This document shows, piece by piece, positions 1 to 64,000 of a stretch of 64,000 nt of DNA. A program made the translations under genes and the position numbers. The stretch's first letter is position 1. Every line of letters begins with the position of its first letter. The DNA is from Streptomyces sp. NBC_00525 (lineage in GTDB: Bacteria > Actinomycetota > Actinomycetes > Streptomycetales > Streptomycetaceae): contig NZ_CP107834.1 of NCBI RefSeq assembly GCF_036346595.1, positions 4,526,001-4,590,000 on the forward strand, in the 5' to 3' direction. The notes beneath the pieces are model-generated. The model searched no databases. It saw only the letters and a program-made list of their open reading frames with translations, and had not been told where the DNA came from.

Positions 1-2
1 GC

Positions 3-203
3 CTGGACCAGAAGGGCCAGGAGCTGTACGCGATCAAGGGCCTGCCCCCCAACCTGCTGCACATCCCGCCCGGCTGCGCCTTCAACCCGCGCTGCCCGAT
101 GGCCCAGGAGGTGTGCCGCACCGACGTGCCGCCGCTGTACGACGTGGCCGAGCACCGACAGAGCGCCTGCCACTTCTGGAAGGAGACGCTCGATGCACGC
201 TGA
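3..203 (+). CDS. Oligopeptide ABC transporter ATP-binding protein, C-terminal fragment
   Basis: Only the last 66 codons are in the window; the start lies upstream. The visible part has the cysteine-bearing C-terminal extension typical of OppD/DppD-type ATPases ([15 protein letters not shown] followed by a late SACHFW), a region that follows the nucleotide-binding domain in dipeptide/oligopeptide importers. It overlaps the next ATPase gene by 11 bases, so the two are translated as a pair, as expected for the two ATPase subunits of one importer. Substrate cannot be read from this fragment. Confidence 0.85.
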
Positions 204-1440
204 CCACGCGGGGAGCACCCCGGCGCGTACGGGCGGCGAGCCGATCCTGGAGGTGCGCGACCTCGTCAAGCACTACCCGCTCACCCAGGGCATCCTCGTC
301 AAGAAGCAGATCGGCGCGGTCAAGGCGGTCGACGGGGTCTCCTTCGACCTCGGGGCCGGCGAGACCCTCGGCGTCGTGGGGGAGTCCGGCTGCGGCAAGT
401 CGACGGTCGCCCGGCTGCTCGTCCACCTGGAGAAGCCGACGGCCGGCTCCATCCGGTACAAGGGCGAGGACGTCACCAAGCTGTCCGGCCGCGCGCTCAA
501 GGCCGTGCGCCGCAACATCCAGATGGTGTTCCAGGACCCCTACACCTCGCTCAACCCGCGCATGACGGTCGGCGACATCATCGGGGAACCGTACGAGATC
601 CATCCCGAGGTGGCCCCCAAGGGCAGCCGCCGCCGCAAGGTCCAGGATCTGCTGGACGTCGTCGGCCTCAACCCGGAGTACATCAACCGCTACCCGCACC
701 AGTTCTCCGGCGGCCAGCGCCAGCGCATCGGCATCGCCCGCGGCCTCGCCCTGAACCCCGAGATCATCGTCGCCGACGAACCGGTCTCCGCGCTCGACGT
801 CTCCGTCCAGGCCCAAGTCGTCAACCTGCTGGACCGGCTCCAGGCGGAGTTCAACCTGAGCTACGTCTTCATCGCGCACGACCTGTCGATCGTGCGGCAC
901 ATCTCCGACCGGGTCGGCGTCATGTACCTCGGCCGGTTCATCGAGATCGGCACGGACGCGGAGATCTACGACCACCCCACGCACCCGTACACCCAGGCGC
1001 TGCTGTCCGCCGTGCCGGTGCCGGACCCGATGGCGCGCGAGTTCCGCGAGCGGATCATCCTGCACGGCGACGTGCCCTCGCCCGCCAATCCGCCCTCCGG
1101 CTGCCGCTTCCGCACCCGCTGCTGGAAGGCGCAGAAGCGGTGCGAGCTGGAGGTGCCGCTGCTCGCGGTCCCGGCGGTCTTCCGCGACACGGACACGCCC
1201 GCCCGGCACGACTCGGCCTGCCACTTCGCGGAGGAGAAGCGGGTGGTCCCGCCGGAGGGCACGCTGGAGGCGGTACCGGGCGAGGACGGCCAGGAGGACG
1301 CGGCCGCACGGGCGGCGCGCGCGGCGGCGGAGCCGGGGAAGGAAGGGGCCGAGCCGGGCGAGGGCGGGACGGCCGGGACGGCGCTCCCCGGCGAGGAGCA
1401 GGGCCCGCCGCCGCCCTCCGGGAGCAGCCGGGTGCGCTGA
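193..1440 (+). CDS. Oligopeptide/dipeptide ABC transporter ATP-binding protein (OppF/DppF type)
   Basis: Second ATPase of a peptide importer; it hydrolyses ATP on the cytoplasmic side to drive uptake through a permease pair encoded upstream of the window. Walker A is GESGCGKST at residues 63-71, the ABC signature FSGGQRQR starts at 171, and Walker B ends in D195-E196. The oligopeptide-type C-terminal cysteine cluster ([14 protein letters not shown]) follows at about 303-316. The last 60 residues are a Gly/Ala/Glu-rich tail not needed for the fold, making it longer (415 aa) than usual family members (about 330). The ATG lies inside the end of the preceding ATPase gene, so translation is coupled. 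The exact peptide substrate is not determinable. Confidence 0.9.
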
Positions 1441-1450
1441 CGCAGCGTCA
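1438..1450. promoter_or_regulatory. 13-base odd palindrome after the ABC operon
   Basis: TGACGCAGCGTCA overlaps the stop codon of the ATPase gene. It sits in the loop of a weaker 7-bp inverted repeat (GGTGCGC 1431-1437 with GCGCACC 1462-1468). The whole could be a modest terminator or an operator for the membrane protein gene that follows. Nothing in the sequence decides between these. Confidence 0.25.
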
Positions 1451-1528
1451 ACCGGTGTACGGCGCACCGTGATACGGACGGTGTCGGCCCTCTTGTCCGG
1501 AGGGCGGGCGCACGGAAGTATCGACGGG

Positions 1529-2590
1529 ATGATACTCACCCGCGGAGCGAGAGCCACCGGAGCCGTGCTGTCCGCCCTGCTCGCGGTGATCGTCGCGTGC
1601 TGGCTGATTCGGGACGTTCGAGCGACGAGTTTCAGCCAACTGTGGCGGTACTGGGCCGGATTCAACGAACCCGATCTGTGGGTCATGCCCGCGACCTCCG
1701 CCATGGACGTCGTCCTGTTCGTGGTGTACGTCGCCGTCGCCGTGGCCTCCCTGCGCACCGCGGTCGCCGCTCCCGCGCTCGTCGCCGCCGGGGTGGTCAC
1801 CATCGGCGTCCGGCTCCCCGGACTCTGGACGATCGGCAACCGGCGCATGGAGTCCGGCTACTCCGACGACCTGCGCTCACGGGCCCTGATCTGCGTCTTC
1901 GTGGCCCTCGCCGCGGGCGCCGCGATGATCATCACCGCCGGGGCGGGCCGCAGGCCCCCGGCCGACTCCCACGAGCCGCTGCCCACCAGGCCCGGACCGG
2001 GTGCGGGCGTCCTGGCGTTCCTGGCCCTGGGCGCGGCCGGAGCGGTGCTGATCGCCTGGGAGATCCGCCAGATGGTGCGGTATCCGGAGCTGTTCCCCGA
2101 GTGGTACACGGGCGGCGACCGGATCGGACAGCAGCTGACCGGTGCCCCGGCGGGCTGGGGCGCCGTGCTGCTGGCCCTGCTGTGCCTGTTCTGCGGGATC
2201 AGCGCCGTCGCGCGGGCCACGCACGCGCGCCCCTTCGGCCTGATCGCCGCCGCGCTGCTGCTGCCCGGCGCGGTACTCGGCGTGATGCGGATCGTGCACT
2301 TCGAGATGTTCGACCACTTCGACGTGCTGCCCGGCGAGATGCAACTCACCGTGCTCAGCTGGATGTTCCAGGGCTTCGCCGCCGTGGCCGCGCTGATCGC
2401 CCTCGCGGTGCCCGGCGGGGCCGGAGCGCCGGGACCGGGCCGCGAGCCGTGGGGCGGCGGACCGGGCTGGGGCCCCGGACAGGCCGCGCCCCCGTACCCC
2501 GCACAGCAGCCCCCCGGCTACGGCTACCCGCAGGGCGGCGGCGGCTTCGGCCCGCCCCCGCCGCCCTCCCAGCCGCCGCCCGGCTGGTAG
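1529..2590 (+). CDS. Integral membrane protein with proline/glycine-rich C-terminus
   Basis: I do not recognise a family. The 353-residue product has about eight hydrophobic segments spread from near the N-terminus to about residue 300. It ends in a cytoplasm-like tail of roughly 50 residues rich in Pro, Gly, Tyr and Gln (PPYPAQQPPGYGYPQGGGG and similar), a low-complexity type common in actinobacterial membrane proteins. I chose ATG 1529, preceded by GGAAG about 11 bases upstream; an in-frame GTG at 1469 would add 20 residues. It follows the peptide transporter by about 90 bases and converges with the S9 peptidase gene, with one base between the stops. Function unknown. Confidence 0.7.
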   Translation: MILTRGARATGAVLSALLAVIVACWLIRDVRATSFSQLWRYWAGFNEPDLWVMPATSAMDVVLFVVYVAVAVASLRTAVAAPALVAAGVVTIGVRLPGLWTIGNRRMESGYSDDLRSRALICVFVALAAGAAMIITAGAGRRPPADSHEPLPTRPGPGAGVLAFLALGAAGAVLIAWEIRQMVRYPELFPEWYTGGDRIGQQLTGAPAGWGAVLLALLCLFCGISAVARATHARPFGLIAAALLLPGAVLGVMRIVHFEMFDHFDVLPGEMQLTVLSWMFQGFAAVAALIALAVPGGAGAPGPGREPWGGGPGWGPGQAAPPYPAQQPPGYGYPQGGGGFGPPPPPSQPPPGW

Positions 2591-2591
2591 C

Positions 2592-4718
2592 TCAGAGCCC
2601 CAGCGACCGCTTGAGGAAGTCCACCTGGAGGAGCAGCAGGTTCTCGGCCACGTTCTCCTGCGGGGTCATGTGGGTCACCCCGCTCAGCGGCAGCACCTCG
2701 TGCGGCCGGCCGGCGGCGAGCAGCGCCGAGGACAGCCGCAGGCTGTGCGCGACGACCACGTTGTCGTCCGCCAGCCCGTGGATGATCATCATCGGACGCA
2801 CCTGCTTCTCCGGGTACGAAAGACCCTCGTCGGTGACCAGCGAGTTGTACGCGTACATCGCCGCCTGCTCCGCGGGGTCGCCCAGATAGCGCTCGGTGTA
2901 GTGCGTGTCGTAGAGCCGCTGGTCGGTCACCGGGGCGCCGACGACCGCCGCGTGGAAGACGTCCGGCCGCCGCAGCACCGCCATACCGGCCAGGAAGCCG
3001 CCGAAGGACCAGCCCCGGATCGCCACCCGGCCGAGATCCAGCGGAAACCGCTCCGCGAGCGCGTGCAGGGCGTCCACCTGGTCCTCCACGGTGAGCGCCA
3101 GCGCGTGCTTGACCGACTTCTCCCAGGCCGGGGAACGGCCGGGCGTACCGCGCCCGTCCGCGACGACCACGGCGAAGCCCCGGTCCGCGAACCACTGCGA
3201 GGTGAGGTGCGGATTGTGGGCGGCGAGCACCCGCCGGCCGTGCGGCCCGCCGTACGGGTCCATCAGCACAGGAAGCGGACCATCAGACTCCGAATAGTGG
3301 GTGGGGAGCAGCACGGCGCACGGAATTCGCCGTGCGCCCCCTTCCGTCAGCACCGGCCGCGCGGACAGCACCGGCCGCTCCGCGTGACTCGCGACGACCG
3401 CGATCTCCGTGCCGTCGCGCAGCACCCTCGCCGTCGCGCCTGCCCGCTCCACCGACGTCGAAACCAGCACCGTCACCCGCCCGGACCGGACCGCCGTGTG
3501 CACGCCGACGCCCGCCGAGACCCGCTCGACGCCCAGCTCGTTGACCCGGTACACATGGCTCTCGCCGACCTCCGGAGCCTCCGCCTCCGCGCCCGCCGAC
3601 GCCGACACCAGGACGTCCGAGTCCCCGATGTCCAGCACCGACTGAATGTGCAGCTGCGCCCCGGTCAGCGTCCGGTCGCCCACCGCGAGGACCCGCGCCC
3701 CGCCCTCGTCCGTGACCCGCACCAGCCGCCCGTCCGGCGCCCACGCGGGCACACCGGGGAACAGCTCCAGCCACACCTCGTCCTCGTCCACGTGCACGGT
3801 CCGGGTCGCACCCGTCTCCGGGTCCACCGCGAGGTACAGCTGGCTCTGCTGGTCCCGCGCCTGGACGAGCAGGAGCGGAGCCCCGTACGAGGACCAGTGC
3901 ACCCGCGCCAGATACGGGAACCGGGCCCGGTCCCACGTCACGTCGACCCGCTTGCCGTCCAGGCCCACGACCTGGAGCCCCACCTCGGCGTTGGGCGTGC
4001 CGGCCGCCGGGTACGCGACCTCCGCCGGCCTGCGCTCCGGGTGCGCCGGGTCCGCGATCCACCACCGCCGGACCGGGCTCTCGTCCACGCGCGCCACCAG
4101 CAGCCGGTCGGACTCCGGCGACCACCAGAAGCCCCGTGGGCGGCCCATCTCCTCGGCCGCGATGAACTCCGCGAGCCCGTACGTGACCTGGTCGTCCTCC
4201 GGCTCGGCCAGCACCCGGTCCGCCTCGCCGTCCACACCCACGACCCGCAGCGCACCCTTGGACACATAGGCGACGTGTCGCCCGTCCGGGGAGGGGCGCG
4301 GGTCGATCACCGGGCCGGGGACGGGCAGCGCACGCGCCGTGCCCCCCAGCAGATCGGCCACGTACACCTTCCCCGACAGCGCGAACGCGGCCAGCTCGGC
4401 CGCCGCGTCCACGGCGTAGCCCACGATCCCGGACGACCCCTCCCGGCTGCGCTCCCGGCGGGCGCGCTCCCGCGCCGACAGCCGCTCCGGCGAACCGCCG
4501 AGCAGCGCCCGCGGATCGGCCACCAGGCGCTCCCGCGGGGCCCCGTCCCCGGTCAGGTCAAGGACCCAGAGCCGGCCCGAGCGGTCCGTGCCGGAACCCG
4601 AGCGCACGTAGACCACGCGTCCACCGTCGGGTGAAACCGTGAACGCGCGAGGTGCCCCGAGAGTGAATCTCATGGTCCGTGCCGACTGGAGCGGGAACGT
4701 GATCTCTGGCGAAGTCAT
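2592..4718 (-). CDS. S9 family prolyl oligopeptidase / dipeptidyl-peptidase IV-like serine peptidase
   Basis: A 708-residue peptidase with an N-terminal beta-propeller (DPP-IV N-like, about residues 20-440) and a C-terminal alpha/beta hydrolase domain. The catalytic triad is readable: nucleophile S571 in GWSFGGF, an acid in HGLADDNV (D651 or D652) and H683 in SGVTHMT. The oxyanion-side motif LMDPYGGPHG is also present. Family members remove dipeptides or short peptides, often after proline. No signal peptide is visible, so it is probably cytosolic. Its place next to a peptide importer suggests a role in using imported peptides, which is inference. The ATG at 4718 starts the conserved reading frame with TFPLQSARTMRFTLG close behind. 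Confidence 0.9.
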   Translation of the reverse strand: MTSPEITFPLQSARTMRFTLGAPRAFTVSPDGGRVVYVRSGSGTDRSGRLWVLDLTGDGAPRERLVADPRALLGGSPERLSARERARRERSREGSSGIVGYAVDAAAELAAFALSGKVYVADLLGGTARALPVPGPVIDPRPSPDGRHVAYVSKGALRVVGVDGEADRVLAEPEDDQVTYGLAEFIAAEEMGRPRGFWWSPESDRLLVARVDESPVRRWWIADPAHPERRPAEVAYPAAGTPNAEVGLQVVGLDGKRVDVTWDRARFPYLARVHWSSYGAPLLLVQARDQQSQLYLAVDPETGATRTVHVDEDEVWLELFPGVPAWAPDGRLVRVTDEGGARVLAVGDRTLTGAQLHIQSVLDIGDSDVLVSASAGAEAEAPEVGESHVYRVNELGVERVSAGVGVHTAVRSGRVTVLVSTSVERAGATARVLRDGTEIAVVASHAERPVLSARPVLTEGGARRIPCAVLLPTHYSESDGPLPVLMDPYGGPHGRRVLAAHNPHLTSQWFADRGFAVVVADGRGTPGRSPAWEKSVKHALALTVEDQVDALHALAERFPLDLGRVAIRGWSFGGFLAGMAVLRRPDVFHAAVVGAPVTDQRLYDTHYTERYLGDPAEQAAMYAYNSLVTDEGLSYPEKQVRPMMIIHGLADDNVVVAHSLRLSSALLAAGRPHEVLPLSGVTHMTPQENVAENLLLLQVDFLKRSLGL

Positions 4719-4787
4719 GCGCCGAACCTATCGGCCCGCTCCGTCCGTGCGCCCCTCGTGCTGCTGTGCCCCGATCAATGCGGTGCC

Positions 4788-4806
4788 ACGGATAGTTATG
4801 ATCCGT
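4788..4806. promoter_or_regulatory. Inverted repeat overlapping a promoter-like TATGAT
   Basis: ACGGAT, seven bases, ATCCGT forms a perfect 6-bp inverted repeat. TATGAT at 4797-4802 lies inside it and could be the -10 box for the small membrane protein gene at 4883. The region is shared with the divergent S9 peptidase gene, so a repressor or activator site is plausible. No regulator gene is adjacent. Confidence 0.35.
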
Positions 4807-4882
4807 AGCGCTCGGTGGGTATGAACCTGCTGGCTCCACGCGTGCTGCCCGTGCCCGACCGTACAGATGGAGGTGAACCGCT

Positions 4883-5077
4883 GTGGCGCTCTCGATTTCG
4901 GCGGTGGTGCTGCTGGCGATCATCGTCTTCCTGCTGATCCGGAAGTCCGGACTGAAGGGAGGACATGCGGTCGTCTGCGCGCTGCTCGGCTTCTATCTCG
5001 CCGATTCCACCATCGCGCCCACCATCTCCGAGCTGACCACGAACGTGGCCGGCATGATCGGGGGCCTGAAGTTCTGA
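4883..5077 (+). CDS. Small two-helix membrane protein (64 aa)
   Basis: A 64-residue product starting with a GTG, preceded by GGAGGTGAA at the right distance. An N-terminal hydrophobic helix (about residues 4-19), a short basic turn (RKSGLKGGH), and a second hydrophobic stretch (about 28-42) suggest two membrane passes or one pass plus an amphipathic helix. Small proteins of this form are conserved between Streptomyces species and I recall them as hypothetical. It lies 26 bases upstream of mshB on the same strand and may be cotranscribed. Function unknown. Confidence 0.75.
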
Positions 5078-5103
5078 CGCCGGGGGCTCGTAGGGTGGTC
5101 CCC

Positions 5104-6003
5104 ATGACGGACCTTCCCGCCCGGCGACTGCTCCTGGTGCACGCGCACCCGGACGACGAGTCGATCAACAACGGCGCCACCATGGCCAGGTACGCGGCCG
5201 AAGGCGCCCTGGTCACGCTGGTGACCTGCACACTCGGCGAGGAGGGCGAGGTCATCCCGCCCGCGCTCGCCCATCACGCCGCGGACCGGGACGACACCCT
5301 CGGCCCGTACCGCCGCGGCGAACTCGCGGCTGCCATGGGGGAGCTGGGCGTCACCGACCATCGCTTCCTCGGCGGCGCCGGCCGCTACCGGGACTCCGGG
5401 ATGATGGGTGCCGAGCAGAACCACCGCCCCGGCGCCTTCTGGGCGGCCGACGTGGACGAGGCCGCCGGGCATCTCGTCGACGTCATCCGCGAGGTGCGCC
5501 CCCAGGTCCTGGTGACCTACGACCCGGACGGGGGCTACGGCCACCCCGACCACATCCAGACCCACCGGGTCGCCACCCGCGCCGCCGAACTGGCCGCCGA
5601 CGCCGCGTACCGCCCCGGCGCCGCCGCCCCGCACGCCGTCGCCAAGGTCTACTGGAACCGGGTGCCGCGCTCGGTCGCCGACGAGCGGTTCGCCGCCCTG
5701 CGCGCCGAGGTCCCCGACGCCTTCCCCGGCATCGCCGCGATCGGCGACGTACCGGGCGTGGTGGACGACGCCCTGATCACCACCGTGATCGACGGCACGG
5801 GCTACGAGCGGGCCAAGGCCGCCGCCATGCGTGCGCACGCCACCCAGATCGCCCTCCAGGGGCTCTACTTCGCCCTCTCCAACGACCTCGGCCAGCCCGT
5901 TTTCACCACCGAGTACTACGAGTTGGCCTCCGGCGCCCCGGGCGCCCCGGCCGGTGAGCGCGAGGACGATCTGTTCGCGGGCGTGCCGGGAGCCGAGCGG
6001 TGA
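5104..6003 (+). CDS. mshB: N-acetyl-1-D-myo-inositol-2-amino-2-deoxy-alpha-D-glucopyranoside deacetylase MshB
   Basis: Zinc deacetylase of the LmbE/PIG-L family that removes the acetyl group from GlcNAc-inositol in mycothiol biosynthesis, a cytosolic step specific to actinomycetes. The first zinc motif AHPDDE places H15 and D18 near the N-terminus. The second, [10 protein letters not shown], lies near residue 148. At 299 residues it has the length of characterised MshB proteins, and the middle segments ([21 protein letters not shown]) are typical. An Mca-type amidase is the closest alternative, but these segments favour MshB. ATG 5104 follows GGTGG and a TAGGGT hexamer 7 bases upstream, so the message may be leaderless or nearly so. 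The next gene overlaps by 4 bases. Confidence 0.92.
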
Positions 6004-6455
6004 GCGGCAGCAGCAGGGCGCGGGCCGGCGGCGACCGGACCGAAACGCAGAAGAGGGACATTCCGGCCACCGGCCTGGCCGCGCCGGTCAACCCCGCCCG
6101 GATCGCCGTCCTGTTCGGCCTGGCGGTCCTCGGAGCGGTCGTGGGCATCGCGGGCACGCTCGTCCAGGCCGCCTGGTTCCCCGGCGGGCTGCTGATCGCC
6201 CTGGTCGGCACGGCCGGCCTCTTCTACGGCGGGCGCACGCTGACGGGCACCCAGCCCGGAGCCCTGGCCCCCGCCGCAGGTTGGCTGGTTTCCATCGTTG
6301 TTCTGCTCAGTGGGCGGCCCGAAGGGGACTATGTCTTCGGTGACGCGCTCGGCCTGGGGCTTTTCATGCTGGGCGGAATGGGCCTTGCTGTGATCTGTGC
6401 CACCATGCCGCGATCGCCCCGGCAGCGGGCCGACAGCGGCCGACCTGCCAAGTAG
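6000..6455 (+). CDS. DUF6113-type four-helix membrane protein
   Basis: A 151-residue protein beginning with a GTG that overlaps the mshB stop by 4 bases, so it is translationally coupled to mshB. After a hydrophilic 25-residue N-terminus there are four hydrophobic segments (about 32-53, 58-76, 84-104 and 113-134). I associate this neighbour of mshB with the Streptomyces DUF6113 group; its function is unknown. Coupling suggests a need at the same time as mycothiol synthesis, but there is no catalytic motif to support a biochemical role. Confidence 0.75.
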
Positions 6456-6469
6456 TGTGCCCCGTCATG

Positions 6470-6489
6470 CCCCCTGCCCGTCCAGGGGG
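6470..6489 (+). terminator. Hairpin after the mshB operon
   Basis: CCCCCTG, a six-base loop, then CAGGGGG make a 7-bp GC stem shortly after the DUF6113 stop. A short pyrimidine run (cgtttccccc) follows. It is a plausible intrinsic terminator of the high-GC type without a long U tract. Confidence 0.5.
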
Positions 6490-6609
6490 TGCGCAGTCGT
6501 TTCCCCCGGTCGCGCGGTGTGCTTCGGCGGCGGCCAGTATGGTGGTTCGCGCGCCCGGGCTGTGGCACGGGGGAAGTACGGGCGGCGGAGCCAATCGGGA
6601 GAACCTGCT

Positions 6610-8733
6610 TTGAGTCGTGAAACTGACAGTTCGTCCTCCGGGCCCCAGGGTCGCGGAGGAGCCGCGTACCCCTCGGGTACGCCGCCGTACGGATCACGCC
6701 AGTATCCGTCGACGCACCCGTCGCAGGACGCCCCGGAAGGGGCCCCGGAATCTGCCGGTCCGGACCGCTCCGAAGAGCCGAAGACCGAGACGACCCTGAC
6801 GACGCGTATCCGGATCAACATTCCGGGCTCGCGCCCCATCCCGCCGGTTGTCATGCGTACGCCCATGAGTGAGGCGGAGAGCGGCACCGAGCGCACCGGC
6901 TCGACCCCGCGTCCGGGCGCCCCCGCGCAGGGCGGCGCCCCGGCTGCCTCCCCGGCCCCGGCCGCGGAGCCCGGCGAGGACGCGGCGGCGGACTCCGGCG
7001 AGAAGCCGGCCAAGGAGGGCGGCGGCAGCGACTGGTTCGCCCCGCGCAAGCCCCCGGCGGCCGCGAAGCCGTCGGCGGACGGACCGGGCGACACGGACGG
7101 CGCGGGCTTCACGGCGCCGGTCGTGGGCGAAGCCGGAGCCGGTGGGTCCGCGGGTGCCGGTGGGCCCGGTGGCCTCGCGGGTGGTCCCGGCGGCCTCGCG
7201 GGCGCCGGTGGTTCCGATGCTCCGGCCGGTCCGGGTGCTTCGGGTGCTTCGGGTGTGCCCGGCGGCCCGGTCGCCGGTGGCCCCGGGGGCACCCTGCCCC
7301 GGCGGGTCTCCCCGCCCTCGGGCCCCCGTACCGACCTGCCGTACTTCTCGGACGGCCCGCAGCGCGACTTCCCGGCGGGTTCGGGCGGTACGGGGCCCGG
7401 CGCGGCCCCCGACGGTCCGCGTACCGCCCCCGACCTCGGCGTCCGTACGCCCGGACCGGCCGGCCCCACCACGGGCCCGGTGCCCGGCATCTCGCCGCTC
7501 ACGCCGAACCTCGACGGGCCCGGCCCGTTCCCGCCCGGCATGGGTCCGCAGAGCCCCGGCGGCCCGCTGACCGGCGGGGTGCCGCCGCGCATGTCCGACG
7601 ACACCGCCATCCTCACCCCGCAGTTCGCGGCCCCGGCCGGCCCCGGCGAGAACGTCTCGGGCGACACGCTGAACAGCGGCATGCCCGTGGTCCCCGGCGA
7701 CCCGAAGGGCGCGGGCCCGTCGGGCGCCGCTCCCGCGCAGCCCGCCCCGGCCGCCCGTCCCGCGCCGAAGCCGGCCCCCGCCAAGAAGGGCCGCTCCAAG
7801 CTGGTCCTCCTCGGCGTCGCGGCCGTCTGCCTGCTGGGCGTCGCCTACGGGGCCGGGCTCCTGATGAACCACTCCGACGTGCCCAAGGGCACCACCGTGC
7901 TCGGTGTGGACATCGGCGGCGGCACCAAGGAGGACGGCGTCGAGAAGCTGGACGCCGCGCTGGCCGGGCGGGCCGCGACCCCGCTCAAGCTGACCGTGGA
8001 CGGCAAGGAGGTCGAGCTCGCCCCCGACAAGGCCGGGCTCTCGCTGGACAGCCAGGCCACCGTGCGCGCGGCGGCCGGCAGCGACTACAACCCGGTCTCC
8101 GTCATCGGCTCGCTCTTCGGCGGCGCGCGGACCGTCGAGCCGGTCTTCCCGATCGACGAGGAGAAGCTCGGCGTCGCGCTCCAGGACCTGGCCGGCGCCT
8201 CCGGCACCGCGAAGGACGCCACGATCAAGTTCGTACCGGGCAAGGCCGTCGCCGTACCGGGCAAGGCGGGCAAGGCGATCGACGTGAACAAGTCGATGGT
8301 CTCCGTCCGGGACGCCTACCGCGCCCAGGTCGAGACCGGCAGCACCAAGAGCGTCGAACTGCCCGTCGTCACCAAGGAACCCACCGTCTCCCAGGCCGAA
8401 CTGGACCGGGCGATGAAGGAGTTCGCGGAGCCCGCGATGTCCGGGCTGGTCATCATCAGGGCGGGCGGCAGGGAGATCCCCTTCGGCCCGGCCAAGTCGC
8501 TGCCGCAGATCCTCTCGATGGTCGCGGTGGACGGCAAGCTCGTCGACCACTACGACAAGAAGGCCATCGACCGGCTCTGCGCCGGGGTCTTCGACGGCGT
8601 CATGATCACCAAGGGCGACGGCAAGAAGCACCAGCTCAGCGCGGACGACATCGCCTACGCGATGAAGGGCGCGCTGCTCGGCAAGACCCAGGCCGAGCGC
8701 ACCGTCACGATCGACCTCGAAGGCAACGGCTGA
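6610..8733 (+). CDS. Large Pro/Gly/Ala-rich single-pass membrane protein with a putative peptidoglycan-binding-like extracellular domain
   Basis: I chose TTG 6610, which has GGGAG about 9 bases upstream; the 707-residue frame then starts LSRETDSSS. Residues 1-390 are low complexity, rich in Pro, Gly, Ala and Ser. A basic cluster (KPAPAKKGRSK) is followed by one membrane helix at about 398-417. The outer 290 residues look folded, with a repeated pattern (TTVLGVDIGGGTKEDGVEKLDAAL, then beta-rich segments) resembling the PG_binding_4/YoaR repeats found before VanW or L,D-transpeptidase domains. No catalytic domain follows. It may sense or bind cell wall, but this is inferred from resemblance only. 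Confidence 0.7.
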   Translation: MSRETDSSSSGPQGRGGAAYPSGTPPYGSRQYPSTHPSQDAPEGAPESAGPDRSEEPKTETTLTTRIRINIPGSRPIPPVVMRTPMSEAESGTERTGSTPRPGAPAQGGAPAASPAPAAEPGEDAAADSGEKPAKEGGGSDWFAPRKPPAAAKPSADGPGDTDGAGFTAPVVGEAGAGGSAGAGGPGGLAGGPGGLAGAGGSDAPAGPGASGASGVPGGPVAGGPGGTLPRRVSPPSGPRTDLPYFSDGPQRDFPAGSGGTGPGAAPDGPRTAPDLGVRTPGPAGPTTGPVPGISPLTPNLDGPGPFPPGMGPQSPGGPLTGGVPPRMSDDTAILTPQFAAPAGPGENVSGDTLNSGMPVVPGDPKGAGPSGAAPAQPAPAARPAPKPAPAKKGRSKLVLLGVAAVCLLGVAYGAGLLMNHSDVPKGTTVLGVDIGGGTKEDGVEKLDAALAGRAATPLKLTVDGKEVELAPDKAGLSLDSQATVRAAAGSDYNPVSVIGSLFGGARTVEPVFPIDEEKLGVALQDLAGASGTAKDATIKFVPGKAVAVPGKAGKAIDVNKSMVSVRDAYRAQVETGSTKSVELPVVTKEPTVSQAELDRAMKEFAEPAMSGLVIIRAGGREIPFGPAKSLPQILSMVAVDGKLVDHYDKKAIDRLCAGVFDGVMITKGDGKKHQLSADDIAYAMKGALLGKTQAERTVTIDLEGNG

Positions 8734-8749
8734 CCTGCCGCGCACCGCA

Positions 8750-8793
8750 CGGCTGCCGCCCCCGACCGGACTCCCGGCCGGGGGCGGCAGCCG
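8750..8793 (+). terminator. Strong intrinsic terminator
   Basis: A perfect 15-bp stem (8750-8764 with 8779-8793), plus an inner CCGG pairing, lies 17 bases after the stop of the Pro/Gly-rich membrane protein gene and is followed by tttcc. Confidence 0.85.
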
Positions 8794-8937
8794 TTTCCGG
8801 GCCGCCCGCGCCCGCGCCGCAGGGCCGCCGCATACCCGGCCCGCGCCCGTGTCACACCGGCGGCATGACATCTGTCATCCCTTTTCCACGACCGGCGGCT
8901 CTGCCGCGCGCACCCCGCGTACGGCCAGGCTGGACGC

Positions 8938-9876
8938 ATGACGACGACGACAGCCGGCGAAGCGACCACGACGAGGACAGCGGTGGTCGCCTTCGAACAG
9001 GTGACCAAGGCGTATGGCGACGTACGTGCCGTGGACGGGCTCACCCTGCGTCTGCACCCCGGCGAGACCGTGGCGCTCCTCGGGCCCAACGGCGCGGGCA
9101 AGTCCTCCACCCTCGACCTCCTCCTCGGGCTGCGCCCGGCCGACTCCGGCACGGTCCGCCTCTTCGGGACGACCCCGCGCGAGGCCATCGCGGCCGGCCG
9201 GGTCGGCGCGATGCTGCAGAGCGGCGGGCTGATGGAGGACGTCACCGTCGAGGAACTGGTCCGGCTGGTTTGCGGACTGCACCCGCGCCCGTACCCGCTG
9301 AACGACGTGCTGGCCCGCGCGGGCATCACATCGATCGCCGACCGGATGGTCAACAAGCTGTCCGGTGGCCAGGAACAGCGCGTACGGTTCGCGCTCGCCA
9401 CCGCCGGGGCCAACGACCTCATCGTGCTGGACGAGCCCACCACCGGCATGGACGTCACCGCCCGCCAGGCGTTCTGGGCCACCATGCGCGAGCAGGCCGC
9501 GCAGGGCCGTACCGTCCTGTTCGCCACCCACTACCTCGAAGAGGCCGACGCGATCGCCGACCGCGTCCTGGTCCTCCACAAGGGCCGACTCCTCGCGGAC
9601 GGCACCGCCGCCGAGATCAAGGCCAGGGCCGGAGCCCGCCGGATCTCCTTCGCACTGGACGACGCCGTCGACGAAGCGGCCCTGCGCGCGCTGCCGTTCC
9701 TCTCGACGCTCGACATCAACGGACGCCGGGTGCGCATCCAGTCGCACAACGCCGACGCCACCGTGCACGCCGTCTACGGCCTCGGCCTCTACCCGCGCGA
9801 ACTGGAAGTCGCCGGAATCGGCCTGGAGCAGGCGTTCGTGGCCATCACCGAGGCCGAGGAGGCCAAGAACTCATGA
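8938..9876 (+). CDS. ABC-2 type exporter ATP-binding protein
   Basis: ATPase of a DrrA/YvfR-like exporter, 312 residues. Walker A is GPNGAGKSS (about residue 48), the signature is LSGGQEQR (about 140), and Walker B is LIVLDEPTTGMD (about 160). The switch histidine lies in ATHYLEEAD. It has a Thr-rich N-terminus and a C-terminal regulatory extension. It overlaps the permease gene by 4 bases (ATGA), and a histidine kinase and response regulator follow in the same run. This four-gene order (ATPase, permease, HisKA_3 kinase, NarL regulator) is the same as Bacillus yvfRSTU-type modules. Substrate unknown; antibiotic or lipid export is typical. Confidence 0.9.
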   Translation: MTTTTAGEATTTRTAVVAFEQVTKAYGDVRAVDGLTLRLHPGETVALLGPNGAGKSSTLDLLLGLRPADSGTVRLFGTTPREAIAAGRVGAMLQSGGLMEDVTVEELVRLVCGLHPRPYPLNDVLARAGITSIADRMVNKLSGGQEQRVRFALATAGANDLIVLDEPTTGMDVTARQAFWATMREQAAQGRTVLFATHYLEEADAIADRVLVLHKGRLLADGTAAEIKARAGARRISFALDDAVDEAALRALPFLSTLDINGRRVRIQSHNADATVHAVYGLGLYPRELEVAGIGLEQAFVAITEAEEAKNS

Positions 9877-10628
9877 CGAACCCCTTCTCCTGGGCCCTGA
9901 TCCGGCTCGAAGTCACCAGGACCCTGCGGAACAAGAAGTTCATGTTCTTCTCCGTCATCTACCCCTCGGTGATCTACCTGCTGATCTCCAGTACCCAGAA
10001 CGACACCGACACGATCCCGCGCACGGATCTGACGCTCCAGTCCTTCTTCATGGTCTCCATGGCCTCCTTCGGCGCGCTGACCGCCGTCCTGATGGGCAAC
10101 AGCGAACGCATCGCCAAGGAACGCGAGAAGGGCTGGGTACGCCAACTGCGGCTGACCGCACTGCCCGGCCGCAGCTACGTCCTGGCGAAGATCGCCGGCG
10201 CCGCCATGGTCACCCTGCCGTGCATCGTCGTCGTCTTCCTCGTCGCCGCCACGTTCAAACACGTGCGCTTCGACGCCTGGCAGTGGGCCGCGCTGACCGG
10301 CGTCATCTGGGCCGGCTCCCTGGTCTTCGCCGCGCTCGGCGTCGCCATCGGCTACCTCGCCAGCGGCGACGCGGTCCGTCCGGTCACCATGATCATCTAC
10401 TTCGGCCTCTCCATCCTCGGCGGCCTGTGGATGCCCAGCGCCACCTTCCCGCAGTGGCTCCAGAACATCTCCGAGTGGCTGCCCACCCACGCGTACGCTG
10501 CACTCGGCCAGGCCGTCGAAATGGGCGGCGCGCCGCACGCCCGGGACATCGCCGTCCTCGGCGCCTACTTCCTGCTCTTCACGGGCGGCGCGGCCTGGCT
10601 CTACCGGAAGGACACGTTGAAGGCGTGA
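9873..10628 (+). CDS. ABC-2 type exporter permease
   Basis: A 251-residue membrane subunit with six hydrophobic segments and the ABC-2 family form: an N-terminal cytoplasmic amphipathic stretch (RLEVTRTLRNKKFMFF), the cytoplasmic loop EREKGWVRQLRLTALPGRSYVLAK between helices 2 and 3, and a late GGLWMPSATFPQWLQ segment. It pairs with the ATPase encoded just upstream, with which it shares an ATGA overlap. The gene for the sensor kinase begins at its stop, so transport and sensing are probably made together. Confidence 0.9.
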   Translation: MTNPFSWALIRLEVTRTLRNKKFMFFSVIYPSVIYLLISSTQNDTDTIPRTDLTLQSFFMVSMASFGALTAVLMGNSERIAKEREKGWVRQLRLTALPGRSYVLAKIAGAAMVTLPCIVVVFLVAATFKHVRFDAWQWAALTGVIWAGSLVFAALGVAIGYLASGDAVRPVTMIIYFGLSILGGLWMPSATFPQWLQNISEWLPTHAYAALGQAVEMGGAPHARDIAVLGAYFLLFTGGAAWLYRKDTLKA

Positions 10629-10639
10629 GGGACGACGAG

Positions 10640-11803
10640 ATGTCGGTGGGGTTGGGGCGGATGCCCGGTACCGCGCGGCAGGCCGGGGTGAAGCTGTTGT
10701 GGATCGGGATCTGGCTGGCGTTCATGAGCGCGCCGGTCAAGGATCTCGCGGACGGCAACCACACCCCGTGGGCGACCGCGCTCGGGGTGCTCGGGCTGCT
10801 GGTGTTCGTCGGCGCCTATCTCGTCCTGGTCTTCCGGCACACGTCGAAGGCGCTCGACGTCTTCCGGGTCCGGGCGTTCCTCGTGTTCCTCGGGGCGCTC
10901 GCGGTGCTGCTGTCGCTGACGTTCGGCACGCGCTGGCTGGTCCTGTTCGTGTACGTGTCGGTGTCCGTGGGCGCCACGCTGCCGCTGCGGACCGCGCGCT
11001 GGCTGATTCCCGCCGTCACCGCCCTGCTGGTGGGGGTCGGCGCGACCCTGGAGAACCCGCGCGAGATCATCACCGCGCTGGTCTTCCCGGCTCTGCTCGG
11101 CGGCTTCGCCATGACCGGCGTACGGCAGTTGGTGCGCACCACGGTCGAGCTGCGCGAGGCCCGTGCCACGGTCGCCCAGCTCGCCGCGAACGAGGAGCGG
11201 CTGCGGCTCGCCCGCGATCTGCACGACCTCCTGGGCCACTCGCTCTCCCTGATCACCCTCAAGAGCGAACTGGCCGGCCGGATGCTTCCCGACCAGCCCG
11301 AACGGGCCGCCGCCCAGGTCGCCGACATCGAACAGGTCAGCCGCCAGGCGCTGGTGGACGTACGCAGCGCCGTCACCGGGTACCGCCGGCCGACCCTGCC
11401 CGGCGAACTGGCCGGGGCCCGCACCGCGCTGGCCGCCGCCGGAGTCACCGCCGACGTGCCCGCCGAGGTGCCGGACGGGCTGCCCGAGGAGACGGAGGAG
11501 GTGCTCGCCTGGGGGCTGCGGGAAGCGGTGACCAACGTCGTACGCCACAGCGGCGCCCAGCGCTGCACCGTCTCGCTCGCCCCGCGCCAGACGCTGGACG
11601 GGCGGGTCCTCGAACTCACCGTCGCCGACGACGGCCGCGGCGCGGCGGGCAGCGGCCCCGGCAACGGCCTCACCGGGATCACCGAACGCCTCTCCGCCGT
11701 GCGCGGCACCGTCAGCACCCGCGCCACCCATCAGCGTTCGGGCAAAGGCTTCACCATGGTCCTCAGCGTTCCGTTCGAATCCGGCCTAGTATCCCCGGAA
11801 TGA
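10640..11803 (+). CDS. Two-component sensor histidine kinase (HisKA_3 family)
   Basis: Membrane-bound kinase with about five to six helices in the first 150 residues and almost no extracellular domain, so it probably senses within or at the membrane (DesK-like). The phosphoacceptor is H195 in RDLHDLLGHS, and the N-box is REAVTNVVRHSG. The ATP lid includes DDGRG, followed by GNGLTGITERL. I chose ATG 10640 because GAGGGA lies 7 bases before it; a GTG at 10625 would overlap the permease stop by 4 bases and add five residues. It ends with a 4-base overlap into its response-regulator gene. Confidence 0.9.
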   Translation: MSVGLGRMPGTARQAGVKLLWIGIWLAFMSAPVKDLADGNHTPWATALGVLGLLVFVGAYLVLVFRHTSKALDVFRVRAFLVFLGALAVLLSLTFGTRWLVLFVYVSVSVGATLPLRTARWLIPAVTALLVGVGATLENPREIITALVFPALLGGFAMTGVRQLVRTTVELREARATVAQLAANEERLRLARDLHDLLGHSLSLITLKSELAGRMLPDQPERAAAQVADIEQVSRQALVDVRSAVTGYRRPTLPGELAGARTALAAAGVTADVPAEVPDGLPEETEEVLAWGLREAVTNVVRHSGAQRCTVSLAPRQTLDGRVLELTVADDGRGAAGSGPGNGLTGITERLSAVRGTVSTRATHQRSGKGFTMVLSVPFESGLVSPE

Positions 11804-12411
11804 GCATGATCAGACTTCTCCTCGCCGAGGACCAGTCCATGGTGCGCGAGGCCCTGGCGGCGCTCCTCGGCCTGGAGCCCGACATCGAGGTGGTCGCCCA
11901 GGTCGCCCGCGGCGACGAGGTCGTGGCCGCGGCGCGGGAGCACGCGGTGGACGTCGCCCTGCTGGACATCGAGATGCCCGGCATGACCGGGATCGACGCG
12001 ACGGCCCGGCTGCGCGAAGCCCTCCCGGACGTCAAGGTCGTCGTCGTCACCACGTTCGGCCGGCCCGGCTATCTGCGCCGCGCGATGGAGTCGGGCGCCG
12101 ACGCCTTCCTGGTCAAGGACGCCCCGGCCGCCCAACTCGCCGAAGCGGTACGCAAGGTGCTCGCCGGGGAACGCGTCATCGACCCCGGCCTCGCCGCCGC
12201 CGCCCTCGCCGACGGGGCCAACCCGCTCACCGACCGCGAACGCGAGGTGCTGCGCACCGCCGCCGACGGCTCCACCAACGCGGAGATCGCCGCCGCGCTC
12301 CACCTCTCCCAGGGCACCGTCCGCAACTACCTCTCCATGGCGATCCAGAAGACGGCCGCCCGCAACCGCGCGGAGGCCGTCCGCACGGCCCGCGAAAAGG
12401 GCTGGCTGTAG
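11800..12411 (+). CDS. NarL/LuxR-family response regulator
   Basis: A 203-residue regulator with a receiver domain (about 1-120) and a C-terminal LuxR-type helix-turn-helix (about 138-200, LTDREREVLRTAADGSTNAEIAAALHL with GTVRNYLS). The phosphorylated aspartate is D56 in LLDIEMPG; the acidic pocket residues E10-D11 are present, as is the lysine in FLVKDAP. Its ATG overlaps the kinase stop by 4 bases, making it the cognate regulator. It probably controls the ABC exporter encoded upstream in the same operon. It converges with a second response-regulator gene. Confidence 0.92.
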   Translation: MSMIRLLLAEDQSMVREALAALLGLEPDIEVVAQVARGDEVVAAAREHAVDVALLDIEMPGMTGIDATARLREALPDVKVVVVTTFGRPGYLRRAMESGADAFLVKDAPAAQLAEAVRKVLAGERVIDPGLAAAALADGANPLTDREREVLRTAADGSTNAEIAAALHLSQGTVRNYLSMAIQKTAARNRAEAVRTAREKGWL

Positions 12412-12439
12412 CGGGGGCGCCTCCTGCCGTCCGCCCCGC
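12411..12439. terminator. Possible terminator between convergent regulator genes
   Basis: GCGGGG-g-CG and CGCCCCGC form an 8-bp stem with one bulge in the 31-base gap between two convergent response-regulator genes. There is no clear T run, so it is weak evidence. Confidence 0.35.
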
Positions 12440-12442
12440 CGC

Positions 12443-13120
12443 TCACCGGCCGGGCGACACCAGGCCCGCCTCGTACGCCATGATCACCAACTGCACCCGG
12501 TCCCGCGCCCCCAGCTTGGCCAGCAGCCGGGTCAGATACGTCTTGGACGTGGCCACACTGATGACCAGGCGCTCGGCGATCTCCGCGTTGGAGAGCCCGC
12601 CGCCGACCAGCACCAGCACCTCCCGCTCCCGCTCGGTGATCGCGGCCAGCGGCGCCGGCGGGGACGGCGACGCGACGGGACGGGCCGCGAACTCCCGGAT
12701 CAGCCGCCGTGTGACGGCCGGGGCGATGAGGGCGTCCCCCGACGCCACCACCCGGACCGCCGCCAGGATGTCGTCCAGCGCCATGTCCTTCACCAGGAAC
12801 CCGGCCGCGCCGGCGCGCAGCGCCCCGTACACGTAATCGTCGTCGTCGAACGTCGTCAGCACCACCACATGGGTGCCGGCCTCCGTGGCGGCGATGCGCT
12901 CGGTGGCCTCGATGCCGTCCATGCCGGGCATCCGGATGTCCATCACGACGACATCGGGGGCCAGTTCGGCGACCAGCCGCACGGCCTCCTCGCCCGTCCC
13001 GGCCTCGCCGACCACCTCGATGTCAGGGGTGTCGGCCATGACCATGCGCAGCGCGGTCCGCACCAGCGGCTGATCGTCCGCGAGGACCACCCGGACGGGC
13101 CCGGCGGCGTCGGCGCTCAT
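12443..13120 (-). CDS. NarL/LuxR-family response regulator
   Basis: A 225-residue response regulator. The receiver domain has the acidic pair D15-D16 and the phosphoacceptor D61 in VVMDIRMPG; the conserved lysine is in FLVKDMA. After a Pro/Ser-rich linker (ASPSPPAPL) comes a LuxR-type DNA-binding domain (TEREREVLVLVGGGLSNAEIAERL). Its ATG overlaps the stop of the histidine kinase gene by 4 bases. It is not a close copy of the regulator it converges with, so the two modules are probably independent acquisitions or old duplicates. The likely target is the divergent ABC exporter at 14500-16268. Confidence 0.92.
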   Translation of the reverse strand: MSADAAGPVRVVLADDQPLVRTALRMVMADTPDIEVVGEAGTGEEAVRLVAELAPDVVVMDIRMPGMDGIEATERIAATEAGTHVVVLTTFDDDDYVYGALRAGAAGFLVKDMALDDILAAVRVVASGDALIAPAVTRRLIREFAARPVASPSPPAPLAAITEREREVLVLVGGGLSNAEIAERLVISVATSKTYLTRLLAKLGARDRVQLVIMAYEAGLVSPGR

Positions 13121-14367
13121 GTGGCCACCGTCCCCACCGCCGGCAGCGGTTCGGACAGGGTCCCCGGCGGCGGCACCGGGAAGCGGGCCGTCACCCGGAA
13201 CCCGCCGCCGGGGACCGGGCCGGCGGCGAACTCGCCGTGCAGCAGGGCCACCCGCTCCCGCATCCCGACCAGCCCGAACCCCGGCGCAGCGTCCCGGCCG
13301 GCACCCTGGCCGGCGCCCCGGCCCCGGTCCGTCACCTCGACGGACAGCTCCTCCACGCCGTACCGCACACACACCCGGCAGGCGTCCGTCCCCGCATGGC
13401 GCACCACATTGGTCACCGATTCCTGGATCACCCGGAACGCCGACAGCTCCAGCTCCGGCGGCAGGGCCCGCCGCTCGCCCCGCCACTCCACCTCGACCCG
13501 CACCCCCGCGGCGGTCGTGGCCTCCGCGAGGCGCCCGACGTCGGCCAGGCCCTCGGCGGGGCCCCGCGGCGCCTCCTCCTCGCCCGGCGCCGACTCCCGC
13601 AGGGCGCCCAGCATTCTGCGCAGCCCCGACAGCGTCTCCCGGCCCGCGGCCTCCACCGCGCTCATCGCCTCCCGCGCCGCGTCCGGCTGGGTGTGCACCA
13701 CCCGGGCCGCCGCGCCCGCCTGGAGGGCGATGATGCCGACGCTGTGCGCCACGACGTCGTGCATCTCGCGGGCGATCCGCAGCCGTTCCGCGACGAGCGC
13801 CCGGTCCGTGGCCCTGGCCGTCAGGTCCGCGTCGTGCCGGCGGCTCTCGTACACCGAGCGGCCCACCAGCCAGGCGACGACCGCCGTCAGCGCCACCACC
13901 AGCTCCGCCGACGTGCCGGCGGGCCAGCCGGCGAGCGCCCGGTAGCTCACATAGGCGATCGGGACGGCTATCGACATCACCAGGGCGAGGACGCCCGTGC
14001 GCAGCGGACGGGTCGCGGCGACGAAGTACAGGGCGGCGTAGACGGACAGGAACTGGGCGAGGGGTATCTCGGCCACACTGAGCGGCAGCGTGGCGACCAC
14101 GGAGGCGGCGAGCAGCACCGCCACGGCGACCAGCGGGCGGCGCGTCAGACGCGTGCAACCCGTCAACAGCAGCACCGTGGCGAGCAGATGCGTCAGCAGG
14201 CCGTCCCACCGGAGGAAGAGCACGCCCGGCCGCACGGTGGGCGCGAGCTCGCCGGGCAGCCGCACCCGCATCAGGAACGTGAGCGCCATGCCCGCACACC
14301 AGGCAGCCGCCACCCACGCGCCCGGCGGGACGCGCTTGAGCAGGGGCAGAATCGGTGACGAGGACAT
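13117..14367 (-). CDS. Two-component sensor histidine kinase (HisKA_3 family)
   Basis: A 416-residue membrane kinase with about six predicted helices in the first 170 residues and little extracellular sequence. The phosphoacceptor is H203 in REMHDVVAHSVGII; the N-box region is VIQESVTNVVRHAG and the G-box is DRGRGAG followed by GFGLVGMRERV. I chose ATG 14367 (MSSSPILPLL); a longer frame to 14424 adds 19 residues without a membrane or domain feature. It is divergent from an ABC-2 exporter operon 130 bases away and is coupled to its regulator by an ATGA overlap. Confidence 0.9.
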   Translation of the reverse strand: MSSSPILPLLKRVPPGAWVAAAWCAGMALTFLMRVRLPGELAPTVRPGVLFLRWDGLLTHLLATVLLLTGCTRLTRRPLVAVAVLLAASVVATLPLSVAEIPLAQFLSVYAALYFVAATRPLRTGVLALVMSIAVPIAYVSYRALAGWPAGTSAELVVALTAVVAWLVGRSVYESRRHDADLTARATDRALVAERLRIAREMHDVVAHSVGIIALQAGAAARVVHTQPDAAREAMSAVEAAGRETLSGLRRMLGALRESAPGEEEAPRGPAEGLADVGRLAEATTAAGVRVEVEWRGERRALPPELELSAFRVIQESVTNVVRHAGTDACRVCVRYGVEELSVEVTDRGRGAGQGAGRDAAPGFGLVGMRERVALLHGEFAAGPVPGGGFRVTARFPVPPPGTLSEPLPAVGTVAT

Positions 14368-14499
14368 GCGCCGATCGTAGCCAGCGCCGCGCCCCGGCAC
14401 ATCGACCCACGGTTGTACACCCACGGGTGGTCATCGGCCCCGCAGGGTGTCAGCGCCGGCCCGACGACACCGCCGGCCGGCGCGAGCAGAGTGGACGGC

Positions 14500-15408
14500 G
14501 TGATCGAAGTCAACGGACTGACCAAGCGATACGGCGACACCACCGCCGTCGACGACCTGACCTTCACCGTCCGGCCGGGCGAGGTGACCGGCTTCCTCGG
14601 GCCCAACGGGGCCGGCAAGACGACCACCCTGCGCATGCTCCTCGGCCTGGTCGAGCCGACCGCCGGAACCGCCACCCTCGGGGGCAGCCGCTTCCGGGAC
14701 CACGCGCGCGGACTGCGCCACGCCGGAGCCCTGCTCGACGCGGGCGACGTCCACGGCGGCCGCACCGCCCGCTCCCACCTCGCCGTCCTGGCACGCGGCA
14801 ACGGCATCCCGCGTGCCCGCGTCGACGAGGTCCTCGACGAGGTGGGCCTCACCGCCGCGGCCCGCCGCCGCATCTCCGGCTTCTCGCTCGGGATGCGCCA
14901 GCGCCTCGGCATCGCCACGGCCCTCCTAGGCGACCCGCCCGTCCTGCTCTTCGACGAACCGCTCAACGGCCTCGACCCGGAAGGCGTGCTGTGGGTGCGC
15001 GGCCTCTTCCGCAGGCTCGCCGCCGAAGGCCGCACCGTCTTCGTCTCCAGCCACCTGATGACCGAGATGGAGCACACCGCCGACCGGCTCGTCGTCATCG
15101 GGCGCGGCAGCCTCATCGCCGCCGAGAGCCTGAGCGCGTTCGCCGCCAGGGGCGCCCGGCTCAGCGTCACCGTACGCACCCCGGACACCGCGGTCCTCGC
15201 CCCGCTGCTGACCGCCGAGGGCGCCGCGGTGACCGCGGACGGCGAACTGCTCACGGTGACCGGGCTGCCCGCCGAGCGCATCGGCGAACTCGCCCTGCGC
15301 CACCGCGTCCTGCTGCACGGACTCACCACGCTCGGCGCCTCGCTGGAGGAGGCGTTCATGGAACTCACCTCGGACAGCGTCCAGTACACGGCAGGAGACC
15401 ACCGATGA
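14500..15408 (+). CDS. ABC exporter ATP-binding protein
   Basis: A 302-residue ATPase of the bacitracin/lantibiotic-export (BcrA/CcmA) type. Walker A is GPNGAGKTT, the signature is FSLGMRQRLG (a common variant of LSGGQ in this subgroup), and Walker B is VLLFDEPLNGLDPEG. The H-loop is SSHLMTEME. I used GTG 14500, giving the usual VIEVNGLTKRYG start; GTG 14491 is three codons upstream. It overlaps the permease gene by 4 bases and lies divergent from a kinase/regulator pair. This arrangement suggests control by that two-component system, for example in response to cell-envelope antibiotics (inference). Confidence 0.9.
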   Translation: MIEVNGLTKRYGDTTAVDDLTFTVRPGEVTGFLGPNGAGKTTTLRMLLGLVEPTAGTATLGGSRFRDHARGLRHAGALLDAGDVHGGRTARSHLAVLARGNGIPRARVDEVLDEVGLTAAARRRISGFSLGMRQRLGIATALLGDPPVLLFDEPLNGLDPEGVLWVRGLFRRLAAEGRTVFVSSHLMTEMEHTADRLVVIGRGSLIAAESLSAFAARGARLSVTVRTPDTAVLAPLLTAEGAAVTADGELLTVTGLPAERIGELALRHRVLLHGLTTLGASLEEAFMELTSDSVQYTAGDHR

Positions 15409-16268
15409 CCACGGCGACGACCGCCCCCGCCGCCCCCGCCCGCGCGGTTCGCGACCAGCCGCGCGCCCGCTTCACCGACCTGCTCGCGGCCGAGTGGCTC
15501 AGGATGTGGTCGCTGCGCTCCACGCCCTGGCTGTACGTGCTCAGCGCGCTGGCCGTCGTCGGCTTCAACGCCGGAACGGCGTACGACCACTACAAGTACT
15601 GGTACCAGTACGACAGGGCGAGCCAGAAGTTCTTCGTCGAACACCGCCTGGCGCTCATGGACGCGTTCACGGACAACGCCGCGCTGGTGCTGGTCCTGGC
15701 CCTCGCCGCGATCGGTGCCGTCTCCGTCACCGGCGAGTACGGGACGGGGCTCATCCGCACCACCTTCACCGCCGTCCCGGCCCGGCGCTCGGTGCTCGCC
15801 GCCAAGGTGCTCGTGCTGGCCGCCGTCACCACCGGGTTCGGGGTGTTCGTCGCCGCCGCCTCCTTCGCCTCCACCCGGGCGATCCTGTCCGGGCGCGGTG
15901 CCGCGGTCTCCCTCGGCGACCCCGGAGTGCTCCAGGTCCTCACCGCGTCCGCGCTGCTCGCCCCGGTGGCCGCGCTCGCCGGACTGGCCATCGGCGCGGT
16001 GATCCGCCACACCGGCGGCTCGATCGTGGCGTGCGTGGTCGTGCTGCTGCTCCTCCCGATGATCCTCAGCGACCGCCGCCATCCGACGGCGGTGCTCCGG
16101 CACACCCTGCCGTTCAGCGCCTGGGACCGGCTGCGGGACGTGGCCGTGCCGCAGCCCCCGTCGGAGCTGTTCCCGTGGTCCGAGGCCGGTGCCTGGACCG
16201 TCTACGCCCTGTGGGCGCTGGCCGCCGGGGCGGTGGCGGTGTACGCGGTCCACCGGCGCGACCAGTGA
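15405..16268 (+). CDS. ABC exporter permease
   Basis: A 287-residue ABC-2 permease with six membrane segments. The first helix follows LAAEWLRMWSLRSTPWL, a motif typical of BcrB-like permeases; helix 2 precedes GEYGTGLIRTTFTAVPARRSVLAAK, the coupling-loop signature of this group. It is the only permease with the ATPase encoded upstream, and the pair overlaps by ATGA. No extracellular peptidase or large loop is present, so the substrate is likely small or lipid-like. Confidence 0.9.
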   Translation: MTTATTAPAAPARAVRDQPRARFTDLLAAEWLRMWSLRSTPWLYVLSALAVVGFNAGTAYDHYKYWYQYDRASQKFFVEHRLALMDAFTDNAALVLVLALAAIGAVSVTGEYGTGLIRTTFTAVPARRSVLAAKVLVLAAVTTGFGVFVAAASFASTRAILSGRGAAVSLGDPGVLQVLTASALLAPVAALAGLAIGAVIRHTGGSIVACVVVLLLLPMILSDRRHPTAVLRHTLPFSAWDRLRDVAVPQPPSELFPWSEAGAWTVYALWALAAGAVAVYAVHRRDQ

Positions 16269-16315
16269 GACCGGTGAGGCCAGTGAGACCGGTGAGACCG
16301 GCGCGACCGGTGGGG

Positions 16316-16352
16316 CCTGGCCGGCACCTCGGTCAGGTAGGTGCCGGCCAGG
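16316..16352. terminator. Terminator between convergent ABC and TetR genes
   Basis: A perfect 14-bp stem, CCTGGCCGGCACCT with AGGTGCCGGCCAGG, lies between the permease stop and the end of the convergent TetR gene. It can serve both strands. The 45 bases before it contain short copies of GTGAGACCG, an imperfect 9-base direct repeat. Confidence 0.8.
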
Positions 16353-16371
16353 GGCTGGGGGCGCGCGTGTT

Positions 16372-16914
16372 TCAGGCGCGCGTGATGCGGGAAATCGCCT
16401 CGGCCGTCAGGGCGCGGTCGTGCGGTTCGGTCTCCAGGGCGCGGTGAATGGACAGGCCCTCGATCAGCGCGTCCAGCTGACGGGCCGTCGCCGGGTCGAA
16501 GTGCCACTCCAGGGCGACCCGGCTGCGGCGCATCCACTCACGGGTCAGTTCGCGGTAGGCGGGTTTGCGGGCGGCGAGCGTGTACAGCTCGTGGGTCAGG
16601 ACCAGCTCGCGCTGATTCCCGCCGGAGAGGTGGTGCACCAGATCGGCGACCGCCTCACGCGCCTCGTCGGGTGTGCCGGCAGCGCCCAGCCGCTCCTCGA
16701 AGACGGCGACGATCCCGCTGGAGAAGCGGGTGAACGCCTCCCGCAGCAGCTCGTCCATCCCGGCGAAGTGGTACGTCATCGAACCGAGCGGCACTCCCGC
16801 GCGGGCGGCGACCTTGCGGTGCGAGGTCCCGGCGACCCCCTCGGCCGCGATCACGTCCAGCGCGGCGGCGATGATCCGCTCCCGCCGCTCGGGGTCGTTC
16901 TGTCCGGTCGCCAC
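16372..16914 (-). CDS. TetR-family transcriptional regulator
   Basis: A 180-residue regulator with an N-terminal helix-turn-helix (about 10-55: RRERIIAAALDVIAAEG, then TSHRKVAARAGVPLGSMTYHF) and a ligand-binding C-terminal region that matches TetR_C groups with QRELVLTHELYTLAARKP. I chose GTG 16914, which gives the standard distance to the first helix. It lies 23 bases after an acetyltransferase gene on the same strand and opposite an MFS exporter gene. A palindrome at 17523-17555 lies between the divergent genes and is the natural candidate operator. Confidence 0.88.
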   Translation of the reverse strand: MATGQNDPERRERIIAAALDVIAAEGVAGTSHRKVAARAGVPLGSMTYHFAGMDELLREAFTRFSSGIVAVFEERLGAAGTPDEAREAVADLVHHLSGGNQRELVLTHELYTLAARKPAYRELTREWMRRSRVALEWHFDPATARQLDALIEGLSIHRALETEPHDRALTAEAISRITRA

Positions 16915-16937
16915 CCTGTGTCCCCCGTCGTCCTCGT

Positions 16938-17516
16938 CTAGATGGAACGGATCACCCGGGCCGGATTGCCCACGGCGACCACGTCGGCGGGAACGTCCTT
17001 GGTGACGACGGCTCCCGCGCCGATGACGCTGTTGTCCCCGATGGTCACCCCGGCCAGCACGATCGCCCCGCCGCCGAGCCAGACATTGTCGCCGATGGTG
17101 ATGGGACGCGCCGCCTCCAGTTTGTCCCGGCGCGGTCCCGGCTCCACCGGGTGGGTGGGCGTGAGGAGTTGGACGTTCGGCCCGATCTGGCAGTCGCGGC
17201 CGATGGTGATCGGGGCGACGTCCAGCGCGGTGAGGTTGTAATTGACGAACGTGTCCTCGCCGATCGTGAGGTACGAGCCGTAGTCGACGTACAGCGGCGG
17301 CCGGATGTGCGCCCCCTCGCCCAGGCCGCCGAGCAGTTCCGCGACGACCGGCCGCGCCGCGTCCGGGTCCTCGGTGTACGCGGCGAGATAGCGGGCGGCC
17401 AGCCGCACGGCCCGCTTCTGCGCCTCGACGATCTGCGGATCGTCGGCGATGTACAGGTCTCCGGCGAGCATCCGCTCGTGGTTCGTACGGGGGTCGCCCG
17501 CGAAGTGGTCCGTCAT
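16938..17516 (-). CDS. Maltose/galactoside O-acetyltransferase family protein
   Basis: A 192-residue left-handed beta-helix acetyltransferase of the LacA/Maa type. The N-terminal Mac domain begins MTDHFAGDPRTNHERMLAGDLY, and hexapeptide repeats run from about residue 70 to 185. The active-site region LLTPTHPVEPGPRR carries the catalytic histidine, and the C-terminal GNPARVIRSI closes the helix. It transfers acetyl from acetyl-CoA to a sugar hydroxyl. It is first in a two-gene unit with the TetR gene. Pairing with an exporter fits a detoxification role for sugars or sugar-like compounds, but the substrate is unknown. Confidence 0.9.
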   Translation of the reverse strand: MTDHFAGDPRTNHERMLAGDLYIADDPQIVEAQKRAVRLAARYLAAYTEDPDAARPVVAELLGGLGEGAHIRPPLYVDYGSYLTIGEDTFVNYNLTALDVAPITIGRDCQIGPNVQLLTPTHPVEPGPRRDKLEAARPITIGDNVWLGGGAIVLAGVTIGDNSVIGAGAVVTKDVPADVVAVGNPARVIRSI

Positions 17517-17522
17517 GGGTAC

Positions 17523-17555
17523 GAGCGTACACTCCAGGCGTACGATCGTACGCTC
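17523..17555. promoter_or_regulatory. Candidate TetR operator between divergent genes
   Basis: GAGCGTAC and GTACGCTC form an 8-bp inverted repeat across 33 bases. Inside it lies CGTACGATCGTACG (17539-17552), a perfect 14-base palindrome. The element sits just upstream of the acetyltransferase start and about 70 bases before the MFS gene, so one bound TetR dimer or pair of dimers could control both directions. Confidence 0.6.
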
Positions 17556-17623
17556 ATGGCGTCCGTCATCTTCGCCGCCACTTCGCACGCCCACATTCCG
17601 ACCGTCTGACGAGGCCCCGCTGT

Positions 17624-18847
17624 ATGGATGCCGCCACACGCCGCTGGCGTGCCGCCCTGTTCCTGTTCATGCTCGCCGCCGGTACGGGCATGGCCTCCTG
17701 GGTCGCCCGCACCCCGGCCGTCCGGGACGGGCTCGACGTGTCCACGGGCGCGATGGGCCTCGTGCTGTTCGGGCTGTCCACCGGCTCGATGGCCGGGGTC
17801 ACGGCGTCCGGACCGCTGGTACGGCGCCGCGGCGGCCGGGCGACGATCCTCGGCGGCGTCCTCCTGATCGTCGCCGGGCTGCTGGTGGTCGCCGCCGGCA
17901 CCGCCCTCTCGCAGGCCGCCGTGGTCTTCGGCGGGCTCGCCCTGTTCGGCGGCGGGATGGGGATGAGCGAGGTGGCGTTCAACATCGAGGGCGCCGCCGT
18001 CGAGAGCGCCATCGGCCGGCCCGTCCTGCCCGTGCTGCACGGATGTTTCAGCCTGGGAACCGTCATCGGGGCGCTCCTGGGCATGGCCCTGACGGCGGCC
18101 GCGTTCCCCGTCGGATGGCATCTGACACTCGTCGCGGTGCTGATAGCCGGCGCCGGTGCGCGGGCGGTCCTCGCCATCCCGCACGGCACGGGCAAGGAGG
18201 ACGCACCCGCCACCGGGTCCGCAGGGGGCGGGCTGCGCGGGCAACTGCACGTGTGGCGCGACCGGCAGCTCGTCCTCATCGGGGTGATCGTCCTGGCCAT
18301 GGCCTTCGCGGAGGGCGCCGCCAACGACTGGCTGCCGCTGCTCATGGTCGACGGGTACGACGTGAGCGCCACGGCGGGTTCGCTGACCTTCCTGGTCTTC
18401 GCCGCCTCGATGACCCTCGGCCGGCTGGCCGGCGGCCCCTTCCTGGAGCGGTTCGGACGGGTGAGGGTCGTCCGGATCAGCGGCCTCACCGCCGCGCTGG
18501 GCCTCGTGGTGGTCGTCGTCGCCCCGAGCCCCTGGATGGCGGGCGCCGCCACCGTGCTGTGGGGGCTCGGCGCCTCCCTCGGCTTCCCGGTCACGGTGTC
18601 CGCCGCCGGTGACCACCCGCGCGACGCGGCGGCACGGGTGGCCGCCGTCTCCACGGCGGGCTACGGCGCGTTCCTGGTCGGCCCGCCCGCCCTGGGCTTC
18701 CTCGCCGACCACATCGGCCTCCGGCTCACGATGACGGTCGTCCTCGCCCTGGTGGCCGTGGCCACGGCACTGGCCGGGGCGCTGGACACCGGCCCCGGCC
18801 CCGACCGCGACGCCACCGGCACCCGGGCGGCTCCGGCGACACCGTGA
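17624..18847 (+). CDS. MFS transporter
   Basis: A 407-residue major facilitator with about twelve membrane helices. The loop after helix 2 contains VRRRGGRATI, a form of the MFS signature. The sequence type (MASWVARTPAVRDGLDVSTGAMGLVLFGLSTG at the N-terminus, AFAEGAANDWLPLLMVDG in the middle) resembles the YbjJ/fucose-permease-like branch of small-molecule exporters. ATG 17624 has GAGG about 12 bases upstream. It is divergent from the acetyltransferase and TetR genes, whose regulator probably controls it. Substrate unknown. Confidence 0.88.
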   Translation: MDAATRRWRAALFLFMLAAGTGMASWVARTPAVRDGLDVSTGAMGLVLFGLSTGSMAGVTASGPLVRRRGGRATILGGVLLIVAGLLVVAAGTALSQAAVVFGGLALFGGGMGMSEVAFNIEGAAVESAIGRPVLPVLHGCFSLGTVIGALLGMALTAAAFPVGWHLTLVAVLIAGAGARAVLAIPHGTGKEDAPATGSAGGGLRGQLHVWRDRQLVLIGVIVLAMAFAEGAANDWLPLLMVDGYDVSATAGSLTFLVFAASMTLGRLAGGPFLERFGRVRVVRISGLTAALGLVVVVVAPSPWMAGAATVLWGLGASLGFPVTVSAAGDHPRDAAARVAAVSTAGYGAFLVGPPALGFLADHIGLRLTMTVVLALVAVATALAGALDTGPGPDRDATGTRAAPATP

Positions 18848-18865
18848 CACCCCGGCGCGCGCCGC

Positions 18866-19585
18866 TCACTTCGCCCCGACCGAGTCCAGGTGCGCGAAGA
18901 CCACCACGTTGTCCTCGTAGTCCTTCGCCTTTCGGTCGTAGTTGCCGCCGCAGGTGATCAGGCGCAGCTGCGCGTCCGGGGTGTCGGCGTACACCTTGTC
19001 GTCCGGGAAGTCCGCCTTGCTGAACGTCTCCACACTGTCCACGGAGAACGAGGCCACCGTCCCGTCGGCGCGGGTGATGTCCACGGTCGCGCCGGGTTTC
19101 AGGAACCGCAGCTGGAGGAAGACGGCGGGCCCGGTCGTGGTGTCCACATGGCCCGCCACGATCGACGTCCCCAGCTCGCCGGGCGTCGGCCCGTCCTTGA
19201 ACCAGCCGACCAGGTTCTTGTCGTTCGGCGGCGGCGCGTCGAGCCGGCCCGACGCGCCGATCGACAGCGGGGTGAAGGGCGCGTCCACCGCGATCGACGG
19301 AATGCGCAGCCGGGTCGGCTCCGAGCGGGGCAGCGACGGCGACTCGCTCGGCTCGTCGCCCTTCGCACCGGCGGCGGAGGAAGAGGAAGAGGGGGAGGCG
19401 GCCGCGGAGACCGCCACCGAGGGCGGGGCGGGCGGCTTGTCGTCCACCGGCGAACCGATGGAGTGGTAGATCAGGACCATGCCGAGCCCGGCCACCGCGA
19501 GGGGCCAGAACAGGGCCCGGCTCAGCGGACCGGTGGGGGCCGCGGTTCCGGGGGCGGGGGATTCGGAGGTCTGCGGGGCGGCCAT
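18866..19585 (-). CDS. Class F sortase
   Basis: A 239-residue membrane-anchored transpeptidase. One N-terminal helix (about 24-44) is followed by a Pro/Ser-rich stalk (to about 85) and the sortase domain. Catalytic residues are H146 in AGHVDT, C212 in LITCGG and R218 in NYDRKAKDYEDNVVV, the class F pattern. Sortases cut a sorting signal in a secreted protein and join it to the cell wall. It lies about 185 bases downstream of a tandem-repeat surface protein gene on the same strand, the most likely substrate. A 7-bp hairpin lies in the gap, and AAGG precedes the ATG. Confidence 0.92.
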   Translation of the reverse strand: MAAPQTSESPAPGTAAPTGPLSRALFWPLAVAGLGMVLIYHSIGSPVDDKPPAPPSVAVSAAASPSSSSSAAGAKGDEPSESPSLPRSEPTRLRIPSIAVDAPFTPLSIGASGRLDAPPPNDKNLVGWFKDGPTPGELGTSIVAGHVDTTTGPAVFLQLRFLKPGATVDITRADGTVASFSVDSVETFSKADFPDDKVYADTPDAQLRLITCGGNYDRKAKDYEDNVVVFAHLDSVGAK

Positions 19586-19683
19586 GGAGAACGAGCCTTT
19601 CGTCCGGGCGGGTGCGGTACTCGGGCCTGGCCCGCGAAGATCCGCCGGACAGGCCCTAGGGGGAAAACGCGGGCGCCGCGGCC

Positions 19684-19701
19684 GCCGTCCGGAGGGACGG
19701 C
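19684..19701 (-). terminator. Small hairpin between repeat-protein and sortase genes
   Basis: GCCGTCC, four bases, GGACGGC makes a 7-bp stem in the gap between the two same-strand genes. It could lower read-through from the repeat-protein gene into the sortase gene, but it has no T run. Confidence 0.3.
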
Positions 19702-19770
19702 GACCGCGACGGCTGGGGCGTCGCCCGGCAGGCGGGACTTTCGGAACACGCCCCGGGGACCGCGGGCCGG

Positions 19771-20487
19771 TCAGGCCATTGCACCGCCGGACGCCTGGCG
19801 GCGGCGGAGCCGGTACGCCGCGACACCCGCGCCACCGAGGAGCAGCAGCGAACCGGCCGCCAGACCGCTGCCGGTCATCGCCATCGCGCCGCCACCCGTG
19901 TGCATACCGCCCGACGGCTTCTGCTCGTCCTTGTACTTGCCGCCCTCGTCGCCCGGCTTCCACTCGCTCACCGTCTGCGCGAGGGCGCCACCGCCTGCGT
20001 GGACGCCACCGCTGGGCTTGTCCTCGTTCTTGTACTTGCCGCCCTCGTCGCCGGGCTGCCATTCCTTGCTGACGGTCTTGGCGAGGGCGCCGCCGCCGGT
20101 GTGCATGCCGCCGTGGGGCTTGTCGGCGTCCTTGTACTTGCCGCCTTCGTCGCCCGGCTTCCACTCGCTGACGGTCTTGGCGAGGGCGCCGCCGCCGGTG
20201 TGGACGCCGCCGTGGGGCTTGTCGGCGTCCTTGTACTTGCCGCCCTCGTCGCCCGGCTTCCACTCCTTCGTGACGGTCTTCGACAGCGCGCCGCCGCCGG
20301 TGTGCATGCCGCCGTGCGGCTTGTCCTTCTTCCACTCGCCGTCGGAGTTGTCGTGCTCGTGGTCGGCGGCGGACGAGCCGCCGTGGTTCTGGTCGGCGGC
20401 CACGGTCATCGCGTAGGCCGTCGGGGTCGTGATGGTGAGTACCGCCGTGACGGCGGCCGAGGCGAACAGCGTGCGGGCAGAGCGCAT
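19771..20487 (-). CDS. Secreted tandem-repeat surface protein, probable sortase substrate
   Basis: A 238-residue exported protein. Residues 1-26 form a signal peptide ending in PTAYA. After a His/Asp/Gly-rich segment come tandem repeats of 33-34 residues (residues 52-200): five copies of K-P-(H/S)-GG(M/V)H(T/A)GGGA(L/M) joined by (K/Q)PGDEGGKYK linkers. The C-terminus is a hydrophobic helix (209-225) followed by RLRRRQASGGAMA, the layout of a cell-wall sorting signal. There is no LPXTG; the only motif just before the helix is AMAMTGSG. A sortase F gene follows on the same strand. Function unknown; anchoring to the wall or membrane is inferred. Confidence 0.8.
   Translation of the reverse strand: MRSARTLFASAAVTAVLTITTPTAYAMTVAADQNHGGSSAADHEHDNSDGEWKKDKPHGGMHTGGGALSKTVTKEWKPGDEGGKYKDADKPHGGVHTGGGALAKTVSEWKPGDEGGKYKDADKPHGGMHTGGGALAKTVSKEWQPGDEGGKYKNEDKPSGGVHAGGGALAQTVSEWKPGDEGGKYKDEQKPSGGMHTGGGAMAMTGSGLAAGSLLLLGGAGVAAYRLRRRQASGGAMA
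19888..20334 (-). repeat. In-frame tandem repeats of about 100 bases in the surface-protein gene
   Basis: Four full units of 99-102 bases plus a partial first unit encode the 33-34 residue repeats. Neighbouring units are nearly identical in DNA as well as protein, for example around 20090-20290, which suggests recent duplication or gene conversion. Copy number is likely to vary between strains. Confidence 0.85.
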
Positions 20488-20734
20488 CTGTCACAGGTCC
20501 TTTCATCGCCCCTGCGAGGAGTGACGGTGTGTCGACTCCTGGTGACGCAGCGGCTACGTGATCCACCGTCAAGCCGAACCGGGAACCCCGCCATCGGAAG
20601 AGCGCCGCATGGGGGCCGTGCCATGGGCCCATCGAGTGGCGGAGAACGGAACATCACCCATTGGAGGGCACGCCGCACCCACGCGAGGTTTGGAATCCGC
20701 CCCGCCCCGCACGACCGCGTGCCCCCCCGGCCCG

Positions 20735-21580
20735 TCAGTTCAGCAGCGACCGGGCCGCCCGCGCGCTGTGCCGTACCGCCTCCGCCGCGGCCGGGTCCAC
20801 CCCCTCGACGACCCGCGCGTACTCCTCCATCGCCGCCGCGCCCCGCAGGAACTGCCCGGCGCGCACCAGTAGCTGGGCGTGCTCGTAGCGCAGCGCCGCC
20901 GGGTGCGAGGGCAGCAGCAGGGACAGCTCCACCGCCCACAGCGCCACGTCCGTGTGCTCCGGGCGGGCCGCCGCCCAGGCCCGGATGTTGTTCAGGACCC
21001 GCAGCACCACCTCCAGCGGGCGTGCCGGCTCCAGCGACGACGGCTCCCACCGCTCCCCGGTCGAGCTCGTCACCAGCAGCTCCGCGTCCTGGTCCGTCAG
21101 CGGCCGCCCACCGGCGAAGGGATCGGCGAGCACCCGCTCGGCCGGATCGCCGAACCCGACGACGAAATGACCCGGCAGCGCCACCCCGTACACCGGGGCG
21201 CCCGCCCGCCGGGCGACCTCGATCCACACCACCGACAGCAGGATCGGCAGCCCGCGCCGCCGCCGCAGCACCTCGTGCAGCAGGGACGACTCCAGGCGCC
21301 GGTAGTCGGCCGCGGCGCCCTCGAACCCGTAGCGCTCACCGAGCAGTTCGGCCAGCGCCGACGCCCAGGCATGGGCGCCGCGCAGCCCGTAGGGGAGCTG
21401 CCCGGCGAGCCGGTCCAGCTCGATCTGCGCCTCGTCGATCCCGCGCGCGTCCAGCTCCGGGTCCGCCACCGCCGCCACCAGCAGGCACAGGAGCGCCAGA
21501 TCGGGCCGTTCGGCGCGGGCCTCCGCCGCGAACCGGCGGCGCAGCTCCTCGCGGTCGTTCCCCTCGTCGGCCACGGTCAC
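20735..21580 (-). CDS. SirB1/transglutaminase-like family protein
   Basis: A 281-residue protein of the SirB1 N-terminal / transglutaminase-like group (PF13369 type), recognisable by LGERYGFEGAAADYRRLESSLLHEVLRRRRGLPILLSVVWIEVARRAG and PVYGVALPGHFVVGF. The C-terminal half is helical and TPR-like (LNNIRAWAAARPEHTDVALWAVELSLLLPSHPAALRYEHAQLL). Family members have no firmly assigned activity; the catalytic cysteine of true transglutaminases is not evident. The GTG at 21580 overlaps the stop of the GNAT gene by 4 bases, so these two are coupled. GTG 21574 is an alternative start. Confidence 0.82.
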   Translation of the reverse strand: MTVADEGNDREELRRRFAAEARAERPDLALLCLLVAAVADPELDARGIDEAQIELDRLAGQLPYGLRGAHAWASALAELLGERYGFEGAAADYRRLESSLLHEVLRRRRGLPILLSVVWIEVARRAGAPVYGVALPGHFVVGFGDPAERVLADPFAGGRPLTDQDAELLVTSSTGERWEPSSLEPARPLEVVLRVLNNIRAWAAARPEHTDVALWAVELSLLLPSHPAALRYEHAQLLVRAGQFLRGAAAMEEYARVVEGVDPAAAEAVRHSARAARSLLN

Positions 21581-22578
21581 ACCGGCCGGAAGTGGTGGTA
21601 CAGGTGGTGGACCGCGAAGCCCATCCCCTCGTACAGGGCGCGGGCGCCCTCGTTGTCCGCCTCCACCTGGAGCCAGGCGGCGGACGCGCCCTCGTCCATC
21701 GCCTGCCGGGCCAGCGCGGTCATCACGGCCGTCGCCAGGCCCCGGCGCCGGTGCTCGGGGGCCACCTCGACGGCCATGAAGCCGGCCCACCGCCCGTCGA
21801 CCACGCATCGCCCGATCGCGGCGGGTGCCGCCTCACCGGGCCCGCCGGGCACGGTGGCGAACCACACCGACGGCCCGCCGCGCAGCACGGCCGTCACCTC
21901 CGGGCCCGGCGTCCCGACCCGCTGGTAGCGGGCGAGCCACTCCGAGCCGGCCGTACGGGACAGCCGGACGCGGGAGATCTCGGCCGGCAGGTCACCGACC
22001 GGGGCGAGCGCGGCGATGCGCAGCTCCGCCGTCACCTCGCGCCGCCAGCCGTGCTCCTCCAGGGCCGCGCACAGCTCCTCCTGCGCCCCCTCCGCGCCGG
22101 TCGCCGTCTGCACGTACGCCGGCAGGTCCCGGTCCGCGTACCACTGGCGGACACGCCCGAGCGCCCGGCCGAGCGGGAGGCCGGGGTCGCCGAGGGGCAG
22201 CACCGAGTTGGCGCGCCGGGTGAATCCGGCCGAGGCGCGCAGCAGCCAGTCGCCCAGCGGTTCGCTCTCCACGGGCTGCCAGGCGCGCGCCGAGACGGGG
22301 GCGATTTCGGCGAAGGAGGCGGCGGGTCCGCGCCGCCGGGCCGGGGCGGACGGCACGACCTTCCCCGCGACCAGGGAGGACTCGGGGATGCGCACCGAAT
22401 CCCCGCCGCGGGGTGTGACGGACAGCACACCGTCGTCCCACGATGTGAGAACGCCGACCGTGTCGGTGAATTTCGGCCCGTGGGGGCCGTCTTCGGTCAA
22501 ACGCCTGACTGATACCCGTTTGCCCACGTCAGCCGGTGCAATTCGGACCTCCAGCCGTCCGCCGATGGTGAATTCCAC
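21577..22578 (-). CDS. GNAT-family N-acetyltransferase with extra N-terminal domain
   Basis: A 333-residue protein. The last 130 residues are a GNAT domain with the acetyl-CoA loop in VEVAPEHRRRGLATAVMTAL and a C-terminal NEGARALYEGMGF. The first 75 residues form a small beta-rich domain (GGRLEVRIAPADVGKRVSVRRL... WDDGVLSVTPRGG) that resembles an SH3/KOW-like barrel, and a middle helical region follows. The substrate is unknown. It is divergent from the ferredoxin gene fdxA and coupled to the SirB1-like gene downstream. Confidence 0.85.
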   Translation of the reverse strand: MEFTIGGRLEVRIAPADVGKRVSVRRLTEDGPHGPKFTDTVGVLTSWDDGVLSVTPRGGDSVRIPESSLVAGKVVPSAPARRRGPAASFAEIAPVSARAWQPVESEPLGDWLLRASAGFTRRANSVLPLGDPGLPLGRALGRVRQWYADRDLPAYVQTATGAEGAQEELCAALEEHGWRREVTAELRIAALAPVGDLPAEISRVRLSRTAGSEWLARYQRVGTPGPEVTAVLRGGPSVWFATVPGGPGEAAPAAIGRCVVDGRWAGFMAVEVAPEHRRRGLATAVMTALARQAMDEGASAAWLQVEADNEGARALYEGMGFAVHHLYHHFRPV

Positions 22579-22695
22579 AGCTCTGTCCGCCCCTCCTGTT
22601 CGGTTCGTGCCCGCGAACGGAGATACTAGGGGCGGGCATCGACGACGCCGCGCTCCCGCGCGAGAGCCAACGCCCTACCGAGGAGGAACGACAGC

Positions 22696-23016
22696 GTGAC
22701 CTACGTCATCGCGCAGCCTTGTGTCGACGTCAAGGACAAGGCCTGCATCGAAGAGTGCCCCGTCGACTGCATCTACGAGGGCCAGCGGTCCTTGTACATC
22801 CACCCGGACGAGTGTGTCGACTGCGGAGCCTGCGAGCCGGTCTGCCCCGTGGAAGCGATCTTCTACGAGGACGACACCCCGGACGAGTGGAAGGACTACT
22901 ACAAGGCGAACGTCGAGTTCTTCGACGACCTCGGGTCGCCGGGTGGTGCCTCCAAGCTTGGTCTGATCGAACGGGACCACCCGTTCGTCGCCGCGCTGCC
23001 GCCGCAGAACCAGTAA
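22696..23016 (+). CDS. fdxA: 7Fe-8S ferredoxin FdxA
   Basis: A 106-residue seven-iron ferredoxin, a soluble electron carrier. By the Azotobacter FdI pattern, C9, C17 and C50 should bind the [3Fe-4S] cluster and C21, C40, C43 and C46 the [4Fe-4S] cluster; C25 is the extra cysteine. The C-terminal extension (DDTPDEWKDYYKANVEFFDDLG) is typical of actinobacterial FdxA/FdxC. The GTG start follows GAGGAACGACAGC. The order fdxA-dapC is conserved in actinomycetes, including Mycobacterium tuberculosis (fdxC, dapC). The functional reason is unknown. Confidence 0.95.
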   Translation: MTYVIAQPCVDVKDKACIEECPVDCIYEGQRSLYIHPDECVDCGACEPVCPVEAIFYEDDTPDEWKDYYKANVEFFDDLGSPGGASKLGLIERDHPFVAALPPQNQ

Positions 23017-23135
23017 CAGCGCCCGGCACGTGCGCCGCCGCGGTCCCGTACGGCTCGTCGCCGTGCGGGACCGCGGTGTTTCCCGCCCGCCCCCCGGACC
23101 GCCCGCGTGACCCCCGTACGAGAAAGCAGAGAGCC

Positions 23136-24230
23136 GTGTCCGCAGTCTCCTCCCGCCTCCCGGTCTTCCCCTGGGACAAGCTGGCGCCCTACAAGTCGAC
23201 GGCCGGGGCCCACCCGGACGGGATCGTGGACCTGTCCGTGGGCACGCCGGTGGACCCGGTGCCCGAGCTGATCCGGCAGGCGCTCGTCGCGGCCGCGGAC
23301 AGCCCCGGCTATCCGACGGTGTGGGGCACCGCCGAACTGCGGGACGCGCTCACCGGCTGGGTGGAGCGGCGGCTGGGCGCGGCCGGGGTGGCCCACGAGA
23401 ACGTGCTGCCCGTCGTCGGCTCCAAGGAGCTGGTGGCCTGGCTCCCGACCCAGCTGGGCCTCGGCCCCGGCGACAAGGTCGCCTACCCGCGCCTCGCCTA
23501 CCCCACGTACGAGGTCGGCGCCCGGCTCTGCGGTGCCGAACCTGTGGTCTACGACGACCCGACCGCGCTCGACCCGGCCGGCCTCCGGCTGCTCTGGCTG
23601 AACTCGCCGTCCAACCCGACCGGCCGGGTCCTCGCCAAGGACGAGCTGACCCGGATCGTCGCCTGGGCCCGCGAGCACGGCGTGCTGGTCTTCAGCGACG
23701 AGTGCTACCTGGAACTGGGCTGGGAGGCCGAACCGGTCTCCGTGCTCCACCCCGATGTGTGCGGCGGTACGTACGAGGGAATCGTCGCCGTCCACTCGCT
23801 GTCCAAGCGGTCCAACCTGGCCGGCTACCGCGCCGCGTTCGTCGCGGGCGACGCGGCCGTGCTCGGCGAGCTGCTCCAGATCCGCAAGCACGGCGGGATG
23901 ATGACGCCCGCCCCCGTCCAGGCGGCGACCGTCGCCGCGCTCGGCGACGACGCGCACGTGGCCGAGCAGCGCACCCGGTACGCCGGCCGACGCGCCGCCC
24001 TGCGCGCGGCCCTGGAGGCGCACGGCTTCCGCATCGAGCACAGCGAGGCGAGCCTCTACCTGTGGGCGACCCGCGACGAACCGTGCTGGGACACCGTGGC
24101 ACACCTCGCGGAGCTGGGCATCCTGGTGGCGCCCGGCGACTTCTACGGACCGGCCGGCGACCGCTTCGTACGGGTGGCGTTCACGGCCACCGACGAGCGC
24201 GTCGCGGCGGCCGTCAAGCGGCTGGGCTGA
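23136..24230 (+). CDS. dapC: Succinyldiaminopimelate transaminase DapC
   Basis: A 364-residue class I/II PLP aminotransferase that makes N-succinyl-L,L-diaminopimelate in lysine and cell-wall DAP synthesis, in the cytosol. The PLP lysine is K224 in HSLSKRSNLAGYR. The NSPSNPTG motif binds the cofactor side, and PTVWGTAELRDAL and VFSDECYLELGW are typical of actinobacterial DapC. The start is GTG 23136, 119 bases after fdxA. dapE, the next enzyme of the succinylase branch, lies 1.8 kb downstream on the same strand, supporting the assignment over a general aminotransferase. Confidence 0.93.
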   Translation: MSAVSSRLPVFPWDKLAPYKSTAGAHPDGIVDLSVGTPVDPVPELIRQALVAAADSPGYPTVWGTAELRDALTGWVERRLGAAGVAHENVLPVVGSKELVAWLPTQLGLGPGDKVAYPRLAYPTYEVGARLCGAEPVVYDDPTALDPAGLRLLWLNSPSNPTGRVLAKDELTRIVAWAREHGVLVFSDECYLELGWEAEPVSVLHPDVCGGTYEGIVAVHSLSKRSNLAGYRAAFVAGDAAVLGELLQIRKHGGMMTPAPVQAATVAALGDDAHVAEQRTRYAGRRAALRAALEAHGFRIEHSEASLYLWATRDEPCWDTVAHLAELGILVAPGDFYGPAGDRFVRVAFTATDERVAAAVKRLG

Positions 24231-24240
24231 GCACCGGCGT

Positions 24241-24284
24241 ACGCGGGGGCCGCAGGGAGTACGCACTCCCTGCGGCCCCCGCGT
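24241..24284. terminator. Strong bidirectional terminator after dapC
   Basis: A perfect 20-bp stem (24241-24260 with 24265-24284) around a four-base loop lies 10 bases after the dapC stop and 20 bases from the end of the convergent secreted-protein gene. It is the most stable simple hairpin I see in the window. Confidence 0.92.
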
Positions 24285-24304
24285 GTACGTGCGGCAGGAC
24301 GGGC

Positions 24305-24703
24305 TCAGCCGCCGATCGGCAGGCCCTTGCCCAGGCCGCCGCCGACCGCGTCCGTGAGACCGCCGGCGGCGTCGCCCTGGACCGTGCTCTGTGCGGTGCC
24401 GGTGACCTGCTTCGCGGCGGGGGCCGCCTTGCCGCCGACGTCGGTGACGGTCCTGCCCGCCACCGGGAGCGTGGTGCCGACGACCTTGCCGCCGGTCTCG
24501 CCCGCGACGTCGGAGACCGGCTGGGCGGCCCCTTCGACCGTCTTGCCGAGACCGGAGCCCTCGACGCTGGTGAGGCCACCGAGGTCCGCGGTCTGCGGGA
24601 GCCCCGCGGCACCCGCGGCGCCGGCCGCACCGACCACGGAGGTCGCACCCGCCGCGAACAGCAGTGCGGTACGGGCGATCCGGCGGGTCAGGGGGAGGGA
24701 CAT
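24305..24703 (-). CDS. Small secreted Gly/Ala/Thr/Val-rich protein
   Basis: A 132-residue protein with a signal peptide (MSLPLTRRIARTALLFAAG... AAGAAG) and a mature part of low-complexity repeats rich in Gly, Ala, Val and Thr, such as VEGAAQPVSDVAGETGGKVVGTTLP and VTDVGGKAAPAAKQVTGTAQ. Proteins of this kind are common in Streptomyces and are often wrongly labelled ATP-binding; no nucleotide motif is present. GGAG lies 6 bases before the ATG. A promoter-like TTGCCC, 18 bases, TTATCC is found about 110 bases upstream. Function unknown; a wall-associated structural role is possible. Confidence 0.75.
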   Translation of the reverse strand: MSLPLTRRIARTALLFAAGATSVVGAAGAAGAAGLPQTADLGGLTSVEGSGLGKTVEGAAQPVSDVAGETGGKVVGTTLPVAGRTVTDVGGKAAPAAKQVTGTAQSTVQGDAAGGLTDAVGGGLGKGLPIGG

Positions 24704-25028
24704 GATGCTCCTTCGACGGGAGGGGAAATCTGGCTGTCCGTGGCTCGGACGCCCTGACAACCGCCGTGGGGGCGGGTGAGGTTGCGGTACGCCGACGTAA
24801 AGACCTGGCAATGCGTCGGATAATCCTCAATGGAGGAACCGGGGCAAACGGTGCGCGCCGTGCCCGACCGCCGAACCGTCACTCCCCTTACGGCACAAGG
24901 CTTACGGGCGACGGCGCGCCGATCGCCGGGCCACCGCTCGCGGGGCGCCCGCGGCGCACGGCGGTACGCCCGCACGGGCGAGGGCTCGCACGCGCGCGCG
25001 GGCGGTCAGGCGTTGTCCGCCCCGGGGG
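24704..25028. other. 325-base intergenic region
   Basis: Holds the leader and promoter of the secreted-protein gene in its first 150 bases. The rest (about 24850-25028) is downstream of the lysozyme-like protein gene. I see GC-rich sequence with only weak short inverted repeats there, and no convincing gene. Confidence 0.6.
24818..24847 (-). promoter_or_regulatory. Candidate promoter of the secreted-protein gene
   Basis: On the minus strand TTGCCC (24847-24842) and TTATCC (24823-24818) are separated by 18 bases, the usual spacing for the main Streptomyces sigma factor. This predicts a leader of about 105 bases. Confidence 0.4.
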
Positions 25029-25964
25029 TCAGCGCACCAGGCGCAGCCGTACCTCGTCCGTGTCGGAGGCCCGCAGCCGCGCCGCCTCGCGAGCCGTGTG
25101 CCACCCCTCACCGGCCTTCCACACCCGGCCCCCGTAGGCGACTTCGTCGATGCCCAGCGCCTCGGACTGGGCCACCGCCCAGTGCGCCAGCTCCCAGCCC
25201 CGCCGCGGCACCCCGTCCCGCTCGGCGCGGCGGTCCGCGCGCACCGGGACCGTGAGCGCGTCCGCCGCCGCGCCGCCGGCCGCCGGGGCCCCGCCGCCCG
25301 CGCCGGACGGCAGGACGTCCTTGCCGAACGCGCTCGTCAGGGCGGCCCGCACCGCGACCGCGTCACCCGTGCCGCCGGTGGTCCTGGGCGGCTCGCAGTC
25401 CAGCGCGGCCGGGGTGCGCCCGGTCAGCGCGGCGGCCAGCAGCGCCGCGTCCGGCTCGTGCTTCGCGTACGCCTGCGGGAAGCCACTGCGCTGGACGCGC
25501 TGCGCGGCGACGGTGAGCGGCAGCCGCGAGTAGCCGGGCACCTCGGCCAGGTGCTCGTAGAACTTCCCGGACGCGTACACCGGGTCCATGATCTGCTTCG
25601 CGGTGCCCCAGCCCTGCGAGGGCCGCTGCTGGAACAGCCCCAGCGAGTCCCGGTCGCCATGGCCGATGTTGCGCAGCGCGGACTCCTGGAGCGCGGTCGC
25701 CAGCGCGATGGTCACGGCACGCTCCGGCATCCCGCGCCGGGTGCCGACGGCGGAGATCGTCGCGGCGTTCGCGGCCTGCTCGGGCGTCAGCCGGTAGGTG
25801 CCGTCCGCCGACCGCACCGTGCACTGGTCGGAACCCCGCCCGCCCGAAACGTACTGAACGGTCAGATAGCCGGCCACCGCGGTGAGCACGCCGAGAGCGG
25901 CCACGATCCGCAGCCGCCGACCGCGGCCGGGACGTCGGGGAGCAGCGGAAACGGTCCTGGGCAC
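25029..25964 (-). CDS. Membrane-anchored lysozyme/transglycosylase-like protein
   Basis: A 311-residue protein with a basic N-terminus (RRPGRGRRLR) and one membrane helix (about 20-40), so the rest is outside the membrane. The block ALQESALRNIGHGDRDSLG and then LFQQRPSQGWGT (about residues 90-125) is a recognisable actinobacterial lysozyme-like/SLT-type motif with a candidate catalytic glutamate in QES. Such proteins are often labelled heavy-metal transporter in Streptomyces without support. The C-terminal region after an Ala/Gly linker is unassigned. The start is GTG 25964, divergent from dapE with only 35 bases between. Wall hydrolysis is likely but unproven. Confidence 0.7.
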   Translation of the reverse strand: MPRTVSAAPRRPGRGRRLRIVAALGVLTAVAGYLTVQYVSGGRGSDQCTVRSADGTYRLTPEQAANAATISAVGTRRGMPERAVTIALATALQESALRNIGHGDRDSLGLFQQRPSQGWGTAKQIMDPVYASGKFYEHLAEVPGYSRLPLTVAAQRVQRSGFPQAYAKHEPDAALLAAALTGRTPAALDCEPPRTTGGTGDAVAVRAALTSAFGKDVLPSGAGGGAPAAGGAAADALTVPVRADRRAERDGVPRRGWELAHWAVAQSEALGIDEVAYGGRVWKAGEGWHTAREAARLRASDTDEVRLRLVR

Positions 25965-25999
25965 GGGCCCACCGTACGACAGGCACTACCCTCCTAGCC

Positions 26000-27079
26000 A
26001 TGGCCGAAAGCACGCTTGACCTCACCCTTGACGGGCCCGCCCTCACCGCCGCGCTCGTCGACTTCCCCTCGGTCAGCGGGGAGGAGAAGGACCTGGCGGA
26101 CGCCGTCGAGGCGGCGCTGCGGGCCCTGCCGCACCTCACCGTCGACCGGTACGGGAACAACGTCGTCGCCCGGACGGATCTCGGCCGCGCCGAACGCGTC
26201 ATCCTGGCCGGGCACATCGACACCGTGCCGATCGCCGGCAACGTGCCCTCCCGGCTCGACGCGGACGGCCTCCTGTGGGGCTGCGGCACCTCCGACATGA
26301 AGTCCGGCGTCGCCGTCCAGCTGCGCATCGCCGCCACCGTGCCCGAGCCCAACCGCGACCTCACGTTCGTCTTCTACGACAACGAGGAGGTCGCCGCCCA
26401 CCTCAACGGCCTCGGCCACATCGCGGACGCCCACCCCGACTGGCTGAAGGGCGACTTCGCCGTCCTCCTGGAGGGCTCCAACGGCGAGGTCGAGGGCGGC
26501 TGCCAGGGCACCCTGCGCGTCTTCCTGCACCTGGCCGGGGAGCGGGCGCACTCCGCGCGCAGCTGGATGGGATCCAACGCCGTGCACGCCGCCGCCCCGG
26601 TCCTGGCCCGGCTCGCCGCGTACGAGCCGCGCCGGCCGGTGATCGACGGGCTCGAATACCACGAGGGCCTCAACGCCGTACGCATCGAGGGCGGCGTCGC
26701 CAACAACGTCATCCCCGACGCCTGCACCGTCGTCGTCAACTACCGCTACGCCCCCGACCTCGGCCAGGAGGAGGCGCTGGCCCACGTCCGCGAGGTCTTC
26801 GAGGGCTGCGGCGTCGCGGAGTTCACCGTCGACGACCACTCCGGCGCGGCCATGCCCGGCCTCTCGCACCCGGCGGCCAAGGCGTTCATGGACGCGGTCG
26901 GCGGCACCGCCCGGCCCAAGTTCGGCTGGACGGACGTCGCCCGCTTCGGCTCCCTCGGCATCCCGGCGGTGAACTACGGCCCCGGCGATCCGGTCCTCGC
27001 CCACAAGCGCGACGAGCACGTCAGGGTCGAGCGCATCACCCACTGCGAGGAGCGCCTGCGCTCCTGGCTCACCGCCTGA
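26000..27079 (+). CDS. dapE: Succinyl-diaminopimelate desuccinylase DapE
   Basis: A 359-residue M20-family metallohydrolase that frees L,L-diaminopimelate from its succinyl form for lysine and peptidoglycan synthesis. Metal and catalytic segments are LAGHIDTVP (first metal histidine and catalytic Asp), GCGTSDMKSG (bridging Asp) and FYDNEEV (catalytic Glu), with a late histidine in LAHKRDEHV. A dimerisation domain with GERAHSARSWMGSNAVHAA lies in the middle. ATG 26000 has no clear ribosome-binding site, and TACCCT ends 7 bases upstream, so the message may be leaderless. Confidence 0.93.
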   Translation: MAESTLDLTLDGPALTAALVDFPSVSGEEKDLADAVEAALRALPHLTVDRYGNNVVARTDLGRAERVILAGHIDTVPIAGNVPSRLDADGLLWGCGTSDMKSGVAVQLRIAATVPEPNRDLTFVFYDNEEVAAHLNGLGHIADAHPDWLKGDFAVLLEGSNGEVEGGCQGTLRVFLHLAGERAHSARSWMGSNAVHAAAPVLARLAAYEPRRPVIDGLEYHEGLNAVRIEGGVANNVIPDACTVVVNYRYAPDLGQEEALAHVREVFEGCGVAEFTVDDHSGAAMPGLSHPAAKAFMDAVGGTARPKFGWTDVARFGSLGIPAVNYGPGDPVLAHKRDEHVRVERITHCEERLRSWLTA

Positions 27080-27188
27080 CCCACGATCCGACCTCCCGCA
27101 TTCCCCTGTCCGTAACCGGCGGCGATCTACGCTGGCGGGAGACGGGGGCGCCGCAGGGCGCCTCCGACACAGGCGGAGGGAGCAGATC

Positions 27189-27974
27189 ATGGGCAACCGC
27201 GAGGACGCGCGCATCCCCGAGGGTGCGGAGATCCCCGAAGGCGCGGTACGGCCCGAGGAGCAGCGCCTCGGCCCCGTACTGCGCCGCAGGGACCAGGTGC
27301 AGCCCGGCACGACCGATCAGCGGCTGCTGGACTCCGAGGACGACTCGGAGTGGGTGCACACCGACCCGTGGCGGGTGATGCGCATCCAGTCCGAGTTCGT
27401 CGAGGGCTTCGGCGCGCTCGCCGAACTGCCGAGCGCCATCAGCGTCTTCGGCTCGGCCCGGACGGCCGCCGGGACACCGGAGTACGAGGCGGGGGTACGG
27501 ATCGGCCGGGCGCTGGTCGAGGCGGGCTTCGCGGTCATCACCGGCGGCGGGCCGGGCGCGATGGAGGCGGCGAACCAGGGCGCGCGCGAGGCGAAGGGCG
27601 TCTCGGTCGGCCTCGGCATCGAGCTGCCCTTCGAGTCCGGCCTCAACCCGCACGTGGACATCGGCGTCAACTTCCGCTACTTCTTCGTCCGCAAGACGAT
27701 GTTCGTGAAGTACGCCCAGGGCTTCGTCGTCCTGCCCGGCGGCCTCGGCACGCTCGACGAACTCTTCGAGGCGCTGACCCTCGTCCAGACGGGCAAGGTC
27801 ACCCGCTTCCCCATCGTCCTGTTCGGCACGGCCTACTGGAGCGGCCTGGTCGACTGGCTCCGCGACACGGTGGTCGCCGAGGGCAAGGCGTCGGACAGGG
27901 ACCTGCTCCTGTTCCACGTCACGGACGACGTGGACGAGGCGGTGGCCCTGGTCACCAAGGAGGTCGGCCGCTGA
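27189..27974 (+). CDS. LOG-family protein (TIGR00730 Rossmann fold)
   Basis: A 261-residue protein of the LOG / lysine-decarboxylase-like family. The motif GGGPGAMEA and the later LPGGLGTLDELFE form the family's nucleotide-binding and catalytic site. Characterised relatives are cytokinin riboside 5'-monophosphate phosphoribohydrolases, and Mycobacterium tuberculosis Rv1205 is such an enzyme. This one has an extra N-terminus of about 75 residues (EDARIPEGAEIPEGAVRPEEQ...). GGAGGGAG precedes the ATG. The exact nucleotide substrate is not readable. The position between dapE and folP2 is conserved in mycobacteria. Confidence 0.88.
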   Translation: MGNREDARIPEGAEIPEGAVRPEEQRLGPVLRRRDQVQPGTTDQRLLDSEDDSEWVHTDPWRVMRIQSEFVEGFGALAELPSAISVFGSARTAAGTPEYEAGVRIGRALVEAGFAVITGGGPGAMEAANQGAREAKGVSVGLGIELPFESGLNPHVDIGVNFRYFFVRKTMFVKYAQGFVVLPGGLGTLDELFEALTLVQTGKVTRFPIVLFGTAYWSGLVDWLRDTVVAEGKASDRDLLLFHVTDDVDEAVALVTKEVGR

Positions 27975-27981
27975 CGGCGCG

Positions 27982-28854
27982 CTACGCCAGGCCCCGGCGG
28001 GCCACCGCCGGGGCCCGCCATCCGGCGATCGACGCCACCATGTCGAGCACGTCCCGGGTCTCCGCCACCTCGTGCACCCGGTACACCCGCGCCCCCAGCC
28101 ACGCCGACACCGCCGTCGTCGCCAGCGTGCCGAGCAGCCGCTCCTTGACCGGCCGGTCCAGCGTCTCGCCCACGAAGTCCTTGTTGGACAGCGACACCAG
28201 CACCGGCCACCCCGTCTGCGCCATCTCGCCGAGCCGCCGCGTCGCCTCCAGCGAGTGCCGGGTGTTCTTCCCGAAGTCGTGACCGGGGTCGATCATGATG
28301 CCGTCGGGCCGCACCCCGAGGGCCACGGCCCGCTCGGCCAGCCCCGTGGTCACCCGCAGGACGTCCGCCATCACGTCCTCGTACCCCACCCGGTGCGGCC
28401 GGGTCCGCGGCTCCGCGCCACCGGCATGCGTGCACACGAGCCCCGCCCCGTACCGCGCGGCGACCTCCGCGAGCTTCGGGTCGACGCCGCCCCACGCGTC
28501 GTTCAGCACATCCGCGCCCGCCTCGCAGACCGCCTCGCCGACCTCGTGGCGCCAGGTGTCCACACTGATCACCACGTCCGGGTGCCGGCGGCGCACCTCG
28601 GCGACGAAGCCCACCGTGCGGCGGGCCTCCTCCTCGGCGGTGACCTCCTCGCCGGGCCCCGCCTTGACGCCGCCGATGTCGATGATCGCCGCGCCGTCGG
28701 CCACGGCCCGCTCGACGCGGGCGAGCGCCGGCTCGTCCCGGAAGGTGGCGCCCCGGTCGTAGAAGGAGTCCGGGGTGCGGTTCACGATCGCCATGACCAC
28801 CTGCTCGTGCGCCCCGAATTCGCGCCGCCCCAGCCGGAGCACACCGCTCGTCAT
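27982..28854 (-). CDS. FolP2-type dihydropteroate synthase paralogue
   Basis: A 290-residue TIM-barrel protein of the dihydropteroate synthase family. Recognisable segments are MAIVNRTPDSFYDRG (family usually NxTPDSFSDGG), ISVDTWRHEV, LNDAWGG, PGHDFGKNTRHSL and VSLSNKDFVGETL. The sulfonamide/pABA loop, normally DIGGESTRPG, reads DIGGVKAGPGEEV here, so the conserved Ser/Thr-Arg-Pro-Gly is lost. This matches mycobacterial FolP2, reported not to act as a true dihydropteroate synthase, so folate synthesis should not be assumed. It converges with the LOG gene with 7 bases between stops. The true folP is expected elsewhere in the genome. Confidence 0.85.
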   Translation of the reverse strand: MTSGVLRLGRREFGAHEQVVMAIVNRTPDSFYDRGATFRDEPALARVERAVADGAAIIDIGGVKAGPGEEVTAEEEARRTVGFVAEVRRRHPDVVISVDTWRHEVGEAVCEAGADVLNDAWGGVDPKLAEVAARYGAGLVCTHAGGAEPRTRPHRVGYEDVMADVLRVTTGLAERAVALGVRPDGIMIDPGHDFGKNTRHSLEATRRLGEMAQTGWPVLVSLSNKDFVGETLDRPVKERLLGTLATTAVSAWLGARVYRVHEVAETRDVLDMVASIAGWRAPAVARRGLA

Positions 28855-28971
28855 GCGTGTCCCTTTCCTGTGAATCGGGCCCGGCGGAACCTGCCCGGGG
28901 CCAACAGCCGACACTAGCCGCCGGTCCCGCATGGCACGATCGGACCCGGACGAATTCCGCTCCCAGGGGAG

Positions 28972-29364
28972 ATGCGCGTGTTCTTGTTCTTGCTGCTGTC
29001 GATGGTGGTGGTGGTTGCCGCGGTCACCCTCGCGGTGGTCGGTGGGGGGAAGGGCGACGTCCTGCGGGACGTGGCGCCCGAACAGCTGACGGACCCGCTG
29101 CCCGTCTCGCGCCCGGTCGGCCGGGAGGACGTCGAGGCGCTCCGGCTGCCCGTGGGCGTCCGGGGCTACCGCATGGCCGACGTGGACGAGGCCCTGGGCC
29201 GCCTCGGCGCCGAGCTGGCCGAGCGGGACGCGCGGATCGCGGAGCTGGAGGCGGCGCTCGCGGGCGCCCAGGCCACCCGCACCGGCGGCCCCGACCTGTT
29301 CAAGGAGCCCCGCGACGAGACGCCCGACGACGGGGCGCCGCACGACGGGGAGACCGGCCGGTGA
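28972..29364 (+). CDS. Membrane-anchored DivIVA-domain protein
   Basis: A 130-residue protein with an N-terminal membrane helix (about 3-24) and then a short DivIVA-like segment, VRGYRMADVDEALGRLGAEL, a form of the motif GYRMxxVDxhL seen at the DivIVA N-terminus. It is followed by a coiled-coil stretch (AERDARIAELEAALAGAQ) and an acidic tail. Such proteins may sit at curved membrane or growth zones, but this one is too short to be the main DivIVA. The tag gene overlaps it by 4 bases (GTGA). AGGGGAG precedes the ATG. Confidence 0.82.
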   Translation: MRVFLFLLLSMVVVVAAVTLAVVGGGKGDVLRDVAPEQLTDPLPVSRPVGREDVEALRLPVGVRGYRMADVDEALGRLGAELAERDARIAELEAALAGAQATRTGGPDLFKEPRDETPDDGAPHDGETGR

Positions 29365-29948
29365 GCGGCGAGGCCGTGGCGGCGGCGGACGGCGGTCTGC
29401 GCTGCCCGTGGGGCCTGTCCACCGAGGACTACCTCTGGTACCACGACACCGAGTGGGGCCGCCCGGTCCGCGGCGACGACGCCCTGTTCGAGCGGCTGAG
29501 CCTGGAGGCGTTCCAGTCCGGGCTCTCCTGGCTGACGATCCTGCGCCGCCGCGAGGGCTTCCGCAGCGCCTTCGCGGGGTTCGACATCTCTGCGGTGGCG
29601 GCGTTCACGGAGGCGGACCGGGAGCGGCTGCTGGCCGACGAGGGCATCATCCGCAACCGCGCCAAGGTGGACGCGACCATGGCCAACGCCCGGGTGCTGG
29701 CCGGCTGGGCCGCCGGTGAGCTGGACGAGCTGATCTGGTCCCACGCCCCCGACCCGCTGGGCCGCCCGGCCCCGAAGACCCTCGGGGACGTACCGGCGGT
29801 CACCCCCGAGTCCACGGCCCTGGCCAAGGAGCTGAAGAAGCGGGGGCTGCGGTTCATCGGACCGACGACGGCCTATGCCCTGATGCAGGCGTGCGGTCTG
29901 GTCGACGACCACCTCGCCGACTGCGTCGCGCGCCCCACCCCGGTGTAG
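29361..29948 (+). CDS. tag: DNA-3-methyladenine glycosylase I
   Basis: A 195-residue cytosolic base-excision enzyme that removes 3-methyladenine from DNA. The zinc snap is intact: C15 and H28 near the N-terminus and H184 and C188 near the C-terminus, with the same spacing as the C4/H17 and H175/C179 pairs of Escherichia coli Tag. The substrate segment LEAFQSGLSWLTIL and the helix-hairpin part GLRFIGPTTAYALMQACGLV are present. The GTG start overlaps the preceding DivIVA-like gene. The order is shared with mycobacterial tagA, next to folP2. Confidence 0.93.
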   Translation: MSGEAVAAADGGLRCPWGLSTEDYLWYHDTEWGRPVRGDDALFERLSLEAFQSGLSWLTILRRREGFRSAFAGFDISAVAAFTEADRERLLADEGIIRNRAKVDATMANARVLAGWAAGELDELIWSHAPDPLGRPAPKTLGDVPAVTPESTALAKELKKRGLRFIGPTTAYALMQACGLVDDHLADCVARPTPV

Positions 29949-29969
29949 CGGCGGCGCGTTCCCGGCCGG

Positions 29970-30782
29970 TCACCGACCGAGATACTTCGGCCTCTCCTTG
30001 GCCAGGAAGGCCCGTACCGCGATGCCGTGGTCCTCGGAGGCGCCCGCCCTCGTCTGGAGTTCGTCCTCCTTCTCCAGGGCCTCGCTCAGCGAGTGCGAGG
30101 CCCCGAAGGCGAGGGACTCCTTGAGCGCCGCGTACGCCACGGTCGGCCCGTCGGCCAGGGCACGGGCCACGGCGGCCGCCTCGGCGGCGAGATCGGCGGC
30201 GGGCACCAGCTTGTTGACGATGCCCAGCTCATGGGCGTCCGCGGCGGAGATCGTGCGCGGGAACAGCAGCAGGTCCGCCGCGCGGCTCCGGCCGATGAGC
30301 CGGGGCAGCGTCCAGGAGACCCCCGAGTCGGCGGTCAGGGCGACCCCGGCGAACGAGGTGTTGAACGAGGCGGTGTCGGCGGCCACCCGGTAGTCGCAGG
30401 CGAGCGCGAAGCCGAAGCCCGCGCCGGCGGCCGCCCCGTTGATCCCGGCCACGACCGGCTTCGGCATCTCGGTCAGCGCCCGCACGATGGGGTTGTAGTG
30501 CTCCTGGACGGTGCTCAGCGCGTTGCCCCCCTCCTGCCCCTGGACCTCGGCGAGCTTGGCCAGGTGCTCCTTGAGGTCCTGGCCGACGCAGAAGGCGCGC
30601 CCGCCGGCCGCGGTGAGCAGCACCGCCCGGACACCGGGGTCGGCGGCGGCCGACCGCAGGGCGTCGCGGAGCGCGACCTTGGCCGCCGTGTTCAGGGCGT
30701 TCATCGCGTCGGGCCGGTTGATCGTGATCGTCGCGAGCCCGTCGACGATGTCGTGGAGCACCGCGTCGTCGTGATCGGCCAT
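29970..30782 (-). CDS. Enoyl-CoA hydratase/isomerase family protein
   Basis: A 270-residue crotonase-fold protein. The oxyanion-hole regions are RAFCVGQDLKEH and NGAAAGAGFGFALACDYRVA; the second loop ADSGVSWTLPRLIG is where PaaG/PaaB-like enzymes carry their catalytic acid (here D in TADSG). QDLKEH resembles PaaG-type isomerases of phenylacetate breakdown, so ring isomerase or fatty-acid hydratase are both possible. ATG 30782 has AAGGGGA upstream. It converges with tag. No other beta-oxidation genes are near. Confidence 0.85.
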   Translation of the reverse strand: MADHDDAVLHDIVDGLATITINRPDAMNALNTAAKVALRDALRSAAADPGVRAVLLTAAGGRAFCVGQDLKEHLAKLAEVQGQEGGNALSTVQEHYNPIVRALTEMPKPVVAGINGAAAGAGFGFALACDYRVAADTASFNTSFAGVALTADSGVSWTLPRLIGRSRAADLLLFPRTISAADAHELGIVNKLVPAADLAAEAAAVARALADGPTVAYAALKESLAFGASHSLSEALEKEDELQTRAGASEDHGIAVRAFLAKERPKYLGR

Positions 30783-30975
30783 GAGAGGTCCCCTTCGCGT
30801 GTCGTTCAGCAGCCTGTCCACACGCAAGCATGGCCGACTTCGCCCTGGGCGGACATGTGACCTGCGTCAAACATTTTCGTGCCGCGAAGGGGCCGCAGGG
30901 GCGGGAGTATCCCAGTGAGGTCCCCGAATTGGGTGGTTTTGAGCGAGCGCGTTGCCCAAGCGATGCAGAGCGATG

Positions 30976-31006
30976 TTGGTCATCGGGGTCGGTGATGCGG
31001 GATAAT
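30976..31006 (+). promoter_or_regulatory. Candidate promoter for the DUF3117 gene
   Basis: TTGGTC, 19 bases, GATAAT lies about 90 bases before the DUF3117 start. The surrounding 315-base gap (30783-31097) also holds the divergent enoyl-CoA hydratase promoter region; I see no gene in it. Confidence 0.4.
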
Positions 31007-31097
31007 GGCGTGGAAGCACTGTGTTCGATGCCGGTGAGGCAGCGCCTGTCATGGGGCCGCCGGTTGCGATGAGCTGGTTTCAGGAAGGGGAACGAGC

Positions 31098-31265
31098 ATG
31101 GCGGCCATGAAGCCGCGGACGGGCGACGGCCCGCTCGAGGTGACAAAGGAGGGGCGGGGCATCGTCATGCGAGTTCCGCTCGAAGGCGGCGGTCGGCTTG
31201 TCGTGGAGCTGACGCCGGACGAGGCCGATGCCCTCGGTGACGCCCTCAAGCAGGTCGTCGGCTGA
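31098..31265 (+). CDS. DUF3117 small protein (55 aa)
   Basis: A 55-residue protein, MAAMKPRTGDGPLEVTKEG followed by a beta-rich middle (IVMRVPLEGGGRLVVELT) and a short C-terminal helix (PDEADALGDALKQVVG). This is the very conserved actinobacterial DUF3117 family; the Mycobacterium tuberculosis counterpart is near tagA. AAGGGGAAC lies 5-8 bases before the ATG. Its function is unknown. Its fold may be a small beta-sheet dimer, but I cannot show that from sequence. A terminator hairpin follows within 30 bases. Confidence 0.9.
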   Translation: MAAMKPRTGDGPLEVTKEGRGIVMRVPLEGGGRLVVELTPDEADALGDALKQVVG

Positions 31266-31294
31266 GCTGAGCAGAGGCGCTCACAACTTCATCA

Positions 31295-31324
31295 CTGCCC
31301 CGGCGCGGTCCCGTGCCGGGGCAG
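31295..31324. terminator. Terminator between DUF3117 and the convergent methyltransferase gene
   Basis: CTGCCCCGGC, ten bases, GCCGGGGCAG gives a perfect 10-bp stem in the gap between the convergent genes. Confidence 0.75.
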
Positions 31325-31371
31325 CGGTGTGTCCGGGGGCCGGTACGCCCCGGAGGCCGCCCGGCCGCCGC

Positions 31372-32037
31372 TCAGCCGCGCCGGACCGCGCAGAGCAGAC
31401 CGTCGCCCACCGGCAGCAGCGTCGCCAGCAGCTCCTGGCTCTCGCGGACCGCGCGCAGCAGCTCGCGCAGCCGCAGCACCTCCGCCGGCTGGGCGGCCGA
31501 GTCGACCGTACGGCCGTCCGCGAAGACGCCCTCGAAGCAGACGAGACCCCCCGGTCGCAGCAGGCGCAACGATTCAGCGAGGCAGTCCAGGCTCTCCATC
31601 CGGTCGCCGTCGCAGAAGACGAGGTCGTAGCCGCCGTCCGCGAGCCGGGGCAGGACGTCGAGGGCGCGGCCGGGGATGAAGCGGGAGCGGTTGGCCGCGA
31701 ACCCCGCCGCCCGGAACGCCTCACGGGCGAACTGCTGGCGCTCGGGCTCCGGATCGACCGTGGTCAGCACCCCGTCCGGCCGCATGCCGTGCAGCAGATA
31801 GATGCCGGACACGCCCGTGCCGGTACCGATTTCCGCGACGGCCTTGGCGTCCGTGGTGGCCGCGAGCAGACGCAGCGCGGCGCCGGTGCCTGGGGACACC
31901 GAGCGAAGTCCTGCCTCGCGGGCCCGGTCCCGGGCCCAGCGCAGAGCTTCGTCCTCGGCGACAAAGGCGTCGGCGAACGCCCAGCTCGTCTGCCGGTTGG
32001 CGGTAATGACCCTCTCCTGTCCCCTTAGTTGGCGCAA
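31372..32037 (-). CDS. SAM-dependent O-methyltransferase (family 3)
   Basis: A 221-residue class I methyltransferase of the catechol-O-methyltransferase-like family 3. The SAM motif is [16 protein letters not shown], the acidic loop is [10 protein letters not shown], and the metal region is [11 protein letters not shown]. It is the counterpart of mycobacterial Rv1220c, also placed divergently upstream of the sigE gene, so it may share regulation with the sigma operon. I used TTG 32037; a strong GGAGAGG lies just inside the frame, so the true start could be slightly different, but no ATG or GTG fits it. Natural substrate unknown. Confidence 0.85.
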
Positions 32038-32213
32038 CGGTGACTGTATCCGCTGGAGTCGGGAACCCGCAGATGGGACCGGGCGTTGTGAAAGGGCGGG
32101 GACATCCTGCGGACCGGGCCCGGTGTACGGGCGCGGCGCGCGGGCCGAGTTCCGGGGCGATCCCCGGCCCCAGCTGGAAAAAGGCTTATCCGGAGCTAAC
32201 GGGCGAGGTGGTT

Positions 32214-32975
32214 ATGGTAGGGGCTCCACTGGACACCACCAGAGCCGATAGGGGAGGTGCGGCTGCGCCTGTGGATCGGGGAGGAGTGCTGCGGCGCTTT
32301 CTCAGGTCGGCGGGTGAGCCGAAATCCGTGACCGACATCGCTGACCGTTCTTCCAAAGACTCCGCACCGACCGCGACCTTCGCCTCCGATGCGGAATCCC
32401 AGGCGTGGACCCCGCCCACATGGGAAGAGATCGTCAGCACGCACAGCGGCCGCGTGTACCGCCTCGCCTACCGGCTGACGGGCAACCAGCACGACGCGGA
32501 GGACCTCACGCAGGAGGTCTTCGTCCGCGTCTTCCGCTCCCTGTCGACCTACACGCCCGGCACCTTCGAGGGCTGGCTGCACCGCATCACGACCAACCTG
32601 TTCCTGGACATGGTCCGCCGCAAGCAGCGCATCCGCTTCGACTCCCTCGGGGACGACGCCGCCGAGCGGCTGCCCAGCCGCGAGCCGTCGCCCCAGCAGG
32701 CCTTCAACGACACCCACTTCGACGCGGACGTCCAGCAGGCGCTGGACACCCTCGCGCCCGAGTTCCGGGCCGCCGTCGTCCTCTGCGACATCGAGGGACT
32801 CTCCTACGAGGAGATCGCCGCCACGCTCGGCGTCAAGCTCGGTACGGTGCGCAGCCGTATCCACCGCGGGCGCTCCCACCTGCGCAAGGCCCTGCGGCAC
32901 CGCTCGCCCGAGGCGCGGGCCGAGCAGCGCTCGCTGGCGGGAGCCCTCCTGGCCGGGGAGGGCGGCACGGCGTGA
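32214..32975 (+). CDS. ECF RNA polymerase sigma factor (mycobacterial SigE orthologue)
   Basis: A group 4 sigma factor of 253 residues. Region 2 spans about 75-145 ([27 protein letters not shown] with the -10 recognition part [21 protein letters not shown]), and region 4 about 175-230 ([31 protein letters not shown], then [11 protein letters not shown]). The next genes encode a zinc anti-sigma factor (4-base overlap), HtrA and TatB, an order shared with mycobacterial sigE-rseA-htrA-tatB. It is not the gene called sigE in Streptomyces, so I give no symbol. ATG 32214 follows GAGGTGG; GTG 32286 is an alternative that removes 24 residues. Confidence 0.9.
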
Positions 32976-33970
32976 GCGGCACAGATCCGACCCCCGCGGA
33001 ACAACACCTGGGGGACCGCCTCGCCGCGCTCGTGGACGGCGAGCTCAAACACGACGCCCGCGACCGGGTGCTGGCCCATCTCGCGACCTGCGCCAGATGC
33101 GCGGCCGAGGCGGCCGCCCAGCGCCGGCTCAAGAGCGTGTTCGCCCAGGCGGCCCAGCCCTCCCCCTCCGAGGGCTTCCTGGCCCGTCTCCAGGGGCTTC
33201 CGGGCGGACCGCCGGGGGGTGACGACGAGCTGCGGGGAAGACCCGCGGGCGACTCCGGGCGATTCGGTGACGGTCTCTTCCCGGGCACGCGCCCGCCGGG
33301 CGGCCGGGCGGACCTCACCACCGCCCCCGGCCCCCTGGACGGCTTCGGCTACCTCCCCGCCGCGCACGGCGGGGCCACCGCGCTGCCCGCCGCACCGGCC
33401 GGCTCCGGCTTCCGCATCCACGAGGTGGGCCGCGAGGGCGACCGCTCGCCCTGGCGGGGGCGCAGGTTCGCCTTCGCCGCGGCCAGCGCCGTCTCGCTGG
33501 CCGCCATCGCGCTCGGCGGCGCCCTGCCGACGAGCAGCGGCTCCGACGCCCCCACCCGCGCCTCCGGCTCGGGCAACAGCGTGACGCCGGTGGGCGCCGA
33601 TGCCCGGTCCGGCGGCGGGGGAGTGCTCGGCCGGCGCGGCGGCCCGAGCCAGGGCTCGCGCACCGTCTCCGGCCAGGGCGACCGCCCGGCCTCCCTCGCG
33701 GTGAACACGGTCTCGGCCGGGTTCGCCCCGACCGCCCCCTCGCTGCTGGGCCACGGCCGACTCACCGCCAACCCGTACGGTCTGTCCCTGCGCTCCGGCG
33801 TCTCCGCGCTGATAGGCCCCGGCGGGGCCGGTCCGCTGCTCGCCCGCACCCTGGGCAGCGGGCTGCGTCCGGTCCCGTCGCCCGAGCCGAAGCCCTCCCT
33901 GCCGCCCACATCGGCCGCCGCGAAACCGGCTTCCGGCGACCACGGGCTGCCCCTCGCTCCCCGTCGCTGA
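32972..33970 (+). CDS. Zinc-binding anti-sigma factor (RseA-like), transmembrane
   Basis: A 332-residue anti-sigma factor. The N-terminal ZAS domain carries H36-x3-C40-x2-C43 (HLATCARC), which binds the sigma factor and, in relatives, zinc. A membrane helix lies at about 164-186 ([20 protein letters not shown]). The outer part of about 145 residues is Ser/Gly/Pro-rich and looks unstructured, much longer than in mycobacterial RseA. This suggests that envelope stress is sensed by cutting or binding this part. It overlaps the sigma gene by 4 bases; htrA follows 120 bases later. Confidence 0.9.
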
Positions 33971-34041
33971 CCCGGCGCCCCGTACGGGCCGCGCGGGTCC
34001 GGGCCAAACCTGGTTGAATTCCGGCAGGATTTTCGGGAGGG

Positions 34042-34059
34042 ACGCCCCTGCGGGGGCGT
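34042..34059 (+). other. Hairpin in the htrA leader
   Basis: ACGCCCC, TGCG, GGGGCGT is a 7-bp hairpin 35 bases before the htrA start. It could be a weak terminator after the anti-sigma gene or a leader structure controlling htrA translation. Confidence 0.35.
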
Positions 34060-34093
34060 GCGGAGGGCCGGTTGCGGCAGTTGCGGGGAGAGC

Positions 34094-35851
34094 ATGGACG
34101 ACGGGAAGCCGGCCGGGCCGAAGGCGAAGTGGTGGAGCCGGCCCACACCGGGCGGCGGCGCGCGCACGGAGCCCCCGGCCGCGCCGGACGCCGTGACGGC
34201 ACCGGACGCCCGGGCACCGGCCCCCACCGCCCCGGACACGCTCGCCGAGCCCCCGCAGGCCGCCGCACAGGCGCCCGCGCCGCACACCCACGCGCTCCAC
34301 GATCTGGCGCCGCACGACGCCGTACCGCAGGAGACCGCGCCGGACGCCGTACCGCAGGACACCGCCGCACCGCAGCCGCCCGCGCCGGACGCCGCCGCCC
34401 CTGACGCCGCCGTGCCGCACGACGCCGTGACCGTGGCGCACGGTGTGCAGCCGCTGCACGACCCCGACCCGTACAGCACCCCGCCCTACGGCGGCCCCGG
34501 CCCCTGGGCGCCCGCCCCGCCCGTGCAGCGGCCCACACCGGCCCACGGCACCCCCGTGCCCCCGCCGTACGCGGGCACCGACGGGGCGGGCATCGGCGTC
34601 CCGGCCGACCCGGCGCAGGCGTTCCCGCCGCCGGTGGCCCCCGCCCCGGAGGCCGCGCAGCCCTGGCAGAGCTACGACCCCTGGGGCGCGCACCGCCGGC
34701 CCCTCGTCACCCAGCCCGGCCCCCCGCTCCCGGACGGACGGCGCGGCAGAAGGCGCGGCGCCCTGCTGGTCGGCGCGCTGCTCCTCGCCCTGGTCGCGGG
34801 CGGCGTCGGCGGCGGCATAGGCGCGTACATAGAGCGCAACGGCGGCTTCACCAGCGTCGAACTGCCCCAGGACGAGCGCGACGGCGGCGGCCGGGCCCCG
34901 GACAGCGTGGCCGGTATCGCGGCCAGCGCCCTGCCCAGCGTCGTCACGCTGCACGTCAGCGGCGCCGACGAGTCCGGCACCGGCACCGGCTTCGTCCTCG
35001 ACGAGCGGGGCCACATCCTCACCAACAACCACGTGGTGGCCCCGGCCGGCTCCTCCGGTGAGATCACCGTCACCTTCAGCGGCGGCGAGACCGCGTCGGC
35101 CGAGATCGTCGGCAAGGACAGCGGCTACGACCTGGCCGTCGTGAAGGTCAGCGGGGTCTCCGGGCTCAAGCCGCTGCCGCTGGGCAACTCCGACAACGTG
35201 CGGGTGGGCGACCCGGTGGTGGCCATCGGGGCGCCGTTCGACCTGTCCAACACCGTCACCTCGGGCATCATCAGCGCCAAGGACCGACCGATCACGGCGG
35301 GCGGCGAGAAGGGCGACGGCAGCGACGTCAGCTACGTCAACGCCCTCCAGACCGACGCGCCGATCAACCCCGGCAACTCCGGCGGCCCGCTGGTGGACAC
35401 CGACGCCCATGTCATCGGCATCAACAGCGCCATCCGCGCCGCCGACGGCGGGTCGGCCGGTGAGGGAGGGCAGGCCGGGTCCATCGGCCTCGGCTTCGCC
35501 ATCCCGATCAACCAGGGCAAGCTCGTCGCCGAGGAACTGATCAACACCGGCAAGGCGACCCACCCCGTGATCGGTGTCACGCTCGACATGAAGTACACCG
35601 GGGACGGCGCCAAGGTCGGCGCGAGCTCCCCGGGCACCTCGCCGGTCACCGAGGGCGGCCCGGCCGACCGGGCCGGCGTCCGGGCGGACGACGTCATCAC
35701 CGAGGTCAACGGCAAACGCGTGCACAGCGGCGAGGAGCTGATCGTCAAGATCCGTTCGCACCGGCCGGGCGACCGGCTGGAGCTCACGGTGACGCGCGGT
35801 GGTAAAGACCTGTCCATAACTTTGACCCTGGGGTCCGCAACCGGCACCTGA
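34094..35851 (+). CDS. htrA: HtrA/DegP-family trypsin-like serine protease with PDZ domain
   Basis: A 585-residue membrane protease. The first 220 residues are Pro/Ala-rich and cytoplasmic. A membrane helix at about 224-246 (LLVGALLLALVAGGVGGGIGAY) is followed by the protease domain with H313 (LTNNHVV), D346 (GYDLAVVKV) and S429 (GNSGGP), then a PDZ domain (about 485-580, ending GDRLELTVTRGGKDLSI). It degrades or refolds envelope proteins outside the membrane. The long Pro/Ala N-terminus is the unusual part. It follows the sigma/anti-sigma pair, a standard target for such a sigma factor. GGGGAGAGC precedes the ATG. Confidence 0.93.
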   Translation: MDDGKPAGPKAKWWSRPTPGGGARTEPPAAPDAVTAPDARAPAPTAPDTLAEPPQAAAQAPAPHTHALHDLAPHDAVPQETAPDAVPQDTAAPQPPAPDAAAPDAAVPHDAVTVAHGVQPLHDPDPYSTPPYGGPGPWAPAPPVQRPTPAHGTPVPPPYAGTDGAGIGVPADPAQAFPPPVAPAPEAAQPWQSYDPWGAHRRPLVTQPGPPLPDGRRGRRRGALLVGALLLALVAGGVGGGIGAYIERNGGFTSVELPQDERDGGGRAPDSVAGIAASALPSVVTLHVSGADESGTGTGFVLDERGHILTNNHVVAPAGSSGEITVTFSGGETASAEIVGKDSGYDLAVVKVSGVSGLKPLPLGNSDNVRVGDPVVAIGAPFDLSNTVTSGIISAKDRPITAGGEKGDGSDVSYVNALQTDAPINPGNSGGPLVDTDAHVIGINSAIRAADGGSAGEGGQAGSIGLGFAIPINQGKLVAEELINTGKATHPVIGVTLDMKYTGDGAKVGASSPGTSPVTEGGPADRAGVRADDVITEVNGKRVHSGEELIVKIRSHRPGDRLELTVTRGGKDLSITLTLGSATGT

Positions 35852-35951
35852 CGGCCACGGCGAGCTACCGCCCGGACAGATTGGCCGGGTACCGTGTTCG
35901 GGGTCCGGACCTCATCCGAGCTTGGTCGCGGAGAAGACGAGGAGCCGCAAG

Positions 35952-36428
35952 GTGTTCAACGACATAGGCGCACTGGAGCTGCTGGCGCTCGCGATCCTCG
36001 GCGTGCTCGTCTTCGGCCCCGACAAGCTTCCCAAGGTCATCCAGGACGCCGCGCGCTTCATCCGCAAGATCCGTGAGTTCTCGGAGAGCGCCAAGCAGGA
36101 CATCCGCACGGAGCTGGGCCCGGAGTTCAAGGACTTCGAGTTCGAGGACCTCAACCCGAAGACGTTCGTCCGCAAGCAGCTGATGGACGGCAACGACGAC
36201 ATGGGGCTCAAGGAGATCCGCGAGAGCTTCGACCTGCGCAAGGAGCTGTCCGACGTCACCGACGCGGTGAACGGGCGCGGCAGCTCGTCCGTCGAGGCGA
36301 AGACCGGCGTGTCGGGCGGGGCGTCCGTCACCGCGGCCAACGGCTCCAAGGGCGCCCCCGACCTGCTGAAGAAGGGCGACCAGCCCCCGAAGGACACCCC
36401 GCCGCCCTTCGACGCGGACGCCACCTGA
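35952..36428 (+). CDS. tatB: Sec-independent protein translocase subunit TatB
   Basis: A 158-residue TatB. The N-terminal helix VFNDIGALELLALAILGVLVFGPDKLPKV has the ExxxL...FGP..LP form of TatA/B proteins, followed by an amphipathic helix (ARFIRKIREFSESAKQDIRTEL) and a hydrophilic Gly/Ser/Pro-rich tail. It is part of the receptor complex (TatBC) for folded proteins carrying twin-arginine signals. The TatB call rests on length, the glutamate E9 and the htrA-tatB gene order. The start is GTG 35952, with GAGGAG 7 bases before it. tatA and tatC are not in the window. Confidence 0.93.
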   Translation: MFNDIGALELLALAILGVLVFGPDKLPKVIQDAARFIRKIREFSESAKQDIRTELGPEFKDFEFEDLNPKTFVRKQLMDGNDDMGLKEIRESFDLRKELSDVTDAVNGRGSSSVEAKTGVSGGASVTAANGSKGAPDLLKKGDQPPKDTPPPFDADAT

Positions 36429-36545
36429 GCCCCGCCAATCCCGGGTCGCCCGGACGGTGTCGCTATTCTCCATCTGTCCGGCTGTGAGGACGCCCGCGGG
36501 GGGCGGGCCGCTCCGGACCCTTACGGATCGAGGAGGCGGCCGCTG

Positions 36546-37205
36546 ATGGAGACGACGAGTCGGGTGGGCGCACAGGACGCGCCGGACACGGTCACGGCGG
36601 AGGCGGTCCCGGCGGCCCGGCTCACGGTCGAGGGCTATCTGCGGGCGCCCTTCCCCTGGTACGCGCTGGACGAGGCGTTCACCGGCCCGCGCAGGCTGAT
36701 GCCGCTCGGCACCGCCGCCGACGGCGAGGTCCAGCACGGTTCCATCGGCCACGGCGACGAACCCCTGGTCCGCGGCGACTCCGGCAACGACCGGCAGCGG
36801 TTCGCGGTCGTGGTCACCGTCGCCAGCAGCCCCGTACGGCGCAGCGGCGACGGCACCGGGGTCCTGGAGGCGACGACGGTCTCGTCGGCGGCCTGGCTGG
36901 CCGGCTCCGGCCTGCTCTCCTGCACCTGGCCCCCGCAGCTCGACCACGCCCTGCGCGACGACTGGCTGGCCCAGCAGACCGAGACGGCGTTCGAACTCGC
37001 CGACGATCTGGCCGGCCCCGCCTGGTCGGCGCTGTCCCTGCCGGTCGACGGCGTACCCGTCCCCTTCCACTACCGCGAGTCCGAGTTCGGCTGGGTGCTG
37101 GCCGGCTCCGCGCCCGGCGGGGTGCACATCGGCGCCTACGGGCGCGGCATGAGCGCGTACGGGCTGGGCTTCTCGGTGGTCAAGGACATCGAGTCGTACG
37201 CGTAA
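36546..37205 (+). CDS. Conserved hypothetical protein (219 aa)
   Basis: I do not recognise a family. The 219-residue product has no signal peptide or membrane helix. The N-terminus (METTSRVGAQDAPD) is hydrophilic, the middle contains [18 protein letters not shown] and GVLEATTVSSAAWLAGSGL, and the C-terminus has FHYRESEFGWVLAGSAPGGVHIGAYGRGMSAYGLGFSVV. This alternation of beta and loop suggests a compact beta-rich domain. GGAGGCGGCC precedes the ATG. It follows tatB by 117 bases and ends at a clear terminator. Confidence 0.72.
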   Translation: METTSRVGAQDAPDTVTAEAVPAARLTVEGYLRAPFPWYALDEAFTGPRRLMPLGTAADGEVQHGSIGHGDEPLVRGDSGNDRQRFAVVVTVASSPVRRSGDGTGVLEATTVSSAAWLAGSGLLSCTWPPQLDHALRDDWLAQQTETAFELADDLAGPAWSALSLPVDGVPVPFHYRESEFGWVLAGSAPGGVHIGAYGRGMSAYGLGFSVVKDIESYA

Positions 37206-37217
37206 CGGCTACGGAGA

Positions 37218-37255
37218 AGCGGAAGGCCGGGGCCCGAGGGCTCCGGCCTTCCGCT
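37218..37255. terminator. Bidirectional terminator
   Basis: AGCGGAAGGCCGG and CCGGCCTTCCGCT form a perfect 13-bp stem between the hypothetical gene and the convergent mrp gene. Confidence 0.85.
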
Positions 37256-37268
37256 GTCCGTGTACGCG

Positions 37269-38402
37269 TCAGAACTTGTTGCGCGGGGTGATGCCCAGGG
37301 ACATGCCCGCCAGGCCGCGCTGACGGCCGCTCAGCTTGCCCGCGATGGTGCGCAGCGCCTTGCCGGCGGGGGAGTCGGGGTCGGACAGGACGACGGGCTT
37401 GCCCTCGTCGCCGCCCTCGCGCAGCCGTACGTCGATCGGGATGGCGCCCAGCACCGGCACCTCGGCGCCGACCGTCCGGGTCAGGCCCTCGGCGACCTTG
37501 GCGCCGCCGCCCGAGCCGAAGACGTCGACCATCTCGTCGCAGTGCGGGCAGGGCATGCCCGACATGTTCTCGACGACACCGGCGATCTTCTGGTGGGTCT
37601 GGACGGCGATCGAACCGGCCCGCTCCGCCACCTCGGCGGCGGCCTGCTGCGGGGTCGTGACGACCAGGATCTCCGCGTTCGGGACCAGCTGGGCCACCGA
37701 GATCGCGATGTCACCGGTGCCCGGCGGCAGGTCGAGCAGCAGCACGTCCAGGTCGCCCCAGAACACATCGGCCAGGAACTGCTGGAGCGCGCGGTGCAGC
37801 ATCGGGCCGCGCCACACCACCGGGGCGTTGCCCGGCGTGAACATGCCGATGGAGATGACCTTCACCCCGTGCGAGGACGGCGGCATGATCATGTTCTCGA
37901 CCTGGGTCGGCCGGCCCTCGACCCCGAGCATCCGGGGCACGCTGTGCCCGTAGATGTCCGCGTCCACGACCCCGACCTTGAGCCCGTCCGCCGCCATCGC
38001 CGCGGCCAGGTTCACCGTCACCGAGGACTTGCCGACGCCGCCCTTGCCGGAGGCGACCGCGTACACGCGGGTCAGCGAGCCGGGCTTCGCGAACGGCACC
38101 TCGCGCTCGGCCGTGCCGCCGCGCAGCGACGCGGCGAGGTCCTTGCGCTGCTCGTCGCTCATGACGTCGAGGGTGACGTCCACTCGGGTCACGCCCTCGA
38201 CACGGGCCACCGCGTCGGTCACGTTGCGGGTGATCGTCTCGCGCATCGGACAGCCGGAGACGGTCAGATACACCGTGACAGCGACCGCACCGTCCGGACC
38301 GATGTCGACCGATTTCACCATGCCCAGCTCGGTGATCGGGCGGTGGATCTCCGGGTCGTTCACTGTCGCCAGTGCCTCAAGCACCGCGTCTTCCGTAGCC
38401 AT
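37269..38402 (-). CDS. mrp: Mrp/ApbC iron-sulfur cluster carrier ATPase
   Basis: A 377-residue P-loop ATPase that carries Fe-S clusters to apoproteins. It has an N-terminal MIP18/DUF59 domain (about 5-95, with LTVSGCPMRETI), then the deviant Walker A GKGGVGKSS at 119-127. The cluster-binding pair C285-x2-C288 lies in PCPHCDEM. The signature LLDLPPGTGDIAISVAQ is typical. It is placed downstream of tatB in opposite direction, as in mycobacteria (Rv1229c). It is probably a single-gene unit or cotranscribed with the DUF1003 and MgtE-like genes upstream of it. Confidence 0.93.
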   Translation of the reverse strand: MATEDAVLEALATVNDPEIHRPITELGMVKSVDIGPDGAVAVTVYLTVSGCPMRETITRNVTDAVARVEGVTRVDVTLDVMSDEQRKDLAASLRGGTAEREVPFAKPGSLTRVYAVASGKGGVGKSSVTVNLAAAMAADGLKVGVVDADIYGHSVPRMLGVEGRPTQVENMIMPPSSHGVKVISIGMFTPGNAPVVWRGPMLHRALQQFLADVFWGDLDVLLLDLPPGTGDIAISVAQLVPNAEILVVTTPQQAAAEVAERAGSIAVQTHQKIAGVVENMSGMPCPHCDEMVDVFGSGGGAKVAEGLTRTVGAEVPVLGAIPIDVRLREGGDEGKPVVLSDPDSPAGKALRTIAGKLSGRQRGLAGMSLGITPRNKF

Positions 38403-38417
38403 ACCGACGATGTTACG

Positions 38418-38435
38418 GCGCCCGGCCCCGGGCGC
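38418..38435 (-). terminator. GC palindrome before mrp
   Basis: GCGCCCGG-CC-CCGGGCGC is a perfect 18-base palindrome in the 44-base gap between the DUF1003 stop and the mrp start. With a two-base loop it is a poor but possible terminator. Confidence 0.3.
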
Positions 38436-38446
38436 GGGTGGACCCG

Positions 38447-39001
38447 TCAGCGGTCTTCGTCACTCTCGGCGGACAGCAGGGCCCGCCGGTCGTCCAGGTC
38501 CTTCACCAGGTCCTCCAGCTCCGAGCGGATCCAGTCGCGGGTGGCGACCTCGCCCAGGCCCATCCGCAGCGCCGCGATCTCCCTGGTCAGGTACTCGGTG
38601 TCGGCGATGGAGCGCTCGTTCTGCTTGCGGTCCTGCTCGTGCGTGACCCGGTCCCGGTCGTCCTGCCGGTTCTGCGCGAGCAGGATCAGCGGAGCCGCGT
38701 ACGACGCCTGGAGCGACAGCATCAGGGTCAGGAAGATGAACGGATACTGGTCGAACCGCAGATGGTCCGGCGCGAACACGTTCCACGCCACCCAGAGGAT
38801 GATGATCAGCGTCATCCAGACGATGAACCGGCCCGTGCCCAGGAAGCGCGCGATGCGCTCCGAGAACCGGCCGAACGCCTCGGGGTCGTACTCCGGCAGC
38901 AGCCTGCGGCGCGGCGCCTTCGGCTGGTCGAGCCGGTTGCGCGGCACCCGGGTCAGCGCCGTCGCGCCGTTCGACGCCCTGGCGCGGTCCTCACCGGCCA
39001 C
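38447..39001 (-). CDS. DUF1003 membrane protein
   Basis: A 184-residue protein of the DUF1003 family: two membrane helices (about 57-77 and 86-108) with the conserved segment YPFIFLTLMLSLQASYAAPLILLAQNRQ between and after them, then a charged coiled-coil tail (DRDRVTHEQDRKQNERSIADTE...). The function of this family is unknown; links to metal or cyanophycin have been proposed in other bacteria but are not shown here. The GTG start overlaps the MgtE-like gene by 11 bases, so the two are coupled. Confidence 0.9.
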   Translation of the reverse strand: MAGEDRARASNGATALTRVPRNRLDQPKAPRRRLLPEYDPEAFGRFSERIARFLGTGRFIVWMTLIIILWVAWNVFAPDHLRFDQYPFIFLTLMLSLQASYAAPLILLAQNRQDDRDRVTHEQDRKQNERSIADTEYLTREIAALRMGLGEVATRDWIRSELEDLVKDLDDRRALLSAESDEDR

Positions 39002-40265
39002 GGAGCACCCCCTCGCCGCCGTGGAAGTCGGTCTCCCGCCAGTCCTCCGGCAGCAGGTGGTCCAGCACGTCGTCCACGGTCACCGCGCCCAGCAGCGAAC
39101 CGCTCTCGTCCACCACCGGTACCGACACCAGGTTGTACGCCGCCAGGTAACTGGTCACCACCGACAGCGGGGCGTCCGGCCGGAGCGGCACCAGATCGCT
39201 GTCGAGCAACGAGCTGACCAGGGTGAACGGCGGATCGCGCAGCAGTCGCTGGAAGTGCACGGTGCCCAGGTACTTGCCCGTCGGCGTCTCGTCCGGCGAC
39301 CGGCACACGTACACCTGCGCGGCGAGCGCCGGGGACAGGTCCGACCGGCGGACCCGCGCCAGCGCGTCCGCGACCGTGGCGTCCGGGCGCAGGATGACCG
39401 GCTCCGTCGTCATCAGCCCGCCCGCGGTGCGCTCCTCGTACGACATCAGGCGCCGCACGTCCGCCGCGTCACCCGGACGCATCAGCGTCAGCAGCCGCTC
39501 CTTGTCCTCCTCCGGCAGCCCGGCGAGCAGGTCGGCCGCGTCGTCCGGGTCCATCGCCTCCAGGACGTCCGCCGCGCGCTCCTCCTCCAGCTTGCCGATG
39601 ATCTCCACCTGGTCGTCCTCGGGCAGCTCCTCCAGGACGTCGGCGAGCCGGTCGTCGTCCAGCGCGGCGGCGACCTCCGCCCGGCGCTTGGGCGTCAGAT
39701 GGTGCAGCGCGTTGGCCACGTCGGCCGGGCGCAGCCGTTCGAAGGTGGCCACCAGGGACTCGGCGCCCTGCCCGTGCTCCTCCAGCGAGAAACCTTTCAC
39801 CGCCGACCACTCGACGGTCAGCGTCTCGCCCTTGCGGCGCAGTGCCCCGCCCCGGCCCTTGCGGACGAAGTACTTGTCGATCTCCCAGTCCCGGCGGGCC
39901 GGCAGCTGCTGGATCGCCACGTCCAGGATGGTGACCTCCTCGTCCGTCTCCACCAGCCGCACCCGGCGGTCCAGGAACTCGCCGAGCACCAGGCGTTCGG
40001 TGGGCCGCTGCTCGAAGCGCCGCATGTTGACCACGCCGGTGGTGATCACCTGTCCCGACTCCACGCCGGTCACCCGTGTCATCGGCAGGAAGATCCGCCG
40101 CCGGCTCACCACCTCGACGACCATGCCGAGCAGCCGGGGCGGCCGGCCGCCGACCCGGAGCATCGCGACCAGGTCGCGCACCCGCCCCACCTGGTCGCCG
40201 TTGGGGTCGAAGACCGGCACGCCCGAGAGGTGCGAGACGAAGACCCTGGGTGTGACCGGTGTCAT
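38991..40265 (-). CDS. Soluble MgtE-N / CBS / PRC-barrel protein
   Basis: A 424-residue protein lacking any membrane helix. The first 160 residues look like two PRC-barrel-like domains (SGVPVFDPNGDQVGRVRDLV; the second near TILDVAIQQLPARRDWEIDKYFVR). Residues about 165-280 are an MgtE intracellular N domain (RLRPADVANALHHLTPKRRAEVAAAL and repeats of that type), and about 285-410 are paired CBS domains (MTTEPVILRPDATVADAL; LVSVPVVDESGSLLGAVTVDDVLDHL). In MgtE channels these parts sense Mg2+, but the channel domain is absent here. It is probably a regulator, perhaps of the DUF1003 protein encoded with it or of magnesium uptake. Confidence 0.88.
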   Translation of the reverse strand: MTPVTPRVFVSHLSGVPVFDPNGDQVGRVRDLVAMLRVGGRPPRLLGMVVEVVSRRRIFLPMTRVTGVESGQVITTGVVNMRRFEQRPTERLVLGEFLDRRVRLVETDEEVTILDVAIQQLPARRDWEIDKYFVRKGRGGALRRKGETLTVEWSAVKGFSLEEHGQGAESLVATFERLRPADVANALHHLTPKRRAEVAAALDDDRLADVLEELPEDDQVEIIGKLEEERAADVLEAMDPDDAADLLAGLPEEDKERLLTLMRPGDAADVRRLMSYEERTAGGLMTTEPVILRPDATVADALARVRRSDLSPALAAQVYVCRSPDETPTGKYLGTVHFQRLLRDPPFTLVSSLLDSDLVPLRPDAPLSVVTSYLAAYNLVSVPVVDESGSLLGAVTVDDVLDHLLPEDWRETDFHGGEGVLRGR

Positions 40266-40468
40266 TCCCGCGCCTCCTCGATCGTTTCCGGGCGCCGGTG
40301 CTGCCCGCTTCCGACAGTTATCGCTCCGTTATGACGTGATCAGGCTAGCCGGTACGGTCCCGGACCGCCCCGGCGGACCGTCCGGACGGCTCTGCGTCCA
40401 ATGGCGTAGGCCGCACGGGTACGCTGCCGTCTGCCAACCCCACCATGGAGACGAGAGGCAGTGCGCCT

Positions 40469-41245
40469 GTGACCTCTTCCGCCCCGGCCGTCCGGGCCCG
40501 CCGCCGGACCGCAACCCTCGCCGTCGTGCTCTGCGCGGGGCTGACCGCGGCGCTGGCCGCGTGCGGGAGCGAGGACCCGGACAAGGGGACCAATGGGGTC
40601 GGCAAGCTCTCGGCGCCGGAGATCGAGAAGAAGACGCGGACCGCGGTGGACTCCGCCGACGCGGTGCGCCTCGCCGGCACGCTGGTGAGCAAGGGCGGCA
40701 CGTACAAGATCGACATGCGGCTCAAGGACCGGGGCGGGGCGGGCTCCGTCACCTCGAAGAACAGCTCCTTCACCCTGCTGCGCATCGGCGAGGAGCTGTA
40801 CCTCAAGGCCGACGCCGGCTTCTGGAGCCACGCCGACGAGGGGAAGACGGACACCGGCGAGGACGGCGCGGCCGCGGCGGACAAGCTGGAGGACAAGTAC
40901 GTCAAGGTCCCCCAGGACGACCCCACGTACAAGCAGCTCAGCGGGTTCACCGACAAGAAGGTGCTGCTCGACGGGATGCTCACGCTGCACGGCGAGCTGT
41001 CCAAGGGCGACCGCGACGAGATCCGCGGGAAGCGCACGATCCGCATCATGGGCGGCGAGGGCGCGGGCGGCTCGCTCGATGTGGCGCTGGACGGCAAGCC
41101 GTATCCGCTGCGCTTCGCGAGGGGCGGCGGCGGGGGTGTGATCACGCTCGCCGACTGGGGCAAGGACTTCTCGCTGAAGGCCCCGCCGGAGGACGAGACC
41201 GTGGACTACGGCAGGCAGCTGCCCAGGACCTCGCCCACGGCCTGA
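40469..41245 (+). CDS. LppX/LprG-like lipoprotein
   Basis: A 258-residue lipoprotein. The signal sequence ends in LTAALAAC, so the lipid-bearing cysteine is about residue 33. The mature part resembles the LppX_LprAFG/DUF family by its beta-strand pattern (TAVDSADAVRLAGTLVSKGGTYKIDMRLKD, then LLRIGEELYLKADAGFW), which forms an open half-barrel for lipid binding in mycobacterial relatives. I chose GTG 40469 because GAGAGG lies 10 bases upstream and the signal peptide then has a normal length; ATG 40445 has no ribosome-binding site. Ligand unknown. Confidence 0.8.
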   Translation: MTSSAPAVRARRRTATLAVVLCAGLTAALAACGSEDPDKGTNGVGKLSAPEIEKKTRTAVDSADAVRLAGTLVSKGGTYKIDMRLKDRGGAGSVTSKNSSFTLLRIGEELYLKADAGFWSHADEGKTDTGEDGAAAADKLEDKYVKVPQDDPTYKQLSGFTDKKVLLDGMLTLHGELSKGDRDEIRGKRTIRIMGGEGAGGSLDVALDGKPYPLRFARGGGGGVITLADWGKDFSLKAPPEDETVDYGRQLPRTSPTA

Positions 41246-41252
41246 CCGGCCG

Positions 41253-41765
41253 CTACTTGCGCAGCGAGCGCTTGAGCAGGCGCGGCAGGTTCGCCGGGAC
41301 GGGCAGCCGGGTCGTCGCCGTCGTCGGCAGCGGCGCCGCCGCCCCGGAGGTCTGCGGCAGCTCGGTGCGCGCGTCCAGCGGCGTGAGCCGTACGACGCGG
41401 CACTCGCGGGCCCACCGCTCGGGCATCCGCTCGGCGTCGGGCGCGTTCAGCCGCTTGCCCTTCAGCTCGGCGACGGCGGCCTCCCACGCCTCGGAGTGCG
41501 GCGCGAGTTCGGTGACGGTGGCGGACCAGGCGACGAGGCGGCCGCCCTTGTCCTTGCTGCGGACGGTCACTTCGGCCGTGGCGCCCTCGGTGAGCCCGGC
41601 CGGGAACGGCTGCTCGCCGGGGCCGTCGCCGACGAGGTGGACGGCGCCCTCGTGCCAGACGTGCCACAGCGCCCGCGCGTGGCCGTTACAGCGCACCCAG
41701 ACGAGGCCCGACTTCTTGGCGGCCTCCTCGACGAGGGCCGTCCCGAGCAGCGTGTCAGCAGTCAT
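41253..41765 (-). CDS. Conserved hypothetical cytosolic protein (170 aa)
   Basis: No firm family. The N-terminal 100 residues (GLVWVRCNGHARALWHVWHEGAVHLVGDGPGEQPF, then ATAEVTVRSKDKGGRLVAWSATVTEL) look like a small beta-barrel, possibly a divergent FMN-binding split barrel as in pyridoxamine 5'-phosphate oxidase-like proteins, but no flavin motif is clear. The C-terminus is basic and Pro-rich. It converges with the lipoprotein gene, with 7 bases between stops. Function unknown. Confidence 0.7.
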   Translation of the reverse strand: MTADTLLGTALVEEAAKKSGLVWVRCNGHARALWHVWHEGAVHLVGDGPGEQPFPAGLTEGATAEVTVRSKDKGGRLVAWSATVTELAPHSEAWEAAVAELKGKRLNAPDAERMPERWARECRVVRLTPLDARTELPQTSGAAAPLPTTATTRLPVPANLPRLLKRSLRK

Positions 41766-41825
41766 GGGCAGAGCTTAGACCGGCCGGTGAATGGGCAGCG
41801 GCGGCGCGGGGGAGGGCGGGGCGGC

Positions 41826-42947
41826 TCAGAGCCAGCCGTTGCGCTTGAGCATGCGGTGGATGGAGAAGCAGACCGCGCCGATGAAGCCCAGCACCATCGG
41901 ATAGCCGTAGGTCCACTTGAGTTCGGGCATGTGCTCGAAGTTCATGCCGTAGACGCCGCAGATCATCGTCGGTACGGCGATGATGGCCGCCCAGGAGGTG
42001 ATCTTGCGCATGTCCTCGTTCTGCGCGACGGTCGCCTGCGCCAGGTTGGCCTGGAGGATGGAGTTGAGGAGTTCGTCGAAGCCGACGACCTCCTCCTGCA
42101 CCCGTACGAGGTGGTCGGCGACGTCCCGGAAGTACTTCTGGATGTCCGGGTCGATCAGCCGCATCGGCCGCTCGCTCAGCAGCTGCATCGGGCGCAGCAG
42201 CGGGGAGACGGCCCGCTTGAACTCCAGCACCTCGCGCTTGAGCTGGTAGATCCGTCCGGCGTCCGAGCCGCGCGCGCTGCCCTTGTCCGGGGTGGAGAAG
42301 ACCTCGATCTCCACCTCGTCGATGTCGTCCTGCACCGCTCCGGCCACCGCGATGTACCCGTCCACGACATGGTCGGCGATGGAGTGCAGCACGGCGGAGG
42401 GGCCCTTGACGAGCAGCTCGGGGTCGTCCTCCAGACGGTGGCGCAGGGCGCGCAGCGAGCCGTGCCCGCCGTGCCGGACGGTGATGATGAAGTCCCGGCC
42501 GGTGAAGCACATGACCTCGCCGGTCTCGACGACCTCGCTGGTCGCGGTCAGTTCGGCGTGCTCCACGTAGTGGATGGTCTTGAAGACGGTGAACAGGGTG
42601 TCGTCGTAACGCTCCAGCTTGGGCCGCTGGTGGGCGTGGACGGCGTCCTCCACGGCCAGCGGGTGCAGCCCGAACTCCCGGGCGATTCCCGCGAATTCCT
42701 CCTCGGTCGGCTCGTGCAGGCCGATCCAGGCGAAGCCGCCGTCCTCGCGCACCTGGAGCATCGCCTCGCGCGGGGAGTGACAGGTGCCCTCCGTCTCGGC
42801 GAGGCGGCGGCCGTCGCGGTAGACCGCGCAGTCGACGACCGCGCTGGAGGCGGACGGGTCGCGGGTGGTGTCGTAACTGTTGTGCAGGGCGGCGTTCTTG
42901 CGCAGGGAGGGGCGCACGACTGCGCGCAGGTCACGGATCATCGACAT
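41826..42947 (-). CDS. corA: CorA-family magnesium/cobalt transporter
   Basis: A 373-residue metal-ion channel. The N-terminal alpha/beta domain (about 35-260) precedes the long pore helix and two C-terminal membrane helices. The selectivity motif G334-M335-N336 is intact in YGMNFEHMPEL, which ends at the second helix. CorA forms a pentamer that takes up Mg2+ down its gradient and closes when cytosolic Mg2+ is high. The ATG has GGAG 7 bases upstream. The leader region upstream is unusually long (about 335 bases) and can fold strongly, so expression may be controlled in the message. A mycobacterial counterpart (Rv1239c) lies in the same block. Confidence 0.93.
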   Translation of the reverse strand: MSMIRDLRAVVRPSLRKNAALHNSYDTTRDPSASSAVVDCAVYRDGRRLAETEGTCHSPREAMLQVREDGGFAWIGLHEPTEEEFAGIAREFGLHPLAVEDAVHAHQRPKLERYDDTLFTVFKTIHYVEHAELTATSEVVETGEVMCFTGRDFIITVRHGGHGSLRALRHRLEDDPELLVKGPSAVLHSIADHVVDGYIAVAGAVQDDIDEVEIEVFSTPDKGSARGSDAGRIYQLKREVLEFKRAVSPLLRPMQLLSERPMRLIDPDIQKYFRDVADHLVRVQEEVVGFDELLNSILQANLAQATVAQNEDMRKITSWAAIIAVPTMICGVYGMNFEHMPELKWTYGYPMVLGFIGAVCFSIHRMLKRNGWL

Positions 42948-43060
42948 GGCTGGCTCCTTCACGGAGGGCCGTCGGCGAGGGCGTGGCACAGCCCGGAATG
43001 GGGACGTGGGCTCACATCCGCAAAGCGGGCGGCACCGCGGCGGCACGGTGACGGCGTTCG

Positions 43061-43283
43061 CTACAGACAGGCAAAGAGGGGCGCTCTTCCGTCACGCGCG
43101 ACATGCCGTGGCGGCCTCGACCGGGTCATCGGGTCACGCGGAGAGGCGCCGGTCGGAAGAGCGGTCGGTACTGCACGATCGACTTCCATCCACCGCAGCC
43201 CCACCTCCTCCGGTCGGTCCCCCGTGAGGGACGACGTTGCGCGGGCTGAGAGCGACGCTTCTGCGTGCTGCCCCGCGACCGAC
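43061..43283 (-). ncRNA. Candidate structured leader RNA of corA
   Basis: On the minus strand, two domains can fold. Domain 1: GTCGGTC (43283-43277) with GACCGAC (43219-43213), enclosing CGCGGG/CCCGCG, a perfect ACGC-AGAA-GCGT hairpin (43266-43255), and GTCCC/GGGAC. Domain 2: a 10-bp pairing CGGAAGAGCG/CGCTCTTCCG (43163-43154 with 43091-43082) enclosing GGCGCCTC/GAGGcCGCC. A -10-like TAGCCT (43294-43289) would start the RNA near 43282, at the foot of domain 1. A 42-codon Pro-rich frame (43189-43061) crosses domain 2. I do not see M-box consensus pieces. The role is inference. Confidence 0.4.
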
Positions 43284-43322
43284 ACCCCAGGCTAGCAGCC
43301 GGTACAGGCCCAATCCCTTACT

Positions 43323-43349
43323 TTGCCCGTTCCATACGCGTCCTATGCT
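43323..43349 (+). promoter_or_regulatory. Candidate leaderless promoter of the SUFU-domain gene
   Basis: TTGCCC (43323-43328), 15 bases, TATGCT (43344-43349), then 6 bases to the ATG. No ribosome-binding site is seen, so the message is probably leaderless. Confidence 0.5.
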
Positions 43350-43355
43350 CGCCGC

Positions 43356-43940
43356 ATGGCAGAAATTCTTGCTCAGGTCGAGGCCCGGCTACGTACGGCC
43401 CTGGGTGAACCGGACGCACGCGCGGCGGTGACCTTCCTCGGGACGGACCGGATCGAGGTGCTCCGTTTCATCGACGGCGACATCGTCCGGTACGCCACGC
43501 TCGGCATGTCCGGCCGGCCCATGTCCGACCCGACCGCCGTCCTGGCCGATCCGGTGAAGGGCCCGCGCGCCGAGCTGGTGCTCTCGGTACGGGGCGGGCT
43601 CGCCGACACCGACCAGGTGCTGCGCAAGCTGGCGGTGCTGGCGGCCGCGCCGCAGGTGGAGGGGCTGGTCGTGGCGCCGGGCGCCTCGCTGGACGTGGGC
43701 GAGCCGCTGTGGCCGGGGGCGCCGTTCAGCTCGGTGCTGGTCGCGGAGAGCGGCGGGCTGGTCGAGGATCTGGAGCTGGACGAGCCGCTGGACCCGGTCC
43801 GCTTCCTGCCGCTGCTGCCGATGACGCCCAACGAGGCCGCCTGGAAGCGGGTCCGGGGCGCGCGGGAACTCCAGGAGAAGTGGCTGGCCCAGGGGACCGA
43901 CCTGCGCGATCCCCTGCGGCGTTCCGCGGCGCTGGACTGA
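43356..43940 (+). CDS. Suppressor-of-fused (SUFU) domain protein
   Basis: A 194-residue cytosolic protein with a bacterial SUFU-like domain (PF05076 type), recognised by FIDGDIVRYATLGMSGRPMSD, RAELVLSVRGGLADTDQVLRKLAVLAAAP and LLPMTPNEAAWKRVRGA. The eukaryotic family acts in Hedgehog signalling; in bacteria some are immunity proteins against toxins, but I see no toxin gene beside it. ATG 43356 follows a -10-like box by 6 bases, so translation is probably leaderless. It is convergent with an MFS gene across a hairpin. Confidence 0.82.
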   Translation: MAEILAQVEARLRTALGEPDARAAVTFLGTDRIEVLRFIDGDIVRYATLGMSGRPMSDPTAVLADPVKGPRAELVLSVRGGLADTDQVLRKLAVLAAAPQVEGLVVAPGASLDVGEPLWPGAPFSSVLVAESGGLVEDLELDEPLDPVRFLPLLPMTPNEAAWKRVRGARELQEKWLAQGTDLRDPLRRSAALD

Positions 43941-43971
43941 CGGGCCCGGACGGCGGCGGCCGGGCCCCGTC
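43939..43971. terminator. Terminator between SUFU and MFS genes
   Basis: GACGGGCCCGG (43939-43949) pairs with CCGGGCCCCGTC (43960-43971) with one bulged base, giving an 11-bp stem between convergent genes. Confidence 0.7.
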
Positions 43972-43977
43972 CGGGAC

Positions 43978-45225
43978 TCAGCCGGCGAAGACGCCGACGC
44001 CGTCCTCCGCGGCGTGCTTCGGTTCGAGCTCGCGCGCCTCGTGGGTGAGCGCGGAGCGCCGTATCCCCACGACGGCCGCGCCGAGCACCGCGGCGACGGC
44101 GGCGACGACGAACGGGATGTGGACGTCGCTCCACTCCTCGATCTTCGGGGCCAGATAGGGCGCGGCGGCCGCGGCGAACCAGCGGACGAAGTTGTAGCCG
44201 GCGCTGGCCACCGGCCGCGGCGCGTCCGAGACGCCGAGCGCCAGCTCCGTGTACACGGTGTTGTTCACGCCGATGAGCGCCCCGGACACGATGGTGCAGA
44301 CGATCGCCGCGGTGTGGCTGCCGTAGCCGAGGACCAGCAGGTCGGCGGCGAGCAGGACGAGCGAGGCGCCGAGCACCGCGAGCGAGCCGAACCGCTTCTG
44401 CAGCCGGGGCGCGACGAGCACCGAGAAGACCGCGAGCAGCAGGCCCCAGGCGAAGAAGACGCCACCGGACTTGTACGGCGTCATGTCCAGCACGAACGGG
44501 GTGAACGCCAGGATGGTGAAGAAGGCGTAGTTGTAGAAGAACGCGGAGGCCGCGACGGAGGCGAGCCCGCCGTGGCCGAGGGCCCGGAGCGGGTCGAGCA
44601 GCGAGGTCCTGCGGGCGGGCCGGGGCTGTTCCTTGAGGAACGCGGTGATGCAGAGGAAGCCGATCGCCATCAGCGCGGCCGTCCCGAAGAAGGGGTAGCG
44701 CCAGCTGGCGTCCCCGAGCAGGGCGCCGAGCAGCGGCCCGCACGCCATGCCGAGGCCGAGCGCCGACTCGTACAGCAGGATCGCCGCCGAGCTGCCGCCG
44801 GCCGCCGCGCCGACGATCACCGCGAGCGCCGTCGAGACGAACAGCGCGTTGCCCAGGCCCCAGCCCGCCCGGAAGCCGACCAGTTCGGCGACGGACGAGG
44901 AGGTGCCGGAGAGCCCGGCGAAGACCACCACGAGCGCCAGCCCGGCCAGCAGCGTCCTGCGGCCGCCGATCCGGCTGGAGACGAAGCCGGTCACCAGCAT
45001 GGCGACTGCGGTGATCAGGAAGTACGAGGTGAACAGGAGGGACACCTGACTGGGTGTCGCCTCCAGGCCCTTGGCGATGGACGGCAGGATCGGGTCCACC
45101 AGGCCGATGCCCATGAACGCGACGACCGAGGCGCCCGCGGTGGCCCAGACGGCCTTCGGCTGGCGCAGGATGCCGGCCGGTTCCCGGCCGAATGGGTCCT
45201 CTTCCGGCAGTGCCTCTGACGGCAT
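43978..45225 (-). CDS. MFS transporter (drug-efflux type)
   Basis: A 415-residue, twelve-helix major facilitator of the DHA1 kind: LVDPILPSIAKGLEATPSQVSLLFTSYFL in helix 1, the helix 2-3 loop SRIGGRRTLLAG, and the helix 5 segment LGMACGPLLGALLGDASWRYPFF, a form of the drug-antiporter motif C. It probably exports a small molecule. ATG 45225 follows GGGAGAGGGAGAG. The upstream region is unusually AT-rich and carries an inverted repeat at 45284-45296, which suggests tight control by a regulator encoded elsewhere. Confidence 0.88.
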   Translation of the reverse strand: MPSEALPEEDPFGREPAGILRQPKAVWATAGASVVAFMGIGLVDPILPSIAKGLEATPSQVSLLFTSYFLITAVAMLVTGFVSSRIGGRRTLLAGLALVVVFAGLSGTSSSVAELVGFRAGWGLGNALFVSTALAVIVGAAAGGSSAAILLYESALGLGMACGPLLGALLGDASWRYPFFGTAALMAIGFLCITAFLKEQPRPARRTSLLDPLRALGHGGLASVAASAFFYNYAFFTILAFTPFVLDMTPYKSGGVFFAWGLLLAVFSVLVAPRLQKRFGSLAVLGASLVLLAADLLVLGYGSHTAAIVCTIVSGALIGVNNTVYTELALGVSDAPRPVASAGYNFVRWFAAAAAPYLAPKIEEWSDVHIPFVVAAVAAVLGAAVVGIRRSALTHEARELEPKHAAEDGVGVFAG

Positions 45226-45283
45226 GGGCTCTCCCTCTCCCTGTGATGGCTCCACTGGATCGATGCGTTATGCACAGAATAAG

Positions 45284-45296
45284 TTAGAGAATCTAA
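45284..45296. promoter_or_regulatory. Inverted repeat in AT-rich MFS upstream region
   Basis: TTAGA-GAA-TCTAA lies 60 bases before the MFS start in an AT-rich stretch (about 45265-45320) that is unusual for this DNA. Its form resembles MarR-type half-sites. No MarR gene is adjacent. Confidence 0.4.
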
Positions 45297-45431
45297 TGAA
45301 TGCAACCTACATCTAAATTGGCCGACGGCGCCCGTGTGCCCCGTGGTGCGGGGCCGCCGCGCCCCCGCCGCGCGCCGCGCGCGGGTGATCGTCCTTGACG
45401 CGGGGACGGCCGGGGAGGACCGTTGGGCGGT

Positions 45432-46076
45432 ATGAGGGGCGAACCAAGCTGCCCGAAGTGCGCAGGCCGGGTCAGGGCGCCCGGACTCTTCGCCGACTCC
45501 TGGCAGTGCGATGTCCACGGCAGCGTGCATCCGCTCCAGCCGGTCGTCCCGCCGAGCGTCGAGGCGCTCGGCGTCGTGGTGAACCGGGCCCGGGTGCCCG
45601 TGTGGATGCCCTGGCCGCTCCCGGTCGGCTGGCTGTTCACGGGCGTGGCCCACGCCGGTGACGACCGCACCGGCGGCCGGGCCACCGCCGTCGCCTGCTC
45701 CGGACCCGGACCGCTCGGCGGCATGGGCGAGCTGCTGCTCGTCGCCGAGGAACTGGGCGTCGGGCTCGGCGCGCGCTACGCCGGCATCGACGGACCCGAT
45801 CCGGGGCCCTCGCTGCGGGTGGACGGGCCGCCCGACTCCAAGGTGCTGGCCGCCGGCCGCCCCACCCCGCTCTGGCAGGTCCGGGACGCCCCCGCCGACC
45901 GGGCCGTCTTCGCGGGCGAGGCCTGCGGCCTGTGGCTGTGGGCCATCGTCTGGCCCGAGCAGTCCGCGCTGCTGATGTACGACGAACTGGTGCTGACGGA
46001 CCTGCGCGATGCCGGGGGAGAGGTGGACCTGGTCCCCTGCGGCGCCCTGACCCCCCGCCTGCTCACCCGCCCCTGA
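45432..46076 (+). CDS. DUF6758-type protein with N-terminal zinc-ribbon-like segment
   Basis: A 214-residue protein. The N-terminus SCPKCAGRVRAP... WQCDVHG holds C-x2-C and C-x2-H pairs that could bind zinc. The rest, VPVWMPWPLPVGWLFTGVAHAGDD and GMGELLLVAEELGVGLGARYAG, is a conserved globular region of a Streptomyces family I associate with DUF6758; function unknown. GGGGAGGA lies 4 bases before a TTG at 45423 and 13 bases before ATG 45432; I chose the ATG, but the TTG would add three residues. It is divergent from the MFS gene. Confidence 0.75.
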   Translation: MRGEPSCPKCAGRVRAPGLFADSWQCDVHGSVHPLQPVVPPSVEALGVVVNRARVPVWMPWPLPVGWLFTGVAHAGDDRTGGRATAVACSGPGPLGGMGELLLVAEELGVGLGARYAGIDGPDPGPSLRVDGPPDSKVLAAGRPTPLWQVRDAPADRAVFAGEACGLWLWAIVWPEQSALLMYDELVLTDLRDAGGEVDLVPCGALTPRLLTRP

Positions 46077-46152
46077 CGGCGGCCGGAACGAGCCCGCGCG
46101 CCGGTTATCCTTGGGTGTCCCCCCGTCCGCCGTGAGCACTGGAGTCCGTGTC

Positions 46153-47016
46153 GTGCGCATCGATCTGCACACCCACTCCACCGCGTCGGACGGCACGGAC
46201 ACCCCCGCCGAACTGGTCCGCGGCGCCGCGGCCGCGGGCCTCGACGTCGTCGCCCTCACCGACCACGACACGGTGCGCGGGCACGCCGAGGCCGTCGCCG
46301 CCCTGCCCGAGGGGCTCACGCTCGTCACGGGCGCCGAGCTGTCCTGCCGCATCGACGGCGTGGGCCTGCACATGCTGGCGTACCTCTTCGACCCGGACGA
46401 GCCCGAGTTCGCCCGCGAGCGCGAACTGGTGCGCGACGACCGGGTGCCCCGCGCCCGCACCATGGTCCGCAAGCTCCAGGAGCTGGGCGTGCCCGTCACC
46501 TGGGAGCAGGTGGCCCGCATCGCGGGCGACGGCTCGGTCGGCCGGCCGCACGTCGCCACCGCCCTGGTCGAACTGGGCGTCGTCCCGACCGTGTCCGACG
46601 CCTTCACGTCCGACTGGCTCGGCGACGGCGGGCGCGCCTACGCCGAGAAGCACGAACTGGACCCGTTCGACGCGATCCGGCTCGTCAAGGCCGCCGGCGG
46701 CGTCACCGTCTTCGCCCACCCGGCCGCCGTCAAACGCGGCCGTACGGTCCCCGAGGCGCGGATCGCCGAACTGGCCGCCGCCGGTCTCGACGGCATCGAG
46801 GTGGACCACATGGACCACGACGAGCCGACCCGCACCCGGCTGCGCGCGCTCGCCGGTGAACTCGGCCTGCTGACGACCGGCTCCAGCGACTACCACGGCA
46901 GCCGCAAGACCGTCGCCCTCGGCGCGTACACCACCGACCCCGAGATCTACGGCGAGATCACCCGGCGCGCCACGGGAGCCTTCCCGGTGCCGGGCGCCGG
47001 AGGACCCACCGCGTAA
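46153..47016 (+). CDS. PHP-domain phosphoesterase
   Basis: A 287-residue polymerase-and-histidinol-phosphatase domain protein. The metal-binding motifs are HTHS with SDG at the N-terminus (DLHTHSTASDGTDTP), LTDHDTV, GAELSC, FAHPAA and the late SSDYHG. Characterised relatives (TrpH/RNase AM, YciV type) hydrolyse 3',5'-nucleotide bisphosphates or short 5' RNA ends. The start is GTG 46153, with GGAG about 9 bases before it. It is followed on the same strand by a MarC-family gene at 145 bases. The substrate is uncertain. Confidence 0.87.
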   Translation: MRIDLHTHSTASDGTDTPAELVRGAAAAGLDVVALTDHDTVRGHAEAVAALPEGLTLVTGAELSCRIDGVGLHMLAYLFDPDEPEFARERELVRDDRVPRARTMVRKLQELGVPVTWEQVARIAGDGSVGRPHVATALVELGVVPTVSDAFTSDWLGDGGRAYAEKHELDPFDAIRLVKAAGGVTVFAHPAAVKRGRTVPEARIAELAAAGLDGIEVDHMDHDEPTRTRLRALAGELGLLTTGSSDYHGSRKTVALGAYTTDPEIYGEITRRATGAFPVPGAGGPTA

Positions 47017-47160
47017 CGTCGTGCGGGCCGCGCCCGCGCCCGTACACCGCACATCACCCAGCGCACCCACGGCCGTCCGGCATGCCCGGCGGCCCTGCGG
47101 CGCGCGCCCTTCCCCGCGGCCACCCACCGCATTCCCGCTCACTCCCCACAAGGCTCACCC

Positions 47161-47766
47161 GTGTTCGACATCGCTGTCTTCGGATCACTCTTTCTCACCC
47201 TTTTTGTGATTATGGACCCGCCCGGGATCACGCCGATCTTCCTCGCCCTGACCGCGGGCCGGCCCGCCAAGGTGCAGCGCAGGATGGCGTTCCAGGCCGT
47301 CGCCGTCGCCTTCGGCGTGATCGCCGTCTTCGGCGTGCTCGGCCAGCAGATCCTGGACTATCTGCACGTCTCCGTGCCCGCGCTGATGATCGCCGGCGGT
47401 CTGCTCCTGCTGCTGATCGCGCTCGACCTGCTCACCGGCAAGACCGACGAGCCGACCCAGACCAAGGACGTCAACGTCGCCCTCGTCCCCCTGGGCATGC
47501 CGCTGCTCGCCGGCCCCGGCGCGATCGTCTCGGTGATCCTCGCCGTGCAGCACGCCGACAGCGCGGTGGACCAGGTCTCCGTCTGGACGGCCATCGTCGC
47601 CATGCACATCGTGCTCTGGCTGACCATGCGCTACTCGCTGCTGATCATCCGCGTCATCAAGGACGGCGGCGTCGTGCTCGTCACCCGGCTCGCCGGCATG
47701 ATGCTCTCCGCCATCGCCGTGCAGCAGATCATCAACGGCGTCACCCAGGTCATCCAGGGAAGCTGA
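47161..47766 (+). CDS. MarC-family integral membrane protein
   Basis: A 201-residue protein with six membrane helices and the MarC-family start FGSLFLTLFVIMDPPGITPIFLALT. Later family segments are LLAGPGAIVSVIL and the C-terminal TRLAGMMLSAIAVQQIINGV. Despite the name, MarC proteins have no proven role in antibiotic resistance, and the transported compound is unknown. The start is GTG 47161. A strong terminator follows the stop within 20 bases. Confidence 0.9.
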   Translation: MFDIAVFGSLFLTLFVIMDPPGITPIFLALTAGRPAKVQRRMAFQAVAVAFGVIAVFGVLGQQILDYLHVSVPALMIAGGLLLLLIALDLLTGKTDEPTQTKDVNVALVPLGMPLLAGPGAIVSVILAVQHADSAVDQVSVWTAIVAMHIVLWLTMRYSLLIIRVIKDGGVVLVTRLAGMMLSAIAVQQIINGVTQVIQGS

Positions 47767-47783
47767 ACCCGCCGCACACACCG

Positions 47784-47816
47784 ACGCCCCCGTACGGACG
47801 GTCCGTACGGGGGCGT
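47784..47816 (+). terminator. Strong terminator after marC-like gene
   Basis: A perfect 15-bp stem (47784-47798 with 47802-47816) with a three-base loop, followed by tttcgtcttcg. It also faces the end of the convergent 50-aa gene. Confidence 0.9.
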
Positions 47817-47855
47817 TTCGTCTTCGTTGCGACGACCCTTCACAGCGGCAAGGCG

Positions 47856-48008
47856 TTATGAGGCCGGGCTTTCGGCCGGCCGGATGTAAATGCGCTGGCC
47901 CGTTGCGGCGGCCTGCTGCACGATCCGGTTGACGGAGGCGGCGTCCACGACGGTGCTGTCCACGGCGGTACCGTCGACATCGTCGAGGCGCATGATCTCG
48001 AAGCGCAT
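47856..48008 (-). CDS. Small conserved protein (50 aa)
   Basis: A 50-residue protein, MRFEIMRLDDVDGTAVDSTV followed by VDAASVNRIVQQAAATGQRI and YIRPAESPAS. I recall close copies in other Streptomyces, always as hypothetical. It has a beta-alpha-beta look and no signal or membrane segment. GGGAAG lies 6 bases before the ATG. It is divergent from a NYN-domain gene; the 220 bases between hold promoters for both. Function unknown. Confidence 0.78.
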   Translation of the reverse strand: MRFEIMRLDDVDGTAVDSTVVDAASVNRIVQQAAATGQRIYIRPAESPAS

Positions 48009-48125
48009 AGGGCTTCCCTTCGTCTGATCCTCCTGCTGGAGAACTACTGGGAGGACGGTCTCCCGTCCGCAAGGATGAGGAGCGCCAGGCATGACAGTCG
48101 AGCGCCCCACACAGATGCCAACGAG

Positions 48126-48152
48126 TTGCCCCCTGCAAACATTCCCTACGCT
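48126..48152 (+). promoter_or_regulatory. Candidate promoter upstream of the NYN gene
   Basis: TTGCCC (48126-48131), 15 bases, TACGCT (48147-48152), followed by an AT-rich stretch. The start codon lies about 77 bases downstream. Confidence 0.35.
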
Positions 48153-48229
48153 AAGGAAATTTTTTGGATGTCTAACTACCGATTGGTAATCAGGCCCGTG
48201 CCCCCGGCCGTCCGCGCGACGGACCGCCC

Positions 48230-49117
48230 ATGAACGACCCGGAGATCGGCGAGCGCCTGGACCGCACCAACGCCCTGCTCGAACGCGTACTCGCCGAGGT
48301 CTCGAAGACCCCCTCCACCCACGCGATCTTCGTCGACGCGGGCTATGTGTACGCCGCCGCCGGGCTGCTCGTCACCGGCACCGAGGACCGGCGCTCCTTC
48401 GACCTCGACGCCGAGGGGCTGATCGAGGCGTTCATCGACAAGGCCCGCACCATCTTCGCGGACAGCCGGCTGCTGCGCGTGTACTGGTACGACGGCGCCA
48501 GACGCCGTATCCACACCGCCGAACAGCAGGCCATCGCCGAACTCCCCGACGTCAAGGTCCGACTCGGCAACCTCAACTCCAACAACCAGCAGAAGGGCGT
48601 CGACTCCCTCATCCGCACCGACCTGGAGTCGCTGGCCCGCCACCGCGCCATCAGCGACGCCGCGCTCGTCGGCGGCGACGAGGACCTGGTGTCCGCCGTG
48701 GAGGCCGCCCAGGGCTACGGCGCCCGCGTCCATCTGTGGGGCATCGAGGCCGGCGAGGGGCACAATCAGGCGGAGCCGCTGCTCTGGGAAGTGGACAGCC
48801 GGCGCACCTTCGACCTGGACTTCTGCAGCCCGTACGTGACCAGACGCGCCGTCACCACCTACGAGGAGGACGCCCCCGCGCCCTCCCGCGAGGAGGTCCG
48901 GCTCGTCGGGGTGCGGATCGCCACGGCCTGGCTCGCCGCACGCGGCCGCGATTCCCTGGCGGAACTGCTGCCCGGCCACCCGTTCCTGCCGGGCCCGGTC
49001 GACCAGGACCTGCTGCACGAGGCCGAACGGCTCCTCCAGCGCTCCCTGCGCGGCCACCCGCCCCTGCGCAGAGCCCTGCGCGACGGCTTCTGGCAGCACC
49101 TCCAGTCGCAGTACTGA
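48230..49117 (+). CDS. NYN-domain (PIN-like) putative ribonuclease
   Basis: A 295-residue protein with a NYN domain over about residues 28-190. The acidic active-site residues appear in AIFVDAGYVYAA, GVDSLIRTD and LVGGDEDLVSAVEAA, the order seen in PIN/NYN nucleases that use Mg2+ to cut RNA. The C-terminal 90 residues (EEVRLVGVRIATAWLAARGRDSLAELLPGHPFLP) resemble an OST-HTH/LOTUS-like or winged-helix region, not certain. The N-terminal helix may dimerise. No antitoxin gene is next to it, so a VapC-type role is unlikely. RNA target unknown. Confidence 0.82.
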   Translation: MNDPEIGERLDRTNALLERVLAEVSKTPSTHAIFVDAGYVYAAAGLLVTGTEDRRSFDLDAEGLIEAFIDKARTIFADSRLLRVYWYDGARRRIHTAEQQAIAELPDVKVRLGNLNSNNQQKGVDSLIRTDLESLARHRAISDAALVGGDEDLVSAVEAAQGYGARVHLWGIEAGEGHNQAEPLLWEVDSRRTFDLDFCSPYVTRRAVTTYEEDAPAPSREEVRLVGVRIATAWLAARGRDSLAELLPGHPFLPGPVDQDLLHEAERLLQRSLRGHPPLRRALRDGFWQHLQSQY

Positions 49118-49148
49118 CGCAGTGCGCGCGACCCGGACCGGCCGGCCG

Positions 49149-49988
49149 CTACAGATCCGACCAGAACGCGACGAGCGCCGCGGCGGTCTCCACCGGCCGG
49201 CCCGTGTTGGGGGAGTGCTCGGCGCCCTCGATCCGGGTCCGGTGCGCGCCCAGCCGTACGGCCATCTCGTCCAGCACCGGCACCGGCCACACGTCGTCCC
49301 GCTCGCCCGAGACGACGTGCACCGGCAGCCCGGTGGCGGCCAGCTCGGCCACCCGGTCCGGCTCGGTGGCCAGTTGCCGGCCCGTCTCGATCAGCTGGAC
49401 CGGGTGGTGGCGCAGCCAGCGCCGCCGCAGGTCCTCGCCGCCCGTGTCCGCCTCGGCCGGCGGGTCGAAGGCGCGCATCGCCGCCCAGACGCCGTCCATC
49501 GTCATCGTCGCCAGCGCGTCGCCCAGGATCTTCAGCTTGATCTGCTGCGCCTCCACGACCTCTGCCGGCCCCGAGGACATCAGGGTCAGCGAGCGGAACG
49601 GCGAGGCGTCGAGCAGGACGGCGGCCCGACCGATCTGCCCGCCGAGCGAGTGCCCCACCAGATGCACCGGATCTCCGCCGAGCGCGGCCGCCTGGGCGAG
49701 CACGTCGCGGGCCAGCTCCTCCCGCGCGTACGACCGGGGGTCGTCCGTGCCGGGGCTCTCGAACTGTCCGCGCCCGTCCACGGCGACCGCGCGGTACCCG
49801 GCCCGCGCGAGCGGTTCGAGGAGGGCGATGAAGTCCTCCTTGCTGCCGGTGTACCCGGGCACCAGCAGGGCCGTACCGAGCGGGGCTCCGGAGGGGAGCG
49901 CGTCCAGCACGGCGAACTCCCCGCGCGGGGTGGCCAGCGCACGGGACCGGGCACAGGGGGGCGGGGTGAAGGTGGGTGGCCTGCTCAT
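49149..49988 (-). CDS. Alpha/beta hydrolase
   Basis: A 279-residue alpha/beta-fold hydrolase. The nucleophile is in GHSLGGQIG, with an oxyanion-side segment LVPGYTGSKEDF and DGRGQFES. The acid is probably in VVSGERDDVWPV and the histidine in IEGAEHSPN. No signal peptide. The family covers esterases, lipases and C-C hydrolases, and this sequence does not decide between them. It lies downstream of the DEAD-box helicase gene on the same strand, separated by a terminator-like hairpin. Confidence 0.85.
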   Translation of the reverse strand: MSRPPTFTPPPCARSRALATPRGEFAVLDALPSGAPLGTALLVPGYTGSKEDFIALLEPLARAGYRAVAVDGRGQFESPGTDDPRSYAREELARDVLAQAAALGGDPVHLVGHSLGGQIGRAAVLLDASPFRSLTLMSSGPAEVVEAQQIKLKILGDALATMTMDGVWAAMRAFDPPAEADTGGEDLRRRWLRHHPVQLIETGRQLATEPDRVAELAATGLPVHVVSGERDDVWPVPVLDEMAVRLGAHRTRIEGAEHSPNTGRPVETAAALVAFWSDL

Positions 49989-50052
49989 GGAACGAGGTTA
50001 AGTCGTCGCGCGAGGGGCGGCCCCCGGAAAGGGCGGGCGGCCCCCGGAAACG

Positions 50053-50092
50053 GGCGGGCGGCCCCGAGGAGAGGTTCCCCGGGCCGCCCGCC
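50053..50092 (-). terminator. Terminator after the helicase gene
   Basis: GGCGGGCGGCCC (50053-50064) and GGGCCGCCCGCC (50081-50092) form a perfect 12-bp stem. The bases around 50025-50065 also contain a direct repeat, GGCCCCCGGAAA, in two copies. Confidence 0.65.
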
Positions 50093-50109
50093 GACGCTGT
50101 CCGGTCCGG

Positions 50110-52119
50110 TCAGCTCTCGGCCTTCGCCGCCGTGCGCGGCTTGGCGGCCGTACGCGTACGCCGGCGCACCGGCTCGGGCTCGGAGATCGGCGCGATCTGG
50201 AAGTCGACCTCGTCCTCGACGGGCTTGATCACCCGGGCGCGGCGGCGCGGCCGGGCGACCGGCGCCTCCGGCTCGGCCACGGGCGCGGTCCGGACCGCGG
50301 CCTCCTCGGCCACCGGCTTGGCGGCGGCCCGGCTGCGGCGGCGGCGCGGCTTGGTCTCCTCGGCCACCGGCTCGGCGGCCTCGGTCACCGGCTCCACGAC
50401 GGTCTCCGCCACGGCCTCGGCCTTGGGCTTCGCCGACCGGGTCCGGGTGCGCTTCTTCGGCGCGGCCCCGGCCTCCGGGGCCTCCGGCTCGGCCACCACG
50501 GGCGCGGGCGCCTCCGCCACGGCGACCGCGGCCTCGGCGGCGACGGCCTCCGCCGCGTTGACCCGGGTGCGCCGGCGGCGGCGCGGGGTGCGCGCGGCCT
50601 CCGGGGCGTCGGCCTGCGCGGCGTCCGCCTCGGCGGCCGGGGCGGGCACGGTCGCGGCGCCCTCGGCGACGGCGGCCCCGCCGCGGGTGCGGCGGCGCTG
50701 ACGCGGGGTGCGCGGGGCCCGTTCCTCGCGGGCGGCCGGTGCGGCGGACTTGCGGCCCCGGCCGCCCGTCTCGCCGAGGTCCTCGATCTCCTCGGCCCCG
50801 AGACCGGCGCGGGTGCGCTCGGCACGCGGCAGGACACCCTTGGTGCCGGCCGGGATGTCGAGGTCCTCGTACAGGTGCGGGGAGGTCGAGTACGTCTCGA
50901 CCGGGTCCGGGAAGTTCAGGTCCAGAGCCTTGTTGATCAGCTGCCAGCGCGGGATGTCGTCCCAGTCGACCAGCGTGATCGCGATGCCCTTGGCGCCCGC
51001 GCGGCCGGTGCGGCCGATGCGGTGCAGATAGGTCTTCTCGTCCTCGGGGGACTGGTAGTTGATGACGTGGGTCACACCCTCGACATCGATGCCGCGCGCG
51101 GCGACGTCGGTGCAGACCAGCACGTCGACCTTGCCGTTGCGGAAGGCGCGCAGCGCCTGCTCGCGGGCGCCCTGCCCGAGGTCGCCGTGGACGGCGCCGG
51201 AGGCGAAGCCGCGCCGCTCCAGCTGCTCGGCGATGTCGGCCGCCGTGCGCTTGGTGCGGCAGAAGATCATCGCGAGCCCGCGGCCCTCGGCCTGGAGGAT
51301 GCGCGAGACCATCTCGGGCTTGTCCATCGAGTGGGCGCGGTACACGTACTGCGCCGTGTTCTTGACGGTCGTGCCCTCGTCGTCGGGCGAGGTGGCGTTG
51401 ATGTGCGTCGGCTGCGACATGTAGCGGCGGGCCAGCGAGATGACCGCGCCCGGCATGGTGGCCGAGAAGAGCATGGTCTGGCGCTTGGCCGGCAGCATCG
51501 TGATGATGCGCTCGACGTCGGGCAGGAAGCCCAGGTCCAGCATCTCGTCGGCCTCGTCGAGGACGAGCGCGCGGACCCTGGAGAGGTCCACCTTGCGTTG
51601 GCCCGCGAGGTCGAGCAGCCGGCCGGGGGTGCCGACGATCACGTCGACGCCCTTCTTGAGGGCCTCGACCTGGGGCTCGTACGCCCGGCCGCCGTAGATC
51701 GCCAGGACCCGCACATTGCGCACCTTGCCGGCGGTGAGCAGGTCGTTGGTGACCTGCTGGCACAGCTCGCGGGTGGGTACGACGATCAGGGCCTGCGGGG
51801 AGTCGGTCAGCTCCTCGGGCTTCGCGCGGCCCGCCTCGACGTCGGCGAGGACGGTGACGCGCTCGAGGAGCGGGAGTCCGAAGCCGAGCGTCTTGCCGGT
51901 GCCGGTCTTGGCCTGGCCGATGACGTCGGAGCCGGAGAGCGCGACGGGGAGCGTCAGCTCCTGGATGGGAAAGGGGGACGTGATGCCGACGGCCTCAAGG
52001 GCCTCGGCCGTCTCGGAAAGAATCCCGAGGTTTCGGAACGTAGTCAGGGTGCTGCCTCTTCTGTGAGACGCGGTCCGAGGCGAACGAAGGGGGTCGTACC
52101 GTGCCGGGGGGTTGGTCAT
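50110..52119 (-). CDS. DEAD-box RNA helicase with long beaded basic C-terminal tail (RhlE-like)
   Basis: A 669-residue RNA helicase. The Q motif is ITSPFPIQELTLPVAL, motif I is AKTGTGKT (K76), motif II is D188-E-A-D, motif III is SAT, and the C-terminal domain has HRIGRTGRAG. The core ends at about residue 440. The rest is an Ala/Glu/Val-rich tail in which six basic clusters (QRRRTR, RRRRRTR, KKRTRTR, RRRRSR, RRRAR, RRRTRT) are spaced about 25-45 residues apart, probably for RNA binding. I chose ATG 52119; a shorter start near the sequence LTTFRNLGIL is possible. The mycobacterial counterpart is rhlE (Rv3211). Confidence 0.88.
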   Translation of the reverse strand: MTNPPARYDPLRSPRTASHRRGSTLTTFRNLGILSETAEALEAVGITSPFPIQELTLPVALSGSDVIGQAKTGTGKTLGFGLPLLERVTVLADVEAGRAKPEELTDSPQALIVVPTRELCQQVTNDLLTAGKVRNVRVLAIYGGRAYEPQVEALKKGVDVIVGTPGRLLDLAGQRKVDLSRVRALVLDEADEMLDLGFLPDVERIITMLPAKRQTMLFSATMPGAVISLARRYMSQPTHINATSPDDEGTTVKNTAQYVYRAHSMDKPEMVSRILQAEGRGLAMIFCRTKRTAADIAEQLERRGFASGAVHGDLGQGAREQALRAFRNGKVDVLVCTDVAARGIDVEGVTHVINYQSPEDEKTYLHRIGRTGRAGAKGIAITLVDWDDIPRWQLINKALDLNFPDPVETYSTSPHLYEDLDIPAGTKGVLPRAERTRAGLGAEEIEDLGETGGRGRKSAAPAAREERAPRTPRQRRRTRGGAAVAEGAATVPAPAAEADAAQADAPEAARTPRRRRRTRVNAAEAVAAEAAVAVAEAPAPVVAEPEAPEAGAAPKKRTRTRSAKPKAEAVAETVVEPVTEAAEPVAEETKPRRRRSRAAAKPVAEEAAVRTAPVAEPEAPVARPRRRARVIKPVEDEVDFQIAPISEPEPVRRRTRTAAKPRTAAKAES

Positions 52120-52332
52120 CCGGCCGGGATGGGCCGGGTGGCGCGGGACCACTGCCGTCGCTCGAGCGCTCGTGCCGCTGAGGGGGCCCCTCATCTGCGG
52201 TCGTACATGAGCACGCACCGCGCGGAGGGCTGTCGGGTCGGAGCCGATCGGGCCACCGACCGGGCATCCTCATTCAATTTCGCGCCACGAGCAGATGCAA
52301 AGTGCTCAGTAAGCGCATTACCACTGTACCCC

Positions 52333-52361
52333 GGATTCGCGCATCTGTGTTGGGCGAATCC
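52333..52361. promoter_or_regulatory. Inverted repeat between divergent helicase and ferritin-like genes
   Basis: GGATTCGC, 13 bases, GCGAATCC: perfect 8-bp arms with half-site centres 21 bases apart, which is two helical turns. It overlaps the region of a minus-strand TACAGT (52329-52324) that could be the -10 of the helicase gene. The rest of this 313-base gap shows no gene. Confidence 0.45.
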
Positions 52362-52398
52362 TTTGGAACGGTGTGATGTGGGTCGTCGGCCGAAACTC

Positions 52399-52425
52399 TT
52401 GCCCGGTGCGCGGGCGGGCTATTCT
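52399..52425 (+). promoter_or_regulatory. Candidate leaderless promoter of the ferritin-like gene
   Basis: TTGCCC (52399-52404), 15 bases, TATTCT (52420-52425), then 7 bases to the ATG. There is no ribosome-binding site. Confidence 0.5.
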
Positions 52426-52432
52426 GCGCTGC

Positions 52433-53167
52433 ATGGAGACGCCTGACAACGCCACTGAAACCCCCGCGACGACCAGAATCGCCGACCAGGACTGGGCCAC
52501 CGCGTCCAAGGACCCGCAGTACCGGGCCGCCGTCGTCGATCTGCTGGGCGCCCTCGCCTACGGGGAGCTCGCGGCGTTCGAGCGGCTCGCCGAGGACGCC
52601 AAGCTGGCACCCACCCTGGCCGACAAGGCCGCACTGGCGAAGATGGCGTCCGCCGAGTTCTCTCACTTCGAGCGGCTCACCCGGCGGCTGACGGAGATCG
52701 AGGTCGAGCCGACCGGCGCCATGGAGCCGTTCGCCCGCGCGCTGGACGAGTTCCACCGCCAGACCGCCCCGTCCGACTGGCTGGAGGGCCTGGTCAAGGC
52801 GTACGTCGGCGACTCGATCGCCAGCGACTTCTACCGGGAGGTCGCGGTCAGGCTCGACTCCGACACCCGCTCCCTCGTGCTGGCCGTGCTCGACGACACG
52901 GGCCACGGCAACTTCGCCGTCGAGAAGGTGCGCGCGGCGATCGAGGCCGAACCCAGGGTCGGCGGCCGGCTGGCGCTGTGGGCGCGGCGGCTGATGGGCG
53001 AGGCGCTCTCGCAGGCGCAGCGCGTGGTCGCGGACCGCGACGCGCTCTCCACCATGCTGGTCGGCGGGGTCGCCGACGGCTTCGACCTGGCCGAGGTCGG
53101 CCGGATGTTCTCCCGGATCACCGAGGCGCACACCAAGCGCATGGCGGCGCTGGGGCTGGCCGCGTAA
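52433..53167 (+). CDS. Ferritin-like fold protein
   Basis: A 244-residue helical protein of a ferritin-like family. Possible metal ligands are spaced as in four-helix di-iron proteins: YGELAAFERLAEDA (first E), ASAEFSHFERL (E-x2-H), and later DDTGHGNFAVEKV. It resembles the MiaE-like (tRNA hydroxylase-like) group found in actinobacteria, but not closely enough to claim that activity. The mycobacterial counterpart is Rv3210c, next to rhlE. The promoter looks leaderless. Function unknown. Confidence 0.82.
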   Translation: METPDNATETPATTRIADQDWATASKDPQYRAAVVDLLGALAYGELAAFERLAEDAKLAPTLADKAALAKMASAEFSHFERLTRRLTEIEVEPTGAMEPFARALDEFHRQTAPSDWLEGLVKAYVGDSIASDFYREVAVRLDSDTRSLVLAVLDDTGHGNFAVEKVRAAIEAEPRVGGRLALWARRLMGEALSQAQRVVADRDALSTMLVGGVADGFDLAEVGRMFSRITEAHTKRMAALGLAA

Positions 53168-53182
53168 CCGCGGGCCCGGCGC

Positions 53183-53452
53183 TCAGACGGCGGCCGAGCG
53201 ACTGATCCGGCGGCCGCGCGGCCGGATCAGCAGGGACACCGTCACGGCGGCGATCAGCCCGGCGCCCACCACGGCGAGGGCCGCATGGCCGTCGCCCAGC
53301 ACCGAGTGCATCAGGGAGGCGCCGAACACGGCGCCGGCCGCCCCGGTGCCGAACACGGTCCGCCGGGCCGGGAGCCGGCCCGGCAGCGAGCGCAGCCCCG
53401 CCCAGGACAGGAGCACCGAGAGCACGACGGCGCTCAACGTTTCCACGATCAC
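53183..53452 (-). CDS. Small membrane protein (89 aa)
   Basis: An 89-residue protein with three hydrophobic segments (about 2-20, 33-50 and 57-77) and a basic end (RPRGRRISRSAAV). GAGGTGA lies about 8 bases before the GTG. It converges with the ferritin-like gene 15 bases away. I do not recognise the family; function unknown. Confidence 0.65.
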   Translation of the reverse strand: MIVETLSAVVLSVLLSWAGLRSLPGRLPARRTVFGTGAAGAVFGASLMHSVLGDGHAALAVVGAGLIAAVTVSLLIRPRGRRISRSAAV

Positions 53453-53577
53453 GGACGATCACCTCGCAGGGATACGGAACGGGGCCTTCGGTCCTGCTGG
53501 TCCTACCCGTGAGCAGCCGTTCACAACCCTCCCGGAGCCGGTCATCGCCCGGCCGGACGGGACCCGCCGCGGACGCG

Positions 53578-53613
53578 GAACGGCCCGGCGGGGACACCCC
53601 CGCCGGGCCGTTC
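53578..53613 (-). terminator. Strong terminator after DUF3107 gene
   Basis: A perfect 16-bp stem (53578-53593 with 53598-53613) with the loop ACAC, 22 bases past the DUF3107 stop on the minus strand. Confidence 0.9.
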
Positions 53614-53635
53614 GCGGTCTCCGCGTCCGTACGCT

Positions 53636-53863
53636 CTAGAGAGCGCCGAACCCCACCCGTCGGGTGCTGGGCTCGCCGATCTCCACGTACGAGATCCGGT
53701 CGGCCGGCACCAGGACCTTGCGGCCCTTCTCGTCCGTGAGGCTGAGCAGCTGTGCCTTGCCGGCGAGAGCCTCGGACACCGTGCTCTCGACCTCTTCGGC
53801 GGAAAGCCCGCTCTCCAGAACGATCTCCCGGGGCGAGTGCTGCACCCCGATCTTGACCTCCAC
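53636..53863 (-). CDS. DUF3107 family protein
   Basis: A 75-residue actinobacterial protein: VEVKIGVQHSPREIVLESG followed by LSAEEVESTVSEALAG and a beta-rich end (LLSLTDEKGRKVLVPADRISYVEIG). GGAGGGA lies 7 bases before the GTG. The mycobacterial homologue (Rv3208A, TB9.4) sits beside a TetR gene as here. The family is common in actinobacteria and has no assigned role. The TetR gene upstream on the same strand is 131 bases away. Confidence 0.9.
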   Translation of the reverse strand: MEVKIGVQHSPREIVLESGLSAEEVESTVSEALAGKAQLLSLTDEKGRKVLVPADRISYVEIGEPSTRRVGFGAL

Positions 53864-53994
53864 GGCTATGTCCCTCCGACGGTCATTCCCTGCGCGGTGA
53901 GCCGCGCCGTACGCAGCACACATTAGCCCGCTGAGGGGGCTCGTCAGGGCGCCCCCGGCCACGCCCGCAGCGAACACGGGGGAACGCCGGGCGG

Positions 53995-54636
53995 TCAGTG
54001 CTGATCGGTGCCGTGCAGGGGGAAGCCGGCGATGCCCCGCCAGGCCAGCGAGGTGAGCAGCTGGACCGCGGTGTCGCGCGGGATGGCCGACCGGCTGGAC
54101 AGCCAGTACCGGGCGACCACCTGGGACACCCCGCCCAGGCCCACCGCGAGCAGCATGGACTCGTCCTTGGACAGGCCCGTGTCGCCCGCGATCACGTCGG
54201 AGATCGCCTCGGCGCACTGGAGCGAGACCCGGTCCACCCGCTCGCGCACGGCCGGCTCGTTGGTCAGGTCCGACTCGAAGACCAGCCGGAAGGCGCCGCC
54301 CTCGTCCTCCACGTACGCGAAGTAGGCGTCCATCGTGGCGGCCACGCGCAGCTTGTTGTCGGTGGTCGAGGCCAGCGCCGTGCGCACGGCCTGGAGCAGC
54401 GACTCGCAGTGCTGGTCGAGAAGGGCCAGGTAGAGCTCCAGCTTTCCGGGGAAGTGCTGGTAGAGAACCGGCTTGCTGACCCCGGCGCGCTCCGCGATGT
54501 CGTCCATCGCGGCCGAGTGGTAGCCCTGCGCGACGAAGACCTCCTGCGCGGCTCCCAGCAGCTGGTTGCGTCGGGCGCGGCGGGGCAGGCGAGTGCCCCT
54601 CGGGCGCGCCGCCTCGGTCTGCTCGATGGCTGTCAC
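53995..54636 (-). CDS. TetR-family transcriptional regulator
   Basis: A 213-residue TetR regulator. The DNA-binding helix-turn-helix is at about 22-65 (RRNQLLGAAQEVFVAQGYHSAAMDDIAERAGVSKPVLYQHFPGK). The C-terminal domain (residues 80-200) matches the actinobacterial TetR group near DUF3107 (mycobacterial Rv3208). GGGAGG lies 4 bases before the GTG at 54636; a TTG at 54648 is less likely. An inverted repeat upstream (54687-54722) may be its own operator. Ligand and targets unknown. Confidence 0.88.
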   Translation of the reverse strand: MTAIEQTEAARPRGTRLPRRARRNQLLGAAQEVFVAQGYHSAAMDDIAERAGVSKPVLYQHFPGKLELYLALLDQHCESLLQAVRTALASTTDNKLRVAATMDAYFAYVEDEGGAFRLVFESDLTNEPAVRERVDRVSLQCAEAISDVIAGDTGLSKDESMLLAVGLGGVSQVVARYWLSSRSAIPRDTAVQLLTSLAWRGIAGFPLHGTDQH

Positions 54637-54686
54637 GCCGCCTCCCAAAATCGTGGTCCGACACAGCTGTTCCGTACGTGCCGCGC

Positions 54687-54722
54687 CATACCGACATCGT
54701 ACTTTTGGGTAACCCCGGTATG
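54687..54722. promoter_or_regulatory. Inverted repeat upstream of TetR gene
   Basis: CATACCG, 22 bases, CGGTATG. With flanking GCGC on both sides the arms extend to about 10 bases with one interruption. It lies 50-85 bases before the TetR start and is a candidate autoregulatory site. Confidence 0.4.
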
Positions 54723-54804
54723 CGCGGCGCGGACGCAGAATTTCACGGACCGGACGGCTGCGGTAGCCGCAGATTGTCCGAGCGGGTGCGCAGAGCGGGA
54801 CGTA

Positions 54805-55020
54805 TCAGCGGTAATCATCCTCATCCTGTGGAACCGTGCGCGCCTGGTCCGCCGCGTCCGCCTCGCTGGCGCGGTCGCGGTCGAGGTCCGTGAGCGGTTC
54901 GTCGTCCTCCGGGCGCAGCGCGGCGTGCTGCTCCGCGGCGTCCGCCTCGGGCGTCTCCTGACCGGGTTCGTCCGGCTGGACGTCCTCGAAGGTCTCCGGC
55001 TCCCTCGGGTCGGCCGTCAT
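54805..55020 (-). CDS. Small acidic protein (71 aa)
   Basis: A 71-residue protein, very acidic and without hydrophobic segments (PETFEDVQPDEPGQETPEAD and further Asp/Glu-rich sequence to DEDDYR). AAGGGAG lies 6 bases before the ATG. Probably unstructured. No family recognised. It is divergent from an alpha/beta hydrolase gene. Real coding is supported by the ribosome-binding site and the biased third codon positions. Confidence 0.65.
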   Translation of the reverse strand: MTADPREPETFEDVQPDEPGQETPEADAAEQHAALRPEDDEPLTDLDRDRASEADAADQARTVPQDEDDYR

Positions 55021-55141
55021 GGTGACTCCCTTCATCGGGTCGCGCCTGCTGTCGAGCCTAGGAGGTACCCCCGGAAGACGCACGCGAGCGTGTGACGGCG
55101 AACACATGAAACGGCATGTGATCATCTCGTAACATTGCCGC

Positions 55142-56107
55142 ATGTCTTCGACCGAGCTGCCGGGAATCAGCGCCGCCGCCGCAGCGGTGGCCCCCACGGT
55201 GAGCACCGTCAGGGTCGCGGAGGGGGAGCGGCTGCGCTCCGTCGAGCTGCCCGGTCTGACGCTCACGCTCCGTTCCCGCCCGCCCCGGCGCTCCGGACTG
55301 CCGCCCGCCCTCTTCGTGCACGGGCTCGGCGGTTCCTCGCAGAACTGGACGGCGCTGATGCCGCTCCTGGACGACGTGGTGGACTGCGAGGCGGTGGACC
55401 TGCCCGGCTTCGGGGACTCGCCACCCCCGGACGACGGCAACTACTCCGTCACCGGGCACGCCCGCGCGGTGATCCGGCTCCTCGACGCGCAGGAGCGCGG
55501 CCCGGTCCATCTGTTCGGCAACTCGCTGGGCGGCGCGGTGGCGACCCGGGTCGCCGCGGTCCGCCCCGACCTCGTCCGCACGCTCACCCTGGTCTCGCCC
55601 GCGCTCCCCGAGATCCGGGTCCAGCGCACGGCCGCCCCTACCGCGCTCCTCGCACTGCCGGGCGTCGCATCCCTGTTCGCCCGGCTCACCCGTGACTGGA
55701 GCGCCGAGGACCGCACCCGCGGAGTCATGGCACTCTGTTACGGCGATCCGGCACGGGTCTCCGAGAAGGGCTTCCGCGACGCGGTGGCCGAAATGGAGCG
55801 CCGGCTGGAGCTGCCGTACTTCTGGGACGCCATGGCGCGTTCCGCCCGTGGGATCGTCGACGCGTACACGCTGGGCGGACAGCAGGGGCTGTGGCGCCAG
55901 GCCGAGCGGGTGCTCGCGCCGACCCAGCTGGTGTACGGCGGACGGGACCGGCTCGTCTCGTTCCGGATGGCCCGCAGGGCGTCCGCGGCCTTCCGCGACG
56001 CGCGCCTGCTGACACTGCCCGACGCCGGGCACGTGGCGATGATGGAGTACCCGGAGGCGGTTGCCCAGGCGTTCCGGGAATTGCTCGACGAATGCGGCGG
56101 GAGCTGA
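55142..56107 (+). CDS. Alpha/beta hydrolase
   Basis: A 321-residue alpha/beta hydrolase. The HGLGGSSQNW segment gives the oxyanion hole, the nucleophile is in FGNSLGGAVATR, the acid is probably in YGGRDRLVSF and the histidine in DAGHVAMMEYP. This layout fits the meta-cleavage/haloperoxidase-like part of the superfamily; no substrate can be named. TAACAT ends 7 bases before the ATG, so the message may be leaderless. The DUF3152 gene follows after 8 bases. Confidence 0.85.
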   Translation: MSSTELPGISAAAAAVAPTVSTVRVAEGERLRSVELPGLTLTLRSRPPRRSGLPPALFVHGLGGSSQNWTALMPLLDDVVDCEAVDLPGFGDSPPPDDGNYSVTGHARAVIRLLDAQERGPVHLFGNSLGGAVATRVAAVRPDLVRTLTLVSPALPEIRVQRTAAPTALLALPGVASLFARLTRDWSAEDRTRGVMALCYGDPARVSEKGFRDAVAEMERRLELPYFWDAMARSARGIVDAYTLGGQQGLWRQAERVLAPTQLVYGGRDRLVSFRMARRASAAFRDARLLTLPDAGHVAMMEYPEAVAQAFRELLDECGGS

Positions 56108-56115
56108 TCCAGGGC

Positions 56116-57402
56116 GTGGGACGACACAGTCGGAAGGGCCCCGGGCCCAGCGCGCCCGTGGCCGGGCAGGCGGAGACGAACGAGACGGGCCGCGCGGGCA
56201 CCGGAGCCACCCCCGGCACCGGACGCCGCAGACGCGCCGCCGGACCCGCCGCCGAATCCTTTCCGGGCACCCCCGAGGTCCGCGGCGGCCACCCCGAACA
56301 GCGCGAACCCGGCGGCGGCTGGGGTGCGGGGCCGATGAGCTCCGCAGGCACGCAGGCCCCGCCGCCCGGCCTCCGCCCCGGCGCCCCGCACCCCGCGCGC
56401 CACCCCCGGCCCGCCGGCGACCGGCCGCTCATACCGGGCCCGCGGCGCGAGTTCGTCGAGGCCTTCGACAGCCCGCCCGCCCCGCCCCGGCGCCCCGCAC
56501 CCGAGGACCCGTACCGCTCCGTCACCGAGTGGGACCCGCGCGAGCCGGAGGTCGTCCGGCGCGAAGGGGCGGCTGCCGTCAGGGCGGCCAGGGGCGCCAA
56601 GGGGCGCACGATCACCGGGATCGCCGCCGCCGCGGTGACCACCGTCCTCGCGGTCGTCGTGGCCGGCCAGGTCCCCCACGACCGCTCCACCGGCAACGAG
56701 ACCCCCAGCACCACGGGCGTCGACCGGGAGGACACCGACGACGCCTCACGCTCGGACGGGCGTACGACCCCGTCCCCCGAACCGGCGTCCGTCAAGCCCC
56801 TTACGTATGAACAGAAAATGGCCAAGGCCTACCCGCTCTCACCGGCGCTGACCGGCTCGGGCACCTTCGAGACCGTGCCAGGCACCGCCGAGGCGCCCGG
56901 CAAGGGGACCACGCACCGGTACCGCATCGACGTCGAGAAGGGCATCGGGCTCGACGCCGACCTGTTCGCCCAGGCCGTCCAGAGGACCCTCAACGACGAC
57001 CGCAGCTGGGCGCACGACGGCGACATGACCTTCGAGCGGATCTCCGAGGGCGAGCCGGACTTCGTCATCACCCTGGCCAGCCCCGGCACGACCGGAAAAT
57101 GGTGTGCCAAGTCGGGCCTGGACACCATGGAGGACAACGTCTCCTGCGACTCGGCCGCCACCGAGCGCGTGATGATCAACGCCTACCGCTGGGCCCAGGG
57201 CGCGGCCACCTTCGGACCGGAGAAGCTGTTCGCGTACCGGCAGATGCTCATCAACCACGAGGTAGGCCACCGGCTCGGCCACAACCACGCGAGTTGCGGC
57301 ACCGAGGGAGCCCTCGCGCCGGTCATGCAGCAGCAGACCAAGACGCTGGACCTCAACGGCGTCAAGTGCCGCCCCAACCCCTGGGTGTATCCGGAGGACT
57401 GA
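56116..57402 (+). CDS. DUF3152 protein with HExGHxxGHxH metalloprotease-like motif
   Basis: A 428-residue membrane protein. The first 160 residues are Pro/Gly/Arg-rich and cytoplasmic, then one membrane helix (about 165-186), and an outer DUF3152 domain of 180 residues. The motif NHEVGHRLGHNH begins with H381-E382 and has the metzincin form HExxHxxGxxH, so a zinc protease is likely although the family is named only by number. Four cysteines (GKWCAKSG, VSCDSAA, HASCGTE, GVKCRPN) may form disulfides. The mycobacterial counterpart is Rv3207c, next to moeB1/moeZ. GTG 56116 is my choice; ATG 56336 would give a shorter N-terminus. Confidence 0.85.
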   Translation: MGRHSRKGPGPSAPVAGQAETNETGRAGTGATPGTGRRRRAAGPAAESFPGTPEVRGGHPEQREPGGGWGAGPMSSAGTQAPPPGLRPGAPHPARHPRPAGDRPLIPGPRREFVEAFDSPPAPPRRPAPEDPYRSVTEWDPREPEVVRREGAAAVRAARGAKGRTITGIAAAAVTTVLAVVVAGQVPHDRSTGNETPSTTGVDREDTDDASRSDGRTTPSPEPASVKPLTYEQKMAKAYPLSPALTGSGTFETVPGTAEAPGKGTTHRYRIDVEKGIGLDADLFAQAVQRTLNDDRSWAHDGDMTFERISEGEPDFVITLASPGTTGKWCAKSGLDTMEDNVSCDSAATERVMINAYRWAQGAATFGPEKLFAYRQMLINHEVGHRLGHNHASCGTEGALAPVMQQQTKTLDLNGVKCRPNPWVYPED

Positions 57403-57530
57403 GCGCGGGCGCACACGGAGCACCGAGCGCCCCCGCACCGCTCCGCCCGTCACCCATTCGGTGACACCCCGCCTCCATAGCGCGACAGAACGCTACGGGG
57501 GCGCGAAAGTTACGCCGGTTCACCCCTTTC

Positions 57531-57564
57531 GGTGGCGCGACGGACAACCGTCCGTCGCGCCACC
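57531..57564 (+). terminator. Perfect 15-bp hairpin upstream of the glycosyltransferase operon
   Basis: GGTGGCGCGACGGAC, AACC, GTCCGTCGCGCCACC. Outer TACGCCGG (57511-57518) can also pair with CCGGCGTA (57563-57570). It is 130 bases past the DUF3152 stop and 80 bases before the GT4 gene. It may be a terminator, or an operator for the operon. Confidence 0.55.
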
Positions 57565-57642
57565 GGCGTATCCGCTTACGGTCGTCCCGCGAGTCGCCGA
57601 TCCAGCGGCGGCCGCGTCATACAGCAGATCGGGGGTGCGCTC

Positions 57643-59331
57643 GTGCGGATCGGACTGCTCACCGACGGTGGTTATCCGTACGCGACCGGTGAGTCCAGGC
57701 TCTGGTGCGACCGTCTGGTACGCGGGCTCGCCCAGCACGAGTTCGACCTCTTCGCACTCAGCCGCTCCGCCGAACAGGAGGCGCGCGGCTGGGTACGGCT
57801 CCCGGACCGGGTCCGCAGCGTACGCACCGCCCCCCTGTGGACCGCCGACGAGGAGACCCGCGCCCTGCACGCCCCCCGCGGCCCGCTGGCCCGGCTGCTC
57901 ACCGGCGGCGGCACCCACCGCTACGGCCGGCGCGAACAGCGCCTGTTCGCCACCCACTTCACGGACCTCGCCGCCGCCGTCTGCACCGCGGCCCCCCGCG
58001 TCGCGGACGAACGGTTCACGCGCGGCCTGAACGGCCTCGCCGACCTGGCCGCCGACCACGGCGGACTCCCCGCGGCGCTGCGCTCCGAGACGGCCGTCCG
58101 CATCCTGGAAGCCGCCTGCCGCGCCCCCGGCACCGGACGCACCGTGCAGACCGCCACCGTCGCCGACCTCCTCGCCTTCACCGGAGAACTGGACCGCGCG
58201 CTGCGCCCCCTCTCCCTCGACTGGTACGACGAGGACGGCCTCGCCGCCGTCGACCTCTGCCACGCCACGTCCGGCGGCACCGCCGCACTGCCGGGACTGC
58301 TGGCCAAACGCTTCTTCGGCACCCCGCTGCTGGTCACCGAGTACGCCGTACGCGTACGGGCGCACTACCTCGCATCCGGCGACGCCCCGGCCGGTGCGCC
58401 GGTGCGCGCCCTCCTCGCCGGGTTCCACGGACTGCTCGCCACCGAGGTCTACCGGCAGGCCGCGCTCATCACCCCCGGCAACACCCACGCCCGCCGCTGG
58501 CAGCAGCGCTGCGGCGCCGACCCCGCGAAGCTGCGCACCGTGTACCCCGGCATGGAGTCCGCCCGGTTCGACGCGCTCGGCGAGCGCGAGGACGACGGCG
58601 GCCCGGACACGCTCGTCTGGGTCGGCCGCATCGAGCCCGCCAAGGACCTGGTCACCCTGCTGCACGCCTTCGCCCGGGTACACGCCGCCGCCCCGGACAC
58701 CCGGCTGCGGATCATCGGCGCGCCCACCCCCGACCCGGCGGGCGCCGGCTGCCTGGAGCGCTGCCGCGCCGTGGCCGCCCGGCTGTTCCCCGACACGGAC
58801 GCGGTCACCTTCGAGGAGACCGGCGGGCCGGGCGTCCCCGATGTCGCCGACGCGTACGCGGCGGGCGGGGTAGTGGTGCTCTCCAGCGTCGTCGAGGGCT
58901 TCCCGATCAGCCTGGTCGAGGCGATGTTCTGCGGCCGGGCCACCGTCTCCACGGACGTCGGCGCGGTCGTCGAGGTCATCGGCGGCACCGGGCTCGTGGT
59001 CCCGCCGCGCAACCCGCGCGCCCTCGCGGACGCCTGCCTCGCGCTGCTGCGCGACCCCGCGCGCCGGGCCCGCCTCGGCGCGGCGGCGCGCGCCCGCGCA
59101 CTCGAACTCTTCACCGTCGAGCAGAACCTCACCGCGTTCGACGGGATCTACCTCGACCTGATCGCACGGGCGCCGCGACGCGACTGGGAGCCGCCGGCCG
59201 CCGACGAGGGCCCGCGCCCCTTCGCCACCCCGCCGGAGTTCCACATGCTGGACCACTGGCCGGACGGCGCCGACGGGGAGTGCGCCGACCGCGTCCCCAG
59301 CCGGGCGGGCGCCGGGAGCGCCCATGCCTGA
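57643..59331 (+). CDS. PelF-like (DUF3492) GT4-family glycosyltransferase
   Basis: A 562-residue retaining glycosyltransferase. The N-terminal DUF3492 domain starts VRIGLLTDGGYPYATGESRLWCDRLVRGL, a strong hallmark of PelF, and the GT4 domain has WVGRIEPAKDLVTLLHAFARV and the donor-site motif SSVVEGFPISLVEAMFCGRATVSTDVGAVVEVI with the E-x7-E pair. PelF polymerises the Pel exopolysaccharide from a UDP-sugar; the product here is unknown. GGGGGTG lies 5-9 bases before the GTG. It leads an operon with an 8-helix membrane protein, an epimerase and a spherulin-4-like protein. Confidence 0.88.
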   Translation: MRIGLLTDGGYPYATGESRLWCDRLVRGLAQHEFDLFALSRSAEQEARGWVRLPDRVRSVRTAPLWTADEETRALHAPRGPLARLLTGGGTHRYGRREQRLFATHFTDLAAAVCTAAPRVADERFTRGLNGLADLAADHGGLPAALRSETAVRILEAACRAPGTGRTVQTATVADLLAFTGELDRALRPLSLDWYDEDGLAAVDLCHATSGGTAALPGLLAKRFFGTPLLVTEYAVRVRAHYLASGDAPAGAPVRALLAGFHGLLATEVYRQAALITPGNTHARRWQQRCGADPAKLRTVYPGMESARFDALGEREDDGGPDTLVWVGRIEPAKDLVTLLHAFARVHAAAPDTRLRIIGAPTPDPAGAGCLERCRAVAARLFPDTDAVTFEETGGPGVPDVADAYAAGGVVVLSSVVEGFPISLVEAMFCGRATVSTDVGAVVEVIGGTGLVVPPRNPRALADACLALLRDPARRARLGAAARARALELFTVEQNLTAFDGIYLDLIARAPRRDWEPPAADEGPRPFATPPEFHMLDHWPDGADGECADRVPSRAGAGSAHA

Positions 59332-60562
59332 CCACGACACGGCGGGCCGCCCGGACGCGCCCGCGCGCGCCCCCGAGGTGGCACGCCCGGAGCGCCCCGC
59401 GCGCCCGGAGCGCCCCGCGTGCCCCGAGCACTCCGCGCGCGCCGCCCACCCGCGCCCCGTCCGCGCCGCCACCGCCCGCAAGGGCACCGCCGTCCGGCGG
59501 AACACCGCCGACCCGGTGCGCGCGCTCATGCGCCGCCACCGCGAGCTGTGCGAACGGGCCGTCGATCCGCTGGAGATCGCCGCCGGGCTCGAAGCGCACG
59601 GGGTCACCGACCGCACCGCCGCCCGCTACCGGCACCGCGACGTGTTCTCGCTCGCCGAGGAACTCTTCGCACGGGTGCCCGCCGTCCCACGGGAGCCCGC
59701 CGCGCCGGGGCCCGCTCCGGCGCGCGACGTCACCACGCGCGCCGCCTGGACCCTGCGCGCGCTGCTGCCCGGCGCCGCCTGCCTGGCGACCCTCCTCGCC
59801 CTGCGGCTCACCGAAGGGATGCTCGGCGGCGACGCCCGGCTCGCCCTCGGCTGCGGCGGCGCGCTGCTCACGCTGATCGCCTTACTCCTGGCCGTGCGCA
59901 CCGGCCCGCTCGGCGCCGCCCCCGCCGCCTCCGGCACCGGCACGCTCTGCGTCTGCTGGCTGCTCGGCTACGTCCTGTACGGCGACGCCCTGCTCCACCA
60001 GGTCCTCAGCGGCGGCCCCGAGGGCCCCTGGGACCTGACCCCGGCACCGCTGCCGGCGCTCGCCCTCGCGGTGGTGCCCGCCGCCTGGTGCGCCCACCTC
60101 TTCTCGCTGCACGCCCACCGCAGACTGCTCGGCTCCCACGCCCTGGAGGAGTTCGCGGCCGGCGCCCGCCCCCTGCTCTTCGGCGTCGTCGCGCTCTTCC
60201 TCGCCGCCCTGGCCGTCCTCCAGTACCTGACCGGTCCGGTGTTCGGGCACGGCGGGGCACCGGCCGGGGCCGCCGCCCTCGGGGTGCTGCTCCTGCTGGC
60301 CCGGCTGCTCACCGTGCACGGCTTCCCGGAACCGGCCGCCACCGGACTCGCCGCCGCCGTCGCGGTGGAGGCTGCCGCCCCGGCCCTGATCCTGGCCGGC
60401 CGGCTGCCCGGTCTCGACGCGGTGGCCCGCCCGGTCGAGGCGCTGATCGAGGCGGGCGGCACCGGGGCCGTCCCCGCGCTGGCCTGCGGCGCGGCCGCCC
60501 TCGGCCTGCTGATCACCGCCACCCTCGCCCTCGCCAGGGCGTCCGCCCACACCGCCCCCTGA
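59324..60562 (+). CDS. Eight-helix membrane protein of the PelF-like operon
   Basis: A 412-residue protein. The first 120 residues are cytoplasmic and Pro/Ala/Arg-rich, then a helical region (RRHRELCERAVDPLEIAAGLEAHGV), then about eight membrane helices from about 145 to 405. It overlaps the glycosyltransferase gene by 8 bases. Position suggests it exports or assembles the polymer, as PelG does in Pel systems, but it is shorter (PelG has about 12 helices) and I see no clear homology. A PelE/PelD-like partner role is also possible. Confidence 0.7.
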   Translation: MPDHDTAGRPDAPARAPEVARPERPARPERPACPEHSARAAHPRPVRAATARKGTAVRRNTADPVRALMRRHRELCERAVDPLEIAAGLEAHGVTDRTAARYRHRDVFSLAEELFARVPAVPREPAAPGPAPARDVTTRAAWTLRALLPGAACLATLLALRLTEGMLGGDARLALGCGGALLTLIALLLAVRTGPLGAAPAASGTGTLCVCWLLGYVLYGDALLHQVLSGGPEGPWDLTPAPLPALALAVVPAAWCAHLFSLHAHRRLLGSHALEEFAAGARPLLFGVVALFLAALAVLQYLTGPVFGHGGAPAGAAALGVLLLLARLLTVHGFPEPAATGLAAAVAVEAAAPALILAGRLPGLDAVARPVEALIEAGGTGAVPALACGAAALGLLITATLALARASAHTAP

Positions 60563-60666
60563 TGGGGCGGCCCCCGAACCCGTCCGCGGAGCCGACGCCG
60601 CGGACGCGTCCCACCCGAACCGTACGCATCGAACCGTACGGAACTGCCACAAGGAGACACACCGAC

Positions 60667-60732
60667 ATGACCCCCCAATCCCCCGCACCGGCAGCCCGCC
60701 GTCGGCCCCATGGCGGAGGCGGTGCGCGATGA
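60667..60732 (+). CDS. Possible 21-codon leader peptide upstream of the epimerase gene
   Basis: ATG ACC CCC CAA... to TGA: MTPQSPAPAARRRPHGGGGA then R. AAGGAG lies 10 bases before the ATG. The stop overlaps the epimerase ATG (ATGA), so its translation would be coupled to the epimerase. It is Pro/Arg/Gly-rich with no fold. It may be a leader or a remnant. Confidence 0.35.
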   Translation: MTPQSPAPAARRRPHGGGGAR

Positions 60733-61694
60733 GGGTGCTGCTGCTCGGAGCCAACGGATTCATCGGCCGGTTCGTGGCCGACCGGCTGCTCGCCGACCCC
60801 GCCGTCCACCTCACGGCACTCGGCCGCGGCGACGACGCCGACGTACGGTTCGACCTCGCGACCGGCAGCCCCGGAGCGCTCACCCGCTTCCTGGACGCCG
60901 TCCACCCCGGAGTCGTCGTCAACTGCGCCGGGGCGACCCGCGGCGGCGCCCGCGACCTGACCCGGCACAACACCGTCGCCGTCGCCACCGTCTGCGAGGC
61001 GATGCGGCGCAGCCGCTGCACCGCCCGGCTGGTCCAGGTCGGCTGCGCGTCGGAGTACGGCCCCTCCCAGCCCGGCTCCTCCACGGCGGAGGACGCCATC
61101 CCGCGCCCCGGCGGCCCGTACGGCGTCAGCAAGCTCGCCGCCACCGAGCTGGTCCTGGGCTCCGGCCTGGACGCGGTCGTGCTGCGGGTCTTCTCCCCGG
61201 TCGGCCCCGGCACCCCGGCGGGCTCCCCGCTCGGCCGGCTCGCCGAGGCGATGCGCCGCACCATGCAGTCCGGCGACGGCGAGCTGAAGCTCAGCGGCCT
61301 CGGCGTGCAGCGCGACTTCGTGGACGTACGCGATGTGGCGCGGGCGGTCCACGCCGCGTCCCTCTCCGCCGCGCAGGGCGTCGTCAACATCGGCACCGGG
61401 CGGGCCGTCCGGCTGCGGGACGCGGCGGCCGTCCTCGCCAAGGTCGCCGGATACGCCGGCGCGCTCCACGAGCTGGACACGCCCCCCGCCCGGCTGCCCA
61501 TCGGCGCCCCCCGGACCTCCGCCGAAGCGGTCATCGAGCACCTCTCGGCCACCCCGTCCCCGTACCCGGACGGCTGCGGCGCCTGGCAGCAGGCCGACGT
61601 CCGCACCGCCCGCGACCGGCTCGGCTGGCGCCCCCGGATCAACCTGGAGGAGTCGCTCGCCGACATCTGGATGGAGGCGGCGTGCCGTATCTGA
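60729..61694 (+). CDS. NAD-dependent nucleotide-sugar epimerase/dehydratase
   Basis: A 321-residue extended short-chain dehydrogenase. The Rossmann motif is GANGFIG, and the active site is Y131-x3-K135 in PYGVSKLAATEL. DVRDVARAVHAA and VVNIGTGRAVRLRDAAAVLA are typical of sugar-nucleotide epimerases. It probably makes or changes the UDP-sugar used by the PelF-like enzyme, as UDP-Glc/GlcNAc C4-epimerases do in Pel and GAG loci. GGCGGAGGCGG lies 4-14 bases before ATG 60729. It overlaps the spherulin-4-like gene by 13 bases. Confidence 0.87.
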   Translation: MRVLLLGANGFIGRFVADRLLADPAVHLTALGRGDDADVRFDLATGSPGALTRFLDAVHPGVVVNCAGATRGGARDLTRHNTVAVATVCEAMRRSRCTARLVQVGCASEYGPSQPGSSTAEDAIPRPGGPYGVSKLAATELVLGSGLDAVVLRVFSPVGPGTPAGSPLGRLAEAMRRTMQSGDGELKLSGLGVQRDFVDVRDVARAVHAASLSAAQGVVNIGTGRAVRLRDAAAVLAKVAGYAGALHELDTPPARLPIGAPRTSAEAVIEHLSATPSPYPDGCGAWQQADVRTARDRLGWRPRINLEESLADIWMEAACRI

Positions 61695-62509
61695 CCCGGC
61701 CCGGCACCGCCCGGTGCCCCGCCGGCACCGGCGGGCCGGGCCTCGGGATTCCCGGCTACGCGCACCCGCTGCTCGCCCCGGCCGAGTGGGCCGAGCTGAC
61801 CCGCCCCGGCACCCCGCTGCACTGGGCGGTCCTGGACATCGACAACGGCCCCGGCAGCAGGCCCGACCCGCACTGCCTGGAGGTGGCGGGCAGGCTGCGC
61901 AACGCCCGCGCCCGCGCGCTGCACGGCGCGGAGCCGCTGGACACCGTCCGGGCGGCGGGCGGCCGGCTGCTCGGCAGGCTCGACCTCGCGCACGGCGTGC
62001 GGCTCTTCGCGGAGCTGCTCGCCGACGCCCGGTCCTTCCTGGACTGGTACCGGGTGGACGGCTTCTACCTGGACCGCTGCCCGTCCGACCGGGGCGAGCT
62101 GCCCGGTGTCCGCCGCCTCACCGGCACCCTGCGGGCGCTGCTGGGGACGGACGGCGGGCATCTCGTGCTGGGGCACGACACCCACCCGTACCCCGGCTAC
62201 GCCGAGACGGGCGACCAGCTCGTCACGTTCCGGGGGGCGTGGAGCGACTACCGCTGGTCGCAGGTGGCGGAGTGGACCGCCGCCTACCCGCCGGAAAGGT
62301 TCGCCCACCTCGTGCACGGCGTTCCGCGCACCCATCTGGAGGAGGCGATGCGCATCGCCCGCTGGCAGGGCGCGGCCACGATCTTCTTCACCGACCGGGG
62401 CGGCGCCCCTGGCCCCGGAAACGGGCGTGGACAAACCGATCCATTCGCGACACTGCCCAAGTACTGGGACGAAATTGTCTCGCGGATCGGACCCGGTCTC
62501 TTGGAATGA
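61682..62509 (+). CDS. Spherulation-specific family 4 (GH135-like) protein
   Basis: A 275-residue TIM-barrel protein of the spherulin-4 family (PF12138). Readable parts are GLGIPGYAHPLLAPAEWAEL, HWAVLDIDNGPGSRPD, GRLDLAHGVR, YRVDGFYLDRCP and LVTFRGAWSDYR. The fungal relative Sph3 is an endo-alpha-1,4-N-acetylgalactosaminidase (GH135). Where the fungal family has Asp-Glu at the catalytic point, this one has D131-R132, so activity may differ or be absent. No signal peptide is evident with GTG 61682, so it is probably cytosolic unless exported by another path. It is the last gene of the operon. Confidence 0.85.
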   Translation: MPYLTRPGTARCPAGTGGPGLGIPGYAHPLLAPAEWAELTRPGTPLHWAVLDIDNGPGSRPDPHCLEVAGRLRNARARALHGAEPLDTVRAAGGRLLGRLDLAHGVRLFAELLADARSFLDWYRVDGFYLDRCPSDRGELPGVRRLTGTLRALLGTDGGHLVLGHDTHPYPGYAETGDQLVTFRGAWSDYRWSQVAEWTAAYPPERFAHLVHGVPRTHLEEAMRIARWQGAATIFFTDRGGAPGPGNGRGQTDPFATLPKYWDEIVSRIGPGLLE

Positions 62510-62543
62510 GATGGGGCGTGGCAGTGTTACGGGAAGAACAACC

Positions 62544-62564
62544 GTACGTAGTCGAAGTACGTAG
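62544..62564. repeat. Short direct repeat upstream of moeZ
   Basis: GTACGTAG occurs twice with a 13-base period in the 85-base gap before moeZ. It may be part of a promoter or operator; the evidence is weak. Confidence 0.3.
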
Positions 62565-62594
62565 AAACCGACCACCTGCATTGTTGAGGTTCCT

Positions 62595-63773
62595 GTGTCG
62601 CTGCCACCCCTGGTCGAGCCAGCTGCTGAGCTCACCGTCGACGAGGTCCGCAGGTACTCCCGCCACCTGATCATCCCGGACGTCGGGATGGACGGGCAGA
62701 AGCGGCTGAAGAATTCGAAGGTGCTCTGTGTCGGCGCCGGCGGCCTCGGCTCGCCGGCCCTGATGTACATGGCCGCCGCCGGTGTCGGCACGCTCGGCAT
62801 CGTCGAGTTCGACGAGGTCGACGAGTCGAACCTGCAGCGCCAGGTCATCCACAGCCAGGGTGACATCGGCAAGTCGAAGGCGCTGTCGGCCAAGGAGACC
62901 GTCCAGGGCATCAACCCCCTGGTCGAGGTGGTCCTTCACGAGGAGCGGCTCGAGGCCGACAACGTGATGGACATCTTCTCCCAGTACGACCTGATCGTGG
63001 ACGGCACGGACAACTTCGCCACCCGCTATCTCGTCAACGACGCCGCGGTGCTGCTGAACAAGCCCTACATCTGGGGTTCGATCTACCGCTTCGACGGCCA
63101 GGCGTCCGTGTTCTGGTCGGAGCACGGTCCCTGCTACCGCTGCCTCTACCCGGAGCCGCCCCCGCCGGGCATGGTTCCGTCCTGCGCCGAGGGCGGCGTC
63201 CTCGGCGTCCTCTGCGCCTCCGTGGGCTCGATCCAGGTCAACGAGGCCATCAAGCTGCTCGCCGGCATCGGCGACCCGCTCGTCGGCCGACTGATGATCT
63301 ACGACGCCCTGGAGATGCAGTACCGCCAGGTCAAGATCCGCAAGGACCCCAACTGCGCGGTCTGCGGCGAGAACCCCACCGTCACCGAGCTCATCGACTA
63401 CGAGGCCTTCTGCGGCGTCGTGTCCGATGAGGCCCAGGAGGCGGCGGCCGGTTCCACGATCACTCCCAAGCAGCTCAAGGAGTGGATCGACGCCGACGAG
63501 AAGATCGAGATCATCGACGTCCGCGAGCCGAACGAGTACGAGATCGTGTCGATCCCGGGCTCCCGGCTCATCCCGAAGAACGAGTTCCTGATGGGCACCG
63601 CCCTCCAGGACCTCCCGCAGGACAAGCGCATCGTCTTGAACTGCAAGACGGGTGTCCGCAGTGCGGAAGTTCTGGCGGTCCTCAAGTCGGCGGGCTTCGC
63701 CGACGCGGTCCACCTGGGCGGCGGTGTCGTCGGCTGGGTCAACCAGATCGAGCCCGAGAAGCCGATCTACTAG
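62595..63773 (+). CDS. moeZ: Adenylyltransferase/sulfurtransferase MoeZ
   Basis: A 392-residue fusion enzyme. The N-terminal ThiF/MoeB E1-like domain has the nucleotide motif GAGGLGSP (from G47) and two zinc pairs, C180-x2-C183 and C254-x2-C257. The C-terminal rhodanese domain has the active-site cysteine C350 in NCKTGVRSAE. It activates and thiolates small sulfur-carrier proteins (ThiS, MoaD, CysO-like), serving thiamine, molybdopterin and cysteine synthesis, and in some actinomycetes sulfur-containing antibiotics. GAGG lies 6 bases before the GTG. It is probably transcribed on its own; a strong terminator follows. The mycobacterial counterpart is Rv3206c. Confidence 0.95.
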   Translation: MSLPPLVEPAAELTVDEVRRYSRHLIIPDVGMDGQKRLKNSKVLCVGAGGLGSPALMYMAAAGVGTLGIVEFDEVDESNLQRQVIHSQGDIGKSKALSAKETVQGINPLVEVVLHEERLEADNVMDIFSQYDLIVDGTDNFATRYLVNDAAVLLNKPYIWGSIYRFDGQASVFWSEHGPCYRCLYPEPPPPGMVPSCAEGGVLGVLCASVGSIQVNEAIKLLAGIGDPLVGRLMIYDALEMQYRQVKIRKDPNCAVCGENPTVTELIDYEAFCGVVSDEAQEAAAGSTITPKQLKEWIDADEKIEIIDVREPNEYEIVSIPGSRLIPKNEFLMGTALQDLPQDKRIVLNCKTGVRSAEVLAVLKSAGFADAVHLGGGVVGWVNQIEPEKPIY

Positions 63774-63780
63774 AACGACA

Positions 63781-63818
63781 CGAAGGGGCCGGTCCGCATG
63801 CGCGGGCCGGCCCCTTCG
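63781..63818. terminator. Bidirectional terminator after moeZ
   Basis: CGAAGGGGCCGG (63781-63792) pairs perfectly with CCGGCCCCTTCG (63807-63818), 7 bases past the moeZ stop, between convergent genes. Confidence 0.9.
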
Positions 63819-63833
63819 GCATGCCGGGAGCGG

Positions 63834-64000
63834 CTACGAGCAGGTCTTGCCGTCCGCCGGAACCTCCCCGTCCAGGAAGTACGAGTCCACGGTGGCCGTC
63901 ACACAGCTGTTGCCGCCGTAGGCGCCGTGCCCCTCGCCCTTGTTGGTGAGCAGCACACCGACGCCCTCGCCCAGCTCGTCCGCCATCCGGCGCGCCCCCT
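63834..64000 (-). CDS. Tripeptidyl-aminopeptidase-like alpha/beta hydrolase, C-terminal fragment
   Basis: Only the last 54 codons are present; the gene runs out of the window. The catalytic histidine is probably that in TNKGEGHGAYGGNSC, followed by a C-terminal VTATVDSYFLDGEVPADGKT then CS. This is the C-terminal TAP-domain end of Streptomyces SlpD/SlpE-type secreted tripeptidyl aminopeptidases. The pair of cysteines (NSC and TCS) probably forms a disulfide outside the cell. Confidence 0.8.
   Translation of the reverse strand, partial: GARRMADELGEGVGVLLTNKGEGHGAYGGNSCVTATVDSYFLDGEVPADGKTCS

Follow-up and report, generated by a model that had tools for sequence, protein, structure and literature searches.

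A near-core Streptomyces locus related to GAG/Pel-like clusters lacks a deacetylase and may direct synthesis of a developmentally controlled surface glycan

The four-gene locus analyzed here is, as judged from sequence, a reduced paralogue of a fuller GAG-like cluster located 0.83 Mb away in the same genome, and it is near-core in Streptomyces, where it lies beside moeZ. We see about an even chance that it belongs to the Streptomycetaceae core, is paralogous to the GAG/Pel-like clusters but free of a deacetylase, and acts as the developmentally controlled synthase of a putative non-deacetylated surface glycan. Coordinates of the locus are positions within the window, that is, the entire 64,000-nt stretch of DNA that was analyzed, and all features of the locus lie on its + strand.

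Organization of the locus

The locus comprises genes for a PelF-family (DUF3492, GT4) glycosyltransferase (GT; 57643..59331), a polytopic membrane protein (TM; 59324..60562), a nucleotide-sugar oxidoreductase (SDR; 60729..61694) and a spherulin-4 (GH135-fold) protein (61682..62509), exactly where a first-pass annotation had placed them. The tight coupling proposed there holds for two of the junctions, GT and TM overlapping by 8 nt and SDR and spherulin by 13 nt, but not for the third, TM and SDR being separated by 166 nt. This gap harbors a conserved small ORF of 21 codons (MTPQSPAPAARRRPHGGGGAR; 60667..60732) with a ribosome-binding site, whose stop codon overlaps the SDR start (ATGA). The ORF was found upstream of SDR in 93/103 loci, most commonly with 19 or 17 codons; its length ranges from 17 to 21 codons, and the changes in length between close relatives preserve the frame.

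A conserved neighbor outside the claimed pathway, moeZ (62595..63773; PRK07878, 743 bits), follows the spherulin gene in all 80 loci fetched with a spherulin. Since this genome holds, in addition, another pair of DUF3492 and spherulin-4 genes in unchanged relative order, the grouping of the four genes appears to be more than chance. No Agd3-type deacetylase was found in the four genes or the scanned flanks, and no Ega3-type GH114 was found in the window locus; the genome holds two GH114 genes, one of them beside the sister cluster described below.

The four encoded proteins

The glycosyltransferase matched PF11997 (DUF3492) with 86.3 bits (cut-off, 23.3) and, marginally, the NCBIfam PelF model NF038011 with 104.2 bits (cut-off, 100). 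In a tree from which three long-branched sequences (F_L160, A_L109 and F_L159) were omitted, 36 DUF3492 sequences, including the window GT, split with a support of 99/95 from the 10 further GT4 enzymes of this genome that were included. The assignment as PelF-like thus stands, and the protein does not fall in a non-PelF clade. In a separate tree, it lies far from two PelF proteins partnered with PelG (branch of 3.38), and its nearest relatives are the glycosyltransferases of sister clusters bearing CE18-like and GH114 genes. The first Glu of the EX7E motif is present in 74/78 aligned Streptomyces GTs and the second in 78/78; dN/dS is about 0.35. Alignments of GT, TM and SDR were restricted to rows of at least 80% of the query length without stops, which retained 87/91, 88/94 and 103/103 sequences, respectively (the TM of locus L111 was omitted because of a stop in its translation).

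The membrane protein has several strongly hydrophobic segments in hydropathy analysis and a conserved soluble N-terminal domain, and it matched no Pfam family. It is a homologue of the sister-cluster membrane protein, although shorter, as indicated by a comparison of the respective profiles (A9 against A7; probability 99.0, E 5.5e-18). Its identification as PelG was rejected at the sequence level: besides the missing Pfam match, a profile of the membrane proteins from the sister clusters, when compared to two PelG sequences, gave a probability of 0.1. The PelG-like partner suggested earlier is therefore not borne out by Pfam or profile comparison, and sequence and profile searches revealed no recognizable homology to an exporter.

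SDR matched PF01370 with 127.3 bits and fell under every NCBIfam cut-off, galE included (36.9 bits, where 262.3 are needed). Among solved structures, it is closest to a GDP-4-keto-6-deoxy-hexose reductase, which ranks ahead of UDP-glucose 4-epimerases. By sequence comparison, the protein would thus be nearest to the 4-ketoreductases, and the proposed Uge3-like epimerase role is not clearly supported. The NAD motif and the Tyr and Lys residues are conserved. The position of the usual catalytic Ser/Thr is occupied by Cys in 92/92 Streptomyces sequences with a letter there; this residue, Cys106, is not universal, since Ser is found in 5/10 loci of other genera. SDR is the most constrained of the four genes (identity 0.91, dN/dS 0.046; for moeZ, identity 0.94 and dN/dS 0.16).

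The spherulin matched PF12138 with 49.2 bits (cut-off, 30.2), and a profile of spherulin types A to C (A1) matched the Sph3 structures 5c5g/5d6t with an E value of 2e-21, which confirms its membership in the spherulin-4 family; as a single-sequence query, the window protein gave no match to these structures. The catalytic residues of Sph3 are Asp166 and Glu222 (PMC12054363, PMC8546845), and Asp166/Glu167/Glu222 correspond to Asp131/Arg132/Arg184 in the window spherulin. In the alignment, from which 1/94 sequences was dropped as partial, the GH135 acid/base Glu at the Glu222 position is present in none of the 93 homologues. The Asp166 position holds Asp in 58, Ala or Gly in 31 and X in 1 of 90 Streptomyces sequences. 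Furthermore, none of the 93 spherulins scanned has an N-terminal hydrophobic stretch. The loss of the catalytic Glu, the frequent loss of the Asp and the missing signal peptide together suggest that the window-type spherulin is probably a cytoplasmic pseudo-hydrolase, rather than the active hydrolase initially assumed. It is nevertheless under purifying selection, with a dN/dS of about 0.32, and of 0.26 among pairs that also lack the Asp. Four sampled Streptomyces loci (L109, L110, L111 and L113) keep GT, TM and SDR without a spherulin, indicating that this protein is dispensable.

A fuller cluster in the same genome and distribution of the locus

The sister cluster (C1:5417621-5427430) consists of 7 genes and shares the order GT-TM-SDR-spherulin with the window locus. 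It encodes a CE18-like deacetylase, PelF, a membrane protein, sugar-nucleotide enzymes, a spherulin with both catalytic residues and a GH114 protein. The deacetylase matched Agd3_CE weakly (18.9 bits; cut-off, 27.6) and had no match among solved structures; 8/11 of its homologues matched Agd3_CE at E<=0.01.

A window-type GT (at least 54% identity) is present in 108/121 Streptomyces genomes and a window-type spherulin in about 113/121, as counted from match lists. The latter is the sole spherulin match in 51/121 sampled genomes, so the locus is not regularly accompanied by a deacetylase-bearing cluster. Three sampled Streptomyces genomes (L107, L108 and L149) keep SDR and spherulin but have lost GT and TM or carry truncated versions of them. 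Because SDR stays where GT and TM are lost and is far more constrained than GT, a role outside the synthase is hinted at. Among 10 loci of other genera, SDR is found in 10, GT in 9 and spherulin in 3. PelG scored above its cut-off in 2/246 sampled actinobacteria and in 0/8 Streptomyces of that sample.

Expression and leader element

By gene order, the window locus corresponds to SCO5174-5177 of Streptomyces coelicolor. In published data, three of these genes are upregulated more than 8-fold in late mycelium, SCO5174, SCO5175 and SCO5177 reaching log2 values of +3.5, +3.8 and +3.3 in 48-h MII compared to MI (PMC3610822, Table 3). SCO5174 mutants are reported to produce less actinorhodin, and the authors classed SCO5174 among the cell-envelope glycosyltransferases (PMC6585502). 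A scan of PMC2422843 for these locus numbers yielded none. Conserved across Streptomyces and without an assigned function, the SCO5174-5177-type genes belong to the strongest of late mycelium in the best-studied species, and setting this orphan operon beside the GAG/Pel systems yields a testable hypothesis.

Directly before GT lies a conserved leader element of 141 positions (model R1; 57502..57640). It was matched in 115/121 Streptomyces genomes at E<=0.01 (113 at E<=6e-6 and two weakly) and ends 2 nt 5' of the GT start in 67/79 loci compared. Its mean pairwise nucleotide identity is 0.92, compared to 0.81 for the GT coding sequence; a leader better conserved than its downstream gene offers a handle on how the operon is turned on. 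The element contains a 16-bp hairpin with an AACC loop (57530..57565) and a fold z-score of -5.35 (0/200 shuffles). Across 89 distinct sequences, 97.0% of the cells are paired, and 4 pairs have both sides changed. The GT frame is open upstream through the hairpin in 69/77 loci, which on its own would be compatible with coding. However, the spacing between hairpin and GT is spread over all three frames (51, 19 and 7) and the stem covaries, and we thus rejected the leader as conserved GT coding sequence.

An RNA stem is expected to show one-sided changes as G-U rather than A-C. For the inner pairs, these changes amounted to 37 G-U, 17 A-C and 10 other cells, and to 24 G-U and 16 A-C among the 39 distinct stem forms. 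The evidence leans toward an element acting as RNA; a palindromic DNA site is possible. A Rfam scan of the window gave 0 matches at gathering level, the best weak match on the leader stretch having an E value of 0.024 (16.8 bits; gathering score, 162). A promoter and terminator scan limited to sigma-70-type sites gave no match, and the leader is undescribed in the literature searched. Bacillus exopolysaccharide genes carry a leader RNA, the epsC motif, which is likewise a conserved structured element 5' of glycan genes (PMC2864571); the two were compared through the Rfam scan alone, which gave no gathering-score match, and the window leader is a putative RNA.

Discussion

In the reading that we favor, GT and its membrane partner would polymerize a sugar of the N-acetyl-hexosamine type at the membrane and then pass it out, and SDR would make or tune the nucleotide-sugar donor. 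The spherulin, having lost its catalytic residues, may serve as a non-cutting, cytoplasmic subunit that binds the glycan or regulates the synthase. Since the locus has no deacetylase, the product should be neutral. Expression would be developmental, as published for the S. coelicolor genes assigned by gene order, and the conserved leader may set it. A bolder version, which we put forward only tentatively, holds that the leader founds a new family of structured RNAs or palindromic operators with one place per genome, that the pseudo-glycosidase, rather than cutting the polymer, reads it on the cytoplasmic side and gates the synthase of this core, developmentally induced system, that the peptide of 17 to 21 residues is a further regulator or subunit and that the product is an undescribed uncharged glycan of aerial hyphae or spores.

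The proposal that the four genes make a cationic, GalNAc-type Pel/GAG-like polymer trimmed by the spherulin draws on the side-by-side position of a PelF-family GT and a spherulin-4 gene and on our sample of the phylum, in which all 10 spherulin-positive genomes are within the 16 DUF3492-positive ones, although 8/10 are Streptomyces. A deacetylase could moreover act in trans from the sister cluster, where present. However, a cationic polymer needs a deacetylase, which is missing from the locus, and the 51/121 genomes with a window-type spherulin alone show no regular pairing with a deacetylase cluster; a cationic product is thus unsupported. Together with the loss of the spherulin Glu in all 93 homologues and an SDR that is not clearly an epimerase, this makes the proposal improbable. 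Since the spherulin has lost its acid/base Glu, the "same set of activities" as in the known systems no longer applies; what holds from the first-pass annotation is a distinct, reduced form of a Pel/GAG-type locus.

Alternatively, GT could add one or a few sugars to an envelope carrier (a teichoic-type polymer, a glycolipid or a protein); the membrane protein would then be its partner on the acceptor side, and no polymer would be made. Such transfer is common among GT4 enzymes, the membrane protein differs from PelG and is shorter than its sister-cluster counterparts, and GT evolves fast, as acceptor-matching enzymes may. We consider this unlikely, because the nearest relatives of GT come from clusters that resemble polymer systems. 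More doubtful still is that SDR and spherulin form their own unit, linked with moeZ and with a function related to thiols or sulfur, to which the GT pair was added. This would fit the identity of SDR, close to that of moeZ, its lower dN/dS, its invariant Streptomyces Cys and its retention where GT and TM are lost, but the SDR-GT pairing predates the spherulin, as the counts in other genera indicate, and half of the loci there carry Ser instead of Cys.

A polymer-forming synthase of a neutral glycan remains our preferred reading. The Aspergillus GAG cluster consists of Uge3, Gtb3, Sph3, Ega3 and Agd3. It resembles the window locus in its SDR enzyme, its Sph3-fold protein and, by the account of the first-pass annotation, a PelF-like GT. 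Unlike it, the window locus has no Agd3 and no Ega3, it encodes GT and membrane part as two polypeptides and its spherulin is predicted to be inactive and cytoplasmic. The link to the GAG set is borne out by the sister cluster, which is of a kind reported in Actinobacteria: according to Bamford et al. 2020 (PMC7229062), the actinobacterial Agd3 (CE18) operons encode, like the window locus, a cytoplasmic GT, a multi-spanning membrane protein and sometimes a spherulin-4, and the sister cluster fits this description, GH114 included. The window locus differs from these operons in lacking the deacetylase, the GH114 and the catalytic Glu of the spherulin. Gram-positive Pel loci, given as pelDEADAFG in PMC7112168, share the PelF-family GT, whereas PelG, PelD, PelE and PelADA are missing from the four window genes. 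Loci of the window type are not named Pel- or GAG-like in the literature searched.

Bacterial spherulin-4 proteins can be set out in three stages: exported proteins with a full catalytic set in PelG-bearing loci (L152 and L153), proteins in the sister clusters that keep Asp and Glu and have no signal peptide and, finally, the window type, from which the Glu is gone.

The window locus and a fuller cluster in the same genome

The window locus is a real, core and reduced relative of GAG/Pel loci. Its four genes lie on the plus strand as the first-pass annotation had placed them, and encode a glycosyltransferase (GT, 57643-59331), a membrane protein (TM, 59324-60562), an SDR (60729-61694) and a spherulin (61682-62509). 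By family search, the GT matched DUF3492 and GT4 and scored narrowly above the PelF cut-off, the SDR matched PF01370 and the spherulin PF12138, while no family was assigned to the membrane protein. The locus is flanked by moeZ on the 3' side and by a gene for a DUF3152 protein on the 5' side. The latter gene (55891-57402) adjoins the operon in many fetched type A loci too.

A search of the window's own genome turned up another DUF3492 gene, with a spherulin-4 gene nearby, 0.83 Mb from the window locus. This GAG-like cluster (L004; C1:5417621-5427430, minus strand, outside the window) opens with the gene for a secreted 821-aa CE18-like protein, followed by those for a PelF-family GT (168.8 bits) and a membrane protein of 488 aa. 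Next come genes for a LegB-like 4,6-dehydratase (454.3 bits of 475) and a sugar-1-phosphate nucleotidyltransferase, then the SDR gene, the spherulin-4 gene and finally a GH114 gene (C1:5417621-5418274). Homologues from the two loci share 43% (GT), 42% (SDR) and 38% (spherulin) identity; the membrane proteins share 40% identity in the N-terminal 72 residues, and profiles indicated full-length homology. We refer to loci of the window kind as type A and to those of the L004 kind as type B. Gene calls on fetched loci showed a third kind, type C, with CE18-like, GT, membrane protein and spherulin genes but no sugar-nucleotide genes. Types B and C are known in kind, because such actinobacterial operons, including spherulin-4 and GH114, were described in Bamford et al. 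2020 (PMC7229062).

The CE18-like assignment is put forward with modest confidence from sequence matches. The L004 protein matched Agd3_CE weakly (0.0008, under its cut-off), and 8 of 11 CE18-like homologues matched it at E<=0.01 (best, 2.5e-6), with CBM87 matched by 3. No solved Agd3 structure was retrieved with either the single sequence or the profile.

Distribution and phylogeny

A spherulin query against a named genome collection returned at least 545 related stretches. All 80 loci kept were titled Streptomyces except one, '[Kitasatospora] papulosa', and in 80/80 the spherulin was followed by moeZ. Among 121 sampled Streptomyces genomes, the match lists (fragments counted) gave GT matches of >=54% identity in 108, some of them partial, and a spherulin match in 114, 113 of which were type A by identity. 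The type A spherulin was the sole spherulin match in 51 genomes; type A is therefore independent of types B and C. At family level, the SDR was found at E<=1e-60 in 112/121 genomes and 15/17 genera. Ten loci of other genera kept the order GT-TM-SDR-moeZ, with the GT detected in nine and a spherulin in three.

The GT tree separated type A and the family loci of other genera from types B and C (100/99 and 100/98), and all DUF3492 GTs were set apart from 10 other GT4 proteins of the same genome. Across 246 sampled actinobacteria, DUF3492 occurred in 16 and spherulin in 10, all within those 16. PelG was above its cut-off in only two (L152 in G160, L153 in G131), each of which combines PelF and PelG with a CE18-like gene and a spherulin, linking bacterial Pel to the fungal GAG gene set.

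The type A spherulin is predicted to be a pseudo-hydrolase

A profile of type A-C spherulins aligned to the Sph3 structures 5c5g and 5d6t (E 2e-21). In PMC12054363, the nucleophile is an Asp, printed as Asp196 for Sph3 and taken here as Asp166, and the acid/base is Glu222; D166A served as the inactive form in PMC8546845. Counted along the profile alignment (chain offset 32), Asp166 corresponds to window Asp131 and Glu222 to window Arg184. The first-pass annotation had read the locus as possibly Pel/GAG-like, with the same activities as Aspergillus GAG synthesis (epimerase, PelF-like GT, spherulin hydrolase). The kinship is upheld by the homologous, fuller L004 cluster, but the inferred activity set is not, since Glu occupies the Glu222 position in 0/93 type A spherulins. 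Streptomyces type A proteins have R (37), S (30), Q (15), A (4), C (2), N (1) or T (1) there, and those of other genera S, A or L; 31 of 90 Streptomyces proteins carry Ala or Gly in place of Asp166. Type B/C spherulins identified by pattern kept the Glu (21/21) and the Asp (18/18), the latter followed by Gln or Arg.

None of the 93 type A spherulins had a hydrophobic N terminus (maximum score, 1.21 versus 2.09 for the secreted CE18-like positive control). Those of the PelG-bearing loci have one and retain Asp-Glu and Glu; they appear as exported proteins with a full catalytic set. Type A spherulins are under purifying selection, although the catalytic Glu is gone.

The SDR is the most constrained gene

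Median dN/dS (10 pairs each) was 0.046 for the SDR, 0.16 for moeZ, 0.32 for spherulin, 0.35 for GT and 0.47 for TM, making the SDR the most constrained of the four locus genes. GT/TM were lost or shortened in three Streptomyces loci with a full-length SDR (L107, L108, L149), and spherulin was missing from four that kept GT-TM-SDR (L109, L110, L111, L113). The first three also retain leader and spherulin despite the GT/TM loss or truncation.

The nearest solved structures were GDP-4-keto-6-deoxy-hexose reductases, followed by UDP-glucose epimerases, and no NCBIfam match exceeded any cut-off for the window SDR. In Streptomyces type A, Tyr is present in 92/93 and Lys in 92/92 with a letter there; the Ser/Thr position is Cys in 92/92 with a letter (other genera: Cys 5, Ser 5). 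The type B SDR adjoins the 4,6-dehydratase and nucleotidyltransferase, a trio that in L004 suggests a 6-deoxy-hexosamine pathway rather than plain GalNAc.

Expression in S. coelicolor and likely product

SCO5178 is moeB in the NdgR work (PMC4340878), and SCO5174-5177 are therefore, by position only, the type A genes; PMC6585502 names SCO5174 a putative glycosyl-transferase. Table 3 of PMC3610822 gives MII versus MI log2 values of +2.2 to +3.8 for SCO5174, SCO5175 and SCO5177; SCO5176 is not in that list. The likeliest product is a late-mycelium surface glycan that is not deacetylated, a reading with about an even chance of being correct.

A conserved leader and a small ORF

Two features were overlooked in the first-pass annotation. 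One is a leader of 141 positions 5' of the GT gene (57502..57640, plus strand), which matched at E<=0.01 in 115/121 Streptomyces genomes, mostly once per genome at full length, with two weak matches (G085, G117). It was found in 4/10 loci of other genera, and 0/25 type B/C loci matched at E<=1. In its 16-bp stem (57530..57565), four pairs were changed on both sides, with 46 such cells and 97.0% pairing, in an alignment fitted to the leader model; an independent first alignment gave three pairs and 98.9%. None of 500 shuffles equaled the observed pairing, cells or score, 15/500 equaled the number of pairs, and slid versions were 25-58% paired. The element could act as either RNA or duplex DNA. 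The other feature is an ORF of 17-21 codons overlapping the SDR start in 93/103 loci.

Elsewhere in the window, where no gathering-level Rfam match occurred, ARAGORN called a 96-nt tRNA-Ala (cgc) at 46179-46274 (minus strand), long for a tRNA-Ala and possibly a false positive. On the 5' side of the leader, an inverted repeat (TAGCG-N8-CGCTA, 57477-57495) is conserved in many close relatives and could be an operator.
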